From contig JAKFWF010000067.1 in assembly GCA_021730785.1 (NCBI GenBank), positions 1 to 64,000 on the forward strand: DNA of 64,000 bases, in the 5' to 3' direction. Numbering within the stretch: the first letter of the stretch is position 1; every line of letters starts with the position of its first letter. The position numbers were made by a program, and so were the translations under genes. Source of the stretch: Hyphomicrobiaceae bacterium (GTDB lineage: Bacteria > Pseudomonadota > Alphaproteobacteria > Rhizobiales > Hyphomicrobiaceae). This document shows positions 1-64,000 of this stretch, in pieces. A model generated the notes under the pieces. It saw nothing but the letters and a program-made list of their open reading frames with translations. It did no database searches and was not told where the DNA came from.

Positions 1-563
1 CGGGCGCGGAATGTCGAGCCGCCTTCGCTGCCGGCACCAGCACCAGCACCCCCGCCGCCACCTTCGCGGCCGCGATAGCCGCCGCCCCCACCGCCACCTG
101 CGCCGGCGCCGCCACGGAAGCCGCCGCGATCACCACCGCCGCCACCGCCGCGGAACCCGCCGCGGTCACCGCCGCCAGGTCCACGGAAGCCGCCACGATC
201 GCCGCCGCCTGGACCGCCGCGATCGCCGCGTTCGTCACGGTCGCTCTTGCGCATCTGTACGGAAGGTTCGGTCTCGAGTGCTTCCATCTTGATCGTGATC
301 CAGCGCAGCACGTCCGTGGAGATGCCCATCAGGCGCTCCATTTCGGCAACCGCGGCAGGTGGCGCGTCGATGTTGATCAAAGTGTAGTGCGCCTTGCGGC
401 TCTTCTTGATCTTGTAGGCGAGCGAGCGCAGGCCCCAATATTCGGTCTTGCCGACCTTGCCACCACCAGCCTCGATGACGCCGGTGTATTCCTTGGTGAG
501 TGCTTCGACCTGCTGGGTCGATATGTCCTGGCGTGCCAGGAACACATGCTCGTAGTACGGCAT
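1..563 (-). CDS. rpsF: 30S ribosomal protein S6 with Gly/Arg-rich C-terminal tail, runs off the left edge
   Basis: Reverse strand from ATG at 563 reads [81 protein letters not shown]..., the S6 core; not in ORF track because it has no stop inside the window. Confidence 0.95.
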
Positions 564-818
564 GCGAATGGCCTTTCTGATGTTGAACCTGTCGCCCCGG
601 CGCAAAGCCCCTTTCGGACCGTCAGAAGTGGCCCAAAAGCACGACCCGTGAAGAGCGGAGACACCAGGGAGCAGACTTGCGTCCAATCGTGCGATTGTTC
701 GCACGACCTCCCCTTCAGCCCCCAACCGGAGCGGATCACAGCGCGTCGTATACAGGGAAATTGGCGTGGGGCAAGGGGATTTGCGATTTGATCGTCGCGG
801 GCGACACGGTTTCTAATT

Positions 819-859
819 GTCGCGGGCGCCACCCCTTGCGGGAGGCGACCGCCCGCGAC
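819..859. repeat. Stem-loop with perfect 10-bp arms GTCGCGGGCG/CGCCCGCGAC
   Basis: Arms at 819-828 and 850-859 read directly; lies between the 964-1275 gene and rpsF. Confidence 0.6.
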
Positions 860-963
860 GGAGCAGCTTTATCATTCCCCGATCCAAGGTCAGCGCGAGT
901 TAACTCGGCAACCGAGCGACAGGGTAGCAAAACAACGTCGGATGCTTGTTGCCCGAGCTCCCC

Positions 964-1275
964 TTAGCGCCAGCGGCGGTCGCGGGAGTGGTACCAGTCG
1001 CTGCGGCCGCCTTCCGAGCGCCAAACCCAATAGCGAATGCCAGGGCGCGCCGGTCGGCAGTCGATCCGGCCGCGGTAGCGTGAATGGTAATGCCAGCCGC
1101 CCTGTCCAAGTTCGCACGCGCGATGGACGTTGCCTGCGTGCACCTGCTGGACGAGGCCGCTGTCGGCCGGGACGGCGGTGTTGCCGATGGCGCCAAGCGG
1201 GGCAGCGCTGGCGGCGCTGGCTGCCAGCAGCACCGAAGCGACGGCGCAGGCGGCAAGTAATGCTGTCTTCTTCAT
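964..1275 (-). CDS. Small secreted hypothetical protein
   Basis: MKKTALLAACAVASVLLAASAASAAPLG... signal peptide; 103 aa. Confidence 0.6.
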   Translation of the reverse strand: MKKTALLAACAVASVLLAASAASAAPLGAIGNTAVPADSGLVQQVHAGNVHRACELGQGGWHYHSRYRGRIDCRPARPGIRYWVWRSEGGRSDWYHSRDRRWR

Positions 1276-1445
1276 GAGGAGTTTCCTTCCAGGTGTTGCG
1301 GTGTCGGGTCGGGATGCCCGCGACGAGGTGTCAACGCGTGCAGCCCTTCCTCTCCGTCGACCATGACCATGTCGAAATATCGCGGCAGACCTGAATATTT
1401 CCTGCAAGCGATCGAACCGGACACATTTTTCCGTGCCCTTTCGGG

Positions 1446-1507
1446 GACAGTCACCGATCCGACAGCTGCATGCAGAAACGCACCAGCGTTCAAGATCGGT
1501 GACTGTC
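1446..1507. repeat. Inverted repeat GACAGTCACCGATC ... GATCGGTGACTGTC (14-bp perfect arms)
   Basis: Arms at 1446-1459 and 1494-1507; just downstream of the queF stop on the minus strand. Confidence 0.75.
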
Positions 1508-1528
1508 TCCGATCGAGCCGCGAGCCAC

Positions 1529-1993
1529 TCAGCCGCGGCCGCGATAGGGCGCGACGCCCTGGTCGGGCAGCCACACGCCGGCCGGCAGGCTGCCCGTCTG
1601 CCAGAACACGTCGATCGGGATGCCGCCGCGCGGATACCAGTAGCCGCCGATCCGCAGGTAGGTCGGCGCCAGCAGTGCCACCAGCCGCTTGCCGATGCCA
1701 ACCGTGCAGTCCTCGTGGAAGGCACCGTGACTACGAAAAGAAGTGAGATAAAGCTTCAAGCTCTTGCTCTCGACCAGCCACTGGTCCGGCACATAGTCGA
1801 TGACGAGGTGCGCGAAGTCCGGCTGACCCGTCACCGGGCAGATGGACGTGAACTCTGGCACGGCGAAGCGGGCCACATAGTGCGTGCCTGGATGCGGGTT
1901 CGGCACGCGGTCGAGGACGGCCAATTCCGGGCTCGCCGGCTGCATGGATGCTTGGCCGAGGTGCGTGGTGACGGGGGCTGGCTTGTCGCTCAT
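1529..1993 (-). CDS. queF: NADPH-dependent 7-cyano-7-deazaguanine (preQ0) reductase
   Basis: [49 protein letters not shown], QueF active-site and core motifs. Confidence 0.93.
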
Positions 1994-2003
1994 GATCGCC
2001 CCC

Positions 2004-2564
2004 TCACGCCGGTTGCAAGCCGATGCGCGCATCACGCTCGCGCAGCCAGGCGATGGCTGGGATCGAGGCCGCGACCATCCAGGCCTTGCCCACCACTTGC
2101 CCCGCCAGATAGTCGAGGCTGCCGAAGGCGAGCATGAGAAAGGCGATGCTGTCGACGACGAGGCCGGCTGCGCTGCTGGCAACCACTGCCAGGACCAGGC
2201 CGCGCCGCTGCAATGGCGTGTAGATCGCGAGATCGGCAAGTTCCGACAGCAGGAAGGCCGCCGTCGATGCGATCACCAGTGCCGGCGGGGCGATTGCCGC
2301 CGATAGGGCGGCACCAGCGAGAACCGCGGCAAACGACCAGGCGAGGCCGAGGCGGCGCTGCACAAGATCGCGCAACACGAGGGCGAGCCCTACCATCAGC
2401 ACGCCGCTCGGCGCCTTGAGGCCGGGCAGGACCGGAATGAGGCAGGGGCCGTTTGGCACGCAGGTGGTGCCGACGTTGCCGATCAGCCAGTTGGCAGCAG
2501 GGATGCACAGGGTGAAGGCGCACAAAAAAGCGATGCCTTCCGCCGTGCGGCGGTCGATGGTCAT
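2004..2564 (-). CDS. VUT-family (YhhQ/DUF165-like) queuosine precursor transporter
   Basis: Hydrophobic 186-aa protein; [30 protein letters not shown]; directly upstream of queF. Confidence 0.75.
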
Positions 2565-2669
2565 GGATAATCTCCGATTTCTATAGCGCAACGAGATGGC
2601 GCGCTGGGCCGCGAGGCCCGGGGTTGCAGGAACGGTCCGCCTAGCCGAACGCTCCCGCATAGGCAAGCC

Positions 2670-4376
<1,707 letters not shown>

Positions 4377-4829
4377 TCAGCGCGTCTGCGGAACAACTGG
4401 TCCGGCTGGCGCCGCGGGTACTGTGGGGGCCGCTGGTGCCACGGGGGGCGCAGGCGTGGCCGGGCTAGGCGCGGGTGCAGTACCTTGCAGTCGATCGAGC
4501 AGGCCGCCGCGACCGGCGGGCGCGCCCGGCGTCGTGCCGCCGTCAGTCGTGCCGCCGGTCGTACTGGTTGCGGCGGGCGTATCGAACACCGAGCGAGGAG
4601 TGGCCGCGCGCTGGGCCAGGATCGTCAACGCGATCGATGTCAGGAAGAACGCAGCCGCCAGGATCGCCGTGGTGCGCGACAGGAAATTCGCGGTGCCGCG
4701 GCCCGACATCAGGCCGCCGCCACCGCCACCGCCGATGCCGAGCGCGCCCCCTTCCGACTTCTGCAACAGCACCACGAACACGAGGCCTGCGGCGATCATC
4801 AGGTGGATGGCGAGAATTACGGTGGTCAT
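4377..4829 (-). CDS. secG: Preprotein translocase subunit SecG
   Basis: MTTVILAIHLMIAAGLVFVVLLQKSEGGALGIGGGGGGGLMSGRGTANFLSRTTAILA. Confidence 0.93.
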   Translation of the reverse strand: MTTVILAIHLMIAAGLVFVVLLQKSEGGALGIGGGGGGGLMSGRGTANFLSRTTAILAAAFFLTSIALTILAQRAATPRSVFDTPAATSTTGGTTDGGTTPGAPAGRGGLLDRLQGTAPAPSPATPAPPVAPAAPTVPAAPAGPVVPQTR

Positions 4830-4923
4830 CGACTAACTTTCAGCTGCGGTTGGCTATTCGCCGTCAACGGGCGCCTGCTGGTACACCTTTCGGCGCCGCG
4901 ACACTAGCCCCCGTCGTTGCGGC

Positions 4924-5406
4924 TTATTGCGATGTGGGGGTGGAGGGCGGGTTGCCGGCCGATCTGGCAGGCGGAGTTGTCGGGGTGAGGGCGTCTGCCG
5001 GTTTCGGCTTCGGAGGCGTGCGCTTCGGCTTTGCCACGGCAGTTTTCGGCGCCGCAGCGGCGTCGGCGGACTTGGCATCCGGATCGGGATCCGACCCGGT
5101 GCCGTGTTCCATCAGCGCTTCCGTTGCCGGGTCGAGCTTGCGTTTGGGCTGCGGGCAGCGGAACAGGAATTGGCCCTGGACCTCCAGCAGCCGCTCGATC
5201 TGCTCCAGCTGCTGGGGTTGCAGGTTGGCCTTGGCCCAGCCGGCGCCGCGTTCCAACGACGCTCGCGCGCCGCTGGCGTCGAGGGCGGACAACTCCTGCC
5301 GCAACTGTTGACAGGCCGCGGGCTCCAGCGGCGCCGCGATGGCGGGCGGAGGTGCGAGCGCGATCAAAACGTACGTCAGTCCAGCAGTACGCAACAGCGA
5401 TGTCAT
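4924..5406 (-). CDS. Secreted hypothetical protein with Pro/Ala/Lys-rich C-terminus
   Basis: Signal-like N-terminus MTSLLRTAGLTYVLIALAPPPAIAAP; lies between tpiA and secG. Confidence 0.6.
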   Translation of the reverse strand: MTSLLRTAGLTYVLIALAPPPAIAAPLEPAACQQLRQELSALDASGARASLERGAGWAKANLQPQQLEQIERLLEVQGQFLFRCPQPKRKLDPATEALMEHGTGSDPDPDAKSADAAAAPKTAVAKPKRTPPKPKPADALTPTTPPARSAGNPPSTPTSQ

Positions 5407-5416
5407 CACGGATGCC

Positions 5417-6181
5417 TCAAGCATGGTAGGCTGCCAGAATACCAAGGAAATCGTCGGCTTTGAGACTTGCGCCACCGACCAGGGCGCCGTTGACATTGGC
5501 GAGATGCAGCAGGTCACGGGCGTTTGCCGGTTTGACCGAGCCGCCGTACAGCAGCCGGAAGGCGTGCCCGTCGCCGCCGAAGCGCTGAGCTAAACGGTCG
5601 CGCATGAGGCCGTGCACTTCGACGATGTCAGCGGGCGTGGGCGTCAAGCCTGTGCCGATCGCCCACACCGGCTCATAGGCAATCACCGTGGTGGCGCTGT
5701 GCGCCATATCGGGCATGGAATTCTCCAGCTGGCCAGCAATCAGCTCGAGCGTTCGGCCGGCCTTGCGCTGATCCGCGGTCTCGCCGACGCAGATGATCGC
5801 GACGAGGTCGGCCCGCAGCGCAGCTTCTGCCTTGCTGCGCACAACTAGATCGGTTTCACCGTGATCGGTGCGGCGCTCGGAGTGGCCGACGATGACGGCG
5901 CTCGCGCCTGCGTCGCGCAGCATGGCGGCCGAGATATCGCCGGTGTGTGCGCCAGCCGCGAGTTGATGGCAGTCCTGGCCCCCGACCATGAGTGTCGATC
6001 CGGCGGCGGCATCGGCCATGGCAGCAACCAGTGTCGCTGGCGGGCAGATCAGCACGTCGGCGGCGGCATCACCGAGCCCCGCCTTCAGCCGGGTGATTTC
6101 AGCGAGGCTCGCGCGCAGACCGTTCATCTTCCAGTTGCCGGCCACCAGCGGCTTGATCGGATGTGTTGATTTGTTGGTCAT
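5417..6181 (-). CDS. tpiA: Triose-phosphate isomerase
   Basis: [37 protein letters not shown]. Confidence 0.97.
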
Positions 6182-6418
6182 GCCCTCAACTCTTGCACTG
6201 AAATCGTCGATCGCCACCGGCGCTCGGGGGCCGGAATGCGATCCGCAACCCTTGCATTCAGGTGCCTGTTGCGCTTCATAGCGGATCGAACGCGGCATCA
6301 CCACTGTCCGGCACTGGCGGGCGGTGCGATATTTTATCGTGCGTTCGCGCGACGGGAGCCCGAGCGGCGCTGTCCGGCGCGGTAAGGCTCCATGCTGAAC
6401 TCATCGGGATGCGGTTCC

Positions 6419-8314
6419 ATGCTCGAATCATTACGTCGTGGCGCGCAAACGTGGGTCGCCAAGATCCTGTTCGCCATTCTGATCGTCAGTTTTGGCGTCT
6501 GGGGTATTTCGGGCTCGCTGCAGGGGTCGGGCCAGGGGGCGCTCGCCCGCGTCGGCACTGTCGAAATCTCGGCGACAGAATTCCGCCAGGCCTACCAGAA
6601 CCAGCTGGAGAACCTGCGCCGGCGCTTCGGTGGGCGCATCAACGAACAGCAGGCCCGCGCCTTCGGTTTCGACCAGCAGGTGCTGCAGCAGCTGGTCGGC
6701 GGGGCTGCGATCGACAATCATACGCGGGCGCTGCAACTTGGGCTTTCCGACCAGGCGATCACGGACCGGCTGCGGCGCGATCCCCGATTCCTCGGCACCG
6801 ATGGGACGTTCAACCGGGCCTCGTATACGTACTTCTTGCAGCAGACGGGCCTCACCGAACGCGGCTTGATGTCGGCCGTGCGCCGCGAGGAGGTGCGCGA
6901 CCAGCTCACGATTGCGCTGGTCGATGCGGTGAAGCCGTCGAACACCTTGGCCGAGGTCCTGCACAAGCATCGCGAAGAAACCCGCCGCATTGCCCACTTC
7001 GTGCTCGACCCGGCAAAGGTGCCGGCCCCCGGCGAACCCGATGACGCCAAGCTGGCCGCGACCTATGAGCAGAACAAGCGGCGCTTCATGACGCCGGAGC
7101 GGCGGTCGGCGAGCGTGCTTATCCTCGGTACCGAGGCGATCAAGAAGGCGATCGTCGTCAGCGACGAGGACGTCAAGACGGCCTACGAGCAGACCCAGGA
7201 CAGGTTCGCCGTCGTCGAGCGCCGGCGCATCCAGCAGATCGCTTTCGCCGATAAGGCCAAGGCGGAAGCCGCCGCCAAGGCGATCGCGGCCGGCACGTCG
7301 TTTGCCGACGTCGCCAAGGAAGCCGGTGCCAAGGATGCCGACATCGACCTGGGGCTCGTGACCAGGAAAAGCATGATCGATGCCAAGATCGCCGATGCCG
7401 CGTTCGCGCTGGCCAAGGACGAAGTGTCGAAGGTCGTCGAGGGGCGGTTCACCAACGTCATCCTGCGCGTCACGGAGATCGAGGCCGGCAAGCAGAAGGC
7501 GCTGGCCGAGGTCACGGCCGAGGTGCGCGAGGCCCTGGCTGCCGAGCGTGTCGGCGTCGAGGTGCAGAAGCTCTACGATGAGATCGAGAAGAATCGAGCG
7601 AGTGGCAAATCGCTAAAGGATCTGGCGGTGGCAACGAAACTGCCGCTGGTCGAGATCGTCAACGCGGATGCCGGCAACAAGACCGCCGACGGCAAGGTTG
7701 CTTTCGAGCATCCCGAGAGCGAGCGCATTCTGACGGCCGTGTTCACCAACAAGCAGGGTGCCGAATCCGAAGCCGTCGAACTCGGCGATGCCGGCTATGC
7801 CTGGGTCGACATTCAGGGCGTGACGCCAACGAAGCAGCGCGAGCTGGCTGATGCCAAGGCCGACGTCAAGGCGCTGTGGATCGAAACCGAGGCGCGCGCG
7901 GCACTGGTGGCCGCCGCCAAGGGTTTCGCCGACCGGGTGGCAGGCGGCGAGCCGATCGATAAGGTCGCTGCCGATGCCGGCGGCAAGGCGGTGACGAGCG
8001 AACCGACGCTGCGCGGTGGCAAGCCGGTCGGCCTCACCGAACCCGCCGTCGCGCAGGCGTTCGCGCTGCCGGCCGGCGCGGCAAGTGCAACCGATACGAT
8101 CGACGGCAAGTCGCGGGTGGTGTTCAAGGTCGCCGAGATCATTGCCGCGCCGCCGATCACTGCGGAGCAACTCGATAAGATCAAGACCGACATGCAGCGG
8201 CAGATGCAGTCGGACACCATGGCGTCGTATCTGCTGGGCCTGAAAGAGCGCTTCGAGGTGAAGATCGATCCGCTCGCCGTGCGACGAGCCATCGGCACCG
8301 ATCGCGAACAGTGA
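6419..8314 (+). CDS. ppiD: Peptidyl-prolyl cis-trans isomerase, PpiD/SurA-like membrane-anchored chaperone
   Basis: MLESLRRGAQTWVAKILFAILIVSFGVWGI anchor, SurA_N-like and PPIC-like regions; ORF opens at 6392. Confidence 0.85.
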   Translation: MLESLRRGAQTWVAKILFAILIVSFGVWGISGSLQGSGQGALARVGTVEISATEFRQAYQNQLENLRRRFGGRINEQQARAFGFDQQVLQQLVGGAAIDNHTRALQLGLSDQAITDRLRRDPRFLGTDGTFNRASYTYFLQQTGLTERGLMSAVRREEVRDQLTIALVDAVKPSNTLAEVLHKHREETRRIAHFVLDPAKVPAPGEPDDAKLAATYEQNKRRFMTPERRSASVLILGTEAIKKAIVVSDEDVKTAYEQTQDRFAVVERRRIQQIAFADKAKAEAAAKAIAAGTSFADVAKEAGAKDADIDLGLVTRKSMIDAKIADAAFALAKDEVSKVVEGRFTNVILRVTEIEAGKQKALAEVTAEVREALAAERVGVEVQKLYDEIEKNRASGKSLKDLAVATKLPLVEIVNADAGNKTADGKVAFEHPESERILTAVFTNKQGAESEAVELGDAGYAWVDIQGVTPTKQRELADAKADVKALWIETEARAALVAAAKGFADRVAGGEPIDKVAADAGGKAVTSEPTLRGGKPVGLTEPAVAQAFALPAGAASATDTIDGKSRVVFKVAEIIAAPPITAEQLDKIKTDMQRQMQSDTMASYLLGLKERFEVKIDPLAVRRAIGTDREQ

Positions 8315-8390
8315 GCGTGTCAAGGGCGACACTGAACTGGCGGGGACAGGCGCGCCGCACAGGCATCAATGGTTCGGATCGAGGGGCGCC

Positions 8391-9992
8391 ATGACAAGCC
8401 CGCCAGTCATCGACGCGGAGATCGACGCCGAGCCGCCGCGGGGCCAGTTTCTGCGCGCCTATGCCGATGGCAAAACGCAGCTGATGTGGACCAGGCTCGT
8501 CGCCGACCTCGAAACGCCCGTGTCGGCTTATCTGAAGCTGACCGAGGGGGCGATGTCGGCACAGGCGCGACGGTACGGCATGACTTTTCTGCTCGAGTCG
8601 GTCGAGGGCGGCGCCGTGCGCGGGCGCTATTCCATCATCGGCCTCAACCCCGATCTGATCTGGCGCGCCCACGGTGCGAAGGCCGAGATCAACCGCAGCC
8701 CACATGTCACGCCCGATGCTTTCACCCCGCAAGCCAAGCCGACGCTCGAAGCGTTGCGCGCGCTGCTTGCCGAAAGCCGGCTCGACGTGCCCGAGGGACT
8801 GCCGCCGATGGCTGCCGGCGTGTTCGGCTACATGGGCTATGACACGGTTCGCCTGGTGGAGACCTTGCCGAACGGGCGGCCCGATGCGCTCGGCGTGCCG
8901 GACGCCATTTTGATGCGGCCGACACTGATCGTGATCTTCGACGCGGTGAAGGACGAGATGACGGTCGTCACGCCGGTGCGTCCCACACCCGATCAAACCG
9001 CCGAGGCCGCACATGCAGCGGCCTGCGCCCGGTTGCACTCGATCGTCCGCGCGCTCGATCTGCCGGTGCCCGAAGCCGCGCGCCCCTCGGCCGACCTGCC
9101 GCCGCTCGCCGAGCCCGTCTCCAACACGACGCCAGCCGAATTCCAGGCAATGGTCGCGGCCGCCAAGGATTACATTCGTGCCGGTGACGTATTCCAGGTG
9201 GTGCTGTCGCAGCGCTTCTCGACCCCCTTCACGCTGCCGCCGTTCCAGCTCTACCGTGCGCTGCGCCGCACCAACCCGTCGCCGTTCTTGTTCCACCTGG
9301 ACTTCGGTGGCTTCCAGCTGGTGGGTTCAAGCCCCGAGATCCTCGTGCGCGTGCGCAACGGCGAGGTGACGATCCGCCCGATTGCGGGCACCGCACGGCG
9401 CGGTACGACGGCTGCCGAAGACCAGCATCTGGCGCAAGCCTTGCTCGCCGATCCCAAGGAGCGCGCCGAGCACCTGATGCTGCTCGATCTTGGGCGCAAC
9501 GACGTTGGACGCGTCGCCGAGATCGGCTCGGTCGAAGTGACCGAGCGCTTCCTCGTAGAGCGCTACAGCCATGTCATGCACATCGTATCGAACGTGATCG
9601 GGCGGCTCGATGCGAAGCACGACGCGATCGATGCCCTGATGGCGGGCTTCCCGGCCGGCACGGTGTCGGGTGCACCAAAGGTACGGGCCATGCAGATCAT
9701 CGATGAGCTCGAGAAGCACAAGCGCGGCCCCTATGCCGGCTGCGTCGGCTATTTCTCGGCAGACGGCCAGATGGATACCTGCATCGTGCTGCGCACGGGG
9801 CTCGTGAAGGACGGCATGCTGCATGTGCAGGCCGGCGCCGGCCTCGTCTACGACAGCATCCCCGAGAACGAGCAGCAGGAGTGCGTCAACAAGGCCAAGG
9901 CGTTGGTGCGGGCGGCCGAGGAGGCGGTGCGGTTCGCGCGTCCCCGCAAGGCGAGTGTGACGCCAGGCGACAACGGCAAAGAATTCGATTGA
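8391..9992 (+). CDS. trpE: Anthranilate synthase component I
   Basis: Chorismate-binding motifs FQVVLSQRF, IRPIAGTARRGTT, DLGRNDVGRV, FPAGTVSGAPKVRAMQIIDELE. Confidence 0.95.
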   Translation: MTSPPVIDAEIDAEPPRGQFLRAYADGKTQLMWTRLVADLETPVSAYLKLTEGAMSAQARRYGMTFLLESVEGGAVRGRYSIIGLNPDLIWRAHGAKAEINRSPHVTPDAFTPQAKPTLEALRALLAESRLDVPEGLPPMAAGVFGYMGYDTVRLVETLPNGRPDALGVPDAILMRPTLIVIFDAVKDEMTVVTPVRPTPDQTAEAAHAAACARLHSIVRALDLPVPEAARPSADLPPLAEPVSNTTPAEFQAMVAAAKDYIRAGDVFQVVLSQRFSTPFTLPPFQLYRALRRTNPSPFLFHLDFGGFQLVGSSPEILVRVRNGEVTIRPIAGTARRGTTAAEDQHLAQALLADPKERAEHLMLLDLGRNDVGRVAEIGSVEVTERFLVERYSHVMHIVSNVIGRLDAKHDAIDALMAGFPAGTVSGAPKVRAMQIIDELEKHKRGPYAGCVGYFSADGQMDTCIVLRTGLVKDGMLHVQAGAGLVYDSIPENEQQECVNKAKALVRAAEEAVRFARPRKASVTPGDNGKEFD

Positions 9993-10061
9993 CGGCCACG
10001 GTCACCGACGCCGCACGGGTGCAGTTGCAACCGGCGGCGTCGATGGCTCGATGTTGTGACG

Positions 10062-10481
10062 TTACTTCACGGTAATGGTGATCACGTCGGACGCGACCGC
10101 CGGGTTGTGCGGGATGTGCTGGTGGTCGGCGAGCAGCAGTTGCAGGGTGTGCTTGCCGGCCGGCAGCGTCACCGTGGTTTCAGTTTGCCCGGCGCCGAAA
10201 TGGCGGTGCTTGTCGTCGGCCGGGATGGCGGCCAGCGGATCGGCGAGCTTCTGGTTGACCAACAGATGGTGATGGCCGGTGCCCTTCTTGTCGACGCCGG
10301 AAGGGGCAACGCCCATGCCGGTGAGCCCGAACTTTACGGTCACCGGACCCGTGATCTCGGCGCCGTCCTTGGGCTCGATGAAGTAGACCTTGGCGCCGGG
10401 GGGCGATGGCTGGCGGAAGTCCTGGGCAACAGCGGTGCCGGCGATGGCAACTGCAACGGCGGCGGTCAACAGACGTTTCAT
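10062..10481 (-). CDS. DUF4399-type secreted protein
   Basis: MKRLLTAAVAVAIAGTAVAQ signal; GAKVYFIEPKDGAEITGPVTVKFGLTGMGVAPSGV... HHHLLVN. Confidence 0.75.
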   Translation of the reverse strand: MKRLLTAAVAVAIAGTAVAQDFRQPSPPGAKVYFIEPKDGAEITGPVTVKFGLTGMGVAPSGVDKKGTGHHHLLVNQKLADPLAAIPADDKHRHFGAGQTETTVTLPAGKHTLQLLLADHQHIPHNPAVASDVITITVK

Positions 10482-10575
10482 GCGGGCGTTCCTCACGAGA
10501 GTGCTGGTGGAAGATTGTTGGAGCGATGGTCGCCCGCAGGCGCTATAGCAAGATTATGACAGCGGTTGAAATCCC

Positions 10576-11313
10576 ATGCGCGTGAGACTGGATGCGGCAC
10601 TTGTGTCCCGCGGGTTGACTGCGACCCGGGCCCGCGCGCGCGATCTGATCGTGCGCGGGGACGTGCTGGTCGACGGTCTGCCCGTCAAAAAGGCCGGTAC
10701 GTTGGTCGGTGCGGGCGCGGATCTCACGATCACGGGCGACGGCAACGCCTATGTCTCGCGCAGTGCCCTGAAGCTCAGCGCCGGCCTCGATGCGTTCGGT
10801 TGTTGTGCTTGCGACCGAGTGGCGCTCGATGTCGGTGCGTCGACCGGCGGTTTCACGCAAGTCCTGCTCGAGCGGGGAGCCACCAAGGTGTGGGCGGTCG
10901 ACGTCGGGCATGGCCAATTGGCGCCAAGCGTCGCCGCCGACCGCCGCGTCGTCAACCTCGAGGGCACCGACGCGCGTGCGTTGACCCCTGCGCGCATTGC
11001 CGAGCCGGTCGGCGCGATTGCCGCCGACGTCAGTTTCATCTCGCTGACGAAGGCGCTGCCGGCGGCCCTCGCGCTGGCCGCTCCCGGCTGCTGGCTCGTC
11101 GCGCTCGTCAAGCCGCAGTTCGAACTCGGGCCGGCCGCGATCGGCAAGGGCGGCATCGTCAAGGATCCGGCGGACGGCGCCCGTGCCGTGGCCGATGTGG
11201 AGCGCTGGCTCATCGGTCACGGCGGCTGGCGGATCATCGGCACGTGTCCAGCGCCGCTGCCCGGCAAGGGCGGCAACCAGGAATATCTGCTGGGGGCTGA
11301 ATTGCGTGGTTGA
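10576..11313 (+). CDS. tlyA: TlyA-family rRNA (cytidine-2'-O)-methyltransferase
   Basis: MRVRLDAALVSRGLTATRARARDLIVRGDVLVDG S4-like domain, ALDVGASTGGFTQVLLERGA SAM motif. Confidence 0.9.
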   Translation: MRVRLDAALVSRGLTATRARARDLIVRGDVLVDGLPVKKAGTLVGAGADLTITGDGNAYVSRSALKLSAGLDAFGCCACDRVALDVGASTGGFTQVLLERGATKVWAVDVGHGQLAPSVAADRRVVNLEGTDARALTPARIAEPVGAIAADVSFISLTKALPAALALAAPGCWLVALVKPQFELGPAAIGKGGIVKDPADGARAVADVERWLIGHGGWRIIGTCPAPLPGKGGNQEYLLGAELRG

Positions 11314-12550
11314 CCGCGAAGTGTTCGAAATTATCGCGCTGGGCGGCCAGGGCGACGGCATCGCCGGCGACAGCGCTGCGCGTACGTTCGTGCCCTTTGC
11401 TTTGCCGGGCGAGTCGTGGCGCAAGGCCGGTGACGCGTACGTGCGCGACGGCGCGGCAAGTGCGGACCGAGTTGCGCCCGCCTGCCGCCATTTCGGGTCG
11501 TGTGGCGGCTGCGTCGCCCAGCACATGGCGCCCGCTCTCTATGGACGGTGGAAGCGGCAGATCCTGGTTGATGCCCTGCAGGCGGCCGATATCAACGCTG
11601 TCGTGGCGCCGCTGGCGCCGATGCCGCCCGCATCGCGCCGGCGGATCGTTCTGGCGGCGCTGCGGCTGCCGGAGGGTGTCGCACTCGGCTTCCACACACG
11701 CAGCAGCCGCCGCTTGCTGCCGATCGAGATGTGCACGATCGCCGATCCGATGATCACGGACGCTCTGCCGGCCCTGCGGCAGGTGGCGGGTCGCCTGCTG
11801 CGGCATCGCGACGAGATGCGCATGACGGTGACACGCGTCGACGCGGGCCTCGATGTCGCCGTCGAAGGCGGCACGCGCGACATCGGTGCGGCCGAGCGCA
11901 CGGCGCTGGCCGACATCATCCAGCAGGGTCGGATCCTGCGCCTGTCGGTCGACGGCGAACCCATCATCACGCGCGGCGATCCATTCCTCACCCTCGGGCA
12001 GGTCCGCGTCGTGCCCGCGCCCGGCGTATTCTTGCAGGCGTTGCCCGCCGCCGAACAGCAGATGGTGGAGATCGTCTCGGCGGCGGTGGGCACTGCCAAG
12101 GCGGTCGCCGATCTGTTCTCGGGCGTCGGCACGTTTGCCCTGCCGCTGGCTGCACGCGCACGCGTTCTCGCGATCGACAGCGACGCCAAAGCACTCGCAG
12201 CCCTCGATGCGGGCCAACGCCGGGTCCAAGGCTTGAAACCGATCGAAGTGCGCGAGCGCGATCTGGTGCGCGAACCGCTCGGCCGCAAGGAACTCGAAGG
12301 CTTCGATGCCGTGGTGTTCGATCCGCCCCGCGCCGGCGCCGAGGCCCAAGCCACGATGCTGGCGAAATCCACTGTGCGAACTGTCATTGCGGTGTCGTGC
12401 AATCCAACGACGCTCGCACGCGATGCGGCCCTGTTGCTCGATGGCGGCTATCAGCTGCACTCGGTGACGCCGATCGACCAATTCCTCTATGCGAACCACC
12501 TGGAGGCCGTCGCCGTGTTCGCGCGGCCCGGCAAGAAAAAGCGCGGATAG
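11306..12550 (+). CDS. TrmA/RumA-family class I SAM-dependent RNA methyltransferase
   Basis: CxxCGGC-type Fe-S motif (CRHFGSCGGC), VADLFSGVGTFALPLA, FDPPRAGAEAQ, VSCNPTTLARD; GTG start overlaps tlyA. Confidence 0.88.
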   Translation: MVDREVFEIIALGGQGDGIAGDSAARTFVPFALPGESWRKAGDAYVRDGAASADRVAPACRHFGSCGGCVAQHMAPALYGRWKRQILVDALQAADINAVVAPLAPMPPASRRRIVLAALRLPEGVALGFHTRSSRRLLPIEMCTIADPMITDALPALRQVAGRLLRHRDEMRMTVTRVDAGLDVAVEGGTRDIGAAERTALADIIQQGRILRLSVDGEPIITRGDPFLTLGQVRVVPAPGVFLQALPAAEQQMVEIVSAAVGTAKAVADLFSGVGTFALPLAARARVLAIDSDAKALAALDAGQRRVQGLKPIEVRERDLVREPLGRKELEGFDAVVFDPPRAGAEAQATMLAKSTVRTVIAVSCNPTTLARDAALLLDGGYQLHSVTPIDQFLYANHLEAVAVFARPGKKKRG

Positions 12551-12557
12551 GGCTGTG

Positions 12558-13250
12558 ATGTTCGAGACCTTGACCCTGGCTTTCGATCTCGACGGCACGC
12601 TCGTCGATACCGCGCCCGATCTGATCGCGGCGGCGAACCACGTTCTCGTGTCGCAGGCGCTTGCCCCGGTCGCAGCGGAGGATATCCGCGATCAGATCAG
12701 TTTTGGCGCGCGTGCCATGATCACGAAGGCACTTGGGCTCAGGCGCACGGAGCGCAGCGTGGTCGAGGTGGACGCGCTGCTTGCCGTTTTTCTCAAGCAC
12801 TACGAAGCCAACATCGCCGTGCACAGCCGCCCGTTCCCGCATGTCGTCGAACTGCTCGCGGCTTATCGCCGGCGCGGCTGCCGCCTGGCCGTTTGCACCA
12901 ACAAGCGCGAGGGACTGTCACGGTTGCTACTCGGCGAACTCGGCATGCTGGAGCTGTTTGATGCGGTCGCCGGCCGCGACACGTTCCCCGTGCATAAGCC
13001 CGATCCTGACCATCTGCTGGGTGCGATCCGGCTGGCTGGAGGCGCGCGTGCGCACGCGGTGATGGTTGGCGACAGCGACACGGACATCGCCACCGCGCGG
13101 GCGGCCAGCGTGCCCTCGATCGCGGTCACGTTCGGCTACACCGACGTACCGGTGCACGACCTCGGGCCGACCGCCATCATTGATGACTATCGCCAGTTCG
13201 ACGCGACCCTGGCGCAAGTGCTGGCCCGGCGCACGGGCACTGGCGCGTAG
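12558..13250 (+). CDS. gph: HAD-family phosphoglycolate phosphatase
   Basis: LAFDLDGTLVDTAPDL; VCTNKREGL; VMVGDSDTDIATARAA. Confidence 0.88.
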   Translation: MFETLTLAFDLDGTLVDTAPDLIAAANHVLVSQALAPVAAEDIRDQISFGARAMITKALGLRRTERSVVEVDALLAVFLKHYEANIAVHSRPFPHVVELLAAYRRRGCRLAVCTNKREGLSRLLLGELGMLELFDAVAGRDTFPVHKPDPDHLLGAIRLAGGARAHAVMVGDSDTDIATARAASVPSIAVTFGYTDVPVHDLGPTAIIDDYRQFDATLAQVLARRTGTGA

Positions 13251-13383
13251 CGCTCGCCGGAGGCTGCCGCAGCGGTGGCCAAGGTCGCGGTCGTGCCATA
13301 TTCGGCCGTCATCACCCCACATCAGGCGCGGGAGTCGGGGACCCGCCAGCTTGCTCAACCAATGCCGAGATAGGACATCAGCC

Positions 13384-13650
13384 ATGATGAAATCCCTGAT
13401 CGCAGCTGTCGCCGTCACGGTACTTGGTACGGGCGTAGCATTCGCCGAGACACGGGTCGCCAATTCCGATGACTGCCTCAAGGTCGCTTTCGATCTTGCC
13501 TTGGTGGCCGAGAGCAAGAATTTGTCCAACGAGAAGCTGGACCAAATCGAGGATCTGCTCACCAGGATGGAAACGCACTGCGACGCCAAGCAGTTCGTCG
13601 AGGCCGCCGCCGTGGCGAGCGACCTGAAGCTCATCCTGGCGAAGGAATAG
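13384..13650 (+). CDS. Small secreted hypothetical protein
   Basis: MMKSLIAAVAVTVLGTGVAFAETRV signal peptide; 88 aa. Confidence 0.65.
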   Translation: MMKSLIAAVAVTVLGTGVAFAETRVANSDDCLKVAFDLALVAESKNLSNEKLDQIEDLLTRMETHCDAKQFVEAAAVASDLKLILAKE

Positions 13651-13805
13651 ACGGCGCGCCCGATTGCGCATCGCAGCTTTCACTTCGTCGGCCGACGGGG
13701 ACACGCGCCATCCGTTTTGTTCACGGCAGATGGCAGGTTTCGGGTCGGACCAGGGCAACCTTGCGTGCTATGGCGTGCGCTTGCACCACTGCCATAGGTT
13801 GACCC

Positions 13806-14717
13806 ATGAACGCCCCCGCGCCCCACATGTCCCCGAGCCAGTGGGGGCTGCTCGTTGTGCTCGCAATTCTCTGGGGCGGCTCGTTTCTATTCATCGGGAT
13901 TGCCGTCAAGGAACTTCCCGTGTTCACGATCGTGCTGGCGCGCATCGCGCTGGCCGCCGCCATTCTGGTGCCGGTGGTCTATGCACTGGGCTACAGGCTG
14001 CCCGGGAGTTTCGCGTCCTGGCAGCCGTTCTTTGTCATGGCGCTGCTCAATAACGTCATCCCCTTTTCGCTGATCGTGGCGGGCCAGAAGGAGATCGCAA
14101 GCGGGCTCGCTTCGGTGCTGAATGCGACGACACCGGTATTTTCCCTGCTGGTCGCAAACTGGTTCGCCGGCGAGACGCTCCGGGCGAACAAGCTCGCTGG
14201 CGTGGCGCTCGGCATCGCCGGCGTCGCCATTCTGGTTGGCCCGGAAGCGCTGTTCGGCCGCGCGTCGAGCGTGATCGGCATGCTATGCATGCTGGGGGCG
14301 GCGCTGTCCTACGGGTTTTCGGCCCTGTGGGGGCGCCGCCTGCGGGCGCATCCGCCACTCGTGACGGCGACCTCGCAGTTGATCTGCTCGACGCTCGTCA
14401 TGCTGCCGATCGCGCTCGTAGCCGACCAGCCCTGGCGCTTGGCCGTGCCTAATGGCGAGACGATCATCGCGCTGGTTGCGCTCGCCGTCCTCGCGACGGC
14501 ACTCGCCTACGTCGTGTTCTTCCGCATCATGGCAGTGTCGGGTTCCAACAACGTGATGCTCGTCACTCTACTGATCCCGCTGTTTGCGATCCCCATGGGC
14601 GCCTGGTGGCTCGGCGAAAGCCTGCTGCCGCGCCACTTTGCGGGTGCCGCCATCATCGGGCTGTCGCTGCTGGTGATCGACGGGCGGCTGCTGCCGGGTC
14701 GGCGCGCGGTCGCCTGA
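13806..14717 (+). CDS. EamA/DMT-family transporter
   Basis: Ten-helix hydrophobic pattern, WGGSFLFIGIAVKELP, LAGVALGIAGVAILVGPEAL. Confidence 0.88.
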   Translation: MNAPAPHMSPSQWGLLVVLAILWGGSFLFIGIAVKELPVFTIVLARIALAAAILVPVVYALGYRLPGSFASWQPFFVMALLNNVIPFSLIVAGQKEIASGLASVLNATTPVFSLLVANWFAGETLRANKLAGVALGIAGVAILVGPEALFGRASSVIGMLCMLGAALSYGFSALWGRRLRAHPPLVTATSQLICSTLVMLPIALVADQPWRLAVPNGETIIALVALAVLATALAYVVFFRIMAVSGSNNVMLVTLLIPLFAIPMGAWWLGESLLPRHFAGAAIIGLSLLVIDGRLLPGRRAVA

Positions 14718-14723
14718 TGCGAC

Positions 14724-16250
14724 CTACTCCAGCCGCTCGGCCATGTGGAACTCGCGTGCGAGGTTGCCGAAGCGGGTGAAGTTCGGCTCGAACGCGAGTT
14801 GAACGCTGCCGACCGGGCCGTGACGTTGCTTGCCGATGATGACTTCGGCTTTGCCGGACACCATCTGCATCTTGGTCATCCAATCCTGGAATTCGGCCGT
14901 GCCTTCCGATGGCTTGGTGCGCTCGACGTAGTACTCCTCGCGGTAGACGAACAGCACCACGTCGGCGTCCTGCTCGATCGAGCCCGATTCTCGCAGGTCG
15001 GAGAGCTGCGGGCGCTTGTCCTCGCGCTGCTCGACCTGGCGCGACAGCTGCGACAGTGCCATGATCGGGCAGCCGAGTTCCTTGGCCAGCGCCTTGAGCC
15101 CGGTAGTGATCTCGGTGATCTCCTGCACGCGGTTCGCGTTCGAATTCTTCGATGAACCCGACAGCAGCTGCAGGTAGTCGACGACCAGCAGGCCAAGCCC
15201 GTGCTGGCGCTTCAACTTGCGCGCCCGCGCCGCCAGCTGGGCAATCGAGATGCCGCCCGTCTGGTCGATGAAGAGTGGGATGCGCGCCATTTCCTGGCTC
15301 ACGGCCACCAAGCGGCGGAACTCTTCCTCCGTGATCATACCACGTCGGATCTTCTCGGAACTGATCTCGGCCTGCTCGGCCAGAATACGGGTCGCGAGCT
15401 GCTCGGCCGACATTTCGAGCGAGAAAAAGCCGACGACGCCGCCGTTCGTCACCTTCAAGATGCCGTCCGCCTGTTTCTCGGTCTCGAATTTCTTGGCGAT
15501 GTTGTAGGCGATGTTGGTTGCCAGTGCGGTCTTGCCCATGGAGGGGCGGCCGGCGAGCACGATCAAATCGGAGGCCTGGAGGCCGCCCATCTTGGCATCA
15601 AGGTCGGACAGACCCGAGGATACGCCCGACAGGTGGCCGTCACGCTGGTAGGCGGCGTTCGCCATCTTGATCGCTTCGGTCAGCGCATGGCCGAAGGTCT
15701 GAAAACCCTGGCCATACTTGCCGCTTTCGGCGAGTTCATAGAGGCGGCTTTCGGCCTCCTGGATTTGTGTCTCAGGCGGAAAGTCGACCGGGCTGTCGTA
15801 GGCGGTCACCACCATCTCCTCGCCGATCGTGATGAGGGCGCGACGGGTCGCCAGATCATAGATCGTGCGCCCATAGTCGGCGGCGTTGATGATGGTCGTC
15901 GCGTTGGCGGCGAGACGGCCTAGGTATTGCGGCACGGTGAGCTCTTCGGTCACGGGCTCGGCCGTCTCGAAGAACGTGCGCAACGTCACCGGCGTCGCCT
16001 GTTTGCCAGCCTGGATCAGCTTGCCGGCAATCTCGTAGATCTGCGCGTGCAGGGGATCATAGAAATGCGTCATGTCGAGGAAGGCCGACACGCGGTCCAT
16101 GGCCTCGTTGTTGACGAGGATGGCACCGAGGAGCGCCTGTTCGGCCTCGATGTTGTGCGGCGATTGGCGGAACTCGAGCGGGCCGTCGGCGCGGGCCTGG
16201 GCTTTGAGTTGGTCGGTGCGGAGGAGGGCGGCGGGTGCTGTCTGGTTCAT
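14724..16250 (-). CDS. dnaB: Replicative DNA helicase DnaB
   Basis: APHNIEAEQALLGAIL-like, LIVLAGRPSMGKTALATNIAYN, GFFSLEMSAEQLATRIL, LLVVDYLQLL. Confidence 0.97.
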   Translation of the reverse strand: MNQTAPAALLRTDQLKAQARADGPLEFRQSPHNIEAEQALLGAILVNNEAMDRVSAFLDMTHFYDPLHAQIYEIAGKLIQAGKQATPVTLRTFFETAEPVTEELTVPQYLGRLAANATTIINAADYGRTIYDLATRRALITIGEEMVVTAYDSPVDFPPETQIQEAESRLYELAESGKYGQGFQTFGHALTEAIKMANAAYQRDGHLSGVSSGLSDLDAKMGGLQASDLIVLAGRPSMGKTALATNIAYNIAKKFETEKQADGILKVTNGGVVGFFSLEMSAEQLATRILAEQAEISSEKIRRGMITEEEFRRLVAVSQEMARIPLFIDQTGGISIAQLAARARKLKRQHGLGLLVVDYLQLLSGSSKNSNANRVQEITEITTGLKALAKELGCPIMALSQLSRQVEQREDKRPQLSDLRESGSIEQDADVVLFVYREEYYVERTKPSEGTAEFQDWMTKMQMVSGKAEVIIGKQRHGPVGSVQLAFEPNFTRFGNLAREFHMAERLE

Positions 16251-16428
16251 GGGAACGGGTGTAGGTGATTCGTGTCGTGGCAAGCCGGAGCGAACCGACA
16301 CCGTCCCCGTTATGCACACACGCTCGATTTAACCCTAGGCCGTGACGCGAATCGCACGCGGCAGCGATCGCTCGATTGTTCTGCGGTTGCGTAGTATTGT
16401 GCTGCTGCGCAGACGCAGGACTGGCCGC

Positions 16429-17013
16429 ATGACCGCTGTCGAGAAAATCGAACCGCGTATGACCGTCGACGAATTCTATGAGTTCGACGGCGGTGGGCAC
16501 GTGGGCAAGATCGAACTGGTGCACGGCCGCTTGCGCCTGCAGTCCTATGCCAGCGGCGGACATGCGACGATCCAGGGGAACATCACAGGAATGTTGCACG
16601 CGCATTTGCGTGCAAAGCGTCCAGGCTGCCGCGTCGGGAATGAACCGGGCGTGGTGCCGACGTTTGATCCAAAGCGCAACATTCGCAAGCCTGACGTGGT
16701 CGTCACCTGTACGCCACATACAACCGGGGAGCGGTCGTTCCCGAATCCGATCCTGATCGTCGAGGTCTTGTCGCCCAGCAATGCCGACGAGACCTGGGAG
16801 AGCATCCAGGCCTGCGCGACGATCGGCTCGGTCGTCGAAATCCTGGTGGTCGACAGCGAGACGATCGACGTTCAGGTGTTTCGCCGCGACGACAAGGGGG
16901 TCTGGCCGATGGAGCCCGAGCGCGTGCCCCTGGGCGGCATGGTGCGGCTCGCCTCGCTCGAGTTCGAGATGCCAGTGGCTGAGATCTACCGCGGCACGGA
17001 GACGGGACATTAG
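16429..17013 (+). CDS. Uma2-family putative endonuclease (DUF820-like)
   Basis: MTVDEFYEFDG...KIELVHGRL; RKPDVVVTC; PILIVEVLSPSNA. Confidence 0.8.
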   Translation: MTAVEKIEPRMTVDEFYEFDGGGHVGKIELVHGRLRLQSYASGGHATIQGNITGMLHAHLRAKRPGCRVGNEPGVVPTFDPKRNIRKPDVVVTCTPHTTGERSFPNPILIVEVLSPSNADETWESIQACATIGSVVEILVVDSETIDVQVFRRDDKGVWPMEPERVPLGGMVRLASLEFEMPVAEIYRGTETGH

Positions 17014-17124
17014 GGGCGCCTCGCGTATGCGCGGGCAGCTGAACGTCGACTGCCAACAGGTCGCTGGCCTATTGCATCGGCGGCGCCTAACGTTGCGCGC
17101 GCAACGGGGCAGGGTGACCGAGTG

Positions 17125-18414
17125 ATGGCACGTGAAGACGACACTGCGATGCCCGGCGTGTGGGCGCCAGCGATGGCACCGGCAGTGCCGCGCGATTTAT
17201 GCACCGACTGCGGGATCTCGCGCACGCCCGAGCACAAGCGCTGCGGGCAGGCCTGCCAGTTCATCAAGCCCGACTATGCCGGCCTCGAAGCACGCGTGCA
17301 TGGCCGTGCCCGAGACGCCAGCCGGCCGGACGAAGTGCATTTCGGCCCGTTCCGTCGCATGGTGCGGGCAAGCCTGAAGGTGCCGCGCGAGAACGCCCAG
17401 TGGACCGGCATCACGACCCGCATCGCCGAGCGGCTGCTGGAAACGCAGGCGGTCGATGCGATCCTCACCATGGCGCCCGATCCGGCAGACAAGTGGCGAC
17501 CGGTGCCGGTGATCGTCACCTCGGTTGCCGGGCTCAGCCTGTGCCGCGGCATGCGTATGGGTTACGCGCCGCTGCTCGCTTTGCTGGAACCGGCGCGGGC
17601 CAAGGGCTACAAGCGGATTGCGGTCATCGGCATTCCCTGCCAGGTCCATGCGCTGCGCAAGCTCGAAGCGGACCTCGGCTTCGACAGCATCACGGTGATC
17701 GGCACGCCGTGCTCGGACAACACGACCACGGCGAACTTTCATACCTTCCTCGCGCTGCTGGCGGACGATCCGGCGACCATCACCTATCTCGAGTTCCGCG
17801 CCGACTATCATGTGGAGCTGCGCTTCAGCGACGGCCGGGTAAAGGAAATCCCCTTTTTACTCCTGCCGATCTCGAAGCTGCCGGGCGATTTCTTTCCGCT
17901 CACCTGCCGCACCTGCGTCGATTACACCAACAGCCTGGCCGACATCACGGTCGGCTACATGGGGGGAGAAGGCGAGCAATGGCTGCTCGTGCGCAATCAG
18001 CGCGGCGAAGAGCTGCTGCGGCTGCTGGGCGACGAGGTGCGGCTTGCCGGTCCAGGCAGTGCCGGCAAGCGACAGGGTGCGGTCAAGGGGTTCATCGCCA
18101 ACACGGCGCGGGCGGCCGGCGGCTTGCCCCTGCGCGGTATGCCAAACTGGCTGCGGCCACTGGTGGGCTGGCTGATGCCGCGGATCGGTCCGCGCGGCCT
18201 GGAGTTTGCCCGTGCCAGGGTGGAGATGAAGGCGGCCGAAACCATCCTGCATCTGCGCCGCCAGCATCCAGCCCGCATGCGCTCGATGATCCCGGCGCAC
18301 GTATGGGCGCTGATGCAACCTTATGGCATCGTGCCGGGGGACGGTGAGCGAGGTGCTGCAGGCCATCGGGTCGACAGCGAAGTCGACCGCCCCTCGGGCC
18401 GCCAAGGCAGTTGA
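17125..18414 (+). CDS. FrhB-family (F420 hydrogenase/dehydrogenase beta subunit) protein, similar to BciB / 7-hydroxymethyl chlorophyll a reductase
   Basis: CTDCGISRTPEHKRCGQACQFIKP; GIPCQVHALRKLE; IGTPCSDNTTT; LPGDFFPLTCRTCVDYTNSLADITVGYMGG; alternative GTG start at 17122. Confidence 0.82.
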   Translation: MAREDDTAMPGVWAPAMAPAVPRDLCTDCGISRTPEHKRCGQACQFIKPDYAGLEARVHGRARDASRPDEVHFGPFRRMVRASLKVPRENAQWTGITTRIAERLLETQAVDAILTMAPDPADKWRPVPVIVTSVAGLSLCRGMRMGYAPLLALLEPARAKGYKRIAVIGIPCQVHALRKLEADLGFDSITVIGTPCSDNTTTANFHTFLALLADDPATITYLEFRADYHVELRFSDGRVKEIPFLLLPISKLPGDFFPLTCRTCVDYTNSLADITVGYMGGEGEQWLLVRNQRGEELLRLLGDEVRLAGPGSAGKRQGAVKGFIANTARAAGGLPLRGMPNWLRPLVGWLMPRIGPRGLEFARARVEMKAAETILHLRRQHPARMRSMIPAHVWALMQPYGIVPGDGERGAAGHRVDSEVDRPSGRQGS

Positions 18415-18637
18415 ATTTCGCCCGGCCAAGTCGAAATGGCGAGGGGTTTGCTTCGCCCGCGGCGGTGGCTTCGGCACGTCCGGCTTTGACACAGCCAGGA
18501 CGACGATTAAGCGTGCCTAAACCCTAGCGTAAATTTATCGGCGCCGCTGCTATCGAGTCGTGCGCCGATTAGTACAATTTTATCGAGGTTGGTGCCTTTA
18601 TGTTCGCTCGGGGTTTTCTGTTCGGGTGGGGTGCGTA

Positions 18638-19947
18638 ATGCGTTTTCAGAATCTGCTTAACCGTTTCAAGGACAACGAACGCGGCTCGATTGCCATTGTG
18701 TTTGCGCTCAGCCTCGTCGCCTTGATCGGCATTACCGGCCTCGCCGTCGACGCGTCGCGCGCCTACAGTGTGTCGGGTCGCATCGGGTCGGTACTCGACT
18801 CGGCTGGACTGGCCGGCGCTAAACTGCTGGAAAGAGATTCCGCATCTGACAATGACATCAGGGATGCAGCCCAGGCCTATTTCAGGGTCCACGCCGACAG
18901 AAAGGTGCTCGATGGTCTGGAGTACCGGAATTTCACGACGATTATCGATCGGCCGAATAACAAGGTCGTCACCCGCGTCGAGGTGAAGCTGCCGACCTTG
19001 TTTGCGCAGGTGCTCGGGATCCCGGAATTCGAGTTCAATCGTGATTCAACTGTCGTCTTGAATACGCAGAAGATTGAACTCGCCATGGTGCTCGATATTA
19101 CGGGCTCCATGAACGACAACGGTAAGCTGCCAGCCCTGAAAGCGGCAGCGACCAGCCTCATCGATGATTTGATGAGCGGCTCGACGACGGAAGATTCGAT
19201 CCGCATTGCGGTCGCGCCATTCTCGGCCTCAGTCAATGCCGGCGCCTTGGCAAGCAGAGTGAGCGCCTCGCCGGCGGTCACGACGTGCGGTAGTTCGTTC
19301 GATTTTGATTACAGGTGCCGCACCACCGCGGGTCTCGATGTCGATACCTGTGTCATCGAGCGTGTCAACAGCCAGGCATTCACCGATGCCGCCCCGGTCG
19401 GCGCCGATATTTTGCCCGCCGTACCGTCGACGCCCTACGGCAATTACAGCTGCCCGCCTTCGACCGTTATTCCGCTGCTGGGCAAGAGCCAGGTCAATAC
19501 CCTGAAGTCGACCATCAACGGCTACGTTGCGCTCGGCGCCACCGCCGGTCACATCGGCACGGCCTGGGGCTGGTACCTGCTGTCACCAAACTGGGCAAGC
19601 GTGCTGCCGTCCGCCAGCGCGCCCAAGCCCTACAATCAGTCCGACGTATCGAAGTATGTGATTTTCCTGACCGACGGCATCTTCAATACGTCGTTCAAGT
19701 CAGGTTCGGCCACGGACCCGACGACGCAGATGAACGAGTCATTCTCCCAGTTCCAGTCCCTGTGCAACGCCATGAAGGCCAAGGGCATCACCGTCTATAC
19801 GATTGCCCTCGACCTGCTCGATTCCCGTGCGCTGGCGGAACTGGCCACATGCGGTGGCGGCAACAGCTACACGGCCGCAAACGGCAGTGAGCTGAATGCC
19901 GTGTTCAAGAACATCGTCAAGCAGCTGAACACCCTGCGCGTTTCCGG

Positions 19948-19951
<4 letters not shown>
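18638..19951 (+). CDS. TadG-like pilus-assembly protein with von Willebrand A domain
   Basis: [39 protein letters not shown]-like [12 protein letters not shown] opens at 18560. Confidence 0.85.
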
Positions 19952-21897
<1,946 letters not shown>

Positions 21898-22011
21898 TGT
21901 CTCCAAGGGCGTGACGTGATTTTGCCGCCACTATGGCGAGGCAGGCGCGCTGCTGCAATTGTGTCGTTGGTCGTATGCCGCGAAACACCGGCATGTGTTC
22001 GTCGTCTGTGC

Positions 22012-22596
22012 TCAGCTGAGCGGAGAACAGCGCGACTTTGCAGTTAACGGGAATGGCGCGAGTGGGGCATCCAATTCGAGTTGGCTGTCAGGACGAAGAT
22101 TGTAGCCCTTGTAAAGAGCGGTCAACATCAAGTCCGCGACAGCGATTAGATCCTTTGGCACTCCTGTCGCAACAAAGCGTCGCAGATTCCTATGTTGACT
22201 ACTTGAGACAAAGCCCAATTCCTGCAGTGCAAGTGCTTCGGCTGGTGGCAGGATCAGCGCCGCATTCTCGCCCAGGTGGGTCGCAAAGGCGCCGCTCGCC
22301 GCCTCACACAACATGCGTGCATCGTTCTCGATGAAAATGCACTGTACATACCGATCGCGCGAGGCGGCGGGTGACAGGATCAGGTATCGATTTTTCGAAT
22401 GCGGTTTGCCTGTGGGTCTTTTGGTGTTGTGGACCTGCTCTAGCCGACGCACCACTTCGCAGCGATGCGTTTCGAGAAAAGTAGCCAAGTCTGCAGCTTG
22501 TTGCGCCGTTGCCTGAGGTGTCCCGATTACAACCAGAATTATCGCTGGCAGCAGTTTGCTGCCAAACGACGCCCAACTGCCGAGTGAAAGGCTCAT
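22012..22596 (-). CDS. Secreted hypothetical protein, possible TY-Chap/YbjN-like fold
   Basis: MSLSLGSWASFGSKLLPAIILVVIGTPQATAQ signal; NRYLILSP...RYVQCIFIENDARMLCEAASGAF pattern; start approximate. Confidence 0.45.
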   Translation of the reverse strand: MSLSLGSWASFGSKLLPAIILVVIGTPQATAQQAADLATFLETHRCEVVRRLEQVHNTKRPTGKPHSKNRYLILSPAASRDRYVQCIFIENDARMLCEAASGAFATHLGENAALILPPAEALALQELGFVSSSQHRNLRRFVATGVPKDLIAVADLMLTALYKGYNLRPDSQLELDAPLAPFPLTAKSRCSPLS

Positions 22597-22722
22597 ATTC
22601 CACCCTTTGGCAGCCACTGCTTCTTCACGCCAGACACCATGCTGAACTCCTGCGAGGCATTTGTGTTGCTGCCAGCACCGCTGTCAACGAAGTTGGCTTC
22701 GGCAGATTCCCTCCCGGCAGCG

Positions 22723-23139
22723 TTAGCGCACACCCCAGCCGCCGATGATCGCGCCTTGGATCAGCAGCACGCCGAGCCAGTGGCCGGCATCGATTACGGT
22801 CAGCATGGGCCGGGCACCTTGGAAGGTGTGGTTGGCTGCCATCGAGGGAGCGACGAAGCCGAACCACAGGAAGGCTGCCGACAGCATGCCGTTGCCGATG
22901 GTCGCCGGCACGCCGCCTTTGAGCAAGTGGGCGAACAGGCCAGCCAGCACCCAGGCCATGATCAGCTGGGCGGCGAACGTGATCCCCATCGCCACCGAGA
23001 AGTTTACGGATTTCGTCTGCCGGGCCCCCGCCTCGCCGAGCGCTGCCAGCCAGGGCTTGCTGAGCGCCATGTACCACACCGAACCGAAACCGAAACCAGC
23101 GATCGCTGCCAGCAGGATGATGCCGAAGTTTGCATTCAT
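22723..23139 (-). CDS. DUF1761-type membrane protein
   Basis: GFGFGSVWYMALSKPWLAALG; AAFLWFGFVAPSMAANHTFQGA. Confidence 0.8.
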   Translation of the reverse strand: MNANFGIILLAAIAGFGFGSVWYMALSKPWLAALGEAGARQTKSVNFSVAMGITFAAQLIMAWVLAGLFAHLLKGGVPATIGNGMLSAAFLWFGFVAPSMAANHTFQGARPMLTVIDAGHWLGVLLIQGAIIGGWGVR

Positions 23140-23249
23140 GACGTACGCCTTGCAGTGAACAGTGGGGTGCGACAGGTTTCGGGTCGTTTGTGCGCCGCAG
23201 CTCAGTGTATCAGCAGCGAGGATGAAATTTCCAGCACAGGTGCCAGGCC

Positions 23250-23714
23250 ATGACGATCCGCTTCATTGCCCTCGAGATCGATCTCGTTCAAGGCTGGCGG
23301 GACGGCCGCCCCGACGCCAACGGCCAGCCGCCCGAGCGCGGCATTACGCCGGCCGACGGCTATCCCTGCCGGCACTGCCTGCGGCTCATCGCCAAGGGCG
23401 ACGCCTACCTCACCCTCGCCCATCGCCCGTTCCCAGCCCTCCAGCCCTATGCCGAGGTCGGTCCGATCTTCGTGCATGCGGCGTGCGCACGCGGTGGCGA
23501 TGATGCGCGCATTCCTCACTTCCTTGACAGTCCGCGTTACATGATCCGCGGCTATGGCGCCGACGACCGCATCGTCTACGGCACCGGCCAGATCGTGCCA
23601 ACGCCAGAGATCCCGGCCGCCGCCGAACGCCTGTTCGAGAACACGGATGTCCGCTATGTCCACGTGCGATCGGCGTCGAACAACTGTTACCACTGCCGCA
23701 TTGAGCGAGCGTGA
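23250..23714 (+). CDS. DUF1203-type protein
   Basis: YPCRHCLRLIAKGDAYLTLAHRPF...AEVGPIFVHAACARG. Confidence 0.8.
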   Translation: MTIRFIALEIDLVQGWRDGRPDANGQPPERGITPADGYPCRHCLRLIAKGDAYLTLAHRPFPALQPYAEVGPIFVHAACARGGDDARIPHFLDSPRYMIRGYGADDRIVYGTGQIVPTPEIPAAAERLFENTDVRYVHVRSASNNCYHCRIERA

Positions 23715-23721
23715 GGGCTGC

Positions 23722-25140
23722 TCACCCCTTCGGCCGCTGGCCGATGGAGCCGCTTGGCCGCCAGCCTTCGGCGAGCTTCGCGCACTGCTCGATCCACTTG
23801 TCGCGCTCGATGCGGCCCTTGAAGCCTTCGACGGTGGCTTCGAACCAGGCCACATGCTCGGGCGTCCACTGCGCGATCTGGTCGAAGTGCCAGATGCCCA
23901 TGTGGTTCATGCGCTGCTCGAGTTTTTCTGCGACGCCCCAGATCAATGACAGATCGTCCTTGCGGCCATTGCGCGGCGCGGGCAACAGGAGCGGCTTGAC
24001 GCCGTCCACGGCGGTGGCGAGTGGCGGTTGACCGGGCATCCCGTTGGCTGCCTTTGCGCTGCCGGTAGGCGCGGCCGCATGAGCAGATACCGCTGCTGGC
24101 ACGTTGCCTGCCGCAGCGACCGGCATCACAGCCCTGGCGGTGGGAGGGGGCGGTACTGCAACTATGCTGTCCGTTGTGGCCGCCATCGTCATGGCGGAAC
24201 CGGCCATCGGGGCGGGCTGCGAGGCGTGGGCGGGTGGCATGGCGGGACTTGCAACCCTGGCAACTCTGGCCGGTGCATCGGGCGCAGGCGTCATGGGAGG
24301 GGCGTCCAGCATGGCGGCTCCTGCGCCGACGGCATGTGGTACGCCTTCGCGGCCGGCCAGAGTGCCGAGCCCGGCGACCGCCAGCGTATAGCTCGCGGCC
24401 GGGCCTCTCGTCGCTGCGGAGCGGGCGCGTGCCATGGCGCTGACGCCCGCCGCCGCACCCCGTTCCGGGCTCATGAGGTAGCCCTGCGCATGCGCCGTCT
24501 CGACCGTTCTGAGCGGGCCGATGACGCCGTCCCGGCCGGCCAGCGTATCGATGCCGGCAACGACAAGGGCATAATTGTCCGGGCGGTTTGCCAGCAAGCG
24601 GCGCCGTTCGGCCTCCGCCGCAATCGACGGGTTGCGCTGCTGCGCGAGGGCTGTGGCAACGGTCGTGTTGACGGCTGCGGCCATGATCGTGAAGTCCGTC
24701 GCCGACGAGCGCAGCGCAAAGGTGTTGGCAACCGCGGTTGCGGTATCGGGCGTGCTGCCGAACGGCACGGTGGCGGCCAACGCCGGGGCGGCGATCGTGT
24801 CGACGCGTGCGACCTTCATCGTGTAATCGGGCACCAGCGGATTGCGCTCCGCCGTCACTTGCGAGCCGGCGGCAAGGCTGTTCAACATGCAGGTGACACA
24901 GCAGCCGGCGAGGTAGGCGCCGAGCATCAGCAGCGCGGTTTCAAGCCACAGTCCCTGCCGCCCCGGCAGCAACGTCAGCAGAGCCATGAACAGCCCGGCT
25001 ACCGCTGCTGCAATAGCCCAGGGAATCCAGCTCCAGCGCGCGCCCATTTGCTTCGCGCTGCACGTCGCCTGTCCGACCATCAGTCCGAGTATTGCCGCCA
25101 GCACCAGCGGTATCGAGAATTTTGCGATCACTAACGCCAT
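23722..25140 (-). CDS. Membrane protein with internal repeats and C-terminal NuoE-tail-like helix-hairpin-helix domain
   Basis: Two N-terminal hydrophobic segments; repeats such as YALVVAGIDTLAGRDGV and YTLAVAGLGTLAGREGV; C-terminus DDLSLIWGVAEKLEQRMNHMGIWHFDQIAQWTPEHVAWFEATVEGFKGRIERDKWIEQ. Confidence 0.75.
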   Translation of the reverse strand: MALVIAKFSIPLVLAAILGLMVGQATCSAKQMGARWSWIPWAIAAAVAGLFMALLTLLPGRQGLWLETALLMLGAYLAGCCVTCMLNSLAAGSQVTAERNPLVPDYTMKVARVDTIAAPALAATVPFGSTPDTATAVANTFALRSSATDFTIMAAAVNTTVATALAQQRNPSIAAEAERRRLLANRPDNYALVVAGIDTLAGRDGVIGPLRTVETAHAQGYLMSPERGAAAGVSAMARARSAATRGPAASYTLAVAGLGTLAGREGVPHAVGAGAAMLDAPPMTPAPDAPARVARVASPAMPPAHASQPAPMAGSAMTMAATTDSIVAVPPPPTARAVMPVAAAGNVPAAVSAHAAAPTGSAKAANGMPGQPPLATAVDGVKPLLLPAPRNGRKDDLSLIWGVAEKLEQRMNHMGIWHFDQIAQWTPEHVAWFEATVEGFKGRIERDKWIEQCAKLAEGWRPSGSIGQRPKG

Positions 25141-25178
25141 GGCGGAACTGTCCTTGCTGTGCGGGGCCGAGTGCGCGG

Positions 25179-27062
25179 CTATTCGACCACGTTGAACTCG
25201 ATGCGGCGGTTCTTCGTGCGACCCGCCGGATCGGCGTTGTCGGCTACCGGCTGCGACGAGCCGTAGCCGTTGGCCTTCATGCGCGGGGCAGCGATCCCGG
25301 CTTTGGCCAGAAGTTCGACAATTGCGTCGGCGCGATCCTGCGACAGGGTTTCGTTGAAGCCGGCGGTGCCGGACGAGTCGGTGTGGCCGGCAACCTCAAT
25401 GCGCATCGCCGGGCAGCGCTTCATGACATCGGCGATCTGGTTGATCACGGGTTGCGAGGAGGGCAGGACGACGGCACGGGACGATTCGAACAGGATCTTG
25501 CCCGACTTGACCGACGCGGCAAGATCAGCCGTGCACGCCGCCACCACCTCTGGCGCCGGCTTGGCGATCACGGCTGGCGGGGTTGGCGCCGGTGCCGCGA
25601 CTGCCGGTGGTGCAGCCGGCGCAACGGGCGGTGCGACTGACACCGGGAACGTGAGGGTTGTCTGCACTGGGATCGGGCCATCGAGCTTGGCTGCCACATC
25701 CTTGATTTCATTGGCGATCCGTTCGGACGGCGCGACACCGCTGATCGTCAATCGTCCCCCCGCGATCGAGGCCTCTCCTTGTTCGAGCCGTGACAGCTGC
25801 TCGAGTCCGAGTGCCAGCGCCGCCCCAAACCCTGCCGGTGCGCCACCGGCGATCGACGTGGTGTCGTCGAGCGCAAGGCTGTTGGGGAAGCGCTGCAGTG
25901 CCGATATCATCGTGCGACGCACATCGTCGTCGGGGTAATGGCCATCGAACCGCAGCGCCTTTAGCGTGCGCACGGCCTTCCATACATAGTTCTGCACCAG
26001 CGGCGGTGTGATCGCGGCCCGCTCCAGCTTGAGGCCGCCGGGCAAGCTGCCGGCCGTGGCCGCGGTCACGGCCCGGTAGGCGGCGGCGCTGACCGCTTCG
26101 CCCTCGATGACCAGCGCGTTGTCGGTGATCCGGGCGAGGCCGTTGCGCAACTGGCCGAGTTGGATCGTGGCAAACGTGGTGGCAGCGCCAAAGTCGACGC
26201 CGGTCGGCACGCCAGATGCCAGTTTGAGCTGATCGACCACGCGGCCGTTGAGGGCAGCGGCCCGGGCGCCTGCCAGCGATTGCAGGCGGGCAACCTCGGC
26301 TGGCGCCGAGCCGGTCAGCGTCATCACGTCGCCGTCGCGGCTGGCCTGCCATACGTAGGGGCGCTCGACCGGCAGAGCCGGTGCCTTGGGTGCGGCTGCG
26401 ACCGGCGCAGACGGCGGCGCTGGCGCAGCGATGTCGACGGCACCGATCTGCAGCGGTGGCGGCAATTGCTTGACGGCGGCCGTGACAGCCGCTGCCGTCG
26501 CCTGATCGGCCGCGGTGCCGCGGATCGACAGAATGTTGTCCGACAGGGCGACCGAACCGCTTTTCAGGCGCGCCAGTTGGGAGAGCGCGCTCGCCGACAT
26601 GGCCAGTGCCTCCGGCGGCGCGCCGCGCGCATCCTTCATGTCATCGACGAGGTTCAGGCCAGGTAGCCGCTTGTGCGCTTCGGCCAGCAGCTTTTCGCGC
26701 ATGCCGTCGGCCTCGACGAAGCCGGACAGCGTCACCTTGCCAGCATCGATGGTGGCGCCCCACGTAAACGGTTTCGTGACGGGGGCGATCTCGGAGGGAT
26801 TGGCGGTGGCGAGGCGCACACCGGGAACTTGCAGCGCGGCCGCCAACGCGCGGCCTTGGCTTGCCGCTGACGGGGCTGTGCCCTCGATGAAGACGTCGCG
26901 GCCCTCGATCGCCGGTTTGATCCAGGGCATGTCCTTTGCGACAGTCGTCGTCAGCCGGTGCGTCAGCTCGCTTTCGATTTCGGGCGCCAACAGGGCTGTT
27001 GCCGCAAACCACAGGGCTGCCAGCGGCAGCAAGCCCCACCACCATCTACGCGGCTGACACAT
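25179..27062 (-). CDS. OmpA-family protein with multiple BON-like repeats
   Basis: C-terminal OmpA peptidoglycan-binding motif MRIEVAGHTDSSGTAGFNETLSQDRADAIVELL; repeated xxW.A...LxG...LP...LxIxGxA units. Confidence 0.85.
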   Translation of the reverse strand: MCQPRRWWWGLLPLAALWFAATALLAPEIESELTHRLTTTVAKDMPWIKPAIEGRDVFIEGTAPSAASQGRALAAALQVPGVRLATANPSEIAPVTKPFTWGATIDAGKVTLSGFVEADGMREKLLAEAHKRLPGLNLVDDMKDARGAPPEALAMSASALSQLARLKSGSVALSDNILSIRGTAADQATAAAVTAAVKQLPPPLQIGAVDIAAPAPPSAPVAAAPKAPALPVERPYVWQASRDGDVMTLTGSAPAEVARLQSLAGARAAALNGRVVDQLKLASGVPTGVDFGAATTFATIQLGQLRNGLARITDNALVIEGEAVSAAAYRAVTAATAGSLPGGLKLERAAITPPLVQNYVWKAVRTLKALRFDGHYPDDDVRRTMISALQRFPNSLALDDTTSIAGGAPAGFGAALALGLEQLSRLEQGEASIAGGRLTISGVAPSERIANEIKDVAAKLDGPIPVQTTLTFPVSVAPPVAPAAPPAVAAPAPTPPAVIAKPAPEVVAACTADLAASVKSGKILFESSRAVVLPSSQPVINQIADVMKRCPAMRIEVAGHTDSSGTAGFNETLSQDRADAIVELLAKAGIAAPRMKANGYGSSQPVADNADPAGRTKNRRIEFNVVE

Positions 27063-27374
27063 GGTCGTCGTCCTTCCAGCGTGCTCGGGAGGCCTGTGCG
27101 CCGGCTTCTGCCAGTGACAGAGCGCTTCCTAGCGAACCAAAACCGTGCGGCGCAAAACCGGGGGAAACTCGCGTGACTCCGGTCGTGCAGACGCCGTGTT
27201 TATGCGAGGGATATTGAGAAGTTAGCCGTCCTTCATGTCAAGCTCCGGGACAGCTCACCAGCCCGTGCACCACCGGTAACCTTACCTGTGCTCGGCGCCC
27301 TTGCCCGGCGCGGCTCGCCTGCGCCAGTGTGCTGCAAGTGCCAAATCTGATGCTAACCGTGAGCATATGCTGCC

Positions 27375-28424
27375 ATGAAGCAAGCCATCATTGTCGGTGC
27401 CCAGGGCGTGATTGGTCGCTACATCACGGCTCATCTGCATGGGCTTGGCGGGTGGGACATTGTCGGCTTGTCGCGGCGTGTGCCAACCGAGCGCGAGTTC
27501 CAAGCGCGCCATATCGCCGTCGATCTCCTCGATCGCGCCGACGCAGAAGCAAAGCTCAGCCAGTTCACGGAGGCCACACACGTTTTCTATTGTGCCTTCC
27601 AGGCTCGACCCACATGGGCTGAACACAATGCGCCCAATCTCGCCATGCTGGTCAACGCGGTCGAGCCGATCGCCCGCGCCTCCAGCCGATTGCAGCACGT
27701 GAACCTCGTCGAAGGCACGAAGTATTACGGCAGCCACTTGGGCGCCTTCAAAACGCCGGCGAAGGAGAGCGATTCGCCGCACATGCTGCCGAACTTCTAC
27801 TACGACCAGGAGCGCTGGCTGCGAGCTGCCCAGGTAGGCCGGAGCTGGTCCTGGTCGGCGCTGCGCCCGCATACGATTTGCGGATTTGCGCTCGCAAATC
27901 CAATGAACCTGATGCTGAACCTTGGCGTTTATGCCTCGATTTCGAAGGAACTTGGCCTGCCGCTGCGGTTTCCTGGCCACCCGGGCGCTTTCACTGCGGT
28001 CTATCAAATGACAGACAGTTCGCTGTTGGCCCGGGGCATGACTTGGGCTGCAACCACCCCTGCTGCCGCCAACCAGGTATTCAACCTCACCAACGGCGAT
28101 TACTTTCGGTGGTCGAACCTGTGGCCGCGCCTGGCCCGTGCCTTCGACATTGAAGCGGGTCCCGTCCAGACCATCAAGCTCGCGGAGTTGATGGCCGACA
28201 AGGGGCCGCTTTGGGCCACCATGCAGAAGAAGTATGATTTGCAGCCTCACCCCTACGAGCAGCTCGCCGCATGGCCCTTCGCCGATTATGTATGGGGCAG
28301 TGCCTGGGACATCATGTCGAGTACGACCAAGATCCGGCAGGCGGGCTTCCACGACGTGATCGACACTGAGGAGGCGATCCTGGCCATGCTCGCCGACTTC
28401 CGTCACCGTCGCATCATTCCATGA
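27375..28424 (+). CDS. SDR-family oxidoreductase of the progesterone 5-beta-reductase/iridoid synthase-like (PRISE) type
   Basis: AIIVGAQGVIGRYI Rossmann motif; VEGTKYYGSH, PNFYYDQERWL, NPMNLMLNLGVYA. Confidence 0.78.
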   Translation: MKQAIIVGAQGVIGRYITAHLHGLGGWDIVGLSRRVPTEREFQARHIAVDLLDRADAEAKLSQFTEATHVFYCAFQARPTWAEHNAPNLAMLVNAVEPIARASSRLQHVNLVEGTKYYGSHLGAFKTPAKESDSPHMLPNFYYDQERWLRAAQVGRSWSWSALRPHTICGFALANPMNLMLNLGVYASISKELGLPLRFPGHPGAFTAVYQMTDSSLLARGMTWAATTPAAANQVFNLTNGDYFRWSNLWPRLARAFDIEAGPVQTIKLAELMADKGPLWATMQKKYDLQPHPYEQLAAWPFADYVWGSAWDIMSSTTKIRQAGFHDVIDTEEAILAMLADFRHRRIIP

Positions 28425-31219
28425 TCGAGCGACCGATGGCAGGCCGTAAGCCAACCAGACCCGAACCTGAAGAAGTGCCAGTGGCCACGGCAAAGGCCCC
28501 GCCGCCAGCCGTGGCTGCAGCCGCTGGGGCGACGCCGTCCATGGCGCAGTTCCTCGAAATCAAGGCGGCCAACCCGGACAGCATCCTGTGGTACCGGATG
28601 GGCGATTTCTACGAGCTGTTCTTCGAGGATGCCGTGATTGCCGCGGCGGCACTCGGCATCGTGCTGACCAAGCGCGGCAAGCATCTGGGCGAAGACATCC
28701 CCATGTGCGGCGTCCCCGTCGTGCGCGCCGACGACTACCTGCAGCGCCTGATCCGCAAGGGTTACCGGGTAGCGGTGTGCGAGCAGCTCGAGGATCCGGC
28801 CGAAGCCCGCAAGCGCGGCGCAAAGGCGGTCGTCCGCCGCGACGTGGTTCGGCTCGTCACCCCCGGCACGCTGACCGAGGACGCACTGCTCGATGCGAAA
28901 ACCCGCAACTATCTGACCGCTGCCCATCCGATCCCGGGCGGGGGCTATGCGCTGGCGTCCCTCGACATCTCGACCGGCGAGTTCGAGGTCGGCAGCACGT
29001 CGGTCGCCGACTTCGCGGGCGAAATCGTGCGCCTGTCCCCGGGCGAGGTGATCGCCGCCGACGACACCATCAAGGAGCCCGAGTTCAAGCGCTGGCTCGG
29101 CATCGTCAATGCCGCGATCACGCCTGTCGCCGGGCCGAGCTTCGATGCGATGGCCGGCGAGCGCACGCTAAAGGAGCGGCTGCGGGTCGCCGATCTGGGC
29201 GCGTTCGGCGGCTTTGCACGGGCCGAGTTGGCCGCGATCGGCGCGCTGCTTACCTACGTCGATCTGACCTAGCTCGGCCGCCAGCCGTCGCTGCGTGCGC
29301 CCAAGCGCGGCGGACCCGAGACAACGCTCGTCATCGATGCGGCGAGCCGGGCGAGCCTAGAACTCGTGCGCTCGACTTCGGGCGACAAGGACGGCTCGCT
29401 GCTGGGCGCCATGGACATGACGGTGACCGCATCCGGCGCGCGCGAACTCGCGGCCCGCATCGCCTCACCCTTGAAGACCGCCGCCCAGATCAATGCCAGG
29501 CTCGATGGCCTCGGTTACCTCGTCGACCGGCAGAGCCTGTATGAGCGCCTGCGCGGCCACCTGCGCACGTCGCCCGACATCGCGCGCGCGATCTCGCGGC
29601 TCGCCTTGCAGCGCGGCGGTCCGCGCGATCTGAAGGCGGTCGGGCAGGGGCTCGAAGCAGCCGGCGTGGCCGCACGGCTGTTGCGCGAGGAAGCGATGGG
29701 GCTGCCCGACGAACTGGCCGCAATCGCTGCCCGTCTCGAAGGCCCAGCGCCCCAGATCGCGATCGAACTCGCCCGTGCGGTCGTCGACGAACCGCCGCAC
29801 CTGAAGCGCGACGGCGGCTTCATCGCCGAGGGCTACCGCGAGGACATCGACAAAGCGCGCGCGCTCGGTGCCGACAGCCGAAAGGTCCTCGCACGGCTGG
29901 AGGCGACCTACGTCGAGGCGACCGGTGTCAAGACGCTGAAAATTCGCCACAACAACATCCTCGGCTACTTCATCGAGGTGACGCAAGCGAACGCGAAACC
30001 TCTGCAGTCGCCGCCGCACGACGCCTTGTTCCGCCACAAGCAGTCGATGGCGAATGCCGTGCGCTTCACGACGCCGGAACTGACCGAAATCGAAGGCGCG
30101 ATGGCGACCGCGGCCGAGCGGGCATTGGCCCTCGAGCAGGAGGTGTTCACCGAGCTGTTGCGGCTGATCCTGTCGGATGAAGCTGCGCTCGCAAAGGCTG
30201 CGGCAGCGCTTGCCGAACTCGATCACGTGTGCGGCCTGGCCCACCTCGCCTGGACCGAGCATTACGTGCGCCCGGAAGTCGACGACAGCGTCTCCTTCGA
30301 CATCCGCGGTGGGCGCCACCCAGTGGTCGAACAGGCGTTGCGCAAGGGCAAGGCCGCTGCCTTCATCGAGAACGACTGCACGCTCGGGCGGCCGACGACG
30401 CTAGCGCCAGCCGGTTTCGACGAGCAGGCGACGGGTCGCCTGTGGCTCGTCACGGGGCCGAACATGGCCGGCAAATCGACATTCCTGCGCCAGAACGCGC
30501 TGATCGCGCTGATGGCGCAGATGGGCTCGTTCGTGCCGGCCAAGCGCGCGCATATCGGCGTGGTCGATCGCTTGTTCAGCCGGGTCGGCGCGTCGGATGA
30601 TCTTGCGCGCGGGCGTTCGACGTTCATGGTCGAGATGGTCGAGACGGCGGCAATCCTGAACCAGGCGACCGACAAGAGCCTCGTCATCCTGGATGAGATC
30701 GGCCGCGGTACGGCGACCTTCGACGGCCTATCGATCGCCTGGGCCGCGGTCGAGCACCTGCACGACGTGAACAAGTCGCGGGCGTTGTTTGCGACGCACT
30801 TCCACGAACTGACCCAACTGGCCGGCCGCCTCGCCGAAGTCGCCAACGTCACGGTCGACGTGAAGGAGTGGCACGACGAGATTGTGTTCCTGCACAAGAT
30901 CAAGCCGGGCGCGGCGGACCGCAGCTATGGCATCCAGGTGGCGAGGCTTGCCGGCCTGCCGCGTGGCGTGCTGAAGCGGGCCGCCGAAGTTCTGGCGCGG
31001 CTCGAGAAGAACAACCGGCGGGCGGGCGCAGGTGGCTCGACCCTGGAGGACCTGCCGTTGTTTGCACTTTCGGCGGCGAAGGCGGAAGCTCAGGCGGCAA
31101 AGCCGGCCACGGTGTCGGCGGTCGACGTCGTGCTCGCCGAACTCAAGCCCGATGACCTCACCCCCAAGGCCGCCCTCGAGATGCTCTACCGGCTGAAGGA
31201 ACTGGCGGCGAAGGGGTAA
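28421..31219 (+). pseudogene. mutS: DNA mismatch repair protein MutS, interrupted by in-frame TAG at 29270-29272
   Basis: Upstream fragment 28421-29272 and downstream ORF 29366-31219 share a frame; joined product is MutS-like (MAQFLEIKAANPDSILWYRMGDFYELFFEDA ... VTGPNMAGKSTFLRQNALI ... LDEIGRGTATFDGLSIAWA ... ATHFHELTQL). Confidence 0.92.
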
Positions 31220-31226
31220 TTGTCGC

Positions 31227-32093
31227 CTACTTCGCGCCCGTTGCGATCGGCGTGCCGGCGGTCTCCATGCCCCACTCGGTCCACGAACCGTCGTAGACTG
31301 CGGCGTTGGTCTGGCCGAGTTTGGCGAGTGCCAGCGCCACGACGCCGGCGGTCACGCCCGAGCCGCAGGAGGCGACCACGGGCTTGGCCACGTCGACGCC
31401 GGCCGCCTTGAACAGGGCTGCCAGGTCCGCCTCGCTCTTCATCGAGCCGTCGGCATTGAGCAGGGTCGCGTAGTGCACGTTCTTCGCGCCTGGGATATGC
31501 CCGGCGCGCAAGCCGGCGCGCGGCTCCGCTGCCTCCCCTTTGAAGCGGGCCGGCGCACGGGCGTCCACGATCTGGGTGGTGGTCTTGGACGCGAGCAGCG
31601 CCATCACATCGTCCTTGTCGCGCACCAGTTCGCCGTGCAGGCGAGCGGTGAAATGGCGTGGCGTGCGCAGCTGCGTCACGTCGTCGGTGACGGGGCGCCC
31701 CTCGGCTTTCCACTTCTTCAAGCCGCCGTCGAGCACCGCCACGTCCCGGTGTCCCATGGCGCGAAACATCCACCATACGCGGGCGGCCGAGTAGAGCCCC
31801 TCCGAGTCATAGGCGATGATGCGCATGCCGTCCCCGATCCCCATCTTGCGCATGCGGGAGGCGAACTTGGCGGCACTCGGCAGCATGTGCGGCAAGCTTG
31901 ATTTCTCGTCCGCGATGTCTTCGATGTCGAAGAACATGGCACCGGGAATGTGTTCGGCCTTGTACTCGGCGTAGGCGTTGCGCTTGGTCGTGGGCAGGTG
32001 CAGCGAGCCGTCGAGGATGATGATGTCGGGCGCGTCCATACGCTCGGCCAGCCACGACGTTTCGACCAGGAATTTTGCAGCGATGTCGGCCAT
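31227..32093 (-). CDS. sseA: 3-mercaptopyruvate sulfurtransferase
   Basis: Two rhodanese domains; active-site CGSGVTAGVVALAL. Confidence 0.93.
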   Translation of the reverse strand: MADIAAKFLVETSWLAERMDAPDIIILDGSLHLPTTKRNAYAEYKAEHIPGAMFFDIEDIADEKSSLPHMLPSAAKFASRMRKMGIGDGMRIIAYDSEGLYSAARVWWMFRAMGHRDVAVLDGGLKKWKAEGRPVTDDVTQLRTPRHFTARLHGELVRDKDDVMALLASKTTTQIVDARAPARFKGEAAEPRAGLRAGHIPGAKNVHYATLLNADGSMKSEADLAALFKAAGVDVAKPVVASCGSGVTAGVVALALAKLGQTNAAVYDGSWTEWGMETAGTPIATGAK

Positions 32094-32174
32094 GGGCAGG
32101 TTCCTAGGAATTGTCTCGGGGGGTGGCGCGTACAATAGGCTCGTTCTGCAGCGACCGTCACGCGTCATGTGGGG

Positions 32175-32900
32175 TCAGGCAAAGGCGACGCGGACGCGGC
32201 GGTTAACTTTTCCCTTCTTCTCGATTTTGGTTACGACAAGTCTGCCAACCTCGTCGGTGTTGGCGACGTGCGTCCCTCCGCATGGCTGGCGGTCGATCGC
32301 GCCGTCCGCGCCGATCAGGACGAGGCGGACGTGGCCCGAACCCATCGGCGGCTTGACCGCCATGGTGCGCACCAGGCCGGGGTTTGCTTCAAGTTCAGCG
32401 TCGGTGATCCATTGTTCGGCGACCGCGTGGTGGCCGTCGATCAGCTCCTGCAACTGTTCGCTCAGGCGGTCCTTGTCGACGGCGTCGGCGTCCGTGATAT
32501 CGAAGTCGAGGCGGCCCTCGTCGACGCCGATCTGCCCGCCGGTGACAGGGAACTTCACGAGACTGCACAGCAGATGCAACCCGGTGTGCATGCGCATCAG
32601 TTTGTGGCGCAGCTCCCAGTCGAGGCTGGCCTTGACGGTCGTGCCCGCCGCCGGCGCGGACGGCAACGGCTGGGCTGGCACATGCACGATCGTATCCTTG
32701 TCGGCATCGTAGACGGCGGTCGCGATCTCGATCGTGCCGAGGCCGGGGATGTCGATCGCGCCCTTGTCGCCCGGCTGGCCGCCGGCTGCCGCATAGAACA
32801 CCGTGCGGTCGAGAATGATGCCGCCGCGGTCGGTGACCGACACGATGCGCGCCTCGCAGTCGCGGGCATAGGCATCGGCGCGGTAAAGCTTCTCGGTCAT
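32175..32900 (-). CDS. alaX: AlaX-type alanyl-tRNA editing protein
   Basis: FYAAAGGQPGDKGAI; HTGLHLLCSL; QPCGGTHVANTDEVGRLVVTKIEKKGK. Confidence 0.9.
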   Translation of the reverse strand: MTEKLYRADAYARDCEARIVSVTDRGGIILDRTVFYAAAGGQPGDKGAIDIPGLGTIEIATAVYDADKDTIVHVPAQPLPSAPAAGTTVKASLDWELRHKLMRMHTGLHLLCSLVKFPVTGGQIGVDEGRLDFDITDADAVDKDRLSEQLQELIDGHHAVAEQWITDAELEANPGLVRTMAVKPPMGSGHVRLVLIGADGAIDRQPCGGTHVANTDEVGRLVVTKIEKKGKVNRRVRVAFA

Positions 32901-32903
32901 GGC

Positions 32904-33995
32904 TCAGGCGTCCACGAACGCGGTTGGGATGTCGGCACGCGGCGCGGCAAGCCAGGGCGGCACGGGCAGCCCTTTCGACGCCATGAACGCTGGATTGAAC
33001 AGCTTCGACTGGTAGCGCGAGCCATAGTCGCACAGGATGGTCACGATGGTGTGGCCGGGCCCAAGCTCGCGGGCGAGCCGCATGGCGCCCGCAATGTTGA
33101 CGCCCGATGATGCGCCGAGGCACAGCCCTTCCTCCAGCATCATCCGGTAGACGATCTCGACCGCCTCGGCATCGTCGATGCGATAGCTGTGGTCGACGGT
33201 GAGCCCTTCCAGGTTCGCCGTGATGCGGCCCTGGCTGATGCCCTCGGTGATGGAGGAGCCTTCCGACTCCAATTTGCCGGTCGTGAAATAGCTGTGCAGC
33301 GCCGCCCCGTGCGGGTCGGCAAGTGCAATGCGGATATCTTTGTTGCGTGCCCGCAAGCCGTTCGCGACGCCAGCGAGCGTGCCGCCTGAACCGACCGCGC
33401 AGCAAAAGCCATGGATGCGGCCGCCGGTCTGCTCGAAGATCTCGGGCGCGGTGGTGTCGATATGCGCCTGCCGATTGGCGACGTTGTCGAACTGGTTGGC
33501 CCACATGGCGCCCGTCGGCGTGGTGCGGTTCAGTTCCGCGGCGAGGCGCCCCGAATACCTGATGTAGTTGTTCGGGTTCTTGTAGGGGACTGCCGGCACT
33601 TCGATCAGCGTGGCACCGAGGAGGCGCAGCGTGTCCTTCTTTTCGCTCGATTGCGTATCGGGAATGACGATGACGCTACGGTAGCCGAGCGCGGCACCAA
33701 TCACCGTCAAGCCGATGCCGGTGTTGCCGGCCGTGCCCTCGACGATGGTGCCACCGGGCTGCAGCGTGCCGCGCCGCACCGCGTCTTCGATCATCGAGAG
33801 CGCGGCCCGGTCCTTGACCGACTGGCCGGGGTTCATGAACTCGGCCTTGGCCAGGATCTCGCAACCGGTTTCCGCCGACGCACGTCGCAGTCGGATGAGC
33901 GGGGTGCGCCCGACGGCGCGGGCGATGGTGTCAGCGGTATACACGGGAACTACGGGCCTCCTGCAGAAGAAATTCAAGCGGGCATGTCGTTCCAC
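32904..33995 (-). CDS. cysK: Cysteine synthase A (PLP-dependent)
   Basis: GRTPLIRL, NPGQSVKDRAALSMI, EGTAGNTGIGL, GSGGTLAGVANGL, GASSGVNIAGA; start may be further downstream. Confidence 0.9.
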   Translation of the reverse strand: MERHARLNFFCRRPVVPVYTADTIARAVGRTPLIRLRRASAETGCEILAKAEFMNPGQSVKDRAALSMIEDAVRRGTLQPGGTIVEGTAGNTGIGLTVIGAALGYRSVIVIPDTQSSEKKDTLRLLGATLIEVPAVPYKNPNNYIRYSGRLAAELNRTTPTGAMWANQFDNVANRQAHIDTTAPEIFEQTGGRIHGFCCAVGSGGTLAGVANGLRARNKDIRIALADPHGAALHSYFTTGKLESEGSSITEGISQGRITANLEGLTVDHSYRIDDAEAVEIVYRMMLEEGLCLGASSGVNIAGAMRLARELGPGHTIVTILCDYGSRYQSKLFNPAFMASKGLPVPPWLAAPRADIPTAFVDA

Positions 33996-34106
33996 GTCCG
34001 GAATCGCGACGCGGTTTAACTCGGGATTAACCGACTTCAGCGCATGGTGTCAGTGCACAACCTGAGGTCAGCAGGCTTTCTCGATGGAAGTGCCTGTATC
34101 ACGAGG

Positions 34107-35054
34107 ATGACATACATGACACGTCACTTGAAGTCTTGTTCTGCCCTGGGCGCGCTTGCCGTTGTGGCAGTTGTCGCCACCCCGTCAATTGCTGCCGATC
34201 TCGGTGGCTCGCGCGGCGGTTCCATCAAGGATGGGGCTGTCTACGCCCAGCCCGCCCCGGCTTCGTCGTTCGGCGGTTTCGGCAATTGCTACTTCCGCGG
34301 CGACGGCGGCTATTCTTTCGGCAATGATCCCCGCATTAAGTTCCCGGTCGGAAACCTCGACAACACCTTCAGCGGCACCGATCCGGCCAACCCCGGCACC
34401 CTGCTCAGCAGCCAATTCACTCAGACCACCGATGTGGTGCGCGACCCGCGCCTTGAAAGCACCTTCTTCGGTGAAGGTGGCTTTGGGTGCGGCTCGGGCT
34501 CGCATGGCATCCGTGCCGAGCTCGTGTTCGGCTACCACAGCGACCGCCGCATCGACGGCAGGCCCGGCGACTTCAATGTCAACAACATCTACACGGGCGT
34601 TCCCGCTCCCAACGCACCGATCAACGATCCGCTGCGCACGTCGCTGCGCAGCTACACCTTGATGACCAACGTCTTCAAGGACCTGGGTCGCTGGGGCAAC
34701 GTCACGCCGTATATCGGTGCCGGCGTCGGCATCGCCTACAACCAGCTGTCTGAGGTTTCCTTCATCGACAGTCCGAACCTGCGCAACCGGATTACTGGCA
34801 ACAACGATCTCTCCCTCGCCTGGTCGGCCATGGCCGGCATCGGCTACCAGATCTCCGAACGCGCGATCATCGACGTCGGCTATCGCTATATCGACTTCGG
34901 TCGGATCGCCTCGCAGCGCAATGATGACGCCGGTTTCGTGAACCCCCGCGTTCGCGTCGACGACATCGCCGCCCACGAAATCAAAGTCGGTTTGCGCTAC
35001 CACTTCAATACCGCTGGCTGCTGCGCCGCCCCTGCCTATGCTCCGCTGAAGTAA
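34107..35054 (+). CDS. Outer-membrane beta-barrel protein
   Basis: Signal peptide ending PSIAAD, barrel-like strands, VGYRYIDFGRI, C-terminal VGLRYHF. Confidence 0.8.
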   Translation: MTYMTRHLKSCSALGALAVVAVVATPSIAADLGGSRGGSIKDGAVYAQPAPASSFGGFGNCYFRGDGGYSFGNDPRIKFPVGNLDNTFSGTDPANPGTLLSSQFTQTTDVVRDPRLESTFFGEGGFGCGSGSHGIRAELVFGYHSDRRIDGRPGDFNVNNIYTGVPAPNAPINDPLRTSLRSYTLMTNVFKDLGRWGNVTPYIGAGVGIAYNQLSEVSFIDSPNLRNRITGNNDLSLAWSAMAGIGYQISERAIIDVGYRYIDFGRIASQRNDDAGFVNPRVRVDDIAAHEIKVGLRYHFNTAGCCAAPAYAPLK

Positions 35055-35080
35055 TTCACCCGGCATCTCCAGCCGCGATC

Positions 35081-35118
35081 CCGCGCGGGCAGCCTCTCCC
35101 CGGAGGCTGCCCGCGCGG
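35081..35118. terminator. Bidirectional terminator-like stem-loop, 16-bp perfect stem
   Basis: CCGCGCGGGCAGCCTC (35081-35096) pairs with GAGGCTGCCCGCGCGG (35103-35118); between convergent genes. Confidence 0.75.
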
Positions 35119-35157
35119 CTGTTTGCGTGCCGGCAAGCGCCGGTGTGCCCGATGGCC

Positions 35158-36324
35158 TCAGATGCCGACGGTGCCGTGCCACCACTTGCCGCCGAGCACG
35201 ACACCTTTGGACAGGATGCGCTTGTCCCCCGTCATGACCTCGCCCAGCACGTCGACATAGTCGAAGCGGCCGTCCTTGATTTCGAGCACGGTGGCATCGC
35301 CGACACTGCCGGCCTTCAGCGTGCCGAGTTCGGGCCGCTGCAAGGCGATCGCCGCATTGACCGTGCTTTGCCTGATCACCTCGGTGAGCGGCATGCCGAG
35401 CACCAAGAATTTCGACATCGTCGTCACCTGGTCGAAGGCCGGGCCATCGATGCACAGTACGTGCACGTCGGATGAGATCGTGTCGGGATAAAAGCCGTTC
35501 GCCAGCATGGCGCGCGCGGTCTTGAACGAGAACGAGCCCTTGCCGTGGCCGATGTCGAACATCACGCCGCGCTTGCGGGCGGCGAGCACGGCTGGCTTCA
35601 CAGTGCCCTGGGCAGTGCATGGCGCATTGGGGAAGGGGCGGAAGGCGTGGGTCAGCACGTCGCCCGGCCGCAGCATGTCGAGCACGGCCTCGTAGGACGG
35701 TGGTGGCTCGTCGATGTGGGCCATCAGCGGCATGCCGACCTCCTCCGCCACTTGCAGCGCGATGTTCAGGGGTGCAGCTCCCTGGTCGCCGGAAGAGTGC
35801 CGGCCGACGCGCACCTTGATGCCGACGATGACGTCGCGGTTGGCGGCCGCTACTTCGGCGGCTTCCCGCGGGGCCATCAGCTCCATGTTCTTGCTTTCCC
35901 CGACCATGATCGTCTTCGAGAAGCCGAAGATGCCGGCGAACGACACGTGCAGGTAGGCGAGGATTCGCGCCTCACTGCGCTCGATCACATGGCGGCGAAA
36001 TCCGGCGAAGTTGCCAGGTCCGGCGCTGCCCGTGTCGACCGATGTGGTGACGCCGGAGGTGCGGCAGAATTCGTTTGCGTCGATGCCGAGTGAGGTGCCG
36101 CCCCAGTAGACGTGGGTGTGCAGGTCGATGAGACCGGGCGTCACGACATGGCCCAACACGTCGCGAACAACCGTCTTGGGGCCGGCTTTGAGCGCCTTGC
36201 CGACACCGGCCGCCTTGCCGTCCCTGAAGCCGACGTCCATGACCCCGTCGATGTTCTGGGACGGGTCGATCACGTGGCCATTGCGCAGGATCAGATCGAG
36301 GGCGGTGGTGGTGGCGGCAGGCAT
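35158..36324 (-). CDS. Amidohydrolase/deacetylase-family metallohydrolase
   Basis: DLILRNGHVIDPSQNIDGVMDV; HVVTPGLIDLHTHVYWGG; SSDVHVLCIDGPAFD. Confidence 0.88.
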   Translation of the reverse strand: MPAATTTALDLILRNGHVIDPSQNIDGVMDVGFRDGKAAGVGKALKAGPKTVVRDVLGHVVTPGLIDLHTHVYWGGTSLGIDANEFCRTSGVTTSVDTGSAGPGNFAGFRRHVIERSEARILAYLHVSFAGIFGFSKTIMVGESKNMELMAPREAAEVAAANRDVIVGIKVRVGRHSSGDQGAAPLNIALQVAEEVGMPLMAHIDEPPPSYEAVLDMLRPGDVLTHAFRPFPNAPCTAQGTVKPAVLAARKRGVMFDIGHGKGSFSFKTARAMLANGFYPDTISSDVHVLCIDGPAFDQVTTMSKFLVLGMPLTEVIRQSTVNAAIALQRPELGTLKAGSVGDATVLEIKDGRFDYVDVLGEVMTGDKRILSKGVVLGGKWWHGTVGI

Positions 36325-36383
36325 TGCGGGCAGCTCCAGGCAGGATCAGGCGGTGGCGGCGCACTGTAGGCACTTTGGCCGCA

Positions 36384-36956
36384 CTACTTCAACAGCTGGG
36401 CAAGCGTCGCGAGGCAGCGCCTGAACCCGGTGAGGTCGGCCATCGGGCGCGGACACGAGGCCGCGGTGACGGTAATGTCGGCGCCGCTCTCGTGGATCGC
36501 AACCGCGATCATGAGGTTTTCGGCCAGATCGAAATCCTCGATCTCGACGCCGGGTGCGTCGCAGTCGTAGGGCGACGGCTGGTGGAGGCGGAAGGCGCGG
36601 GCGCGCGTCGCGTAATCGCCGCTCGCATTGGTGTAGCCGAGGACCGGTTTGCCCAGCGCCCGCATGAAGCCCACTTCGAACGCTGTGCCACTGTCCATCG
36701 ACGTGCCGCGAAAGGGCGTCAGGTTGGCGATCAGGGCATCGGCGGTTGTCATCAGCGCCTCATTGGCGAGTGCGATGCGTCTAGCCGCCTCGTGCTTCGA
36801 CAAGCCCGACAGATCGAGGCTGGCGTCGAGCGGGAACAGCCCTTCGAAGCCCACTTCCGCGCACAATCGGCATTTCTCGGCGCCGACCACCAGGGCGTCG
36901 GGCAGGAACACCTCGGGGCCGGCGAGGTAGATGCGCGGGCGGGTATCGTCAGTCAT
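36384..36956 (-). CDS. Nucleoside 2-deoxyribosyltransferase
   Basis: RIYLAGPEVFLPDA; LIANLTPFRGTSMDSGTAFEVGFMRALGKPVLGY. Confidence 0.9.
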   Translation of the reverse strand: MTDDTRPRIYLAGPEVFLPDALVVGAEKCRLCAEVGFEGLFPLDASLDLSGLSKHEAARRIALANEALMTTADALIANLTPFRGTSMDSGTAFEVGFMRALGKPVLGYTNASGDYATRARAFRLHQPSPYDCDAPGVEIEDFDLAENLMIAVAIHESGADITVTAASCPRPMADLTGFRRCLATLAQLLK

Positions 36957-37150
36957 GGTTGGGCATCTCCCCACTGCTGCGAGCGCTGGCGTAGCACGGC
37001 TGCGCCGGTCGCCAAACAAGGGTGACGGACGCATGGTCTCAGCATGAACGCCACCTGACACTGTGGTTCAGAATGAGTTCAGTGCGCAAAGGGCATTGTC
37101 ACTCCATCACCGGCGCGATTGTCGTGCCGCAAACCTGAAGGAGCCCTGCC

Positions 37151-37495
37151 ATGAAGCGCCTGATCCTGACCGTCGCCCTGATCGCTGCCGGTGCCACCGC
37201 TGCCAGTGCCTACGGCACTTCGACCCGGGAAGTCGACAGCCGCCAGGCCCAGCAGGAGCAGCGCATTCGCGATGGCGTCCGTGACGGCTCGCTGTCACGC
37301 CGCGAGACCCGCGAACTGGTGAACGAACAGCGCCACATCCAGCATCTGGAGAGCAAGGCCAAGGCCGACGGCGTCGTTACCCGCGGTGAGGCCGCCGAGC
37401 TCCGCCGCGCCCAGGACAATGCGAGCAAGCACATCTATCAGGAGCGCCACGACAGCGACACGCGTAACCGCTTCGGATTTCGCCGCTGGTGGTAA
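37151..37495 (+). CDS. Small periplasmic protein, Arg/Glu-rich helical
   Basis: MKRLILTVALIAAGATAASA signal; RQAQQEQRIRDGVRDGSLSRRETRELVNEQRHIQHLESKAKADGVVTRGEAAELRRAQD. Confidence 0.75.
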   Translation: MKRLILTVALIAAGATAASAYGTSTREVDSRQAQQEQRIRDGVRDGSLSRRETRELVNEQRHIQHLESKAKADGVVTRGEAAELRRAQDNASKHIYQERHDSDTRNRFGFRRWW

Positions 37496-37688
37496 CGACC
37501 GGGGGCGCCCCGGTATCGGTCTGAGGTAAGCGTCGCACGGCGGGTCGCCTGATCAAGGCGGCCCGCTGTGTGCGTCTGCAGGTAGCCGCCCTTGCCGAAA
37601 CTGTGGACAGCTTGTGCAGGGGCACGGGACGCCTTCGAGACTCAAGTTACCGGGAGGCATGCACGCCAGATCCCTTCCGGAGGCACCC

Positions 37689-38366
37689 ATGGCCCCTACG
37701 ACCCGACTGCTGGCTCTCGCGCTTGCCCTGTGCGGTGCCACGGCGACCAGCGTTTCGGCACAGAACGTCGAGGGCGACAGCCGCTTGCGATTTGGCGTGT
37801 TCCTCCAGGGCTACTCGTTGCCAGCACGGGAAACCGTGCCGGGAGGGGTCACCGGCGACGTCGGCGGCTATGGGGTCGGCGCCTCGTTCGGCTACGACTG
37901 GAGCTTGTGGAACGGCTGGATCGTCGGATTAGAAGCAGACGGCGTTGCCATCGATGCCGGCACCAACATCAGAGGCTCGAAGTACAACGGCGATTATCTG
38001 GCGAACGTGCGCGGCCGCCTCGGCTACAACCTCGATCGAAACTGGCTGGTCTACGCCACGGGCGGACTGGCGGTGAACGGCATCCACTACCGCGGCTCGA
38101 CCACGTCGACCGTCGGCAACCCGAACGCGATCCTCAAGGAATCGGCGACCCTGCCCGGCTGGACCATTGGCACCGGCGCGGAGTGGCGCTATTACGGCTC
38201 CATCCTGTTCGGCGAATACCTGTACGCCAACTACCAGCCCTTTGAGTTCACTGGCGGCTTCAACATCAATCGGCAGCTCGATACCGAAGCTCACACATTC
38301 CGGCTGGGCGTAAAGTGGCTCATCGGACATGACTACTACGACGACGTGAAGTATCCGCGCAGATAG
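37689..38366 (+). CDS. Outer-membrane beta-barrel protein
   Basis: Signal ending VSAQ; WIVGLEADGVAID, VRGRLGYNLDRNWLVYATGGLAVNG, GAEWRYYGSILFGEYLYANY. Confidence 0.8.
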   Translation: MAPTTRLLALALALCGATATSVSAQNVEGDSRLRFGVFLQGYSLPARETVPGGVTGDVGGYGVGASFGYDWSLWNGWIVGLEADGVAIDAGTNIRGSKYNGDYLANVRGRLGYNLDRNWLVYATGGLAVNGIHYRGSTTSTVGNPNAILKESATLPGWTIGTGAEWRYYGSILFGEYLYANYQPFEFTGGFNINRQLDTEAHTFRLGVKWLIGHDYYDDVKYPRR

Positions 38367-38381
38367 GCAAGTCAAGGCGTC

Positions 38382-39137
38382 ATGGCGAGGCTCACAGGAA
38401 AAATCTCGCTCGTGACAGGCGCAGGCGCGGGGATCGGCGCGGCCGTGGCGCTGCGGTTCGCTACGGAAGGCGCTCACGTTTATGTGAGTGACGTTGATGG
38501 TACGGCCGCTGCAGCCGTCACGGCGCAGATCGTGGAACTCGGCCACGCCGCCACCGCTGTGGCCTTGGACGTCACGCGCGGGCAGGATATCCAGGCCACC
38601 TTCCGCACCATCGAAACGACGCACGGGCGCCTCGATATCCTCGTCAACAACGCCGGCCTCAACGTGCGCGGCGACTTTCGTCACATGTCGGATGCCGACT
38701 GGACGAAGATCCGCGAAGTCAATCTGGACGGTGTGGTGCGCATCGCGCGCGACGGCTTTGCCTTGCTCAAGGCGTCCGGCCGCGGATCGCTGATCAATCT
38801 TGCGTCCATCATGGGGCACCGGGGCCTGCGGCAACTGGCCGGTTATGCGGCAACCAAGGGCGCGGTCTCGGCCCTGACTCGCGCGCTCGCCGTGGAGTAT
38901 GCGCCGTTCGGCATCCGCGTGAACGCGCTGGCGCCCGGCTTCATCGAGACCGCACTGACCGATCGCGTCCTGCGCAACCCGATGATCGCCAAGGCCCTGC
39001 TCGAGCAGACGCCGCTGAAGCGCTTCGGCACGCCGGAGGACGTCGCGGCCGCTGCGCTGTTCTTTGCCTCCGATGAGAGCGCATTTGTCACAGGTGCCGA
39101 ACTTGCGGTCGACGGTGGGATGGCGGCCGGACTATAA
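38382..39137 (+). CDS. SDR-family oxidoreductase
   Basis: VTGAGAGIGAAVALRFA; NNAGLN; YAATKGAVSALTRALAVEYAPFGIRVNALAPGFIET. Confidence 0.92.
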   Translation: MARLTGKISLVTGAGAGIGAAVALRFATEGAHVYVSDVDGTAAAAVTAQIVELGHAATAVALDVTRGQDIQATFRTIETTHGRLDILVNNAGLNVRGDFRHMSDADWTKIREVNLDGVVRIARDGFALLKASGRGSLINLASIMGHRGLRQLAGYAATKGAVSALTRALAVEYAPFGIRVNALAPGFIETALTDRVLRNPMIAKALLEQTPLKRFGTPEDVAAAALFFASDESAFVTGAELAVDGGMAAGL

Positions 39138-39146
39138 GCCCGTCCC

Positions 39147-39752
39147 ATGACACCTTCGATCCGATCCCTATGCGCCGCCCTGGCGCTGTTTTGCGCAGCG
39201 GCAGGCAGCGATGCGCGCGCTGACGAATGGATAGTCGACAAGCAGCACACCGAAATTCGCTTCAGCTGGGACAATCTCGGGCTGGCGCGGCGTTCAGGCC
39301 GCTTTCTCGACATTGACGGACGGCTGACGTTCAACCCAACCGAACCGGAAAGCGGTGCAGTCGAAGTGTCGATTGCCACATCGAGCCTCACGACCGGCAC
39401 GCGCGAGTGGGACGATGCCATGAAATCTCCCGACTTTTTCTCGGCCAGGGCGCACCCGCGGATCACCTTCCGCAGCACCGGCATCACCAAGCTGAGTGAG
39501 AAGACCGGCGAGATCAACGGCGAGTTGACGGTTCTGGGCGTCACCCGTCCGGTGACCTTGGCTGCAACCTGGAATTTCACCGGCGAGCATCCCCTGTCGG
39601 CGTCAAATTCGACGTTCCAGGGCCGCTGGGTGTCGGGCTTTACCGCCAGCGCCAAGGTGATGCGCAGTGAGTTCGGCCTGAAGCGTGGCATTCCGCTGCT
39701 GTCAGACGAGATCCGCATCGACATCGACGCGGTGTTCCTGCGCAAGGAGTGA
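39147..39752 (+). CDS. YceI-family periplasmic protein
   Basis: WIVDKQHTEIRFSWDNLG; MKSPDFFSARAHPRITFRST; GELTVLGVTRPVTL. Confidence 0.9.
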   Translation: MTPSIRSLCAALALFCAAAGSDARADEWIVDKQHTEIRFSWDNLGLARRSGRFLDIDGRLTFNPTEPESGAVEVSIATSSLTTGTREWDDAMKSPDFFSARAHPRITFRSTGITKLSEKTGEINGELTVLGVTRPVTLAATWNFTGEHPLSASNSTFQGRWVSGFTASAKVMRSEFGLKRGIPLLSDEIRIDIDAVFLRKE

Positions 39753-39853
39753 CCAGGGCGCGCGCAATTCTGGCGTGCGAGCCTTGCGCTTGACAGCGGC
39801 CGGCTGCTTGTGGGGTTGTGTTGCCTCCCGCCAGTCCACCGGAACTCCCTCCC

Positions 39854-41440
39854 ATGCGCTCCTTCCACTTTCCCGGCCGTTCGACCGTGCATGCCCGCCG
39901 CGCGATGGTCGCCACCTCCCACCCGTCGGCCAGTTTGACGGCAATCGAGATCCTGAAGAAGGGCGGCAATGCGGTCGACGCGGCAATCGCAACCATCGCC
40001 GTGCTGTGCGTCGTCGAACCGGCCATGACCGGCATCGGCGGCGACTGTTTTGCCATCCTCTCGAAGCCTGGGCAGAAGCTCATCGCCCTCAACGCCTCCG
40101 GCAAGGCGCCGAAAGCTGCCACCGCCGCCTGGTATGCCAAGCAGGGCATCGGCCAGATCGAGCTGCAAAGTGCGCACGCCGTCACCGTTCCCGGCGCCAT
40201 CGACGGCTGGGCGCGGCTGCTGCAGGACCACGGCACGATGTCGTTCGCGCAGGTTCTGGCACCCGCCATCGACTTTGCCGATAACGGGTTCGTCGTCGCC
40301 CCGCGCGTCGCCCACGACTGGGCGAAGGCGGTACACAAGATCAAGATGAACAAGGCCGCCGCCAAGCATCTGCTGAAGGACGGCCGCAGCCCCCGGGTCG
40401 GCGAGGTCTTCACCTTCAAGGCCCTGGCACGCACCTTGAAGGCGATCGCCCGGGACGGGCGCGATGGCTTCTACGGCGGCGAAGTGGCGGCCGACATGGT
40501 GGCCGAGCTGAAGGCCCTGGGTGGCCTGCATACGCTCGCCGATTTCGCGGCACAGTCGTGTGCTTACGACGATACCATCCAGGTCGGCTACAACGGCGTC
40601 GATCTGCACGAACTGCCACCCAACATGCACGGCATCGTTGCGCTGATCATGCTGAAGATGCTGGCGAAACTCGGCCGCCTGTCCGACAGCCCGACCGCGC
40701 CCGAGCGCTACCACGTGATGATGGAAGCCGCCCGCCTCGCCTACGGCATGCGCGACCGCTTCGTTGCCGACCCGGCGATGGTCAAGGTCCCGGTCGACTT
40801 CATGCTGGCCGACAAGACGATCGACACGCTGGTCAAGCGCATCGACCGCAAGCGGGTAACGCCCGACCTCGGGCCCATGCCCGAGCCCAAGGGCTCCGAC
40901 ACCGTCTGCTTCTCGATCGCGGACGAAAACGGCATGGTGGTGTCGTTCATCAATTCGCTGTTCGCCGACTTCGGCTCGGGGCTCGCCGCGCCGAAGTCGG
41001 GCGTCGTGTTCCACAATCGCGGCCAGGGCTTCGTACTCGATCCCAGGCACCCCAACTGCATCGCGCCCGGCAAGCGGCCGATGCATACGCTGGTGCCGGC
41101 GATGGCCATGCAGGGCGGCGAGCCGCTGGCTGCGTTCGGCGTGATGGGGGCGGCCTTCCAGCCCATCGGCCACGTCTACATCATGACCAACATGCTCGAT
41201 TACGGTCTCGATCCGCAGGAGGCGATCGACTGCCCGCGGATGTTCTTCGAGGGCGGTGAGATCCTGATGGAATCCGGCATCCCGGCCGCCACCGCCGAGC
41301 ATATGGCGCTGATGGGGCACAAAATCGCGCTGCGGGCCATTCCCTGGGGTGGCGCGCAAATGGTGGCGTTTGACCGCGCCAACGGCACGCTGATCGGGGC
41401 CTCGGACGCGCGCAAGGATGGCTTGGCACTCGGCTACTGA
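39854..41440 (+). CDS. ggt: Gamma-glutamyltransferase family protein
   Basis: AMVATSHPSASLTAIEILKKGGNAVDAAIA; EPAMTGIGGDCFA; SDTVCFSIADENGMVVSFINSLF; PMHTLVPAMAM. Confidence 0.93.
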   Translation: MRSFHFPGRSTVHARRAMVATSHPSASLTAIEILKKGGNAVDAAIATIAVLCVVEPAMTGIGGDCFAILSKPGQKLIALNASGKAPKAATAAWYAKQGIGQIELQSAHAVTVPGAIDGWARLLQDHGTMSFAQVLAPAIDFADNGFVVAPRVAHDWAKAVHKIKMNKAAAKHLLKDGRSPRVGEVFTFKALARTLKAIARDGRDGFYGGEVAADMVAELKALGGLHTLADFAAQSCAYDDTIQVGYNGVDLHELPPNMHGIVALIMLKMLAKLGRLSDSPTAPERYHVMMEAARLAYGMRDRFVADPAMVKVPVDFMLADKTIDTLVKRIDRKRVTPDLGPMPEPKGSDTVCFSIADENGMVVSFINSLFADFGSGLAAPKSGVVFHNRGQGFVLDPRHPNCIAPGKRPMHTLVPAMAMQGGEPLAAFGVMGAAFQPIGHVYIMTNMLDYGLDPQEAIDCPRMFFEGGEILMESGIPAATAEHMALMGHKIALRAIPWGGAQMVAFDRANGTLIGASDARKDGLALGY

Positions 41441-41446
41441 TGCCGG

Positions 41447-42295
41447 CTATCTCAGATTCGCCGCGGTTGCGCGCAGGCCGGCGAGGATCGGCTCATAGGC
41501 TTCCTCGTCGCGCGCTTGCGGATAGACCATGAAGACGGGATAGACGAACTTGCGCGCCCGCTTGTTGAGGCGCAGCCGGCCGCGCGCGATGTGCCCCTTC
41601 ACGTGGCGCAGGGGGAAGTAGCCCGAGGCGTGGTTGGCAAGCAGGAAATCGAGCGCCGCCGACCCGATGTCGAGGTTGAGGCCGGTTTGCACCTGGGTCG
41701 GGTAGGCCGCCGCGTGGTCGAGCTCAAAGTCGTGGCCCCAGTCGACGAACACATACTCCGCCTGACCGCGCTTGGCGCCGCCCGGCTGGTTCGACACCTG
41801 CACGATCTCCTCGTCGAACAGATACTCGATGGCAAGGCCCGGCGGCTGGGTCGGCCGGTACATGACGGCGAGATCGAGCGTGCCTTCGACCAGTCGTTGG
41901 GTCAGGTCGCGGGCGGACGCGGCACTAGCCGACACGGCGATATCGGGGATGTTCTGGCGCAGCCAGGCGACCCACTTGATCAGCAGCCCATCCCATAGGC
42001 TCGGGCCCGCGCCGACGGTGAGATGATCGCGGTGCTGTGCCGACAGGCCGACTTCGAGCTGGGCGCGCTGCCATACGCGGACCATGGCGAGTGCGTGCTT
42101 CTGAAACTGGTTGCCGGCCGAGGTGAGCGTCGCGCCGTGGTTGGAGCGGTCGAACAACGGGCGGCCCAGGCTGTCCTCGAGCCCTTTGATGCGAGCGCTC
42201 ACGGTCGACTGCGTGACGTTCATCATGCGCGCAGCTTCGATGAAGCTGCCGGTGTCGGCGACAGTCAGAAATGTGCGGGCAAGAATGATGTCCAT
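41447..42295 (-). CDS. LysR-family transcriptional regulator
   Basis: MDIILARTFLTVADTGSFIEAARMMNVTQSTVSARIKGLEDSLGRPLFDR. Confidence 0.94.
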   Translation of the reverse strand: MDIILARTFLTVADTGSFIEAARMMNVTQSTVSARIKGLEDSLGRPLFDRSNHGATLTSAGNQFQKHALAMVRVWQRAQLEVGLSAQHRDHLTVGAGPSLWDGLLIKWVAWLRQNIPDIAVSASAASARDLTQRLVEGTLDLAVMYRPTQPPGLAIEYLFDEEIVQVSNQPGGAKRGQAEYVFVDWGHDFELDHAAAYPTQVQTGLNLDIGSAALDFLLANHASGYFPLRHVKGHIARGRLRLNKRARKFVYPVFMVYPQARDEEAYEPILAGLRATAANLR

Positions 42296-42382
42296 GGCGG
42301 TGTGTGGACCTTCTGGCAATCGCGGACTGCTGGGCCCTTGATCATGACGGCGGCATCGTCCATATCTGGGACACTGGATTGT

Positions 42383-42401
42383 CTATCGAAAACTTCGATA
42401 G
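42383..42401. promoter_or_regulatory. Candidate LysR operator, CTATCGAA-AAC-TTCGATAG containing T-N11-A
   Basis: Perfect 8-bp dyad, T at 42386 and A at 42398; 88 bp upstream of the LysR start. Confidence 0.55.
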
Positions 42402-42534
42402 GGGTCACCGGAAAAATCCGTTTGCCCGCACATATGAATCTCTCGAATGTCTGACTCGCATCCTGAGTCGCTCGACTTTGGAGCAGGGCCCCGGACTACA
42501 CGGGGCGGGCAATCGAGAGAAAAGGACCACTACC

Positions 42535-42627
42535 ATGAAGGCTCCAGCCAAGAAGACCGCCGCTCCCGCCAAGAAGGCAACTGCGAAGGCTCCGGCCAAG
42601 AAGGTCGCTGCTAAGAAGAAGAAGTAA
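42535..42627 (+). CDS. 30-aa histone-H1-like Lys/Ala/Pro peptide
   Basis: MKAPAKKTAAPAKKATAKAPAKKVAAKKKK with APAKK repeats; purine-rich region upstream of the ATG. Confidence 0.65.
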   Translation: MKAPAKKTAAPAKKATAKAPAKKVAAKKKK

Positions 42628-42664
42628 TCTGCCGTTCGTCTGATTCAGTGAAGGACCCAAGGGC

Positions 42665-42997
42665 ATGTCATCGTTCAAACGAGTGGTTTCAGGTCTCCTT
42701 GGTTCCTTCGCTCTCGTATCTCTACTGACCCCTGCCGACGCACTCACCGTCACCAACCGCGATGATAAGGAGCACAAACTCACGGTCATCGAGGGCGAAT
42801 TGAAGAAAGATCACGTGCTCAAGGCCGCCGGTGTTCTCGAAAATCTGTGCATAAAGGGCTGCGTCGTCCGACTGAACGATAGCGAGAACGACGAGTATGA
42901 ACTGGACGGTACCGAGGTCGTTTCCATCGAGGACGGCTATCTGTACTACGACGAGCAGCCGGAGGCGCCGCCGGGCGCCGCGCCAAAGCCGCAATAG
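42665..42997 (+). CDS. Secreted hypothetical protein, 110 aa
   Basis: N-terminal signal MSSFKRVVSGLLGSFALVSLLTPADA; acidic C-terminus. Confidence 0.65.
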   Translation: MSSFKRVVSGLLGSFALVSLLTPADALTVTNRDDKEHKLTVIEGELKKDHVLKAAGVLENLCIKGCVVRLNDSENDEYELDGTEVVSIEDGYLYYDEQPEAPPGAAPKPQ

Positions 42998-43149
42998 TCG
43001 GCATCGATCTCCATCGAGCGCCTCGGACTTTTGTTCCCGACCCACTTGAGGGGTGCGGGCTCATTGCGTTTGCGCCGCGCGGGTTGTGGCACTAAAGCTC
43101 CCGTTGCAGAACCACCTGCAGCGACGAGGCGCGGAGGAAGCAAACGCAA

Positions 43150-45165
43150 ATGAACAAGAAAACCGCACCCAAGGGCGACATGGGGCAGGCCGGCATGGCC
43201 AATGCGGTCCGTGCCCTTGCCATGGATGCCGTGGAAGCCGCCAAGTCCGGTCATCCCGGCATGCCGATGGGCATGGCCGACGTCGCAACCGTGCTGTTCG
43301 GCGAGGTCATGCGCTATGACGCCTCCGATCCCGCCTGGCCCAACCGCGACCGCTTCATCCTGTCCGCTGGCCACGGTTCCATGCTGCTCTATGCGCTCCT
43401 CCATCTGACCGGCACCCCCGGCATGGACCTCGCGCAGCTGATGAAGTTCCGCCAGCTCGGCGCGAAGACCGCTGGCCATCCCGAGTTCGGCCATGCCGCC
43501 GGCATCGAGACGACCACGGGTCCGCTTGGCCAAGGCATCGCCAATGCGGTCGGATTTGCGCTGGCCGAACGGATCTGGAACGCCCGCCTCGGGAGCGATG
43601 TCATCGAGCATCGCACCTATTGCATCGCCGGCGACGGCTGCCTGATGGAGGGGATCAGCCACGAGGCGATCGGGCTCGCCGGCCATCTCGGCCTTGGGCG
43701 CCTGATCGTGCTGTTCGACGACAACGGCATCTCGATCGACGGTCCGACCAACTTATCCACATCGGAAAATCACATCGAGCGGTTCAAGGCCGCGGGCTGG
43801 AACACGCTGTCGGTCGATGGCCATGACCCGGTCGCAATCAAGGCTGCCCTCGGCGCTGCTCATGGCGACACGTCAAAGCCGTGGCTGATCGCCTGCAAGA
43901 CGGTAATCGGCATCGGCGCGCCAAAGAAACAGGGGACGGCCGGTGCGCACGGCTCGCCGCTTGGGCCCGACGAGATCAAGGGCACCCGAGAGGCATTGGG
44001 TTGGCCCCATGCGCCGTTCGTCATTCCAGCCGCCATCGCGTCCGCCTGGCGCGCGGCCGGTGCTCGTGGTGCCGCAGAGCGTAAGGCGTGGGCTGAGCGC
44101 TGGGCCAAGGTCGATGCGCAGGCGCGTGCGCGCTTCGCCGATCCGCTGGGGGGCGATGGTCGCCAGCTGCTGGTGGCGGCCATCAAGGCGGCGAAGACCA
44201 CATTTGCCGCCGACACGGCCAAGCGGGCAACACGCAACTGGTCCGAACTGACGCTGGATAAGATCACGGTCGCCCTGCCGGCGCTTGTCGGCGGCTCGGC
44301 CGACTTGACGGGGTCGAACAACACCAGGGCCAAGGGCCAGGCCGTCATCAAGCGCGACGATTTCGCCGGCACCTACATCCATTATGGCATTCGCGAGCAC
44401 GGCATGGCGGCCGCCATGAACGGCATGGCGCTGTATGGCGGCTTGGTGCCCTATGGTGGCACCTTCCTGGTTTTTACCGACTATTGCCGCCCGGCGATCC
44501 GCCTGTCGGCGTTGATGCGGCAGCGCGTGATCTACGTCATGACGCACGACAGCATCGGGCTCGGTGAAGATGGGCCGACGCACCAGCCGGTCGAGCATCT
44601 GGCGTCGCTGCGCTGCATGCCGAACCTGCAGGTGTTCCGCCCGGCCGACGCGCAGGAAACCGCCGAGTGCTGGGAATTGGCAGTGCTGTCGCAGCAGACG
44701 CCGTCGATCTTGGCGCTGTCGCGGCAGGCGGTGGCGAACTTGCGGATGGCGGCATCGTCCGAAAACTTGTCCGCGCAGGGTGGCTACGTCCTGCGTGCGC
44801 CCACTGCCAAGCGCGACGTGACGCTGATCGCCACGGGCACGGAAGTGGGGCTCGCAGTCGATGCCGTCGAAGTGCTGGCGAAGGCAGGTATCCATGCCGC
44901 CGTCGTGTCGCTGCCGTCGTTCGAATTGTTCCGCAAGCAGCCGGCGAGTTACCGCGAAGACGTGCTCGGAGTTGCACCCCGCATTGCCATCGAGGCTGCG
45001 GTGATGCAGGGCTGGCAGGAATGGTTGCGGCCGGCCGATCGCTTCATGGGACTGTCCGACTTCGGTGCGTCGGCTCCGGCGCCTGAGCTTTATGCGCACT
45101 TCGGACTGACGGTCGAGGCGATCGCCGCCACCGCAACCGCATTGGCTGGGGCCAAGCCGAAGTAG
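43150..45165 (+). CDS. tkt: Transketolase
   Basis: [74 protein letters not shown]. Confidence 0.98.
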
Positions 45166-45191
45166 CTGGCGCTCTTGATGCGGGACTTCGC

Positions 45192-45809
45192 ATGGCTAAG
45201 AAAACCGCAGGTCCGGAGATCGAGCGGCTGATCCAGCTGCTGTCGCGCCTGCCGGGGCTTGGGCCACGGTCGGGTCGTAAGGCGGCGCTGGCACTGCTCA
45301 AGCGGCGGCAGGATCTGCTGGTGCCGCTCGCACAGGCATTGGCCAACGCTGCCGACAAGCTGATCGAATGCCCCACCTGCGGCAACATCGATACCACGAC
45401 GCCGTGCACCATCTGCCAGGACCAGCGGCGCGATGGCAGCCTCATCGTCGTGGTGGAAGAGATCGGCGATCTGTGGGCGCTGGAGCGGGCCGGCGTCATC
45501 AATGGACGCTATCATGTGCTGGGCGGTCACCTGTCGCCGCTCGATGGGGTCGGGCCTGAGCGGCTCAATATCGCCAGTCTATTGACGCGAGCGGCATCGG
45601 GCGAAGTGAAGGAAATCCTGCTCGCCCTCAACGCCACCGTCGAGGGTCAATCGACCGCACACTACGTGATGGAGCAACTGGAAGCGGTGACGCTGGCTGA
45701 GCCGCTGGTGGTGTCACGCTTGGCGCAAGGCGTGCCGGTCGGCGGCGAACTCGACTATCTGGACGAAGGCACGCTGGCGGCCGCCATCAAATCGCGCCGC
45801 AAGATTTGA
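45192..45809 (+). CDS. recR: Recombination protein RecR
   Basis: [60 protein letters not shown]. Confidence 0.97.
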
Positions 45810-45834
45810 CACCGGATGGGCGGAACCTGGCTCT

Positions 45835-47046
45835 CTACCGCCGCAGCCGGTCGAGCAGTTCGGCGGTTGGATAGCTGTCGGCAGCCATGCCGAATTTCAC
45901 CTGTGCGGCCTTGACCGCGGCCCGCGTGCCGGCGCCGAGCTTGCCGTCGGGCTCGCCAGCCGGGAAGCCGCGCCGGGTGAGCAGCGACTGCAGTTCGATC
46001 ATCTGAGTGGCGGCAAGCACCGGGATCGGTCCCTTGCCACGGTTCATGGCCGGCGCGCCCGTGATGCGCGTTGCGAGGTAGGCGGCCGTCACGGCATAAG
46101 TCAGCGACTGGTTCCATTTAAGGTAGATCTGGAAGTTGGGGTGGACGAGGAAGGCCGGCCCGCTGCGTCCCATCATCAGCACGAGGGAAGCTGGCGGACT
46201 GTCGGCTGGCAGCGGCCGACCGTCGGCGAGGGTCACGCCCCATTTCGTCCATTGTCCGGCCGGATGCTGGATCGCCAGATCCGCCTGCTCCCAGGGGAGC
46301 GCCGCCGGCACGCGAACCTCCTGCAGCCACGGCACGCCTGGCGCCCACCCCAGGCTCTTGATGAAGGCCGCCGTCGAGCCGATTACGTCGGCGGGGCTCT
46401 TCAGCAGATTGCGTTTGCCATCGCCGTCCCAGTCGAGCGCATGGTTGAAATAATGGGTGGGCAGGAACTGCGTCTGGCCCAGTTCGCCGGCCCACGAGCC
46501 GATCATTTCGGCGGCTTCCAGGTCACCGCGGTCGATGATCTTGAGGGCCGCCAAAAGTTCGGCACGGAACAACTCGCTGCGCCGGCAGTCGTAGGCGAGC
46601 GATGCGAGCGAACGCAGCACGGGTTTGTTGCCCATGCCCGATCCGAAGTCGCTCTCAAGCGCCCAGAACGCGGTGATGACGGCCGCCGGCACGCCGAAGT
46701 CCTTCTCGGCGCGGGCAAACAGCGCCTTGTGTTTTGCCACCTGCGCGATGCCGTTTTGCAGGCGCCCGCGCGAGGCGAGCTTGTCGGAAAACTCGAGGAA
46801 GCTTTGCGCGAAAAACTTCTGCCCGCGATCGGTCCAGATGATGTTCTGGTCGAGGGTGAGGTAAGGCGCTGCCGCTGCCATGGTGCGCGCGGTGATGCCC
46901 TGGGCGGCTGCTTCCCGCTTGAAGCCATCGAGCCAGCGGTTGAAATCGCCCGTGTTCTTGCAGGCCGTCGTGGTCTGCGCCACGGCGGTCGCGCACATCA
47001 TCAGTGTCGCGAACGCGAACAACGCCGTGCCGATGTTCCTACGCAT
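45835..47046 (-). CDS. Lytic murein transglycosylase (MltB-like) with C-terminal peptidoglycan-binding domain
   Basis: ITAFWALESDFGSGMGNKPVLRSLASLAYDCRRSELFRAELLAALKII; QTQFLPTHYFNHALDWDGDGKRNL; LQSLLTRRGFPAGEPDGKLGAGTRAAVKAAQ. Confidence 0.92.
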   Translation of the reverse strand: MRRNIGTALFAFATLMMCATAVAQTTTACKNTGDFNRWLDGFKREAAAQGITARTMAAAAPYLTLDQNIIWTDRGQKFFAQSFLEFSDKLASRGRLQNGIAQVAKHKALFARAEKDFGVPAAVITAFWALESDFGSGMGNKPVLRSLASLAYDCRRSELFRAELLAALKIIDRGDLEAAEMIGSWAGELGQTQFLPTHYFNHALDWDGDGKRNLLKSPADVIGSTAAFIKSLGWAPGVPWLQEVRVPAALPWEQADLAIQHPAGQWTKWGVTLADGRPLPADSPPASLVLMMGRSGPAFLVHPNFQIYLKWNQSLTYAVTAAYLATRITGAPAMNRGKGPIPVLAATQMIELQSLLTRRGFPAGEPDGKLGAGTRAAVKAAQVKFGMAADSYPTAELLDRLRR

Positions 47047-47163
47047 GATGCTGTACCCGTCGATATTGCAGAAGCGTTCTCACTGCCGCTCCAGAAACGC
47101 AATGGCAAGTGCCCGTCAAGCGCCGAACCGGGCACGGCACCTATGTGACGTGGGGGTGGCGAT

Positions 47164-48456
47164 TCAGACGACGACAGGCCGTGTCTGGACGTTGCTGTGG
47201 CCAAACACACGGGCGTAGCGGTCGACGGCGGCGCGGGGGCCGACCGCCTTGCTCATGTTGTCCGACAGCTTGACGGCCGGGTGCCCGTTGGCGGCCACCA
47301 CCTTGCACACGATCGAGAACGGATCGAGGCCGCCGCCCGGCACGAGGCCACGGAAATCGTTGGTCAGCAGCGTGCCCCAGCCGAAGCCGACGCGGATGCG
47401 GCCGGCGAAGTGACGGTGGATCGCCTCGATCGTCTCGACGTCGAGGCCATCCGAGAAGATCGCGAGCTTGGTCGAGGGGTCCTGCCCCCGCGCCTTCCAC
47501 CAGTTGATGGCGATTTCCCCGGCGAGCAGCGGATCGCCACTGTCGATGCGGATGCCGGTCCACTGGGCGAGCCAGTCGGGGGCCCGTTCGAGGAAGCCTT
47601 GCGTGCCGTAGGTGTCGGGCAAGATGATGCGCAGGTTGCCTTCGTAGTCCTGCTGCCAGTCGGCGAGCACCCGGTAGGGCGCCTCGGCGAGGGCGGCATC
47701 GTCCTCGGCAAGTGCGGCATAGACCATCGGCAGCTCGTGTGCGTTGGTGCCGATCGCCTCGACCTCGCGGCGCGCCGCAATGAGGCAGTTGGAGGTGCCC
47801 AGGAAGGCCTGGCCCAACCCTTCGTGCATGGCCTGCACGCACCAGTCCTGCCACAGGAACCCGTGCCGCCGTCGCGTGCCGAAGTCGGCGATGCGCAGGT
47901 TATCAAGGCGCCGCAGCCGCTCGATCTTTTCCCACACGCGCGTCATGGCGCGGGCGTACAGCACCTGCAGCTCGAACTTGCCGAGGCCGCGCAGCACCGC
48001 GCGCGAGCGCAACTCCATGATCACGGCCAGCGCCGGGATCTCCCACATCGTGGTCTCAATCCAGTTGCCGGCAAACACCAGTTCGAACTGCTCGCCCTGG
48101 CGTTCCAGGTGATAGTCGGGGAAGCGGAAGTTCTCGAGCCACGCCATGAAATCGGGCGCAAACATCTGCCGCTTGCCATAGAACGTGTTGCCGCGCAGCC
48201 AGGTGCTCTCACCGCGGGTCAGCTTGAGGCTGCGGATGTGGTCGAGCTGTTCGCGCAGTTCGCCGATGTCGATCAGCTTGGCGATCGGCACATGGGTTGC
48301 GCGGTTGATGATGCCGAACGTCACCTGCGTGCGCGACAGGCGGCGAAAGATCGTCTGCGCCATCAGCAACTTGTAGAAGTCGGTGTCGATCACCGAGCGC
48401 ACGATCGGATCGATCTTCCAAGTGTGATTGTAGACGCGGGCGGCGAGATCGGTCAC
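47164..48456 (-). CDS. pncB: Nicotinate phosphoribosyltransferase
   Basis: DTDFYKLLMAQTIF; FGTRRRHGFLWQDW; GTSNCLIAARRE; HELPMVYAAL; GIRIDSGDPLLAGEIAINWW; likely GTG start at 48456, though the ORF stays open to 48696. Confidence 0.94.
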   Translation of the reverse strand: MTDLAARVYNHTWKIDPIVRSVIDTDFYKLLMAQTIFRRLSRTQVTFGIINRATHVPIAKLIDIGELREQLDHIRSLKLTRGESTWLRGNTFYGKRQMFAPDFMAWLENFRFPDYHLERQGEQFELVFAGNWIETTMWEIPALAVIMELRSRAVLRGLGKFELQVLYARAMTRVWEKIERLRRLDNLRIADFGTRRRHGFLWQDWCVQAMHEGLGQAFLGTSNCLIAARREVEAIGTNAHELPMVYAALAEDDAALAEAPYRVLADWQQDYEGNLRIILPDTYGTQGFLERAPDWLAQWTGIRIDSGDPLLAGEIAINWWKARGQDPSTKLAIFSDGLDVETIEAIHRHFAGRIRVGFGWGTLLTNDFRGLVPGGGLDPFSIVCKVVAANGHPAVKLSDNMSKAVGPRAAVDRYARVFGHSNVQTRPVVV

Positions 48457-48554
48457 GGGGGCGAGGCTCCTGGCGGCGCTGCTCGGAGGAAGTGCGTCGC
48501 AAGGTGCCGAGCGTAAGGCGGGATTGGCTGATGGGGAAGGGGGCGAAGGGGGGC

Positions 48555-48615
48555 AGTAGGCAGTAGGGAGTAGGGAGTAGGGAGTAGGGAGTAGGGAGTA
48601 GGGAGTAGGGAGTAG
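48555..48615. repeat. Heptanucleotide tandem repeat (AGTAGGG)n, about 8.7 units
   Basis: One AGTAGGC unit, seven AGTAGGG units at 48562-48610, then partial AGTAG. Confidence 0.95.
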
Positions 48616-48739
48616 CACAGGCGCGTAGGGCCCAAACATCCGCTTGTGTCTTGCGCCGATGCACCCAGCGAACGGATAGTACGTGCGTGCACCCACGGTG
48701 CATCCGCATGACTACGGGGCCAACGGGCCACTCAAACGA

Positions 48740-48765
48740 AAACAGCCGCCCAGGGGCGGCTGTTT
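48740..48765. terminator. Stem-loop terminator downstream of porin 1
   Basis: AAACAGCCGCC-CAGG-GGCGGCTGTTT, 11-bp perfect stem with A/T ends. Confidence 0.85.
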
Positions 48766-48792
48766 CCTAAATCGCGGAGCAGATCAGGATCA

Positions 48793-50205
48793 TCAGAAGC
48801 GGATGATCGCACCGGCCACCACTGCGTCGAAGGCGTTACCGGTTGCCCGGACCTTGCCGTTCTGGCCGCCGGTGGCGCTCGTCGTCACGTCGGCATCGAC
48901 GTGGAAGTAGGTGACATACAGGTCGAGGGCTGCAGCCGAAACTTCCTGGTTGAAGCCAACGCCGAACTCGCGGATGCCAGCGTCAGAGACGAAGCCTCCG
49001 GCACCCAAAGCAGCGAAGCCACCTCCTGCGGCTGCGCTGGAGCGAGCACCACCACCGATTGCAGCACCGGTCGATGCCGCCACGTACTGCGCGAACACCG
49101 TGCTCTTGCCGATGCCGAACCAGTTGCGTTCGATACCACCCTGCACGAACCAGTGGCTGTCCTCACTGCGGAACTTGCCGCCGGCCGGATTGCTGACCGC
49201 AAAGTTACTCCGGTTGTTGTCCTGTGCACGTCCATAGGAGCCGGTCAGGAACAAACCGGTTGGAACGTGAAAGACGCTGGCGGAAAGGCCAAGATCATTG
49301 CAATCCACCGATGATTCGGTAGTAGCAGGATTCCCGTTACCACCGACGTTGGCGCAAGCAGCAGCACCGGCCGTGTTCTGTGAGCGATTTTCCTGGTAGC
49401 CGACGCCAGCCGCGAAGCGGAAGCCGGAGAACTCACCCGCATAGCGGATCGCCACATCCCACTGCTCTTCGTCGCCCCAGGCTCCGGTGAACGTGAAGCC
49501 TGCCCAGGTCGGAGATACGTACTTGATGACGTTGTTACGGTCACCTTCACCAGCGTTGAAGTTGCCGCTGCGAATGCTCGAGTGGGTCACGTTCGTCAGT
49601 GCACCCGTGGCATTGCGCAAACGGAAGCCGCCGAGGTAGTTGCTGCCGTCGTTGCCACCGGCGATCACGTTGGCAAGGCTGATTTCCGTGATGCCATCGG
49701 TCGCGGTCGAGGTGTTACCGACCCAAACGCGGCCGTAGGTCTTGCTGTCGAGCCACCAAGCGCTGTGGCGGATGTCGAACGAGTTGTTGCCGTTACTGCT
49801 AGTGATGGCAGAACCAGAGGCAGAAAGCTGGCTGCGGTTGCCGGAGTTGGCGTAACGCACGCCGATCTCGAGCAGGTAGCCGGCCGACCAGTCGGCATTG
49901 ATCTTGGCGTCGCCGACAAAACGGAAGCGGGTGCGGCCGAAGTTGTTCGACGTAACGTAAGCGTTGCGCTCACGACCGTCATCCCAGTACAGGACCGACT
50001 CGTTGACCTGGCCAGAAACGGTCAACCTGACTTTGCGGTTGCCTTTGCGGGCGGACGTCGCCTCGAGTTCAGCAACCCTCTCTTCGAGATCTGCGCAGCA
50101 ATTACCGCCGAGATCAGCTGCCTGGGCAGCAACGCCACCCGCCAAAATACCGGCCGCAGCGACCAGTGCGAAGCGGCTGGCTGACTTAATGAGTCCCCCG
50201 TTCAT
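48793..50205 (-). CDS. Porin (alphaproteobacterial type), paralog 1
   Basis: Signal plus ADLGGNCCADLEERVAELEATSARKGNRKVRLTVSGQVNESVLYWDDG; C-terminal GAIIRF. Confidence 0.92.
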   Translation of the reverse strand: MNGGLIKSASRFALVAAAGILAGGVAAQAADLGGNCCADLEERVAELEATSARKGNRKVRLTVSGQVNESVLYWDDGRERNAYVTSNNFGRTRFRFVGDAKINADWSAGYLLEIGVRYANSGNRSQLSASGSAITSSNGNNSFDIRHSAWWLDSKTYGRVWVGNTSTATDGITEISLANVIAGGNDGSNYLGGFRLRNATGALTNVTHSSIRSGNFNAGEGDRNNVIKYVSPTWAGFTFTGAWGDEEQWDVAIRYAGEFSGFRFAAGVGYQENRSQNTAGAAACANVGGNGNPATTESSVDCNDLGLSASVFHVPTGLFLTGSYGRAQDNNRSNFAVSNPAGGKFRSEDSHWFVQGGIERNWFGIGKSTVFAQYVAASTGAAIGGGARSSAAAGGGFAALGAGGFVSDAGIREFGVGFNQEVSAAALDLYVTYFHVDADVTTSATGGQNGKVRATGNAFDAVVAGAIIRF

Positions 50206-50584
50206 ATGAACATCTCCGATGGACTGACACTACTGGGTACCCAACCACCATTGATTGGAACGCCAACATAGTACTTTTTTGCCTGATCGACTGGCCCGAG
50301 GGGTTTTGCACCCCCTTGACTGCCATCCTTGGCTGTCGCGAAGGTACCGCAAGCGTTGATGAAACGTAAACAGGGAACTCTCGTTGTGTGGTTTTTAGCC
50401 CTTGTTTGGTGATAAATACGCCACGTTTGAACTTGAGTCGGTACATTTCGGGCACTCGGCCTGCACGATGGTGCGCACAAAAAATAGGCAGTTGATTCAA
50501 TCCCCTAGGTCTCGCGTGACCATTTCCGATCCGCTCGCTTCCTTGGTGAGAGCACGTTTACCATCACCGGGCCGTGGGGCAAAA

Positions 50585-50612
50585 AAAGAGGCCGCATTGC
50601 TGCGACCTCTTT
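50585..50612. terminator. Stem-loop terminator downstream of porin 2
   Basis: AAAGAGGCCGCA-TTGC-TGCGACCTCTTT with one mismatch and flanking A-tract. Confidence 0.75.
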
Positions 50613-50635
50613 CTCATGCACTCAAGACTGGGAGA

Positions 50636-52027
50636 TCAGAAGCGGATGATGGCGCCCGCGATGACCGAGTCGAAGGATCGGATGTTGGCATCCACAGCGC
50701 CGGTGCGACCGCCGCCAACACTGTACTGCACGTCGATGTCGCTGTGCAGGTAGTTGACGTAGATGTCCATGGCAGCCGCCGAGATCTCCTGGGTAACGCC
50801 GAAGCCGAACTCACTGCCCTGTGCACCGGCAAGGAAAGTGCCAGGACCTGCCCCGGTCAAACCAGTTGCTGCAACTCGTGCGCCGTTGAAGATCGAGGCG
50901 CCCGTGTCAGAATTGATGTACTGGCCGTGCAGGGTGGTCTTGCCGAAGCCGAACCAGTTCTGCTCGATACCACCCTGGATGAACCAGTGGCTGTCCTCGT
51001 TGCGTGCGGTCGCAGCCAAATTGCGACGATTGTTGTCCTGCAGACGGCCCCACGAGCCGTTCACGAACAAGCCAGTCTTGACGTGCAAGATGCTGGCAGA
51101 CAGGCCGATGGTATTGCAATCCGAGGTCGACTCGGTGGCACTGACGACGCCGCCTGGGCCAGCATTGGTGCAACCGCCGTTACCGGCGCCGAAGCTCGTG
51201 TAGATCTCCTGGTAACCGACGCCGCCAGCAAGGCGGAAGCCCGAGAATTCACCGGCGTAACGCAGCGCCACATCCCACTGATCGTCACTGCCCCAGGCTG
51301 CGGAGAATGTGAAGCCAGCGAATACGGGAGCGACATACTTGACAGTGTTGGCGCGGTCACCCTCGCCGACGTTGCCGTTGAGGCTGCCCGATTTCAAGTT
51401 GGCGCGGGTCGCTGACGCGAGTGTGCCGTTGGCGTTGCGCAGGAAGAAGCCACCCGACTGGCGAGTCGGATCGTTCTCGAGGTTGATGTTGTTCGACAGC
51501 TTGATCTGGGTGATGCTGTCGGCGGCCGTCGACGTATTGCCGACCCAAACGCGACCAAAAGTCTTGCTGTCGAGGTACCAGGCGCTGTGCCGGATGTCGA
51601 TCACGTTAGCAGCGTTGCTGGCGACGACGGAAGAGCCCGAAGCCGACGATTGGGTGCGTGTGCGCGAGTCGGCGTAACGGAGACCAAACTCAAGCAGGTA
51701 GCCAGCTGACCAGTCGGCGTTGATCTTGGCGTCGCCGACGAAGCGAAAGCGCGTGCGTGAGTTGTTGTTCGACACGACATACGCGTTGGTCTCGCGGCCG
51801 TCATCCCAGAACAGGACGGCTTCGTTAATGTGGCCCGACACGGTCAGTTTGACCTTGCGATTGCCCTTGCGCGCCGTGGTGGATTCGAGTTCGGCAACCC
51901 GCTCTTCGAGGTCTGCGCAGCAGTTACCGCCGAGGTCAGCTGCACGAGCAGCAACGCCGCCTGCCATGAGGCCAGCCACAGCGACGAGCGCGAAGCTGCT
52001 GGCTGATTTGAAGAGGTTTTCGGTCAT
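50636..52027 (-). CDS. Porin (alphaproteobacterial type), paralog 2
   Basis: ADLGGNCCADLEERVAELESTTARKGNRKVKLTVSGHINEAVLFWDDG; C-terminal GAIIRF; near-colinear with paralog 1. Confidence 0.92.
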   Translation of the reverse strand: MTENLFKSASSFALVAVAGLMAGGVAARAADLGGNCCADLEERVAELESTTARKGNRKVKLTVSGHINEAVLFWDDGRETNAYVVSNNNSRTRFRFVGDAKINADWSAGYLLEFGLRYADSRTRTQSSASGSSVVASNAANVIDIRHSAWYLDSKTFGRVWVGNTSTAADSITQIKLSNNINLENDPTRQSGGFFLRNANGTLASATRANLKSGSLNGNVGEGDRANTVKYVAPVFAGFTFSAAWGSDDQWDVALRYAGEFSGFRLAGGVGYQEIYTSFGAGNGGCTNAGPGGVVSATESTSDCNTIGLSASILHVKTGLFVNGSWGRLQDNNRRNLAATARNEDSHWFIQGGIEQNWFGFGKTTLHGQYINSDTGASIFNGARVAATGLTGAGPGTFLAGAQGSEFGFGVTQEISAAAMDIYVNYLHSDIDVQYSVGGGRTGAVDANIRSFDSVIAGAIIRF

Positions 52028-52662
52028 ACAAGCATCTCCGTTGCACTGAATCTGCTGGCGAACCACCCACCATTGGCTGGTTCGCCGTAATTGATCGCCA
52101 CCGCCTGGTCGACTTCTCTCGGGATCATCGATCCAGACGACTCTCGTGCCTTGGCTAACCGTTTCTTAACCCATGATCAGCCGCCACGTAAGCCGGCGTA
52201 GCGATGGTTGTGTGATTTGGGCGCTCGGCTTGTGGCGGCCGTGCAACGCTCGGTTTCTGCCGGCATATGGATGTTTGTAGTCATTTTTATCTGCTGAGTG
52301 GTCTGGAGGCACTCTGCTGCATTAGTAATCATTACTATAATAAGACAATGGTTGGTCAGCAAAAACAGCAGGTTGCGAGATCTTCTCCGTGAACGCCGAG
52401 GGCGCCGACAACCACTGGGTCGGGACTGCAAAACGCCTTCGATGCTGCCTCATTAACCTCATCGGAGACGGGCAAGTCACAGGAAGATTTGAGAGCTCAC
52501 GACTTGATGACGTTTTGTTGATCGAATGCTTGTCCACACGATTCCAGCAGTTTTGACAGTGCGCAGATCCCAAACCAGAGGGCGGACTGCTGTTGGGCGC
52601 CATGAATCGCCACAGGCGGTGAAACAGACCCGCCCTGTCGCCTGGCCTGCTTTCACTCTCGT

Positions 52663-53682
52663 TCACCCGGCGAACGAGGGAACCGGGGTCAAGTGCAGGG
52701 GATTGGTCACGTCGCGAACGCCAATGCGATCGCCGTTGGCGCGCAGCTGCGCTTCGCGCCGGGTAATGTAGAAGGCGGACGCGAAGATGACGAGGGCGCC
52801 GCCGCAGGTCCACACATCGATCGTCTCGGAGAACAGCAGATAGCCCACCAGCACCGCGAAAGGCAGGCGTGAGAACTCGTAGGTGAACACCAGCGACGCG
52901 TCGGTCGAGGCAAACCCGCGCATCAGCGAGATGTGGCCGACGACGGCGCACAGGCCCATGGCCGCGAGCCAGGGCCACAGCTCGGGCTCTGGCCATTGCC
53001 ACACGAAAAGGGCCGGCAGCAGCGAGAACGGCGTCAATAACATATTGGAAATGAACACGATCTTGTCGCTGTCTTCCTTCGCCGCCATCTGCTTCAGGAG
53101 CGGCCCGATGATGCCGGCCGACAGGGCGGAAAACAGCGCGAACGCCTGGCCAAGCCCGAATGGTGTGCCGCCGGGCCGCAGGATGATCATGGCACCGAGA
53201 AAGCCGATCGCCAGGGCCGTCACGCGGCGTGCCCGTACCCTCTCGCCGAGGAGCAGAATGGCAAACAGCGTGGCGAACAGCGGCCCGAGAAAGCTGATCG
53301 CGGTCAGTTCGGCCAAGGGGATCAAGCTCAGCGCGTAAAACCACGTCGTCATCGACAACAGGGCAAGGCCGACGCGGATGCCATACAGCCGATATTGGCT
53401 GGAGCGCACGAGCGACGGCCCGCGCATGACCAGCAGGGGCGTGAGGAACAGCAGGCAGAAGGCGTTGCGGAAGAAGATGATTTGCAGCGGGTCAATGCCG
53501 GCTTGTGCCGCATACTTGCCGAACAGGGCGAGGCCTGAAAACGACGCCATGGCAAGCGTCACCCAGATAAAGCCGACCATCGGCTTGCTGGTCTGGCCAG
53601 CCCGGCCGGAGTTCCTCAAGGTCGCAAGAGTTGCTGCAAGCGTGGGGCGTGCACGGTGCTCGTGGGTTGCCAAGCGATTCAC
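52663..53682 (-). CDS. EamA/DMT-family transporter
   Basis: Ten-helix pattern; PLAELTAISFLGPLFATLFAILLLGERVRARRVTALAIGFLGAMIILRPGG. Confidence 0.9.
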   Translation of the reverse strand: MNRLATHEHRARPTLAATLATLRNSGRAGQTSKPMVGFIWVTLAMASFSGLALFGKYAAQAGIDPLQIIFFRNAFCLLFLTPLLVMRGPSLVRSSQYRLYGIRVGLALLSMTTWFYALSLIPLAELTAISFLGPLFATLFAILLLGERVRARRVTALAIGFLGAMIILRPGGTPFGLGQAFALFSALSAGIIGPLLKQMAAKEDSDKIVFISNMLLTPFSLLPALFVWQWPEPELWPWLAAMGLCAVVGHISLMRGFASTDASLVFTYEFSRLPFAVLVGYLLFSETIDVWTCGGALVIFASAFYITRREAQLRANGDRIGVRDVTNPLHLTPVPSFAG

Positions 53683-53917
53683 CCTCGATCGAAAAAACCT
53701 AAAACGTCACGCACTCCGCCGGAGACACGAGGTCTGAAACACACGGTCTGCCTCACCCTCGGGTGACGATCCGAGGCGGGGGCACAGTATGGCGCTGCTT
53801 CGGTGACCTGACGCAAGTCATGCCAGTCATGCGGTTTGCGCGGCGTGGCGCTTGCGCGATGGTTGCCGCTGGCACAGGGTTTGGCGTCGAAATGCGCGTT
53901 TTTGGGAGGAGCAGGCC

Positions 53918-56418
<2,501 letters not shown>

Positions 56419-56455
56419 GCGATGATTGCGCAGCTGTCACGGTGTTGGCGCCGAT

Positions 56456-56476
56456 CGAGGGGCTTTCTGCCCCTCG
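56456..56476. repeat. Hairpin CGAGGGGC-TTTCT-GCCCCTCG after obgE
   Basis: 8-bp perfect stem; first of three hairpins before proB. Confidence 0.75.
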
Positions 56477-56484
56477 GGCACCCC

Positions 56485-56573
56485 GACCAGCGACTAGTCC
56501 CTGGACCCGTTCCAGCGCCTGGGGATCCAAGGGCCTCAGGCCCTTGGCGGAGGTTTGGAGGCAGCGCCTCCAA
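56485..56573. repeat. Dispersed palindromic repeat, copy 1 (upstream of proB)
   Basis: GACCAGCGAC..CCCTGGACCCG..CCAAGGGCC-TCA-GGCCCTTGG CGGAGG TTTGGAGGC-AGC-GCCTCCAA; matches copy at 57912-58002. Confidence 0.8.
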
Positions 56574-56581
56574 TCTGTGCC

Positions 56582-57724
56582 ATGACCCCGACCGTCCGCC
56601 CCGAATGGACCAGTGCGCGCCGCATCGTCGTCAAGATCGGCTCGGCGCTCCTCGTCGACCGCGCCACCGGACGGCTGCGGGCCACGTGGCTGAACGCGCT
56701 GGCCGATGATGTGGCGACCCTCGTCGACACCGGGAAGGAGGTCATCCTGGTGTCGTCGGGGGCGATCGCGCTTGGCCGCCATGCGCTGGGCCTGCCGAAG
56801 GGCGCGCTCGAACTCGAACAGAGCCAGGCCGCTGCCGCCGTCGGCCAGGTATCGCTGGCGCATGCCTATCAGAACGTGTTCCAGGCCCGGGGGCGGGCGA
56901 CCGCGCAGATTTTGCTCACCCTCGGCGATACCGAGGAGCGGCGGCGCTATCTCAATGCCAGGCGGACGTTCGAGATGCTGCTCGCCCACAAGGCGATCCC
57001 CGTGGTCAACGAGAACGACACGGTGGCCACCGCCGAGATCCGCTATGGCGATAACGACCGCCTGTCCGCCCGCGTTGCCTCGATGGTCAGTGCCGACTGC
57101 CTCGTCCTGCTGTCCGACATCGATGGCCTCTATACGGCCCCGCCCGGCACCGATCCGGCCGCCACGCACATTCCCCTGGTTGATGCCATTACGCCGGAGA
57201 TCGAGGCCATGGCGGGGGACGCAGGCACGGAATTGTCGAAGGGCGGCATGAAGACCAAGGTCGCCGCTGCCCGCATCGCCATGGCCGCCGGCACCGACAT
57301 GGTGATTACGACCGGCAAGCCGCTGCATCCGCTGCGGTTGATCGGCGAGGGGGCGGTGTGCACGTGGTTCATTGCACCGTCCGACCCGGTGACGGCGAAG
57401 AAGCGCTGGATCGCTGGGCAGTTGGAGCCCAAAGGGCACGTCACTGTCGATGTCGGCGCGGAGAAGGCGCTGGGCCAGGGCAAGAGCCTGCTGCCGGCCG
57501 GCGTCACGGCGGTGGCCGGCAGTTTTGACCGCGGCGATGCGGTGATCATCCGCAACGCCCAGGGTCGCGAGCTCGGGCGCGGGCTGATCGCCTACGCGCA
57601 CAGCGATGCGGAACGCATCATCGGCAAGAAGTCGGGCGAGATCGCCGGCATCCTCGGCTTCGAGGGGCGCGCGGAGTTGATCCACCGCGACGACATGGCG
57701 TTAACGCGTATCAGGGACGAGTGA
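56582..57724 (+). CDS. proB: Glutamate 5-kinase
   Basis: [41 protein letters not shown]-terminal PUA-like domain. Confidence 0.97.
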
Positions 57725-57753
57725 GCTGCCGCAGTTGCGCTAAGCCGAAAAAC

Positions 57754-57859
57754 CGTAGGTTGGGTTAGGATGCCCCGTTGCATCCGTAACCCAACACTTT
57801 GGCACCTCCCGTGGAATGTTGGGTTACGCGCGGAAGTGGCCGCGCTAACCCAACCTACG
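57754..57859. repeat. REP/BIME-like double hairpin between proB and proA
   Basis: Outer 15-bp inverted repeat CGTAGGTTGGGTTAG ... CTAACCCAACCTACG, inner GTAACCCAACA/TGTTGGGTTAC; each half is itself a hairpin. Confidence 0.9.
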
Positions 57860-57911
57860 CCCGATGGCATCGACGTAGCGAACGCGCGAGGCTTCGCCTC
57901 GAGCGCTTTTT

Positions 57912-58002
57912 GACCAGGACCGCGGGCCCTGGACCCGCCTTGCCTAACCGGTTTCCAAAGGGCTAAGCCCTTTGGCGGGGGCAAGGGGCAGCGACCTCTT
58001 GG
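57912..58002. repeat. Dispersed palindromic repeat, copy 2 (upstream of proA)
   Basis: GACCAGGACCGCGGGCCCTGGACCCG..CCAAAGGGC-TAA-GCCCTTTGG CGGGGGCAAGGGGCAGCGACCTC; aligns with copy 1. Confidence 0.8.
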
Positions 58003-58023
58003 CTCTTCACCTGAAGGCCGCAC

Positions 58024-59289
58024 ATGACCGACGACTCCAAATCCATGATGCAAACCATCGGCCGGAACGCCCGTGCGGCGTCGCGCGAGCTGCTGGTGGC
58101 GTCGACGGCGGCAAAACAATCAGCGCTGACGGCTGCGGCGGCGGCCATGCGCGCTGCGACCCCAGCGATCAGCTCGGCCAACACCCGCGATCTCGATGCG
58201 GCGCGGGAAGCCGGCCGGCCGGCCGCGTTCATCGACCGTTTGATGCTCAATCCCGCGCGCATCGAAGCCATCGCTCGCAGCCTCGAAGCGATCGCGGCTC
58301 TGCCCGATCCGGTCGGCGCCAGGATCACGGAGTGGACGCAGCCCAACGGCCTCAAATTCGCCCGCGTTCGCGTGCCGCTCGGCGTCATCGGCATCATTTT
58401 CGAAAGCCGCCCGAATGTGACGGCGGATGCCGGCGCGCTAGCGCTGATGGCCGGCAACGCGTCGATCCTGCGCGCCGGTTCCGAAAGCCGCCATTCGGCC
58501 CAGGCGATCCATGCCTGTCTGCTCGAAGGCCTGCGCGCGGCCGAGCTGCCAGAAGCTGCCATACAACTCGTGCCCACCACGGATCGCGAGGCGGTCGGCT
58601 TGATGCTGGCCGGGCTCGACGGCAACCTCGACGTGATCGTGCCGCGCGGGGGCAAGAGCCTCGTCGCCCGGGTGCAGGCCGATGCCCGCGTGCCGGTGTT
58701 CGCGCACCTGGAAGGCATCTGCCACACCTATGTCGATCGCGGCGCGGACATGGACATCGCCATTCCGCTGGTGCTCAACGCCAAGCTCAGGCGCACCGGC
58801 GTGTGCGGCTCGACCGAGTGCCTGCTGGTCGATTGCGGCGCGCACGAGGATTATCTGACGCCGCTGGTCAAGGCACTCCTTGATGCCGGCTGCGAGGTGC
58901 GCGGCGATGCAGCAACGCAGCAGGTCGATACCCGCGTGAAACCCGCTGCCGCCGACGACTGGGGCTGCGAGTTCCTCGACAACATCATCGCGGTGAAGAC
59001 GGTGGATGGCGTCGATGAGGCCATCGCCCACATCGCGCGTTATGGCTCACAGCATACCGACTGCATCGTCACCGAATGCAACGGCACGGCCGAGCGGTTT
59101 CTCGCCCGCGTCGACAGTGCGATCGTGTTGCACAACGCCTCGACGCAATTTGCCGACGGCGGCGAGTTCGGCTTCGGCGCCGAGATCGGCATCGCCACCG
59201 GGCGCATGCATGCCCGCGGCCCGGTCGGCGTCGAGCAGTTGACCACGTTCAAGTATGTGGTGCGCGGCACCGGCCAGGTGCGGCCGTGA
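58024..59289 (+). CDS. proA: Gamma-glutamyl phosphate reductase
   Basis: [78 protein letters not shown]. Confidence 0.97.
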
Positions 59290-59333
59290 CTGGCAGCGAC
59301 GGACACTCCCGGCGCCACGTGCTCAACTTCCGC

Positions 59334-59490
59334 CTGGTTTCCCGGAATTTGGCGTGCCCCCTTGCACGACGAATATCCGGGATCGTAACCAAGAGCCGGT
59401 GTGGCACGCGCGCTGGCCAAACCCTTGACGGGTGAAGGTCCCGGATGTTTGCCCCGCGAAGGCGTGGCAAATTCCGTGAAACCGGAGGGA
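59334..59490. repeat. Diverged inverted-repeat element (MITE-like) upstream of folP
   Basis: CTGGTTTCCCGGAATTTGG...ATATCCGGGATC versus reverse complement of the 3' half CCGGTTTCACGGAATTTGCC...ACATCCGGGACC. Confidence 0.6.
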
Positions 59491-59512
59491 GGGTCCATGG
59501 TCGCGACCCGAA

Positions 59513-59555
59513 GTTGTTGGGTAACGGGCGCAAGGGAGCGTCCTAACCCACCCTA
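59513..59555. repeat. Diverged REP-like hairpin, same family as 57754-57859
   Basis: GTTGTTGGGTAACGGGCGCAAGGGAGCGTCCTAACCCACCCTA; reverse complement aligns with GTAGGTTGGGTTAGGA...CCGTAACCCAACA. Confidence 0.7.
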
Positions 59556-59640
59556 TGGTGCGCACAAAGACCAGTGAGCGGTGACTGCTCTTGCCGCGTG
59601 GTATGACATAGACACAATTGCACCTCAGGCGCCGCATCCC

Positions 59641-60747
59641 ATGCTCCGAGAAATCTACGTTCGCCCGGCCGGTTTGATGGCGGCCAGTGTGGCCAAGCCC
59701 GCAGCAGAAGTGCGCGGCGGCTTCCGGCTGGCCGAAGGCTGGCTCGAGTTCACCGCACTTGATATCCTCGAGCGCAACGGCGCGGGCGTCGACCGCCGGC
59801 TGGCCGGCCTTGGCGAGTTCTTCGAGAAGGACTGGGGGCGACGCACGGCCAATGCCGCCGACATGTTCCAGAACCTGATGGCGCCGCGGGCACGGATCGC
59901 CGGCCTGAGTTTCGACCGCCCGCGCCTCATGGGCATCGTCAACGTCACACCGGACAGCTTCTCGGACGGTGGCGCACACGACACCACGGCGGCGGCCATC
60001 GCTCACGCTCTGCAATTGGCCGCCGACGGCGCGGACATTCTCGACATCGGTGGTGAATCGACCAGGCCCGGCGCAAAACCGGTGCTGCTTGCCGAGGAAC
60101 TCAGCCGGGTGATTCCGGTCATCGAGGGGCTGGCCGGGCGCACCAACGCGCTGATCTCGATCGACACCCGCAAGGCCGACGTGATGACACGTGCGGCGAA
60201 GGCCGGCGTCGACCTCATCAACGACGTGTCGGCGCTGATGCACGATCCAGGCGCGCTCGACGCGGTGGCTGCGATCGACCTGCCCGTTGTCCTCATGCAT
60301 GCGCTGGGCGATCCCCGCACCATGCAGGACGCGCCAACCTACGATCACGTGTTGCTCGACGTATTCGATTTTCTCGAGGCGCGCATCGAGGCATGCCGCC
60401 GCGCCGGCATCGCGCTCAACCGGCTGCTCGTCGATCCAGGCATCGGCTTCGGCAAGACGCTTGCACATAACCTCGAGTTGATGGCTGGCCTCAGTCTGTT
60501 CCACGGCCTCGGCTGCCCGCTGCTGGTTGGCGCCTCGCGCAAGCGCTTCATCGGCACGATCTCGGGCGTTGAGGCGGCAGCAGACCGCGTGCATGGGTCG
60601 GTGGCGGCAGCCCTTGCAGCTGTCACGCAAGGCGCGCAGATCATCCGCGTGCATGACGTGAAGGCCACGCGTCAGGCACTCGACGTGTGGATGGCGGCGG
60701 TTACCGGCAAGGCCAGCGAAGTTCGCGCGGGCGAGGCGCGGCAATGA
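59641..60747 (+). CDS. folP: Dihydropteroate synthase with N-terminal extension
   Basis: LMGIVNVTPDSFSDGG; DILDIGGESTRPGA; GASRKRFIG; ORF opens upstream at GTG 59581. Confidence 0.95.
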   Translation: MLREIYVRPAGLMAASVAKPAAEVRGGFRLAEGWLEFTALDILERNGAGVDRRLAGLGEFFEKDWGRRTANAADMFQNLMAPRARIAGLSFDRPRLMGIVNVTPDSFSDGGAHDTTAAAIAHALQLAADGADILDIGGESTRPGAKPVLLAEELSRVIPVIEGLAGRTNALISIDTRKADVMTRAAKAGVDLINDVSALMHDPGALDAVAAIDLPVVLMHALGDPRTMQDAPTYDHVLLDVFDFLEARIEACRRAGIALNRLLVDPGIGFGKTLAHNLELMAGLSLFHGLGCPLLVGASRKRFIGTISGVEAAADRVHGSVAAALAAVTQGAQIIRVHDVKATRQALDVWMAAVTGKASEVRAGEARQ

Positions 60748-61619
60748 CGGGCGTAATCGGTTTCATCGGCACCGGCGTCATGGGTGAGCCCATGTGCCGC
60801 AACCTCGCCTTGAAGTGTGGCCGGCCAGTGATTGCGTTCGACCGCAGTGCTGCGGCGCTGCAGCGGCTCGGCGCCCATGGCGTGACGGCAGCGGCATCAG
60901 CTGCGGAGATTGTCCGCGACTGCGACGTGATTTTCCTCGTGCTGCCGAGTGGCCGGCACGTAGCCGAAGTGTGCGACGGCGAGGGCGGTCTGTGCGCGCT
61001 CGCTCGATCGGGTCAAACAATCATCGATTGCGGCACATCACCGGTATCGCTCGCGCGCCGCCTGGCCGCAACCTTGGCGACGCGCGGCGCCACGTTCGCC
61101 GACGCGCCGATCGCCCGGACGCGACAGGCGGCGGATGCCGGCACGCTCAGCATCATGGTCGGCGCCGATCCAGCGACGTTTGCCGCGCTGCATCCGCTCC
61201 TGGCGCTGATGGGCTCGGACATCACCCACTGCGGGCCGGTCGGCCACGGGCAGATGGTCAAGATCTTGAACAACATGGTGCTGATCGAGACGGTCGTCGC
61301 ACTGGCCGAGGCGCTTGCCGTCGCGCGCGGGGCCGGGCTCGACGGCGCCATGCTGTTCGACACGCTGGCCAAGGGCTCGGCCGACAGCTTCGCCCTGCGC
61401 AACCACGGCATGAAGGCGCTGCTGCCGGGCGCCTATCCCGAGCAGGCGTTCTCGGTCGAGTACGCGTTGAAGGATCTCGACTATGCCTTCGAACTGGCAC
61501 GCGATGCGGGCGTCAAACTTGATGCGGCGCTGGTCGCCCGCGCTAAGCTCGCAGCCGCCATCGCGGCCGGGCATGGCGAAAAATATTGGCCGGTGATTGC
61601 CGAAGTGAGGGGTGGGTGA
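60744..61619 (+). CDS. 3-hydroxyisobutyrate dehydrogenase-family NAD(P)-dependent oxidoreductase
   Basis: GFIGTGVMGEPMCRNL; FADAPIARTRQAADAGTLSIMVG; GHGQMVKILNNMVL; overlaps folP stop. Confidence 0.9.
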   Translation: MTGVIGFIGTGVMGEPMCRNLALKCGRPVIAFDRSAAALQRLGAHGVTAAASAAEIVRDCDVIFLVLPSGRHVAEVCDGEGGLCALARSGQTIIDCGTSPVSLARRLAATLATRGATFADAPIARTRQAADAGTLSIMVGADPATFAALHPLLALMGSDITHCGPVGHGQMVKILNNMVLIETVVALAEALAVARGAGLDGAMLFDTLAKGSADSFALRNHGMKALLPGAYPEQAFSVEYALKDLDYAFELARDAGVKLDAALVARAKLAAAIAAGHGEKYWPVIAEVRGG

Positions 61620-61651
61620 GGATTGCTGGAGGAACGCATGCTCGTTCCGGC

Positions 61652-62572
61652 TCACCCCACAAACTCGCTGCGCTTGTAGCCTTGAAGATAGAGCAAGGAC
61701 GTCAGATCGCCGTGGACGACCGAGGCCGCGGCTTCTGCGGCGACGATGGCCTTTGCCCGGTAGGCGACGCCGAGGCCGGCGACTTTGATCATGTCGAGGT
61801 CGTTGGCGCCATCGCCGACGGCGAGCGCCGCGTCGAGGGCGAGGCCGCGTTCAGTCGCAAGCCGTTCGAGCGTCGCGCGCTTGGCTTCCCGGCCCAGAAT
61901 TGCGCCGATCAGATTGCCCGTCAGGCGGCCTGCGGTGTCGAACTCAAGGGTATTCGCGTGGTTTTCATGGAAGCCGACATGGCTTGCGACGGGGCTCGTG
62001 AAGTAGGTAAACCCACCCGATACGAGGGCGGTGTGTGCGCCGTGCGCCTTCATGGTGGCGACCAGGGTCGAGCCGCCGGGCATGAAAGTGATGCGCTCGA
62101 CGAGGACGCGGCGCATTTCGGCCGTGCCGAGCCCCGCCAGCAGCGCGAGCCGTTCGCGCAAGGCGGCCTCGAATGGCAGTTCGCCACGCATCGCGCGCTC
62201 GGTGATCGCGGCAATCTTCGGCTTCAGGCCGAACGCATCGGCCATCTCGTCGATGCACTCCTGGTTGATGATGGTCGAATCCATATCGGCGACCAGCAAC
62301 TTCTTGCGGCGGCGGCCGATCTCGTCGGCCACGATGTTGACGTCGAGCGTGACGCCATGCAGCGCGGTGACGACGCGCCCGCGCAACGCGCTGATTTCCT
62401 CAGACGATCCGTTCGATAGGAACCGCGCCTGCCAAGCTTCCGTCGGGTGCAGCCACTCGGCTTCGAGCCGCTCACTTTCGGGAATGGCTGCAAGCGCGCG
62501 GCCCGTGGCGAAGTCGCTCAGCGAGGGACGTGACGGCGGGCTGGTGAGGACCAGGGCATAACTGCGCTTCAT
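61652..62572 (-). CDS. serB: Phosphoserine phosphatase
   Basis: LLVADMDSTIINQECIDEMADAFG; ALVSGGFTYFT; ALAVGDGANDLDMIKVAGLGVAYRAK. Confidence 0.96.
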   Translation of the reverse strand: MKRSYALVLTSPPSRPSLSDFATGRALAAIPESERLEAEWLHPTEAWQARFLSNGSSEEISALRGRVVTALHGVTLDVNIVADEIGRRRKKLLVADMDSTIINQECIDEMADAFGLKPKIAAITERAMRGELPFEAALRERLALLAGLGTAEMRRVLVERITFMPGGSTLVATMKAHGAHTALVSGGFTYFTSPVASHVGFHENHANTLEFDTAGRLTGNLIGAILGREAKRATLERLATERGLALDAALAVGDGANDLDMIKVAGLGVAYRAKAIVAAEAAASVVHGDLTSLLYLQGYKRSEFVG

Positions 62573-62625
62573 CTGCACGTGGTTTCCTTTTGGCGGACTT
62601 GGCTTACTCCGGCTATCACTGCCCG

Positions 62626-63555
62626 ATGGCCACCCCGCGCACCATCCTTATTGCCGGACCAACCGCCAGCGGCAAGTCGGCGCTTGCGTTGGCGGTGGCC
62701 CGGCGCATCAAGAACGGCGTGATCGTCAACGCCGACAGCATGCAGGTCTATCGCGACCTGCGGGTGCTGACGGCGCGTCCATCGATCGAGGACGAAACAG
62801 GATTGCCGCACGCACTGTTCGGTTCGGTCGATGGTGCAGACAGCTATTCGGTGGCGCGCTACCTCGACGATGCGCGGGCGGTGGTCGCGAGCGCCCGTGC
62901 CCGCGATGCTATTGCGATCTTCGTCGGCGGTACCGGGCTCTACTTCAAAGCGCTGCTGGAGGGTCTGTCGCCTGTGCCGGCGATCGATCCGGCGACCCGC
63001 GAGCGGGTGCGCAAGGAGGCGGCAGCGCTGGGCGCAGCCCACATGCACGCGCTGCTGCAGCAACGTGACCCCGAGATGGCCGACCGGCTGGTGCCGACCG
63101 ACACGCAGCGCATCACGCGGGCGCTGGAGGTGATCGAGGCGACGGGCCGCTCGCTCGCCGTATGGCAGCGCCTGCCCGGTGTTCCCGTGCTCGCCGCAGA
63201 CTCGACCGTGCGCGTTGTGCTCATGCCGGAGCGCGCGGCGCTTGTGGCCCGTTGCGACGCCCGGCTGGACGCGATGATCGCCGGCGGCGCTGTCGATGAA
63301 GTGGCTCGTCTGCGGGCACGGCACTTGGCGTCGGACCTGCCTGTCATGCGCGCGCTGGGCGTCGCGCCACTGATCGCCCATCTGGACGGCACGCTGTCGC
63401 TGCCGGCGGCCACGGAACGGGCCAAGGTGGAGACACGCCAGTTCGTAAAGCGTCAGGTCACTTGGACGAAACGACATATGATTACGTGGAATGCTATTTT
63501 AACGAACGAAATAGAAAGAAACAGCGCGAAAATAATTTCATTTATTGATTGTTAG
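62626..63555 (+). CDS. miaA: tRNA dimethylallyltransferase
   Basis: ILIAGPTASGKSALALAVA; VNADSMQVYRDLRVLTARPS; FVGGTGLYFKALLEGLSPVP; TRQFVKRQVTWTKR. Confidence 0.96.
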   Translation: MATPRTILIAGPTASGKSALALAVARRIKNGVIVNADSMQVYRDLRVLTARPSIEDETGLPHALFGSVDGADSYSVARYLDDARAVVASARARDAIAIFVGGTGLYFKALLEGLSPVPAIDPATRERVRKEAAALGAAHMHALLQQRDPEMADRLVPTDTQRITRALEVIEATGRSLAVWQRLPGVPVLAADSTVRVVLMPERAALVARCDARLDAMIAGGAVDEVARLRARHLASDLPVMRALGVAPLIAHLDGTLSLPAATERAKVETRQFVKRQVTWTKRHMITWNAILTNEIERNSAKIISFIDC

Positions 63556-63735
63556 CTTCGTTTGCGTCATGTGCGCTGGTGCAAACAGGCTGAGCCACGC
63601 ACCTGCTGCCGGGCATTCGTCCCTCGAGCCTACCCGCCTTGCATACTCAAACAGCGGGGAGTTCGAGGAGTGCCCCCTCGAGCGGGTCAAGGGCGGCAGC
63701 CCTTGCTTACAACCGAGCAGACTGGAGACACGACC

Positions 63736-64000
63736 ATGACCCGCATGATGACCGGCGCCGAGATGGTGATCAAGGCACTGCAGGACCAGGGCGTGGAATT
63801 CGTGTTCGGGTATCCCGGTGGCGCGGTCCTGCCGATCTATGACGAGTTGTTCCAGCAGGAAAAGGTCAAGCACATCCTGGTGCGCCAAGAGGGCGGGGCG
63901 GTGCATGCGGCCGAGGGTTACGCGCGTTCCACCGGCAAGGTCGGCGTTGTTCTCGTCACGTCCGGCCCCGGCGCCACCAATGCGGTGACCGGCCTGACCG
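63736..64000 (+). CDS. ilvB: Acetolactate synthase large subunit, truncated by right edge
   Basis: [84 protein letters not shown]. Confidence 0.95.

Follow-up and report, generated by a model that had tools for sequence, protein, structure and literature searches.

A GTAG-tagged REP dimer between proB and proA of a Hyphomicrobiaceae bacterium, one of an amplified family most likely mobilised by a single RAYT

The REP elements of E. coli are acted on by TnpA-REP, for which the GTAG tag is essential and required for cleavage; a mid-stem irregularity must also be present, and the stem's upper half plays a structural role (PMC8266576). In Pseudomonas fluorescens SBW25, the mobile unit is the REPIN, composed of two inverted REPs and their spacer, with conserved ends and an interior that carries compensatory changes (Bertels and Rainey 2011, PMC3116915). 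The text of Di Nocera et al. 2013 (PMC3733652) describes GTAG-tagged families of head-to-head heterodimers with the GTAG outside, spacers of 20–100 nt, stems that differ between the two partners, and alternative complementary stem residues within one family. Finally, Coxiella burnetii harbors the REP GTAGGTTGGGCTGAGCTTGCGAAGCCCAAC, associated with the RAYT Cbur (Nunvar et al. 2010, PMC2817692, Table 1).

The element analyzed here lies in a 64,000-nt stretch of a Hyphomicrobiaceae genome (contig JAKFWF010000067.1, hereafter the window), between proB, which ends at 57724, and proA, which starts at 58024, both on the plus strand; obgE is located upstream of the two genes. The initial annotation placed a pair of REP hairpins at this site, and its sequence, coordinates, and flanking genes were found to be exact. 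The pair is a head-to-head REP dimer (BIME/REPIN) of 106 nt. It had been called perfect, which holds for the conserved arms but not for the arms as a whole: the two 43-nt arms (57754–57796 and 57817–57859) are 77% complementary overall, with exact complementarity in the outer 14 nt and the inner 11 nt. Four copies of the arm sequence GTTGGGTTA are present in the window, all of them within the REP pair and in alternating orientations, against 0.03 expected. An unrelated second palindromic repeat (TTTCCAAAGGGCTAAGCCCTTTGGCGGGGGCAAGGGGCAGCGACC) adjoins the pair at 57950–58004 and has about nine other diverged copies in the genome. The features of the pair are as follows.

57754–57859, no strand: whole REP dimer, GTAG tags outermost; pairs of like layout and 101–150 nt occur elsewhere in the genome
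57755–57758, plus strand: GTAG tag of the left REP, from the sequence
57759–57795, plus strand: left REP hairpin, from the fold and the comparison of halves
57759–57767/57787–57795, plus strand: lower stem of the left REP
57768–57773/57780–57785, plus strand: upper stem of the left REP, GGATGC/GCATCC
57774–57779, plus strand: loop of the left REP
57786, plus strand: bulged G of the left REP
57797–57816, no strand: directional spacer with a ACCnCCCGTGGAAT-like motif
57818–57854, minus strand: right REP hairpin, read on that strand, from the fold and the comparison of halves
57854–57846/57826–57818, minus strand: lower stem of the right REP
within 57818–57854, minus strand: upper stem of the right REP, GCGCGG/CCGCGC
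57827, minus strand: bulged G of the right REP
57855–57858, minus strand: GTAG tag of the right REP, from the sequence

This organization resembles that of the E. coli REPs and BIMEs in its GTAG tag, its long hairpin, imperfect and irregular at mid-stem, its conserved lower stem, its upper stem retained as structure only, and its inverted pairing (PMC8266576). It differs from them in the 9-bp lower stem, in the single bulged G that replaces the AA/GC mismatch, in the number of exact cores (about 50), and in its alphaproteobacterial host. The mobile unit has the same composition as the SBW25 REPINs, with conserved ends and a compensated interior, but the core sequence, the copy number, and the length (71 bp between GI 16-mers in SBW25) are different (PMC3116915). 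The Coxiella REP has the same tag and lower stem, and its core GTAGGTTGGGCTG differs at 2 of 13 positions, while its loop is short and a distinct, variable upper stem is not described (PMC2817692). The core found here is absent from the text of Di Nocera et al. 2013 (PMC3733652), its consensus figure aside, and a text search of the literature returned no match to the exact core, GTAGGTTGGGTTA.

A search of the 4.34-Mb genome, as the initial annotation had proposed, detected 50 exact copies of this core and none of its reversed control. When up to two mismatches were allowed, the core gave 115 matches and its control 50, which means that chance accounts in part for the weakest of these matches. 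This copy number is moderate by the standards of a GTAG-tagged REP family. Complete head-to-head pairs of 101–150 nt with the GTAG outside were found at 18 separate places, a tandem array being counted once, and the spacers of most of the other pairs also contain the recurrent motif. The proB-proA element is a miniature element present in this genome in some 20 copies or more. In 12 of the 23 complete pairs examined, every one of the six frames is interrupted by stops, and the long open frames that cross the pairs at loci L038, L045, L002, and L042 have an out-of-frame appearance, as judged by eye. The tandem array (L050:653-1601; G000:C6:140952-141900) comprises six copies of a 158-bp unit that are 95% alike, each unit consisting of a REP pair and 55 bp resembling the 3' end of a coding sequence.

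Each REP half contains GTAG, a 9-bp lower stem (GTTGGGTTA/TAACCCAAC), a single G that bulges out on the 3' side, an upper stem of 6 bp whose sequence is specific to the locus, and a 6-nt loop, and folds as single-stranded DNA with a z-score of about −6. The fold with one bulged base per half that had been proposed from the sequence was recovered, as was the difference between the inner stems of the two halves. The whole 106 nt can alternatively adopt a four-way cloverleaf whose outer stem is 14 bp long (−37.5 kcal/mol, compared with about −31 kcal/mol when the two hairpins fold separately). When the halves from both strands were compared, they had GTAG, the lower stem, and the bulge in common, and varied in the upper stem. 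Watson-Crick pairing in the first five positions of the upper stem, counted across 48 distinct inner sequences read in the GTAG orientation, was 224/240, versus 134 ± 7.5 when the 3' arms were exchanged between sequences (maximum 168 in 5000 trials) and 41 when the bulge was omitted. It should be noted that some halves share ancestry, so this count overstates the number of independent events, although many different stems are present nonetheless. The bulged base is a G in 47 of the 48 halves. The upper stems thus covary strongly, as initially annotated, and the natural variation follows the pattern known for E. coli TnpA-REP: tag, mid-stem irregularity, and structural upper stem. We also observed a longer class of REP halves, with 44–48 nt between the lower-stem arms (L004, L036, L042, L045, L046, and L049), which are mostly the right-hand half when the spacer sets the orientation of the pair and which have the same upper-stem base as the other halves. 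A preference for heterodimers was considered and set aside: identical stems occurred in 0 of 18 pairs, yet random pairing also yields none in 34% of trials, making the observation uninformative.

A RAYT gene encoding a protein of 180 aa is found on the same contig as the proB-proA pair (C5:142593-143132, minus strand). Its product matches NF047646 with 190.4 bits (cut-off 80), and its best and only match in the PDB is E. coli TnpA-REP (4er8, E=2.5e-37), a group 2 RAYT that is its closest solved relative; the REP also has a group-2 layout, and a placement of the RAYT in group 2 is tentative. The reading frame is intact and the catalytic residues are present, the HVH at 59–61 being conserved in 80 of 80 relatives and Tyr130 in 79 of 80. 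Five REP cores surround the gene on both sides, at C5:142242(+), 142470(+), 142522(+), 143203(−), and 143429(+). The proposed link between the hairpins and a REP-associated tyrosine transposase is borne out by this gene flanked by the same hairpin, and the opposite outcome, a unique sequence in a genome lacking a RAYT, was not what we found. The genome encodes two IS200-like genes, one of which is this RAYT. The other, a second Y1 transposase gene (L034:1435-1956; G000:C10), scores 33.7 bits, under the RAYT cut-off of 80, and the closest core found lies about 2.5 kb from it.

We conclude with high confidence that the element is a GTAG-tagged, non-autonomous REPIN/BIME of an amplified family, most likely mobilised by the single RAYT encoded at C5:142593-143132. 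This reading rests on four observations, namely the number of copies, their structure, their covariation, and an intact RAYT gene linked to them, from which we infer recognition, cleavage, and movement by the RAYT in trans. Recognition of the folded single strand by the RAYT most likely depends on the GTAG tag, the bulged G, and the conserved lower stem. Cleavage next to the element would follow, and the single-stranded intermediate would be joined to DNA at another place. In the upper stem, pairing alone would be needed, and its sequence would therefore have drifted by compensatory change.

That the family is instead dead, with old relic copies and a domesticated or inactive RAYT, is unlikely. 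There are just 50 exact copies alongside many variants with one or two mismatches, and movement, which we infer, has never been observed. However, the RAYT frame is intact with its catalytic residues, and the tags and arms are uniform while the upper stems and spacers vary. Moreover, most of the changes that separate this RAYT from a 67%-identical relative are in third codon positions (100, compared with 50 and 39 at the other two); dN/dS was rejected for this comparison because synonymous sites are saturated.

The proB-proA site was also compared with that of relatives, all from other genera. These keep proB adjoining proA, often with little or no gap: where proB lies upstream of proA, the gap is mostly 0–145 nt, versus 299 nt here. 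No full REP pair was found between the two genes in any relative inspected, and a short stretch at L178 resembles the tag. The intergenic DNA is too diverged to be aligned to an exact empty site, and the gap pattern is consistent with a lineage-specific insertion. Absence of the element from orthologous operons largely refutes the view that it evolved in place as a cis-acting RNA of the proBA operon (an attenuator, a riboswitch, or a processing site). The pair does lie between co-directional genes, and the 299-nt intergenic RNA folds strongly (z −6.3), but the same element is present at many unrelated places, and we consider such an origin very improbable. Its one weak Rfam match, radC RNA (RF01754), was rejected: 26.3 bits is below the gathering score of 40, the alignment is out of register with the pair, and the match was obtained at 1 of the 20 loci searched. 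No Rfam family for REPs was detected in a gathering-level search of 20 RAYT loci. Least probable of all is a bidirectional intrinsic terminator separating proB from proA: the hairpins are symmetric, contain G+C, and lie between genes, but neither is followed by a T run, the sole terminator-like site is a separate hairpin outside the pair (57887–57901), and a terminator would leave unexplained the GTAG tags, the link to a RAYT, and the recurrence of the element at many loci. As a mobilised REPIN, once inserted, the pair would lie in any proB-proA transcript, where it could perhaps slow 3'-to-5' decay of the proB part, a role that we propose with low confidence.

Among 100 related genomes, the exact core was detected in 17, a RAYT (E≤1e-10) in 9, and both in 7. 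The core was thus present in 7/9 genomes with a RAYT and 10/91 without (Fisher p=3.6e-5, a value that is indicative, as genomes of one genus are not independent). The ten genomes with a core, in up to 19 copies, and no RAYT found at E≤1e-10 count against the explanation preferred here; gene loss or gaps in fragmented assemblies may account for them. Three genomes without a RAYT at this threshold (G005, G033, and G055) have 9–19 exact cores; their REPs may be orphans, their RAYT may have diverged, or the assemblies may have gaps. Among 288 other genomes drawn from the class, 8 contain the core, in one or two copies each, near the control level.

The 80 RAYT relatives, from many phyla, were chosen on protein similarity alone. 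In 57 of them, a core (≤2 mismatches) lies within 300 bp of the gene, and in 43 on both sides. There were 162 matches in 86 kb near the genes and 47 in 366 kb of distant flanks, and the reversed control gave 4 near the genes, an enrichment of about 15-fold per base over distant flanks and about 40-fold over the control. The commonest variants near the genes are GTAGGTTGGGGTG and GTAGGATGGGTTG. It is possible, as a tentative proposal, that this RAYT clade, which extends from Alpha- to Deltaproteobacteria, Chlorobi, Planctomycetes, and Cyanobacteria, keeps one recognition code, GTAGG(T/A)TGGGNTR plus the bulge, with the upper stem of the REP left free.

The system is of a known type rather than a new one. 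The element has the defining features of BIMEs/REPINs (inverted REPs with a spacer at many loci), of RAYT association (a genomic RAYT gene bordered by inverted copies of the same REP, its product having a family score over the cut-off, an HUH motif, and a catalytic tyrosine), and of GTAG-REPs where these are settled (a short imperfect palindrome that carries a GTRG tag at one end), extragenic bias having been tested in part. Without altering the general picture of REP biology, it adds a well-documented REP/RAYT system for an alphaproteobacterium, probably of the Hyphomicrobiales. Natural variation points to the constrained parts of the hairpin, namely the tag, the lower stem, and the bulged G, whereas the upper stem needs to pair and no more, as in vitro studies of E. 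coli TnpA-REP also indicate. If one code does hold across phyla, this genome, in which one RAYT serves many upper-stem alleles, would amount to a saturation experiment on that code made by nature.
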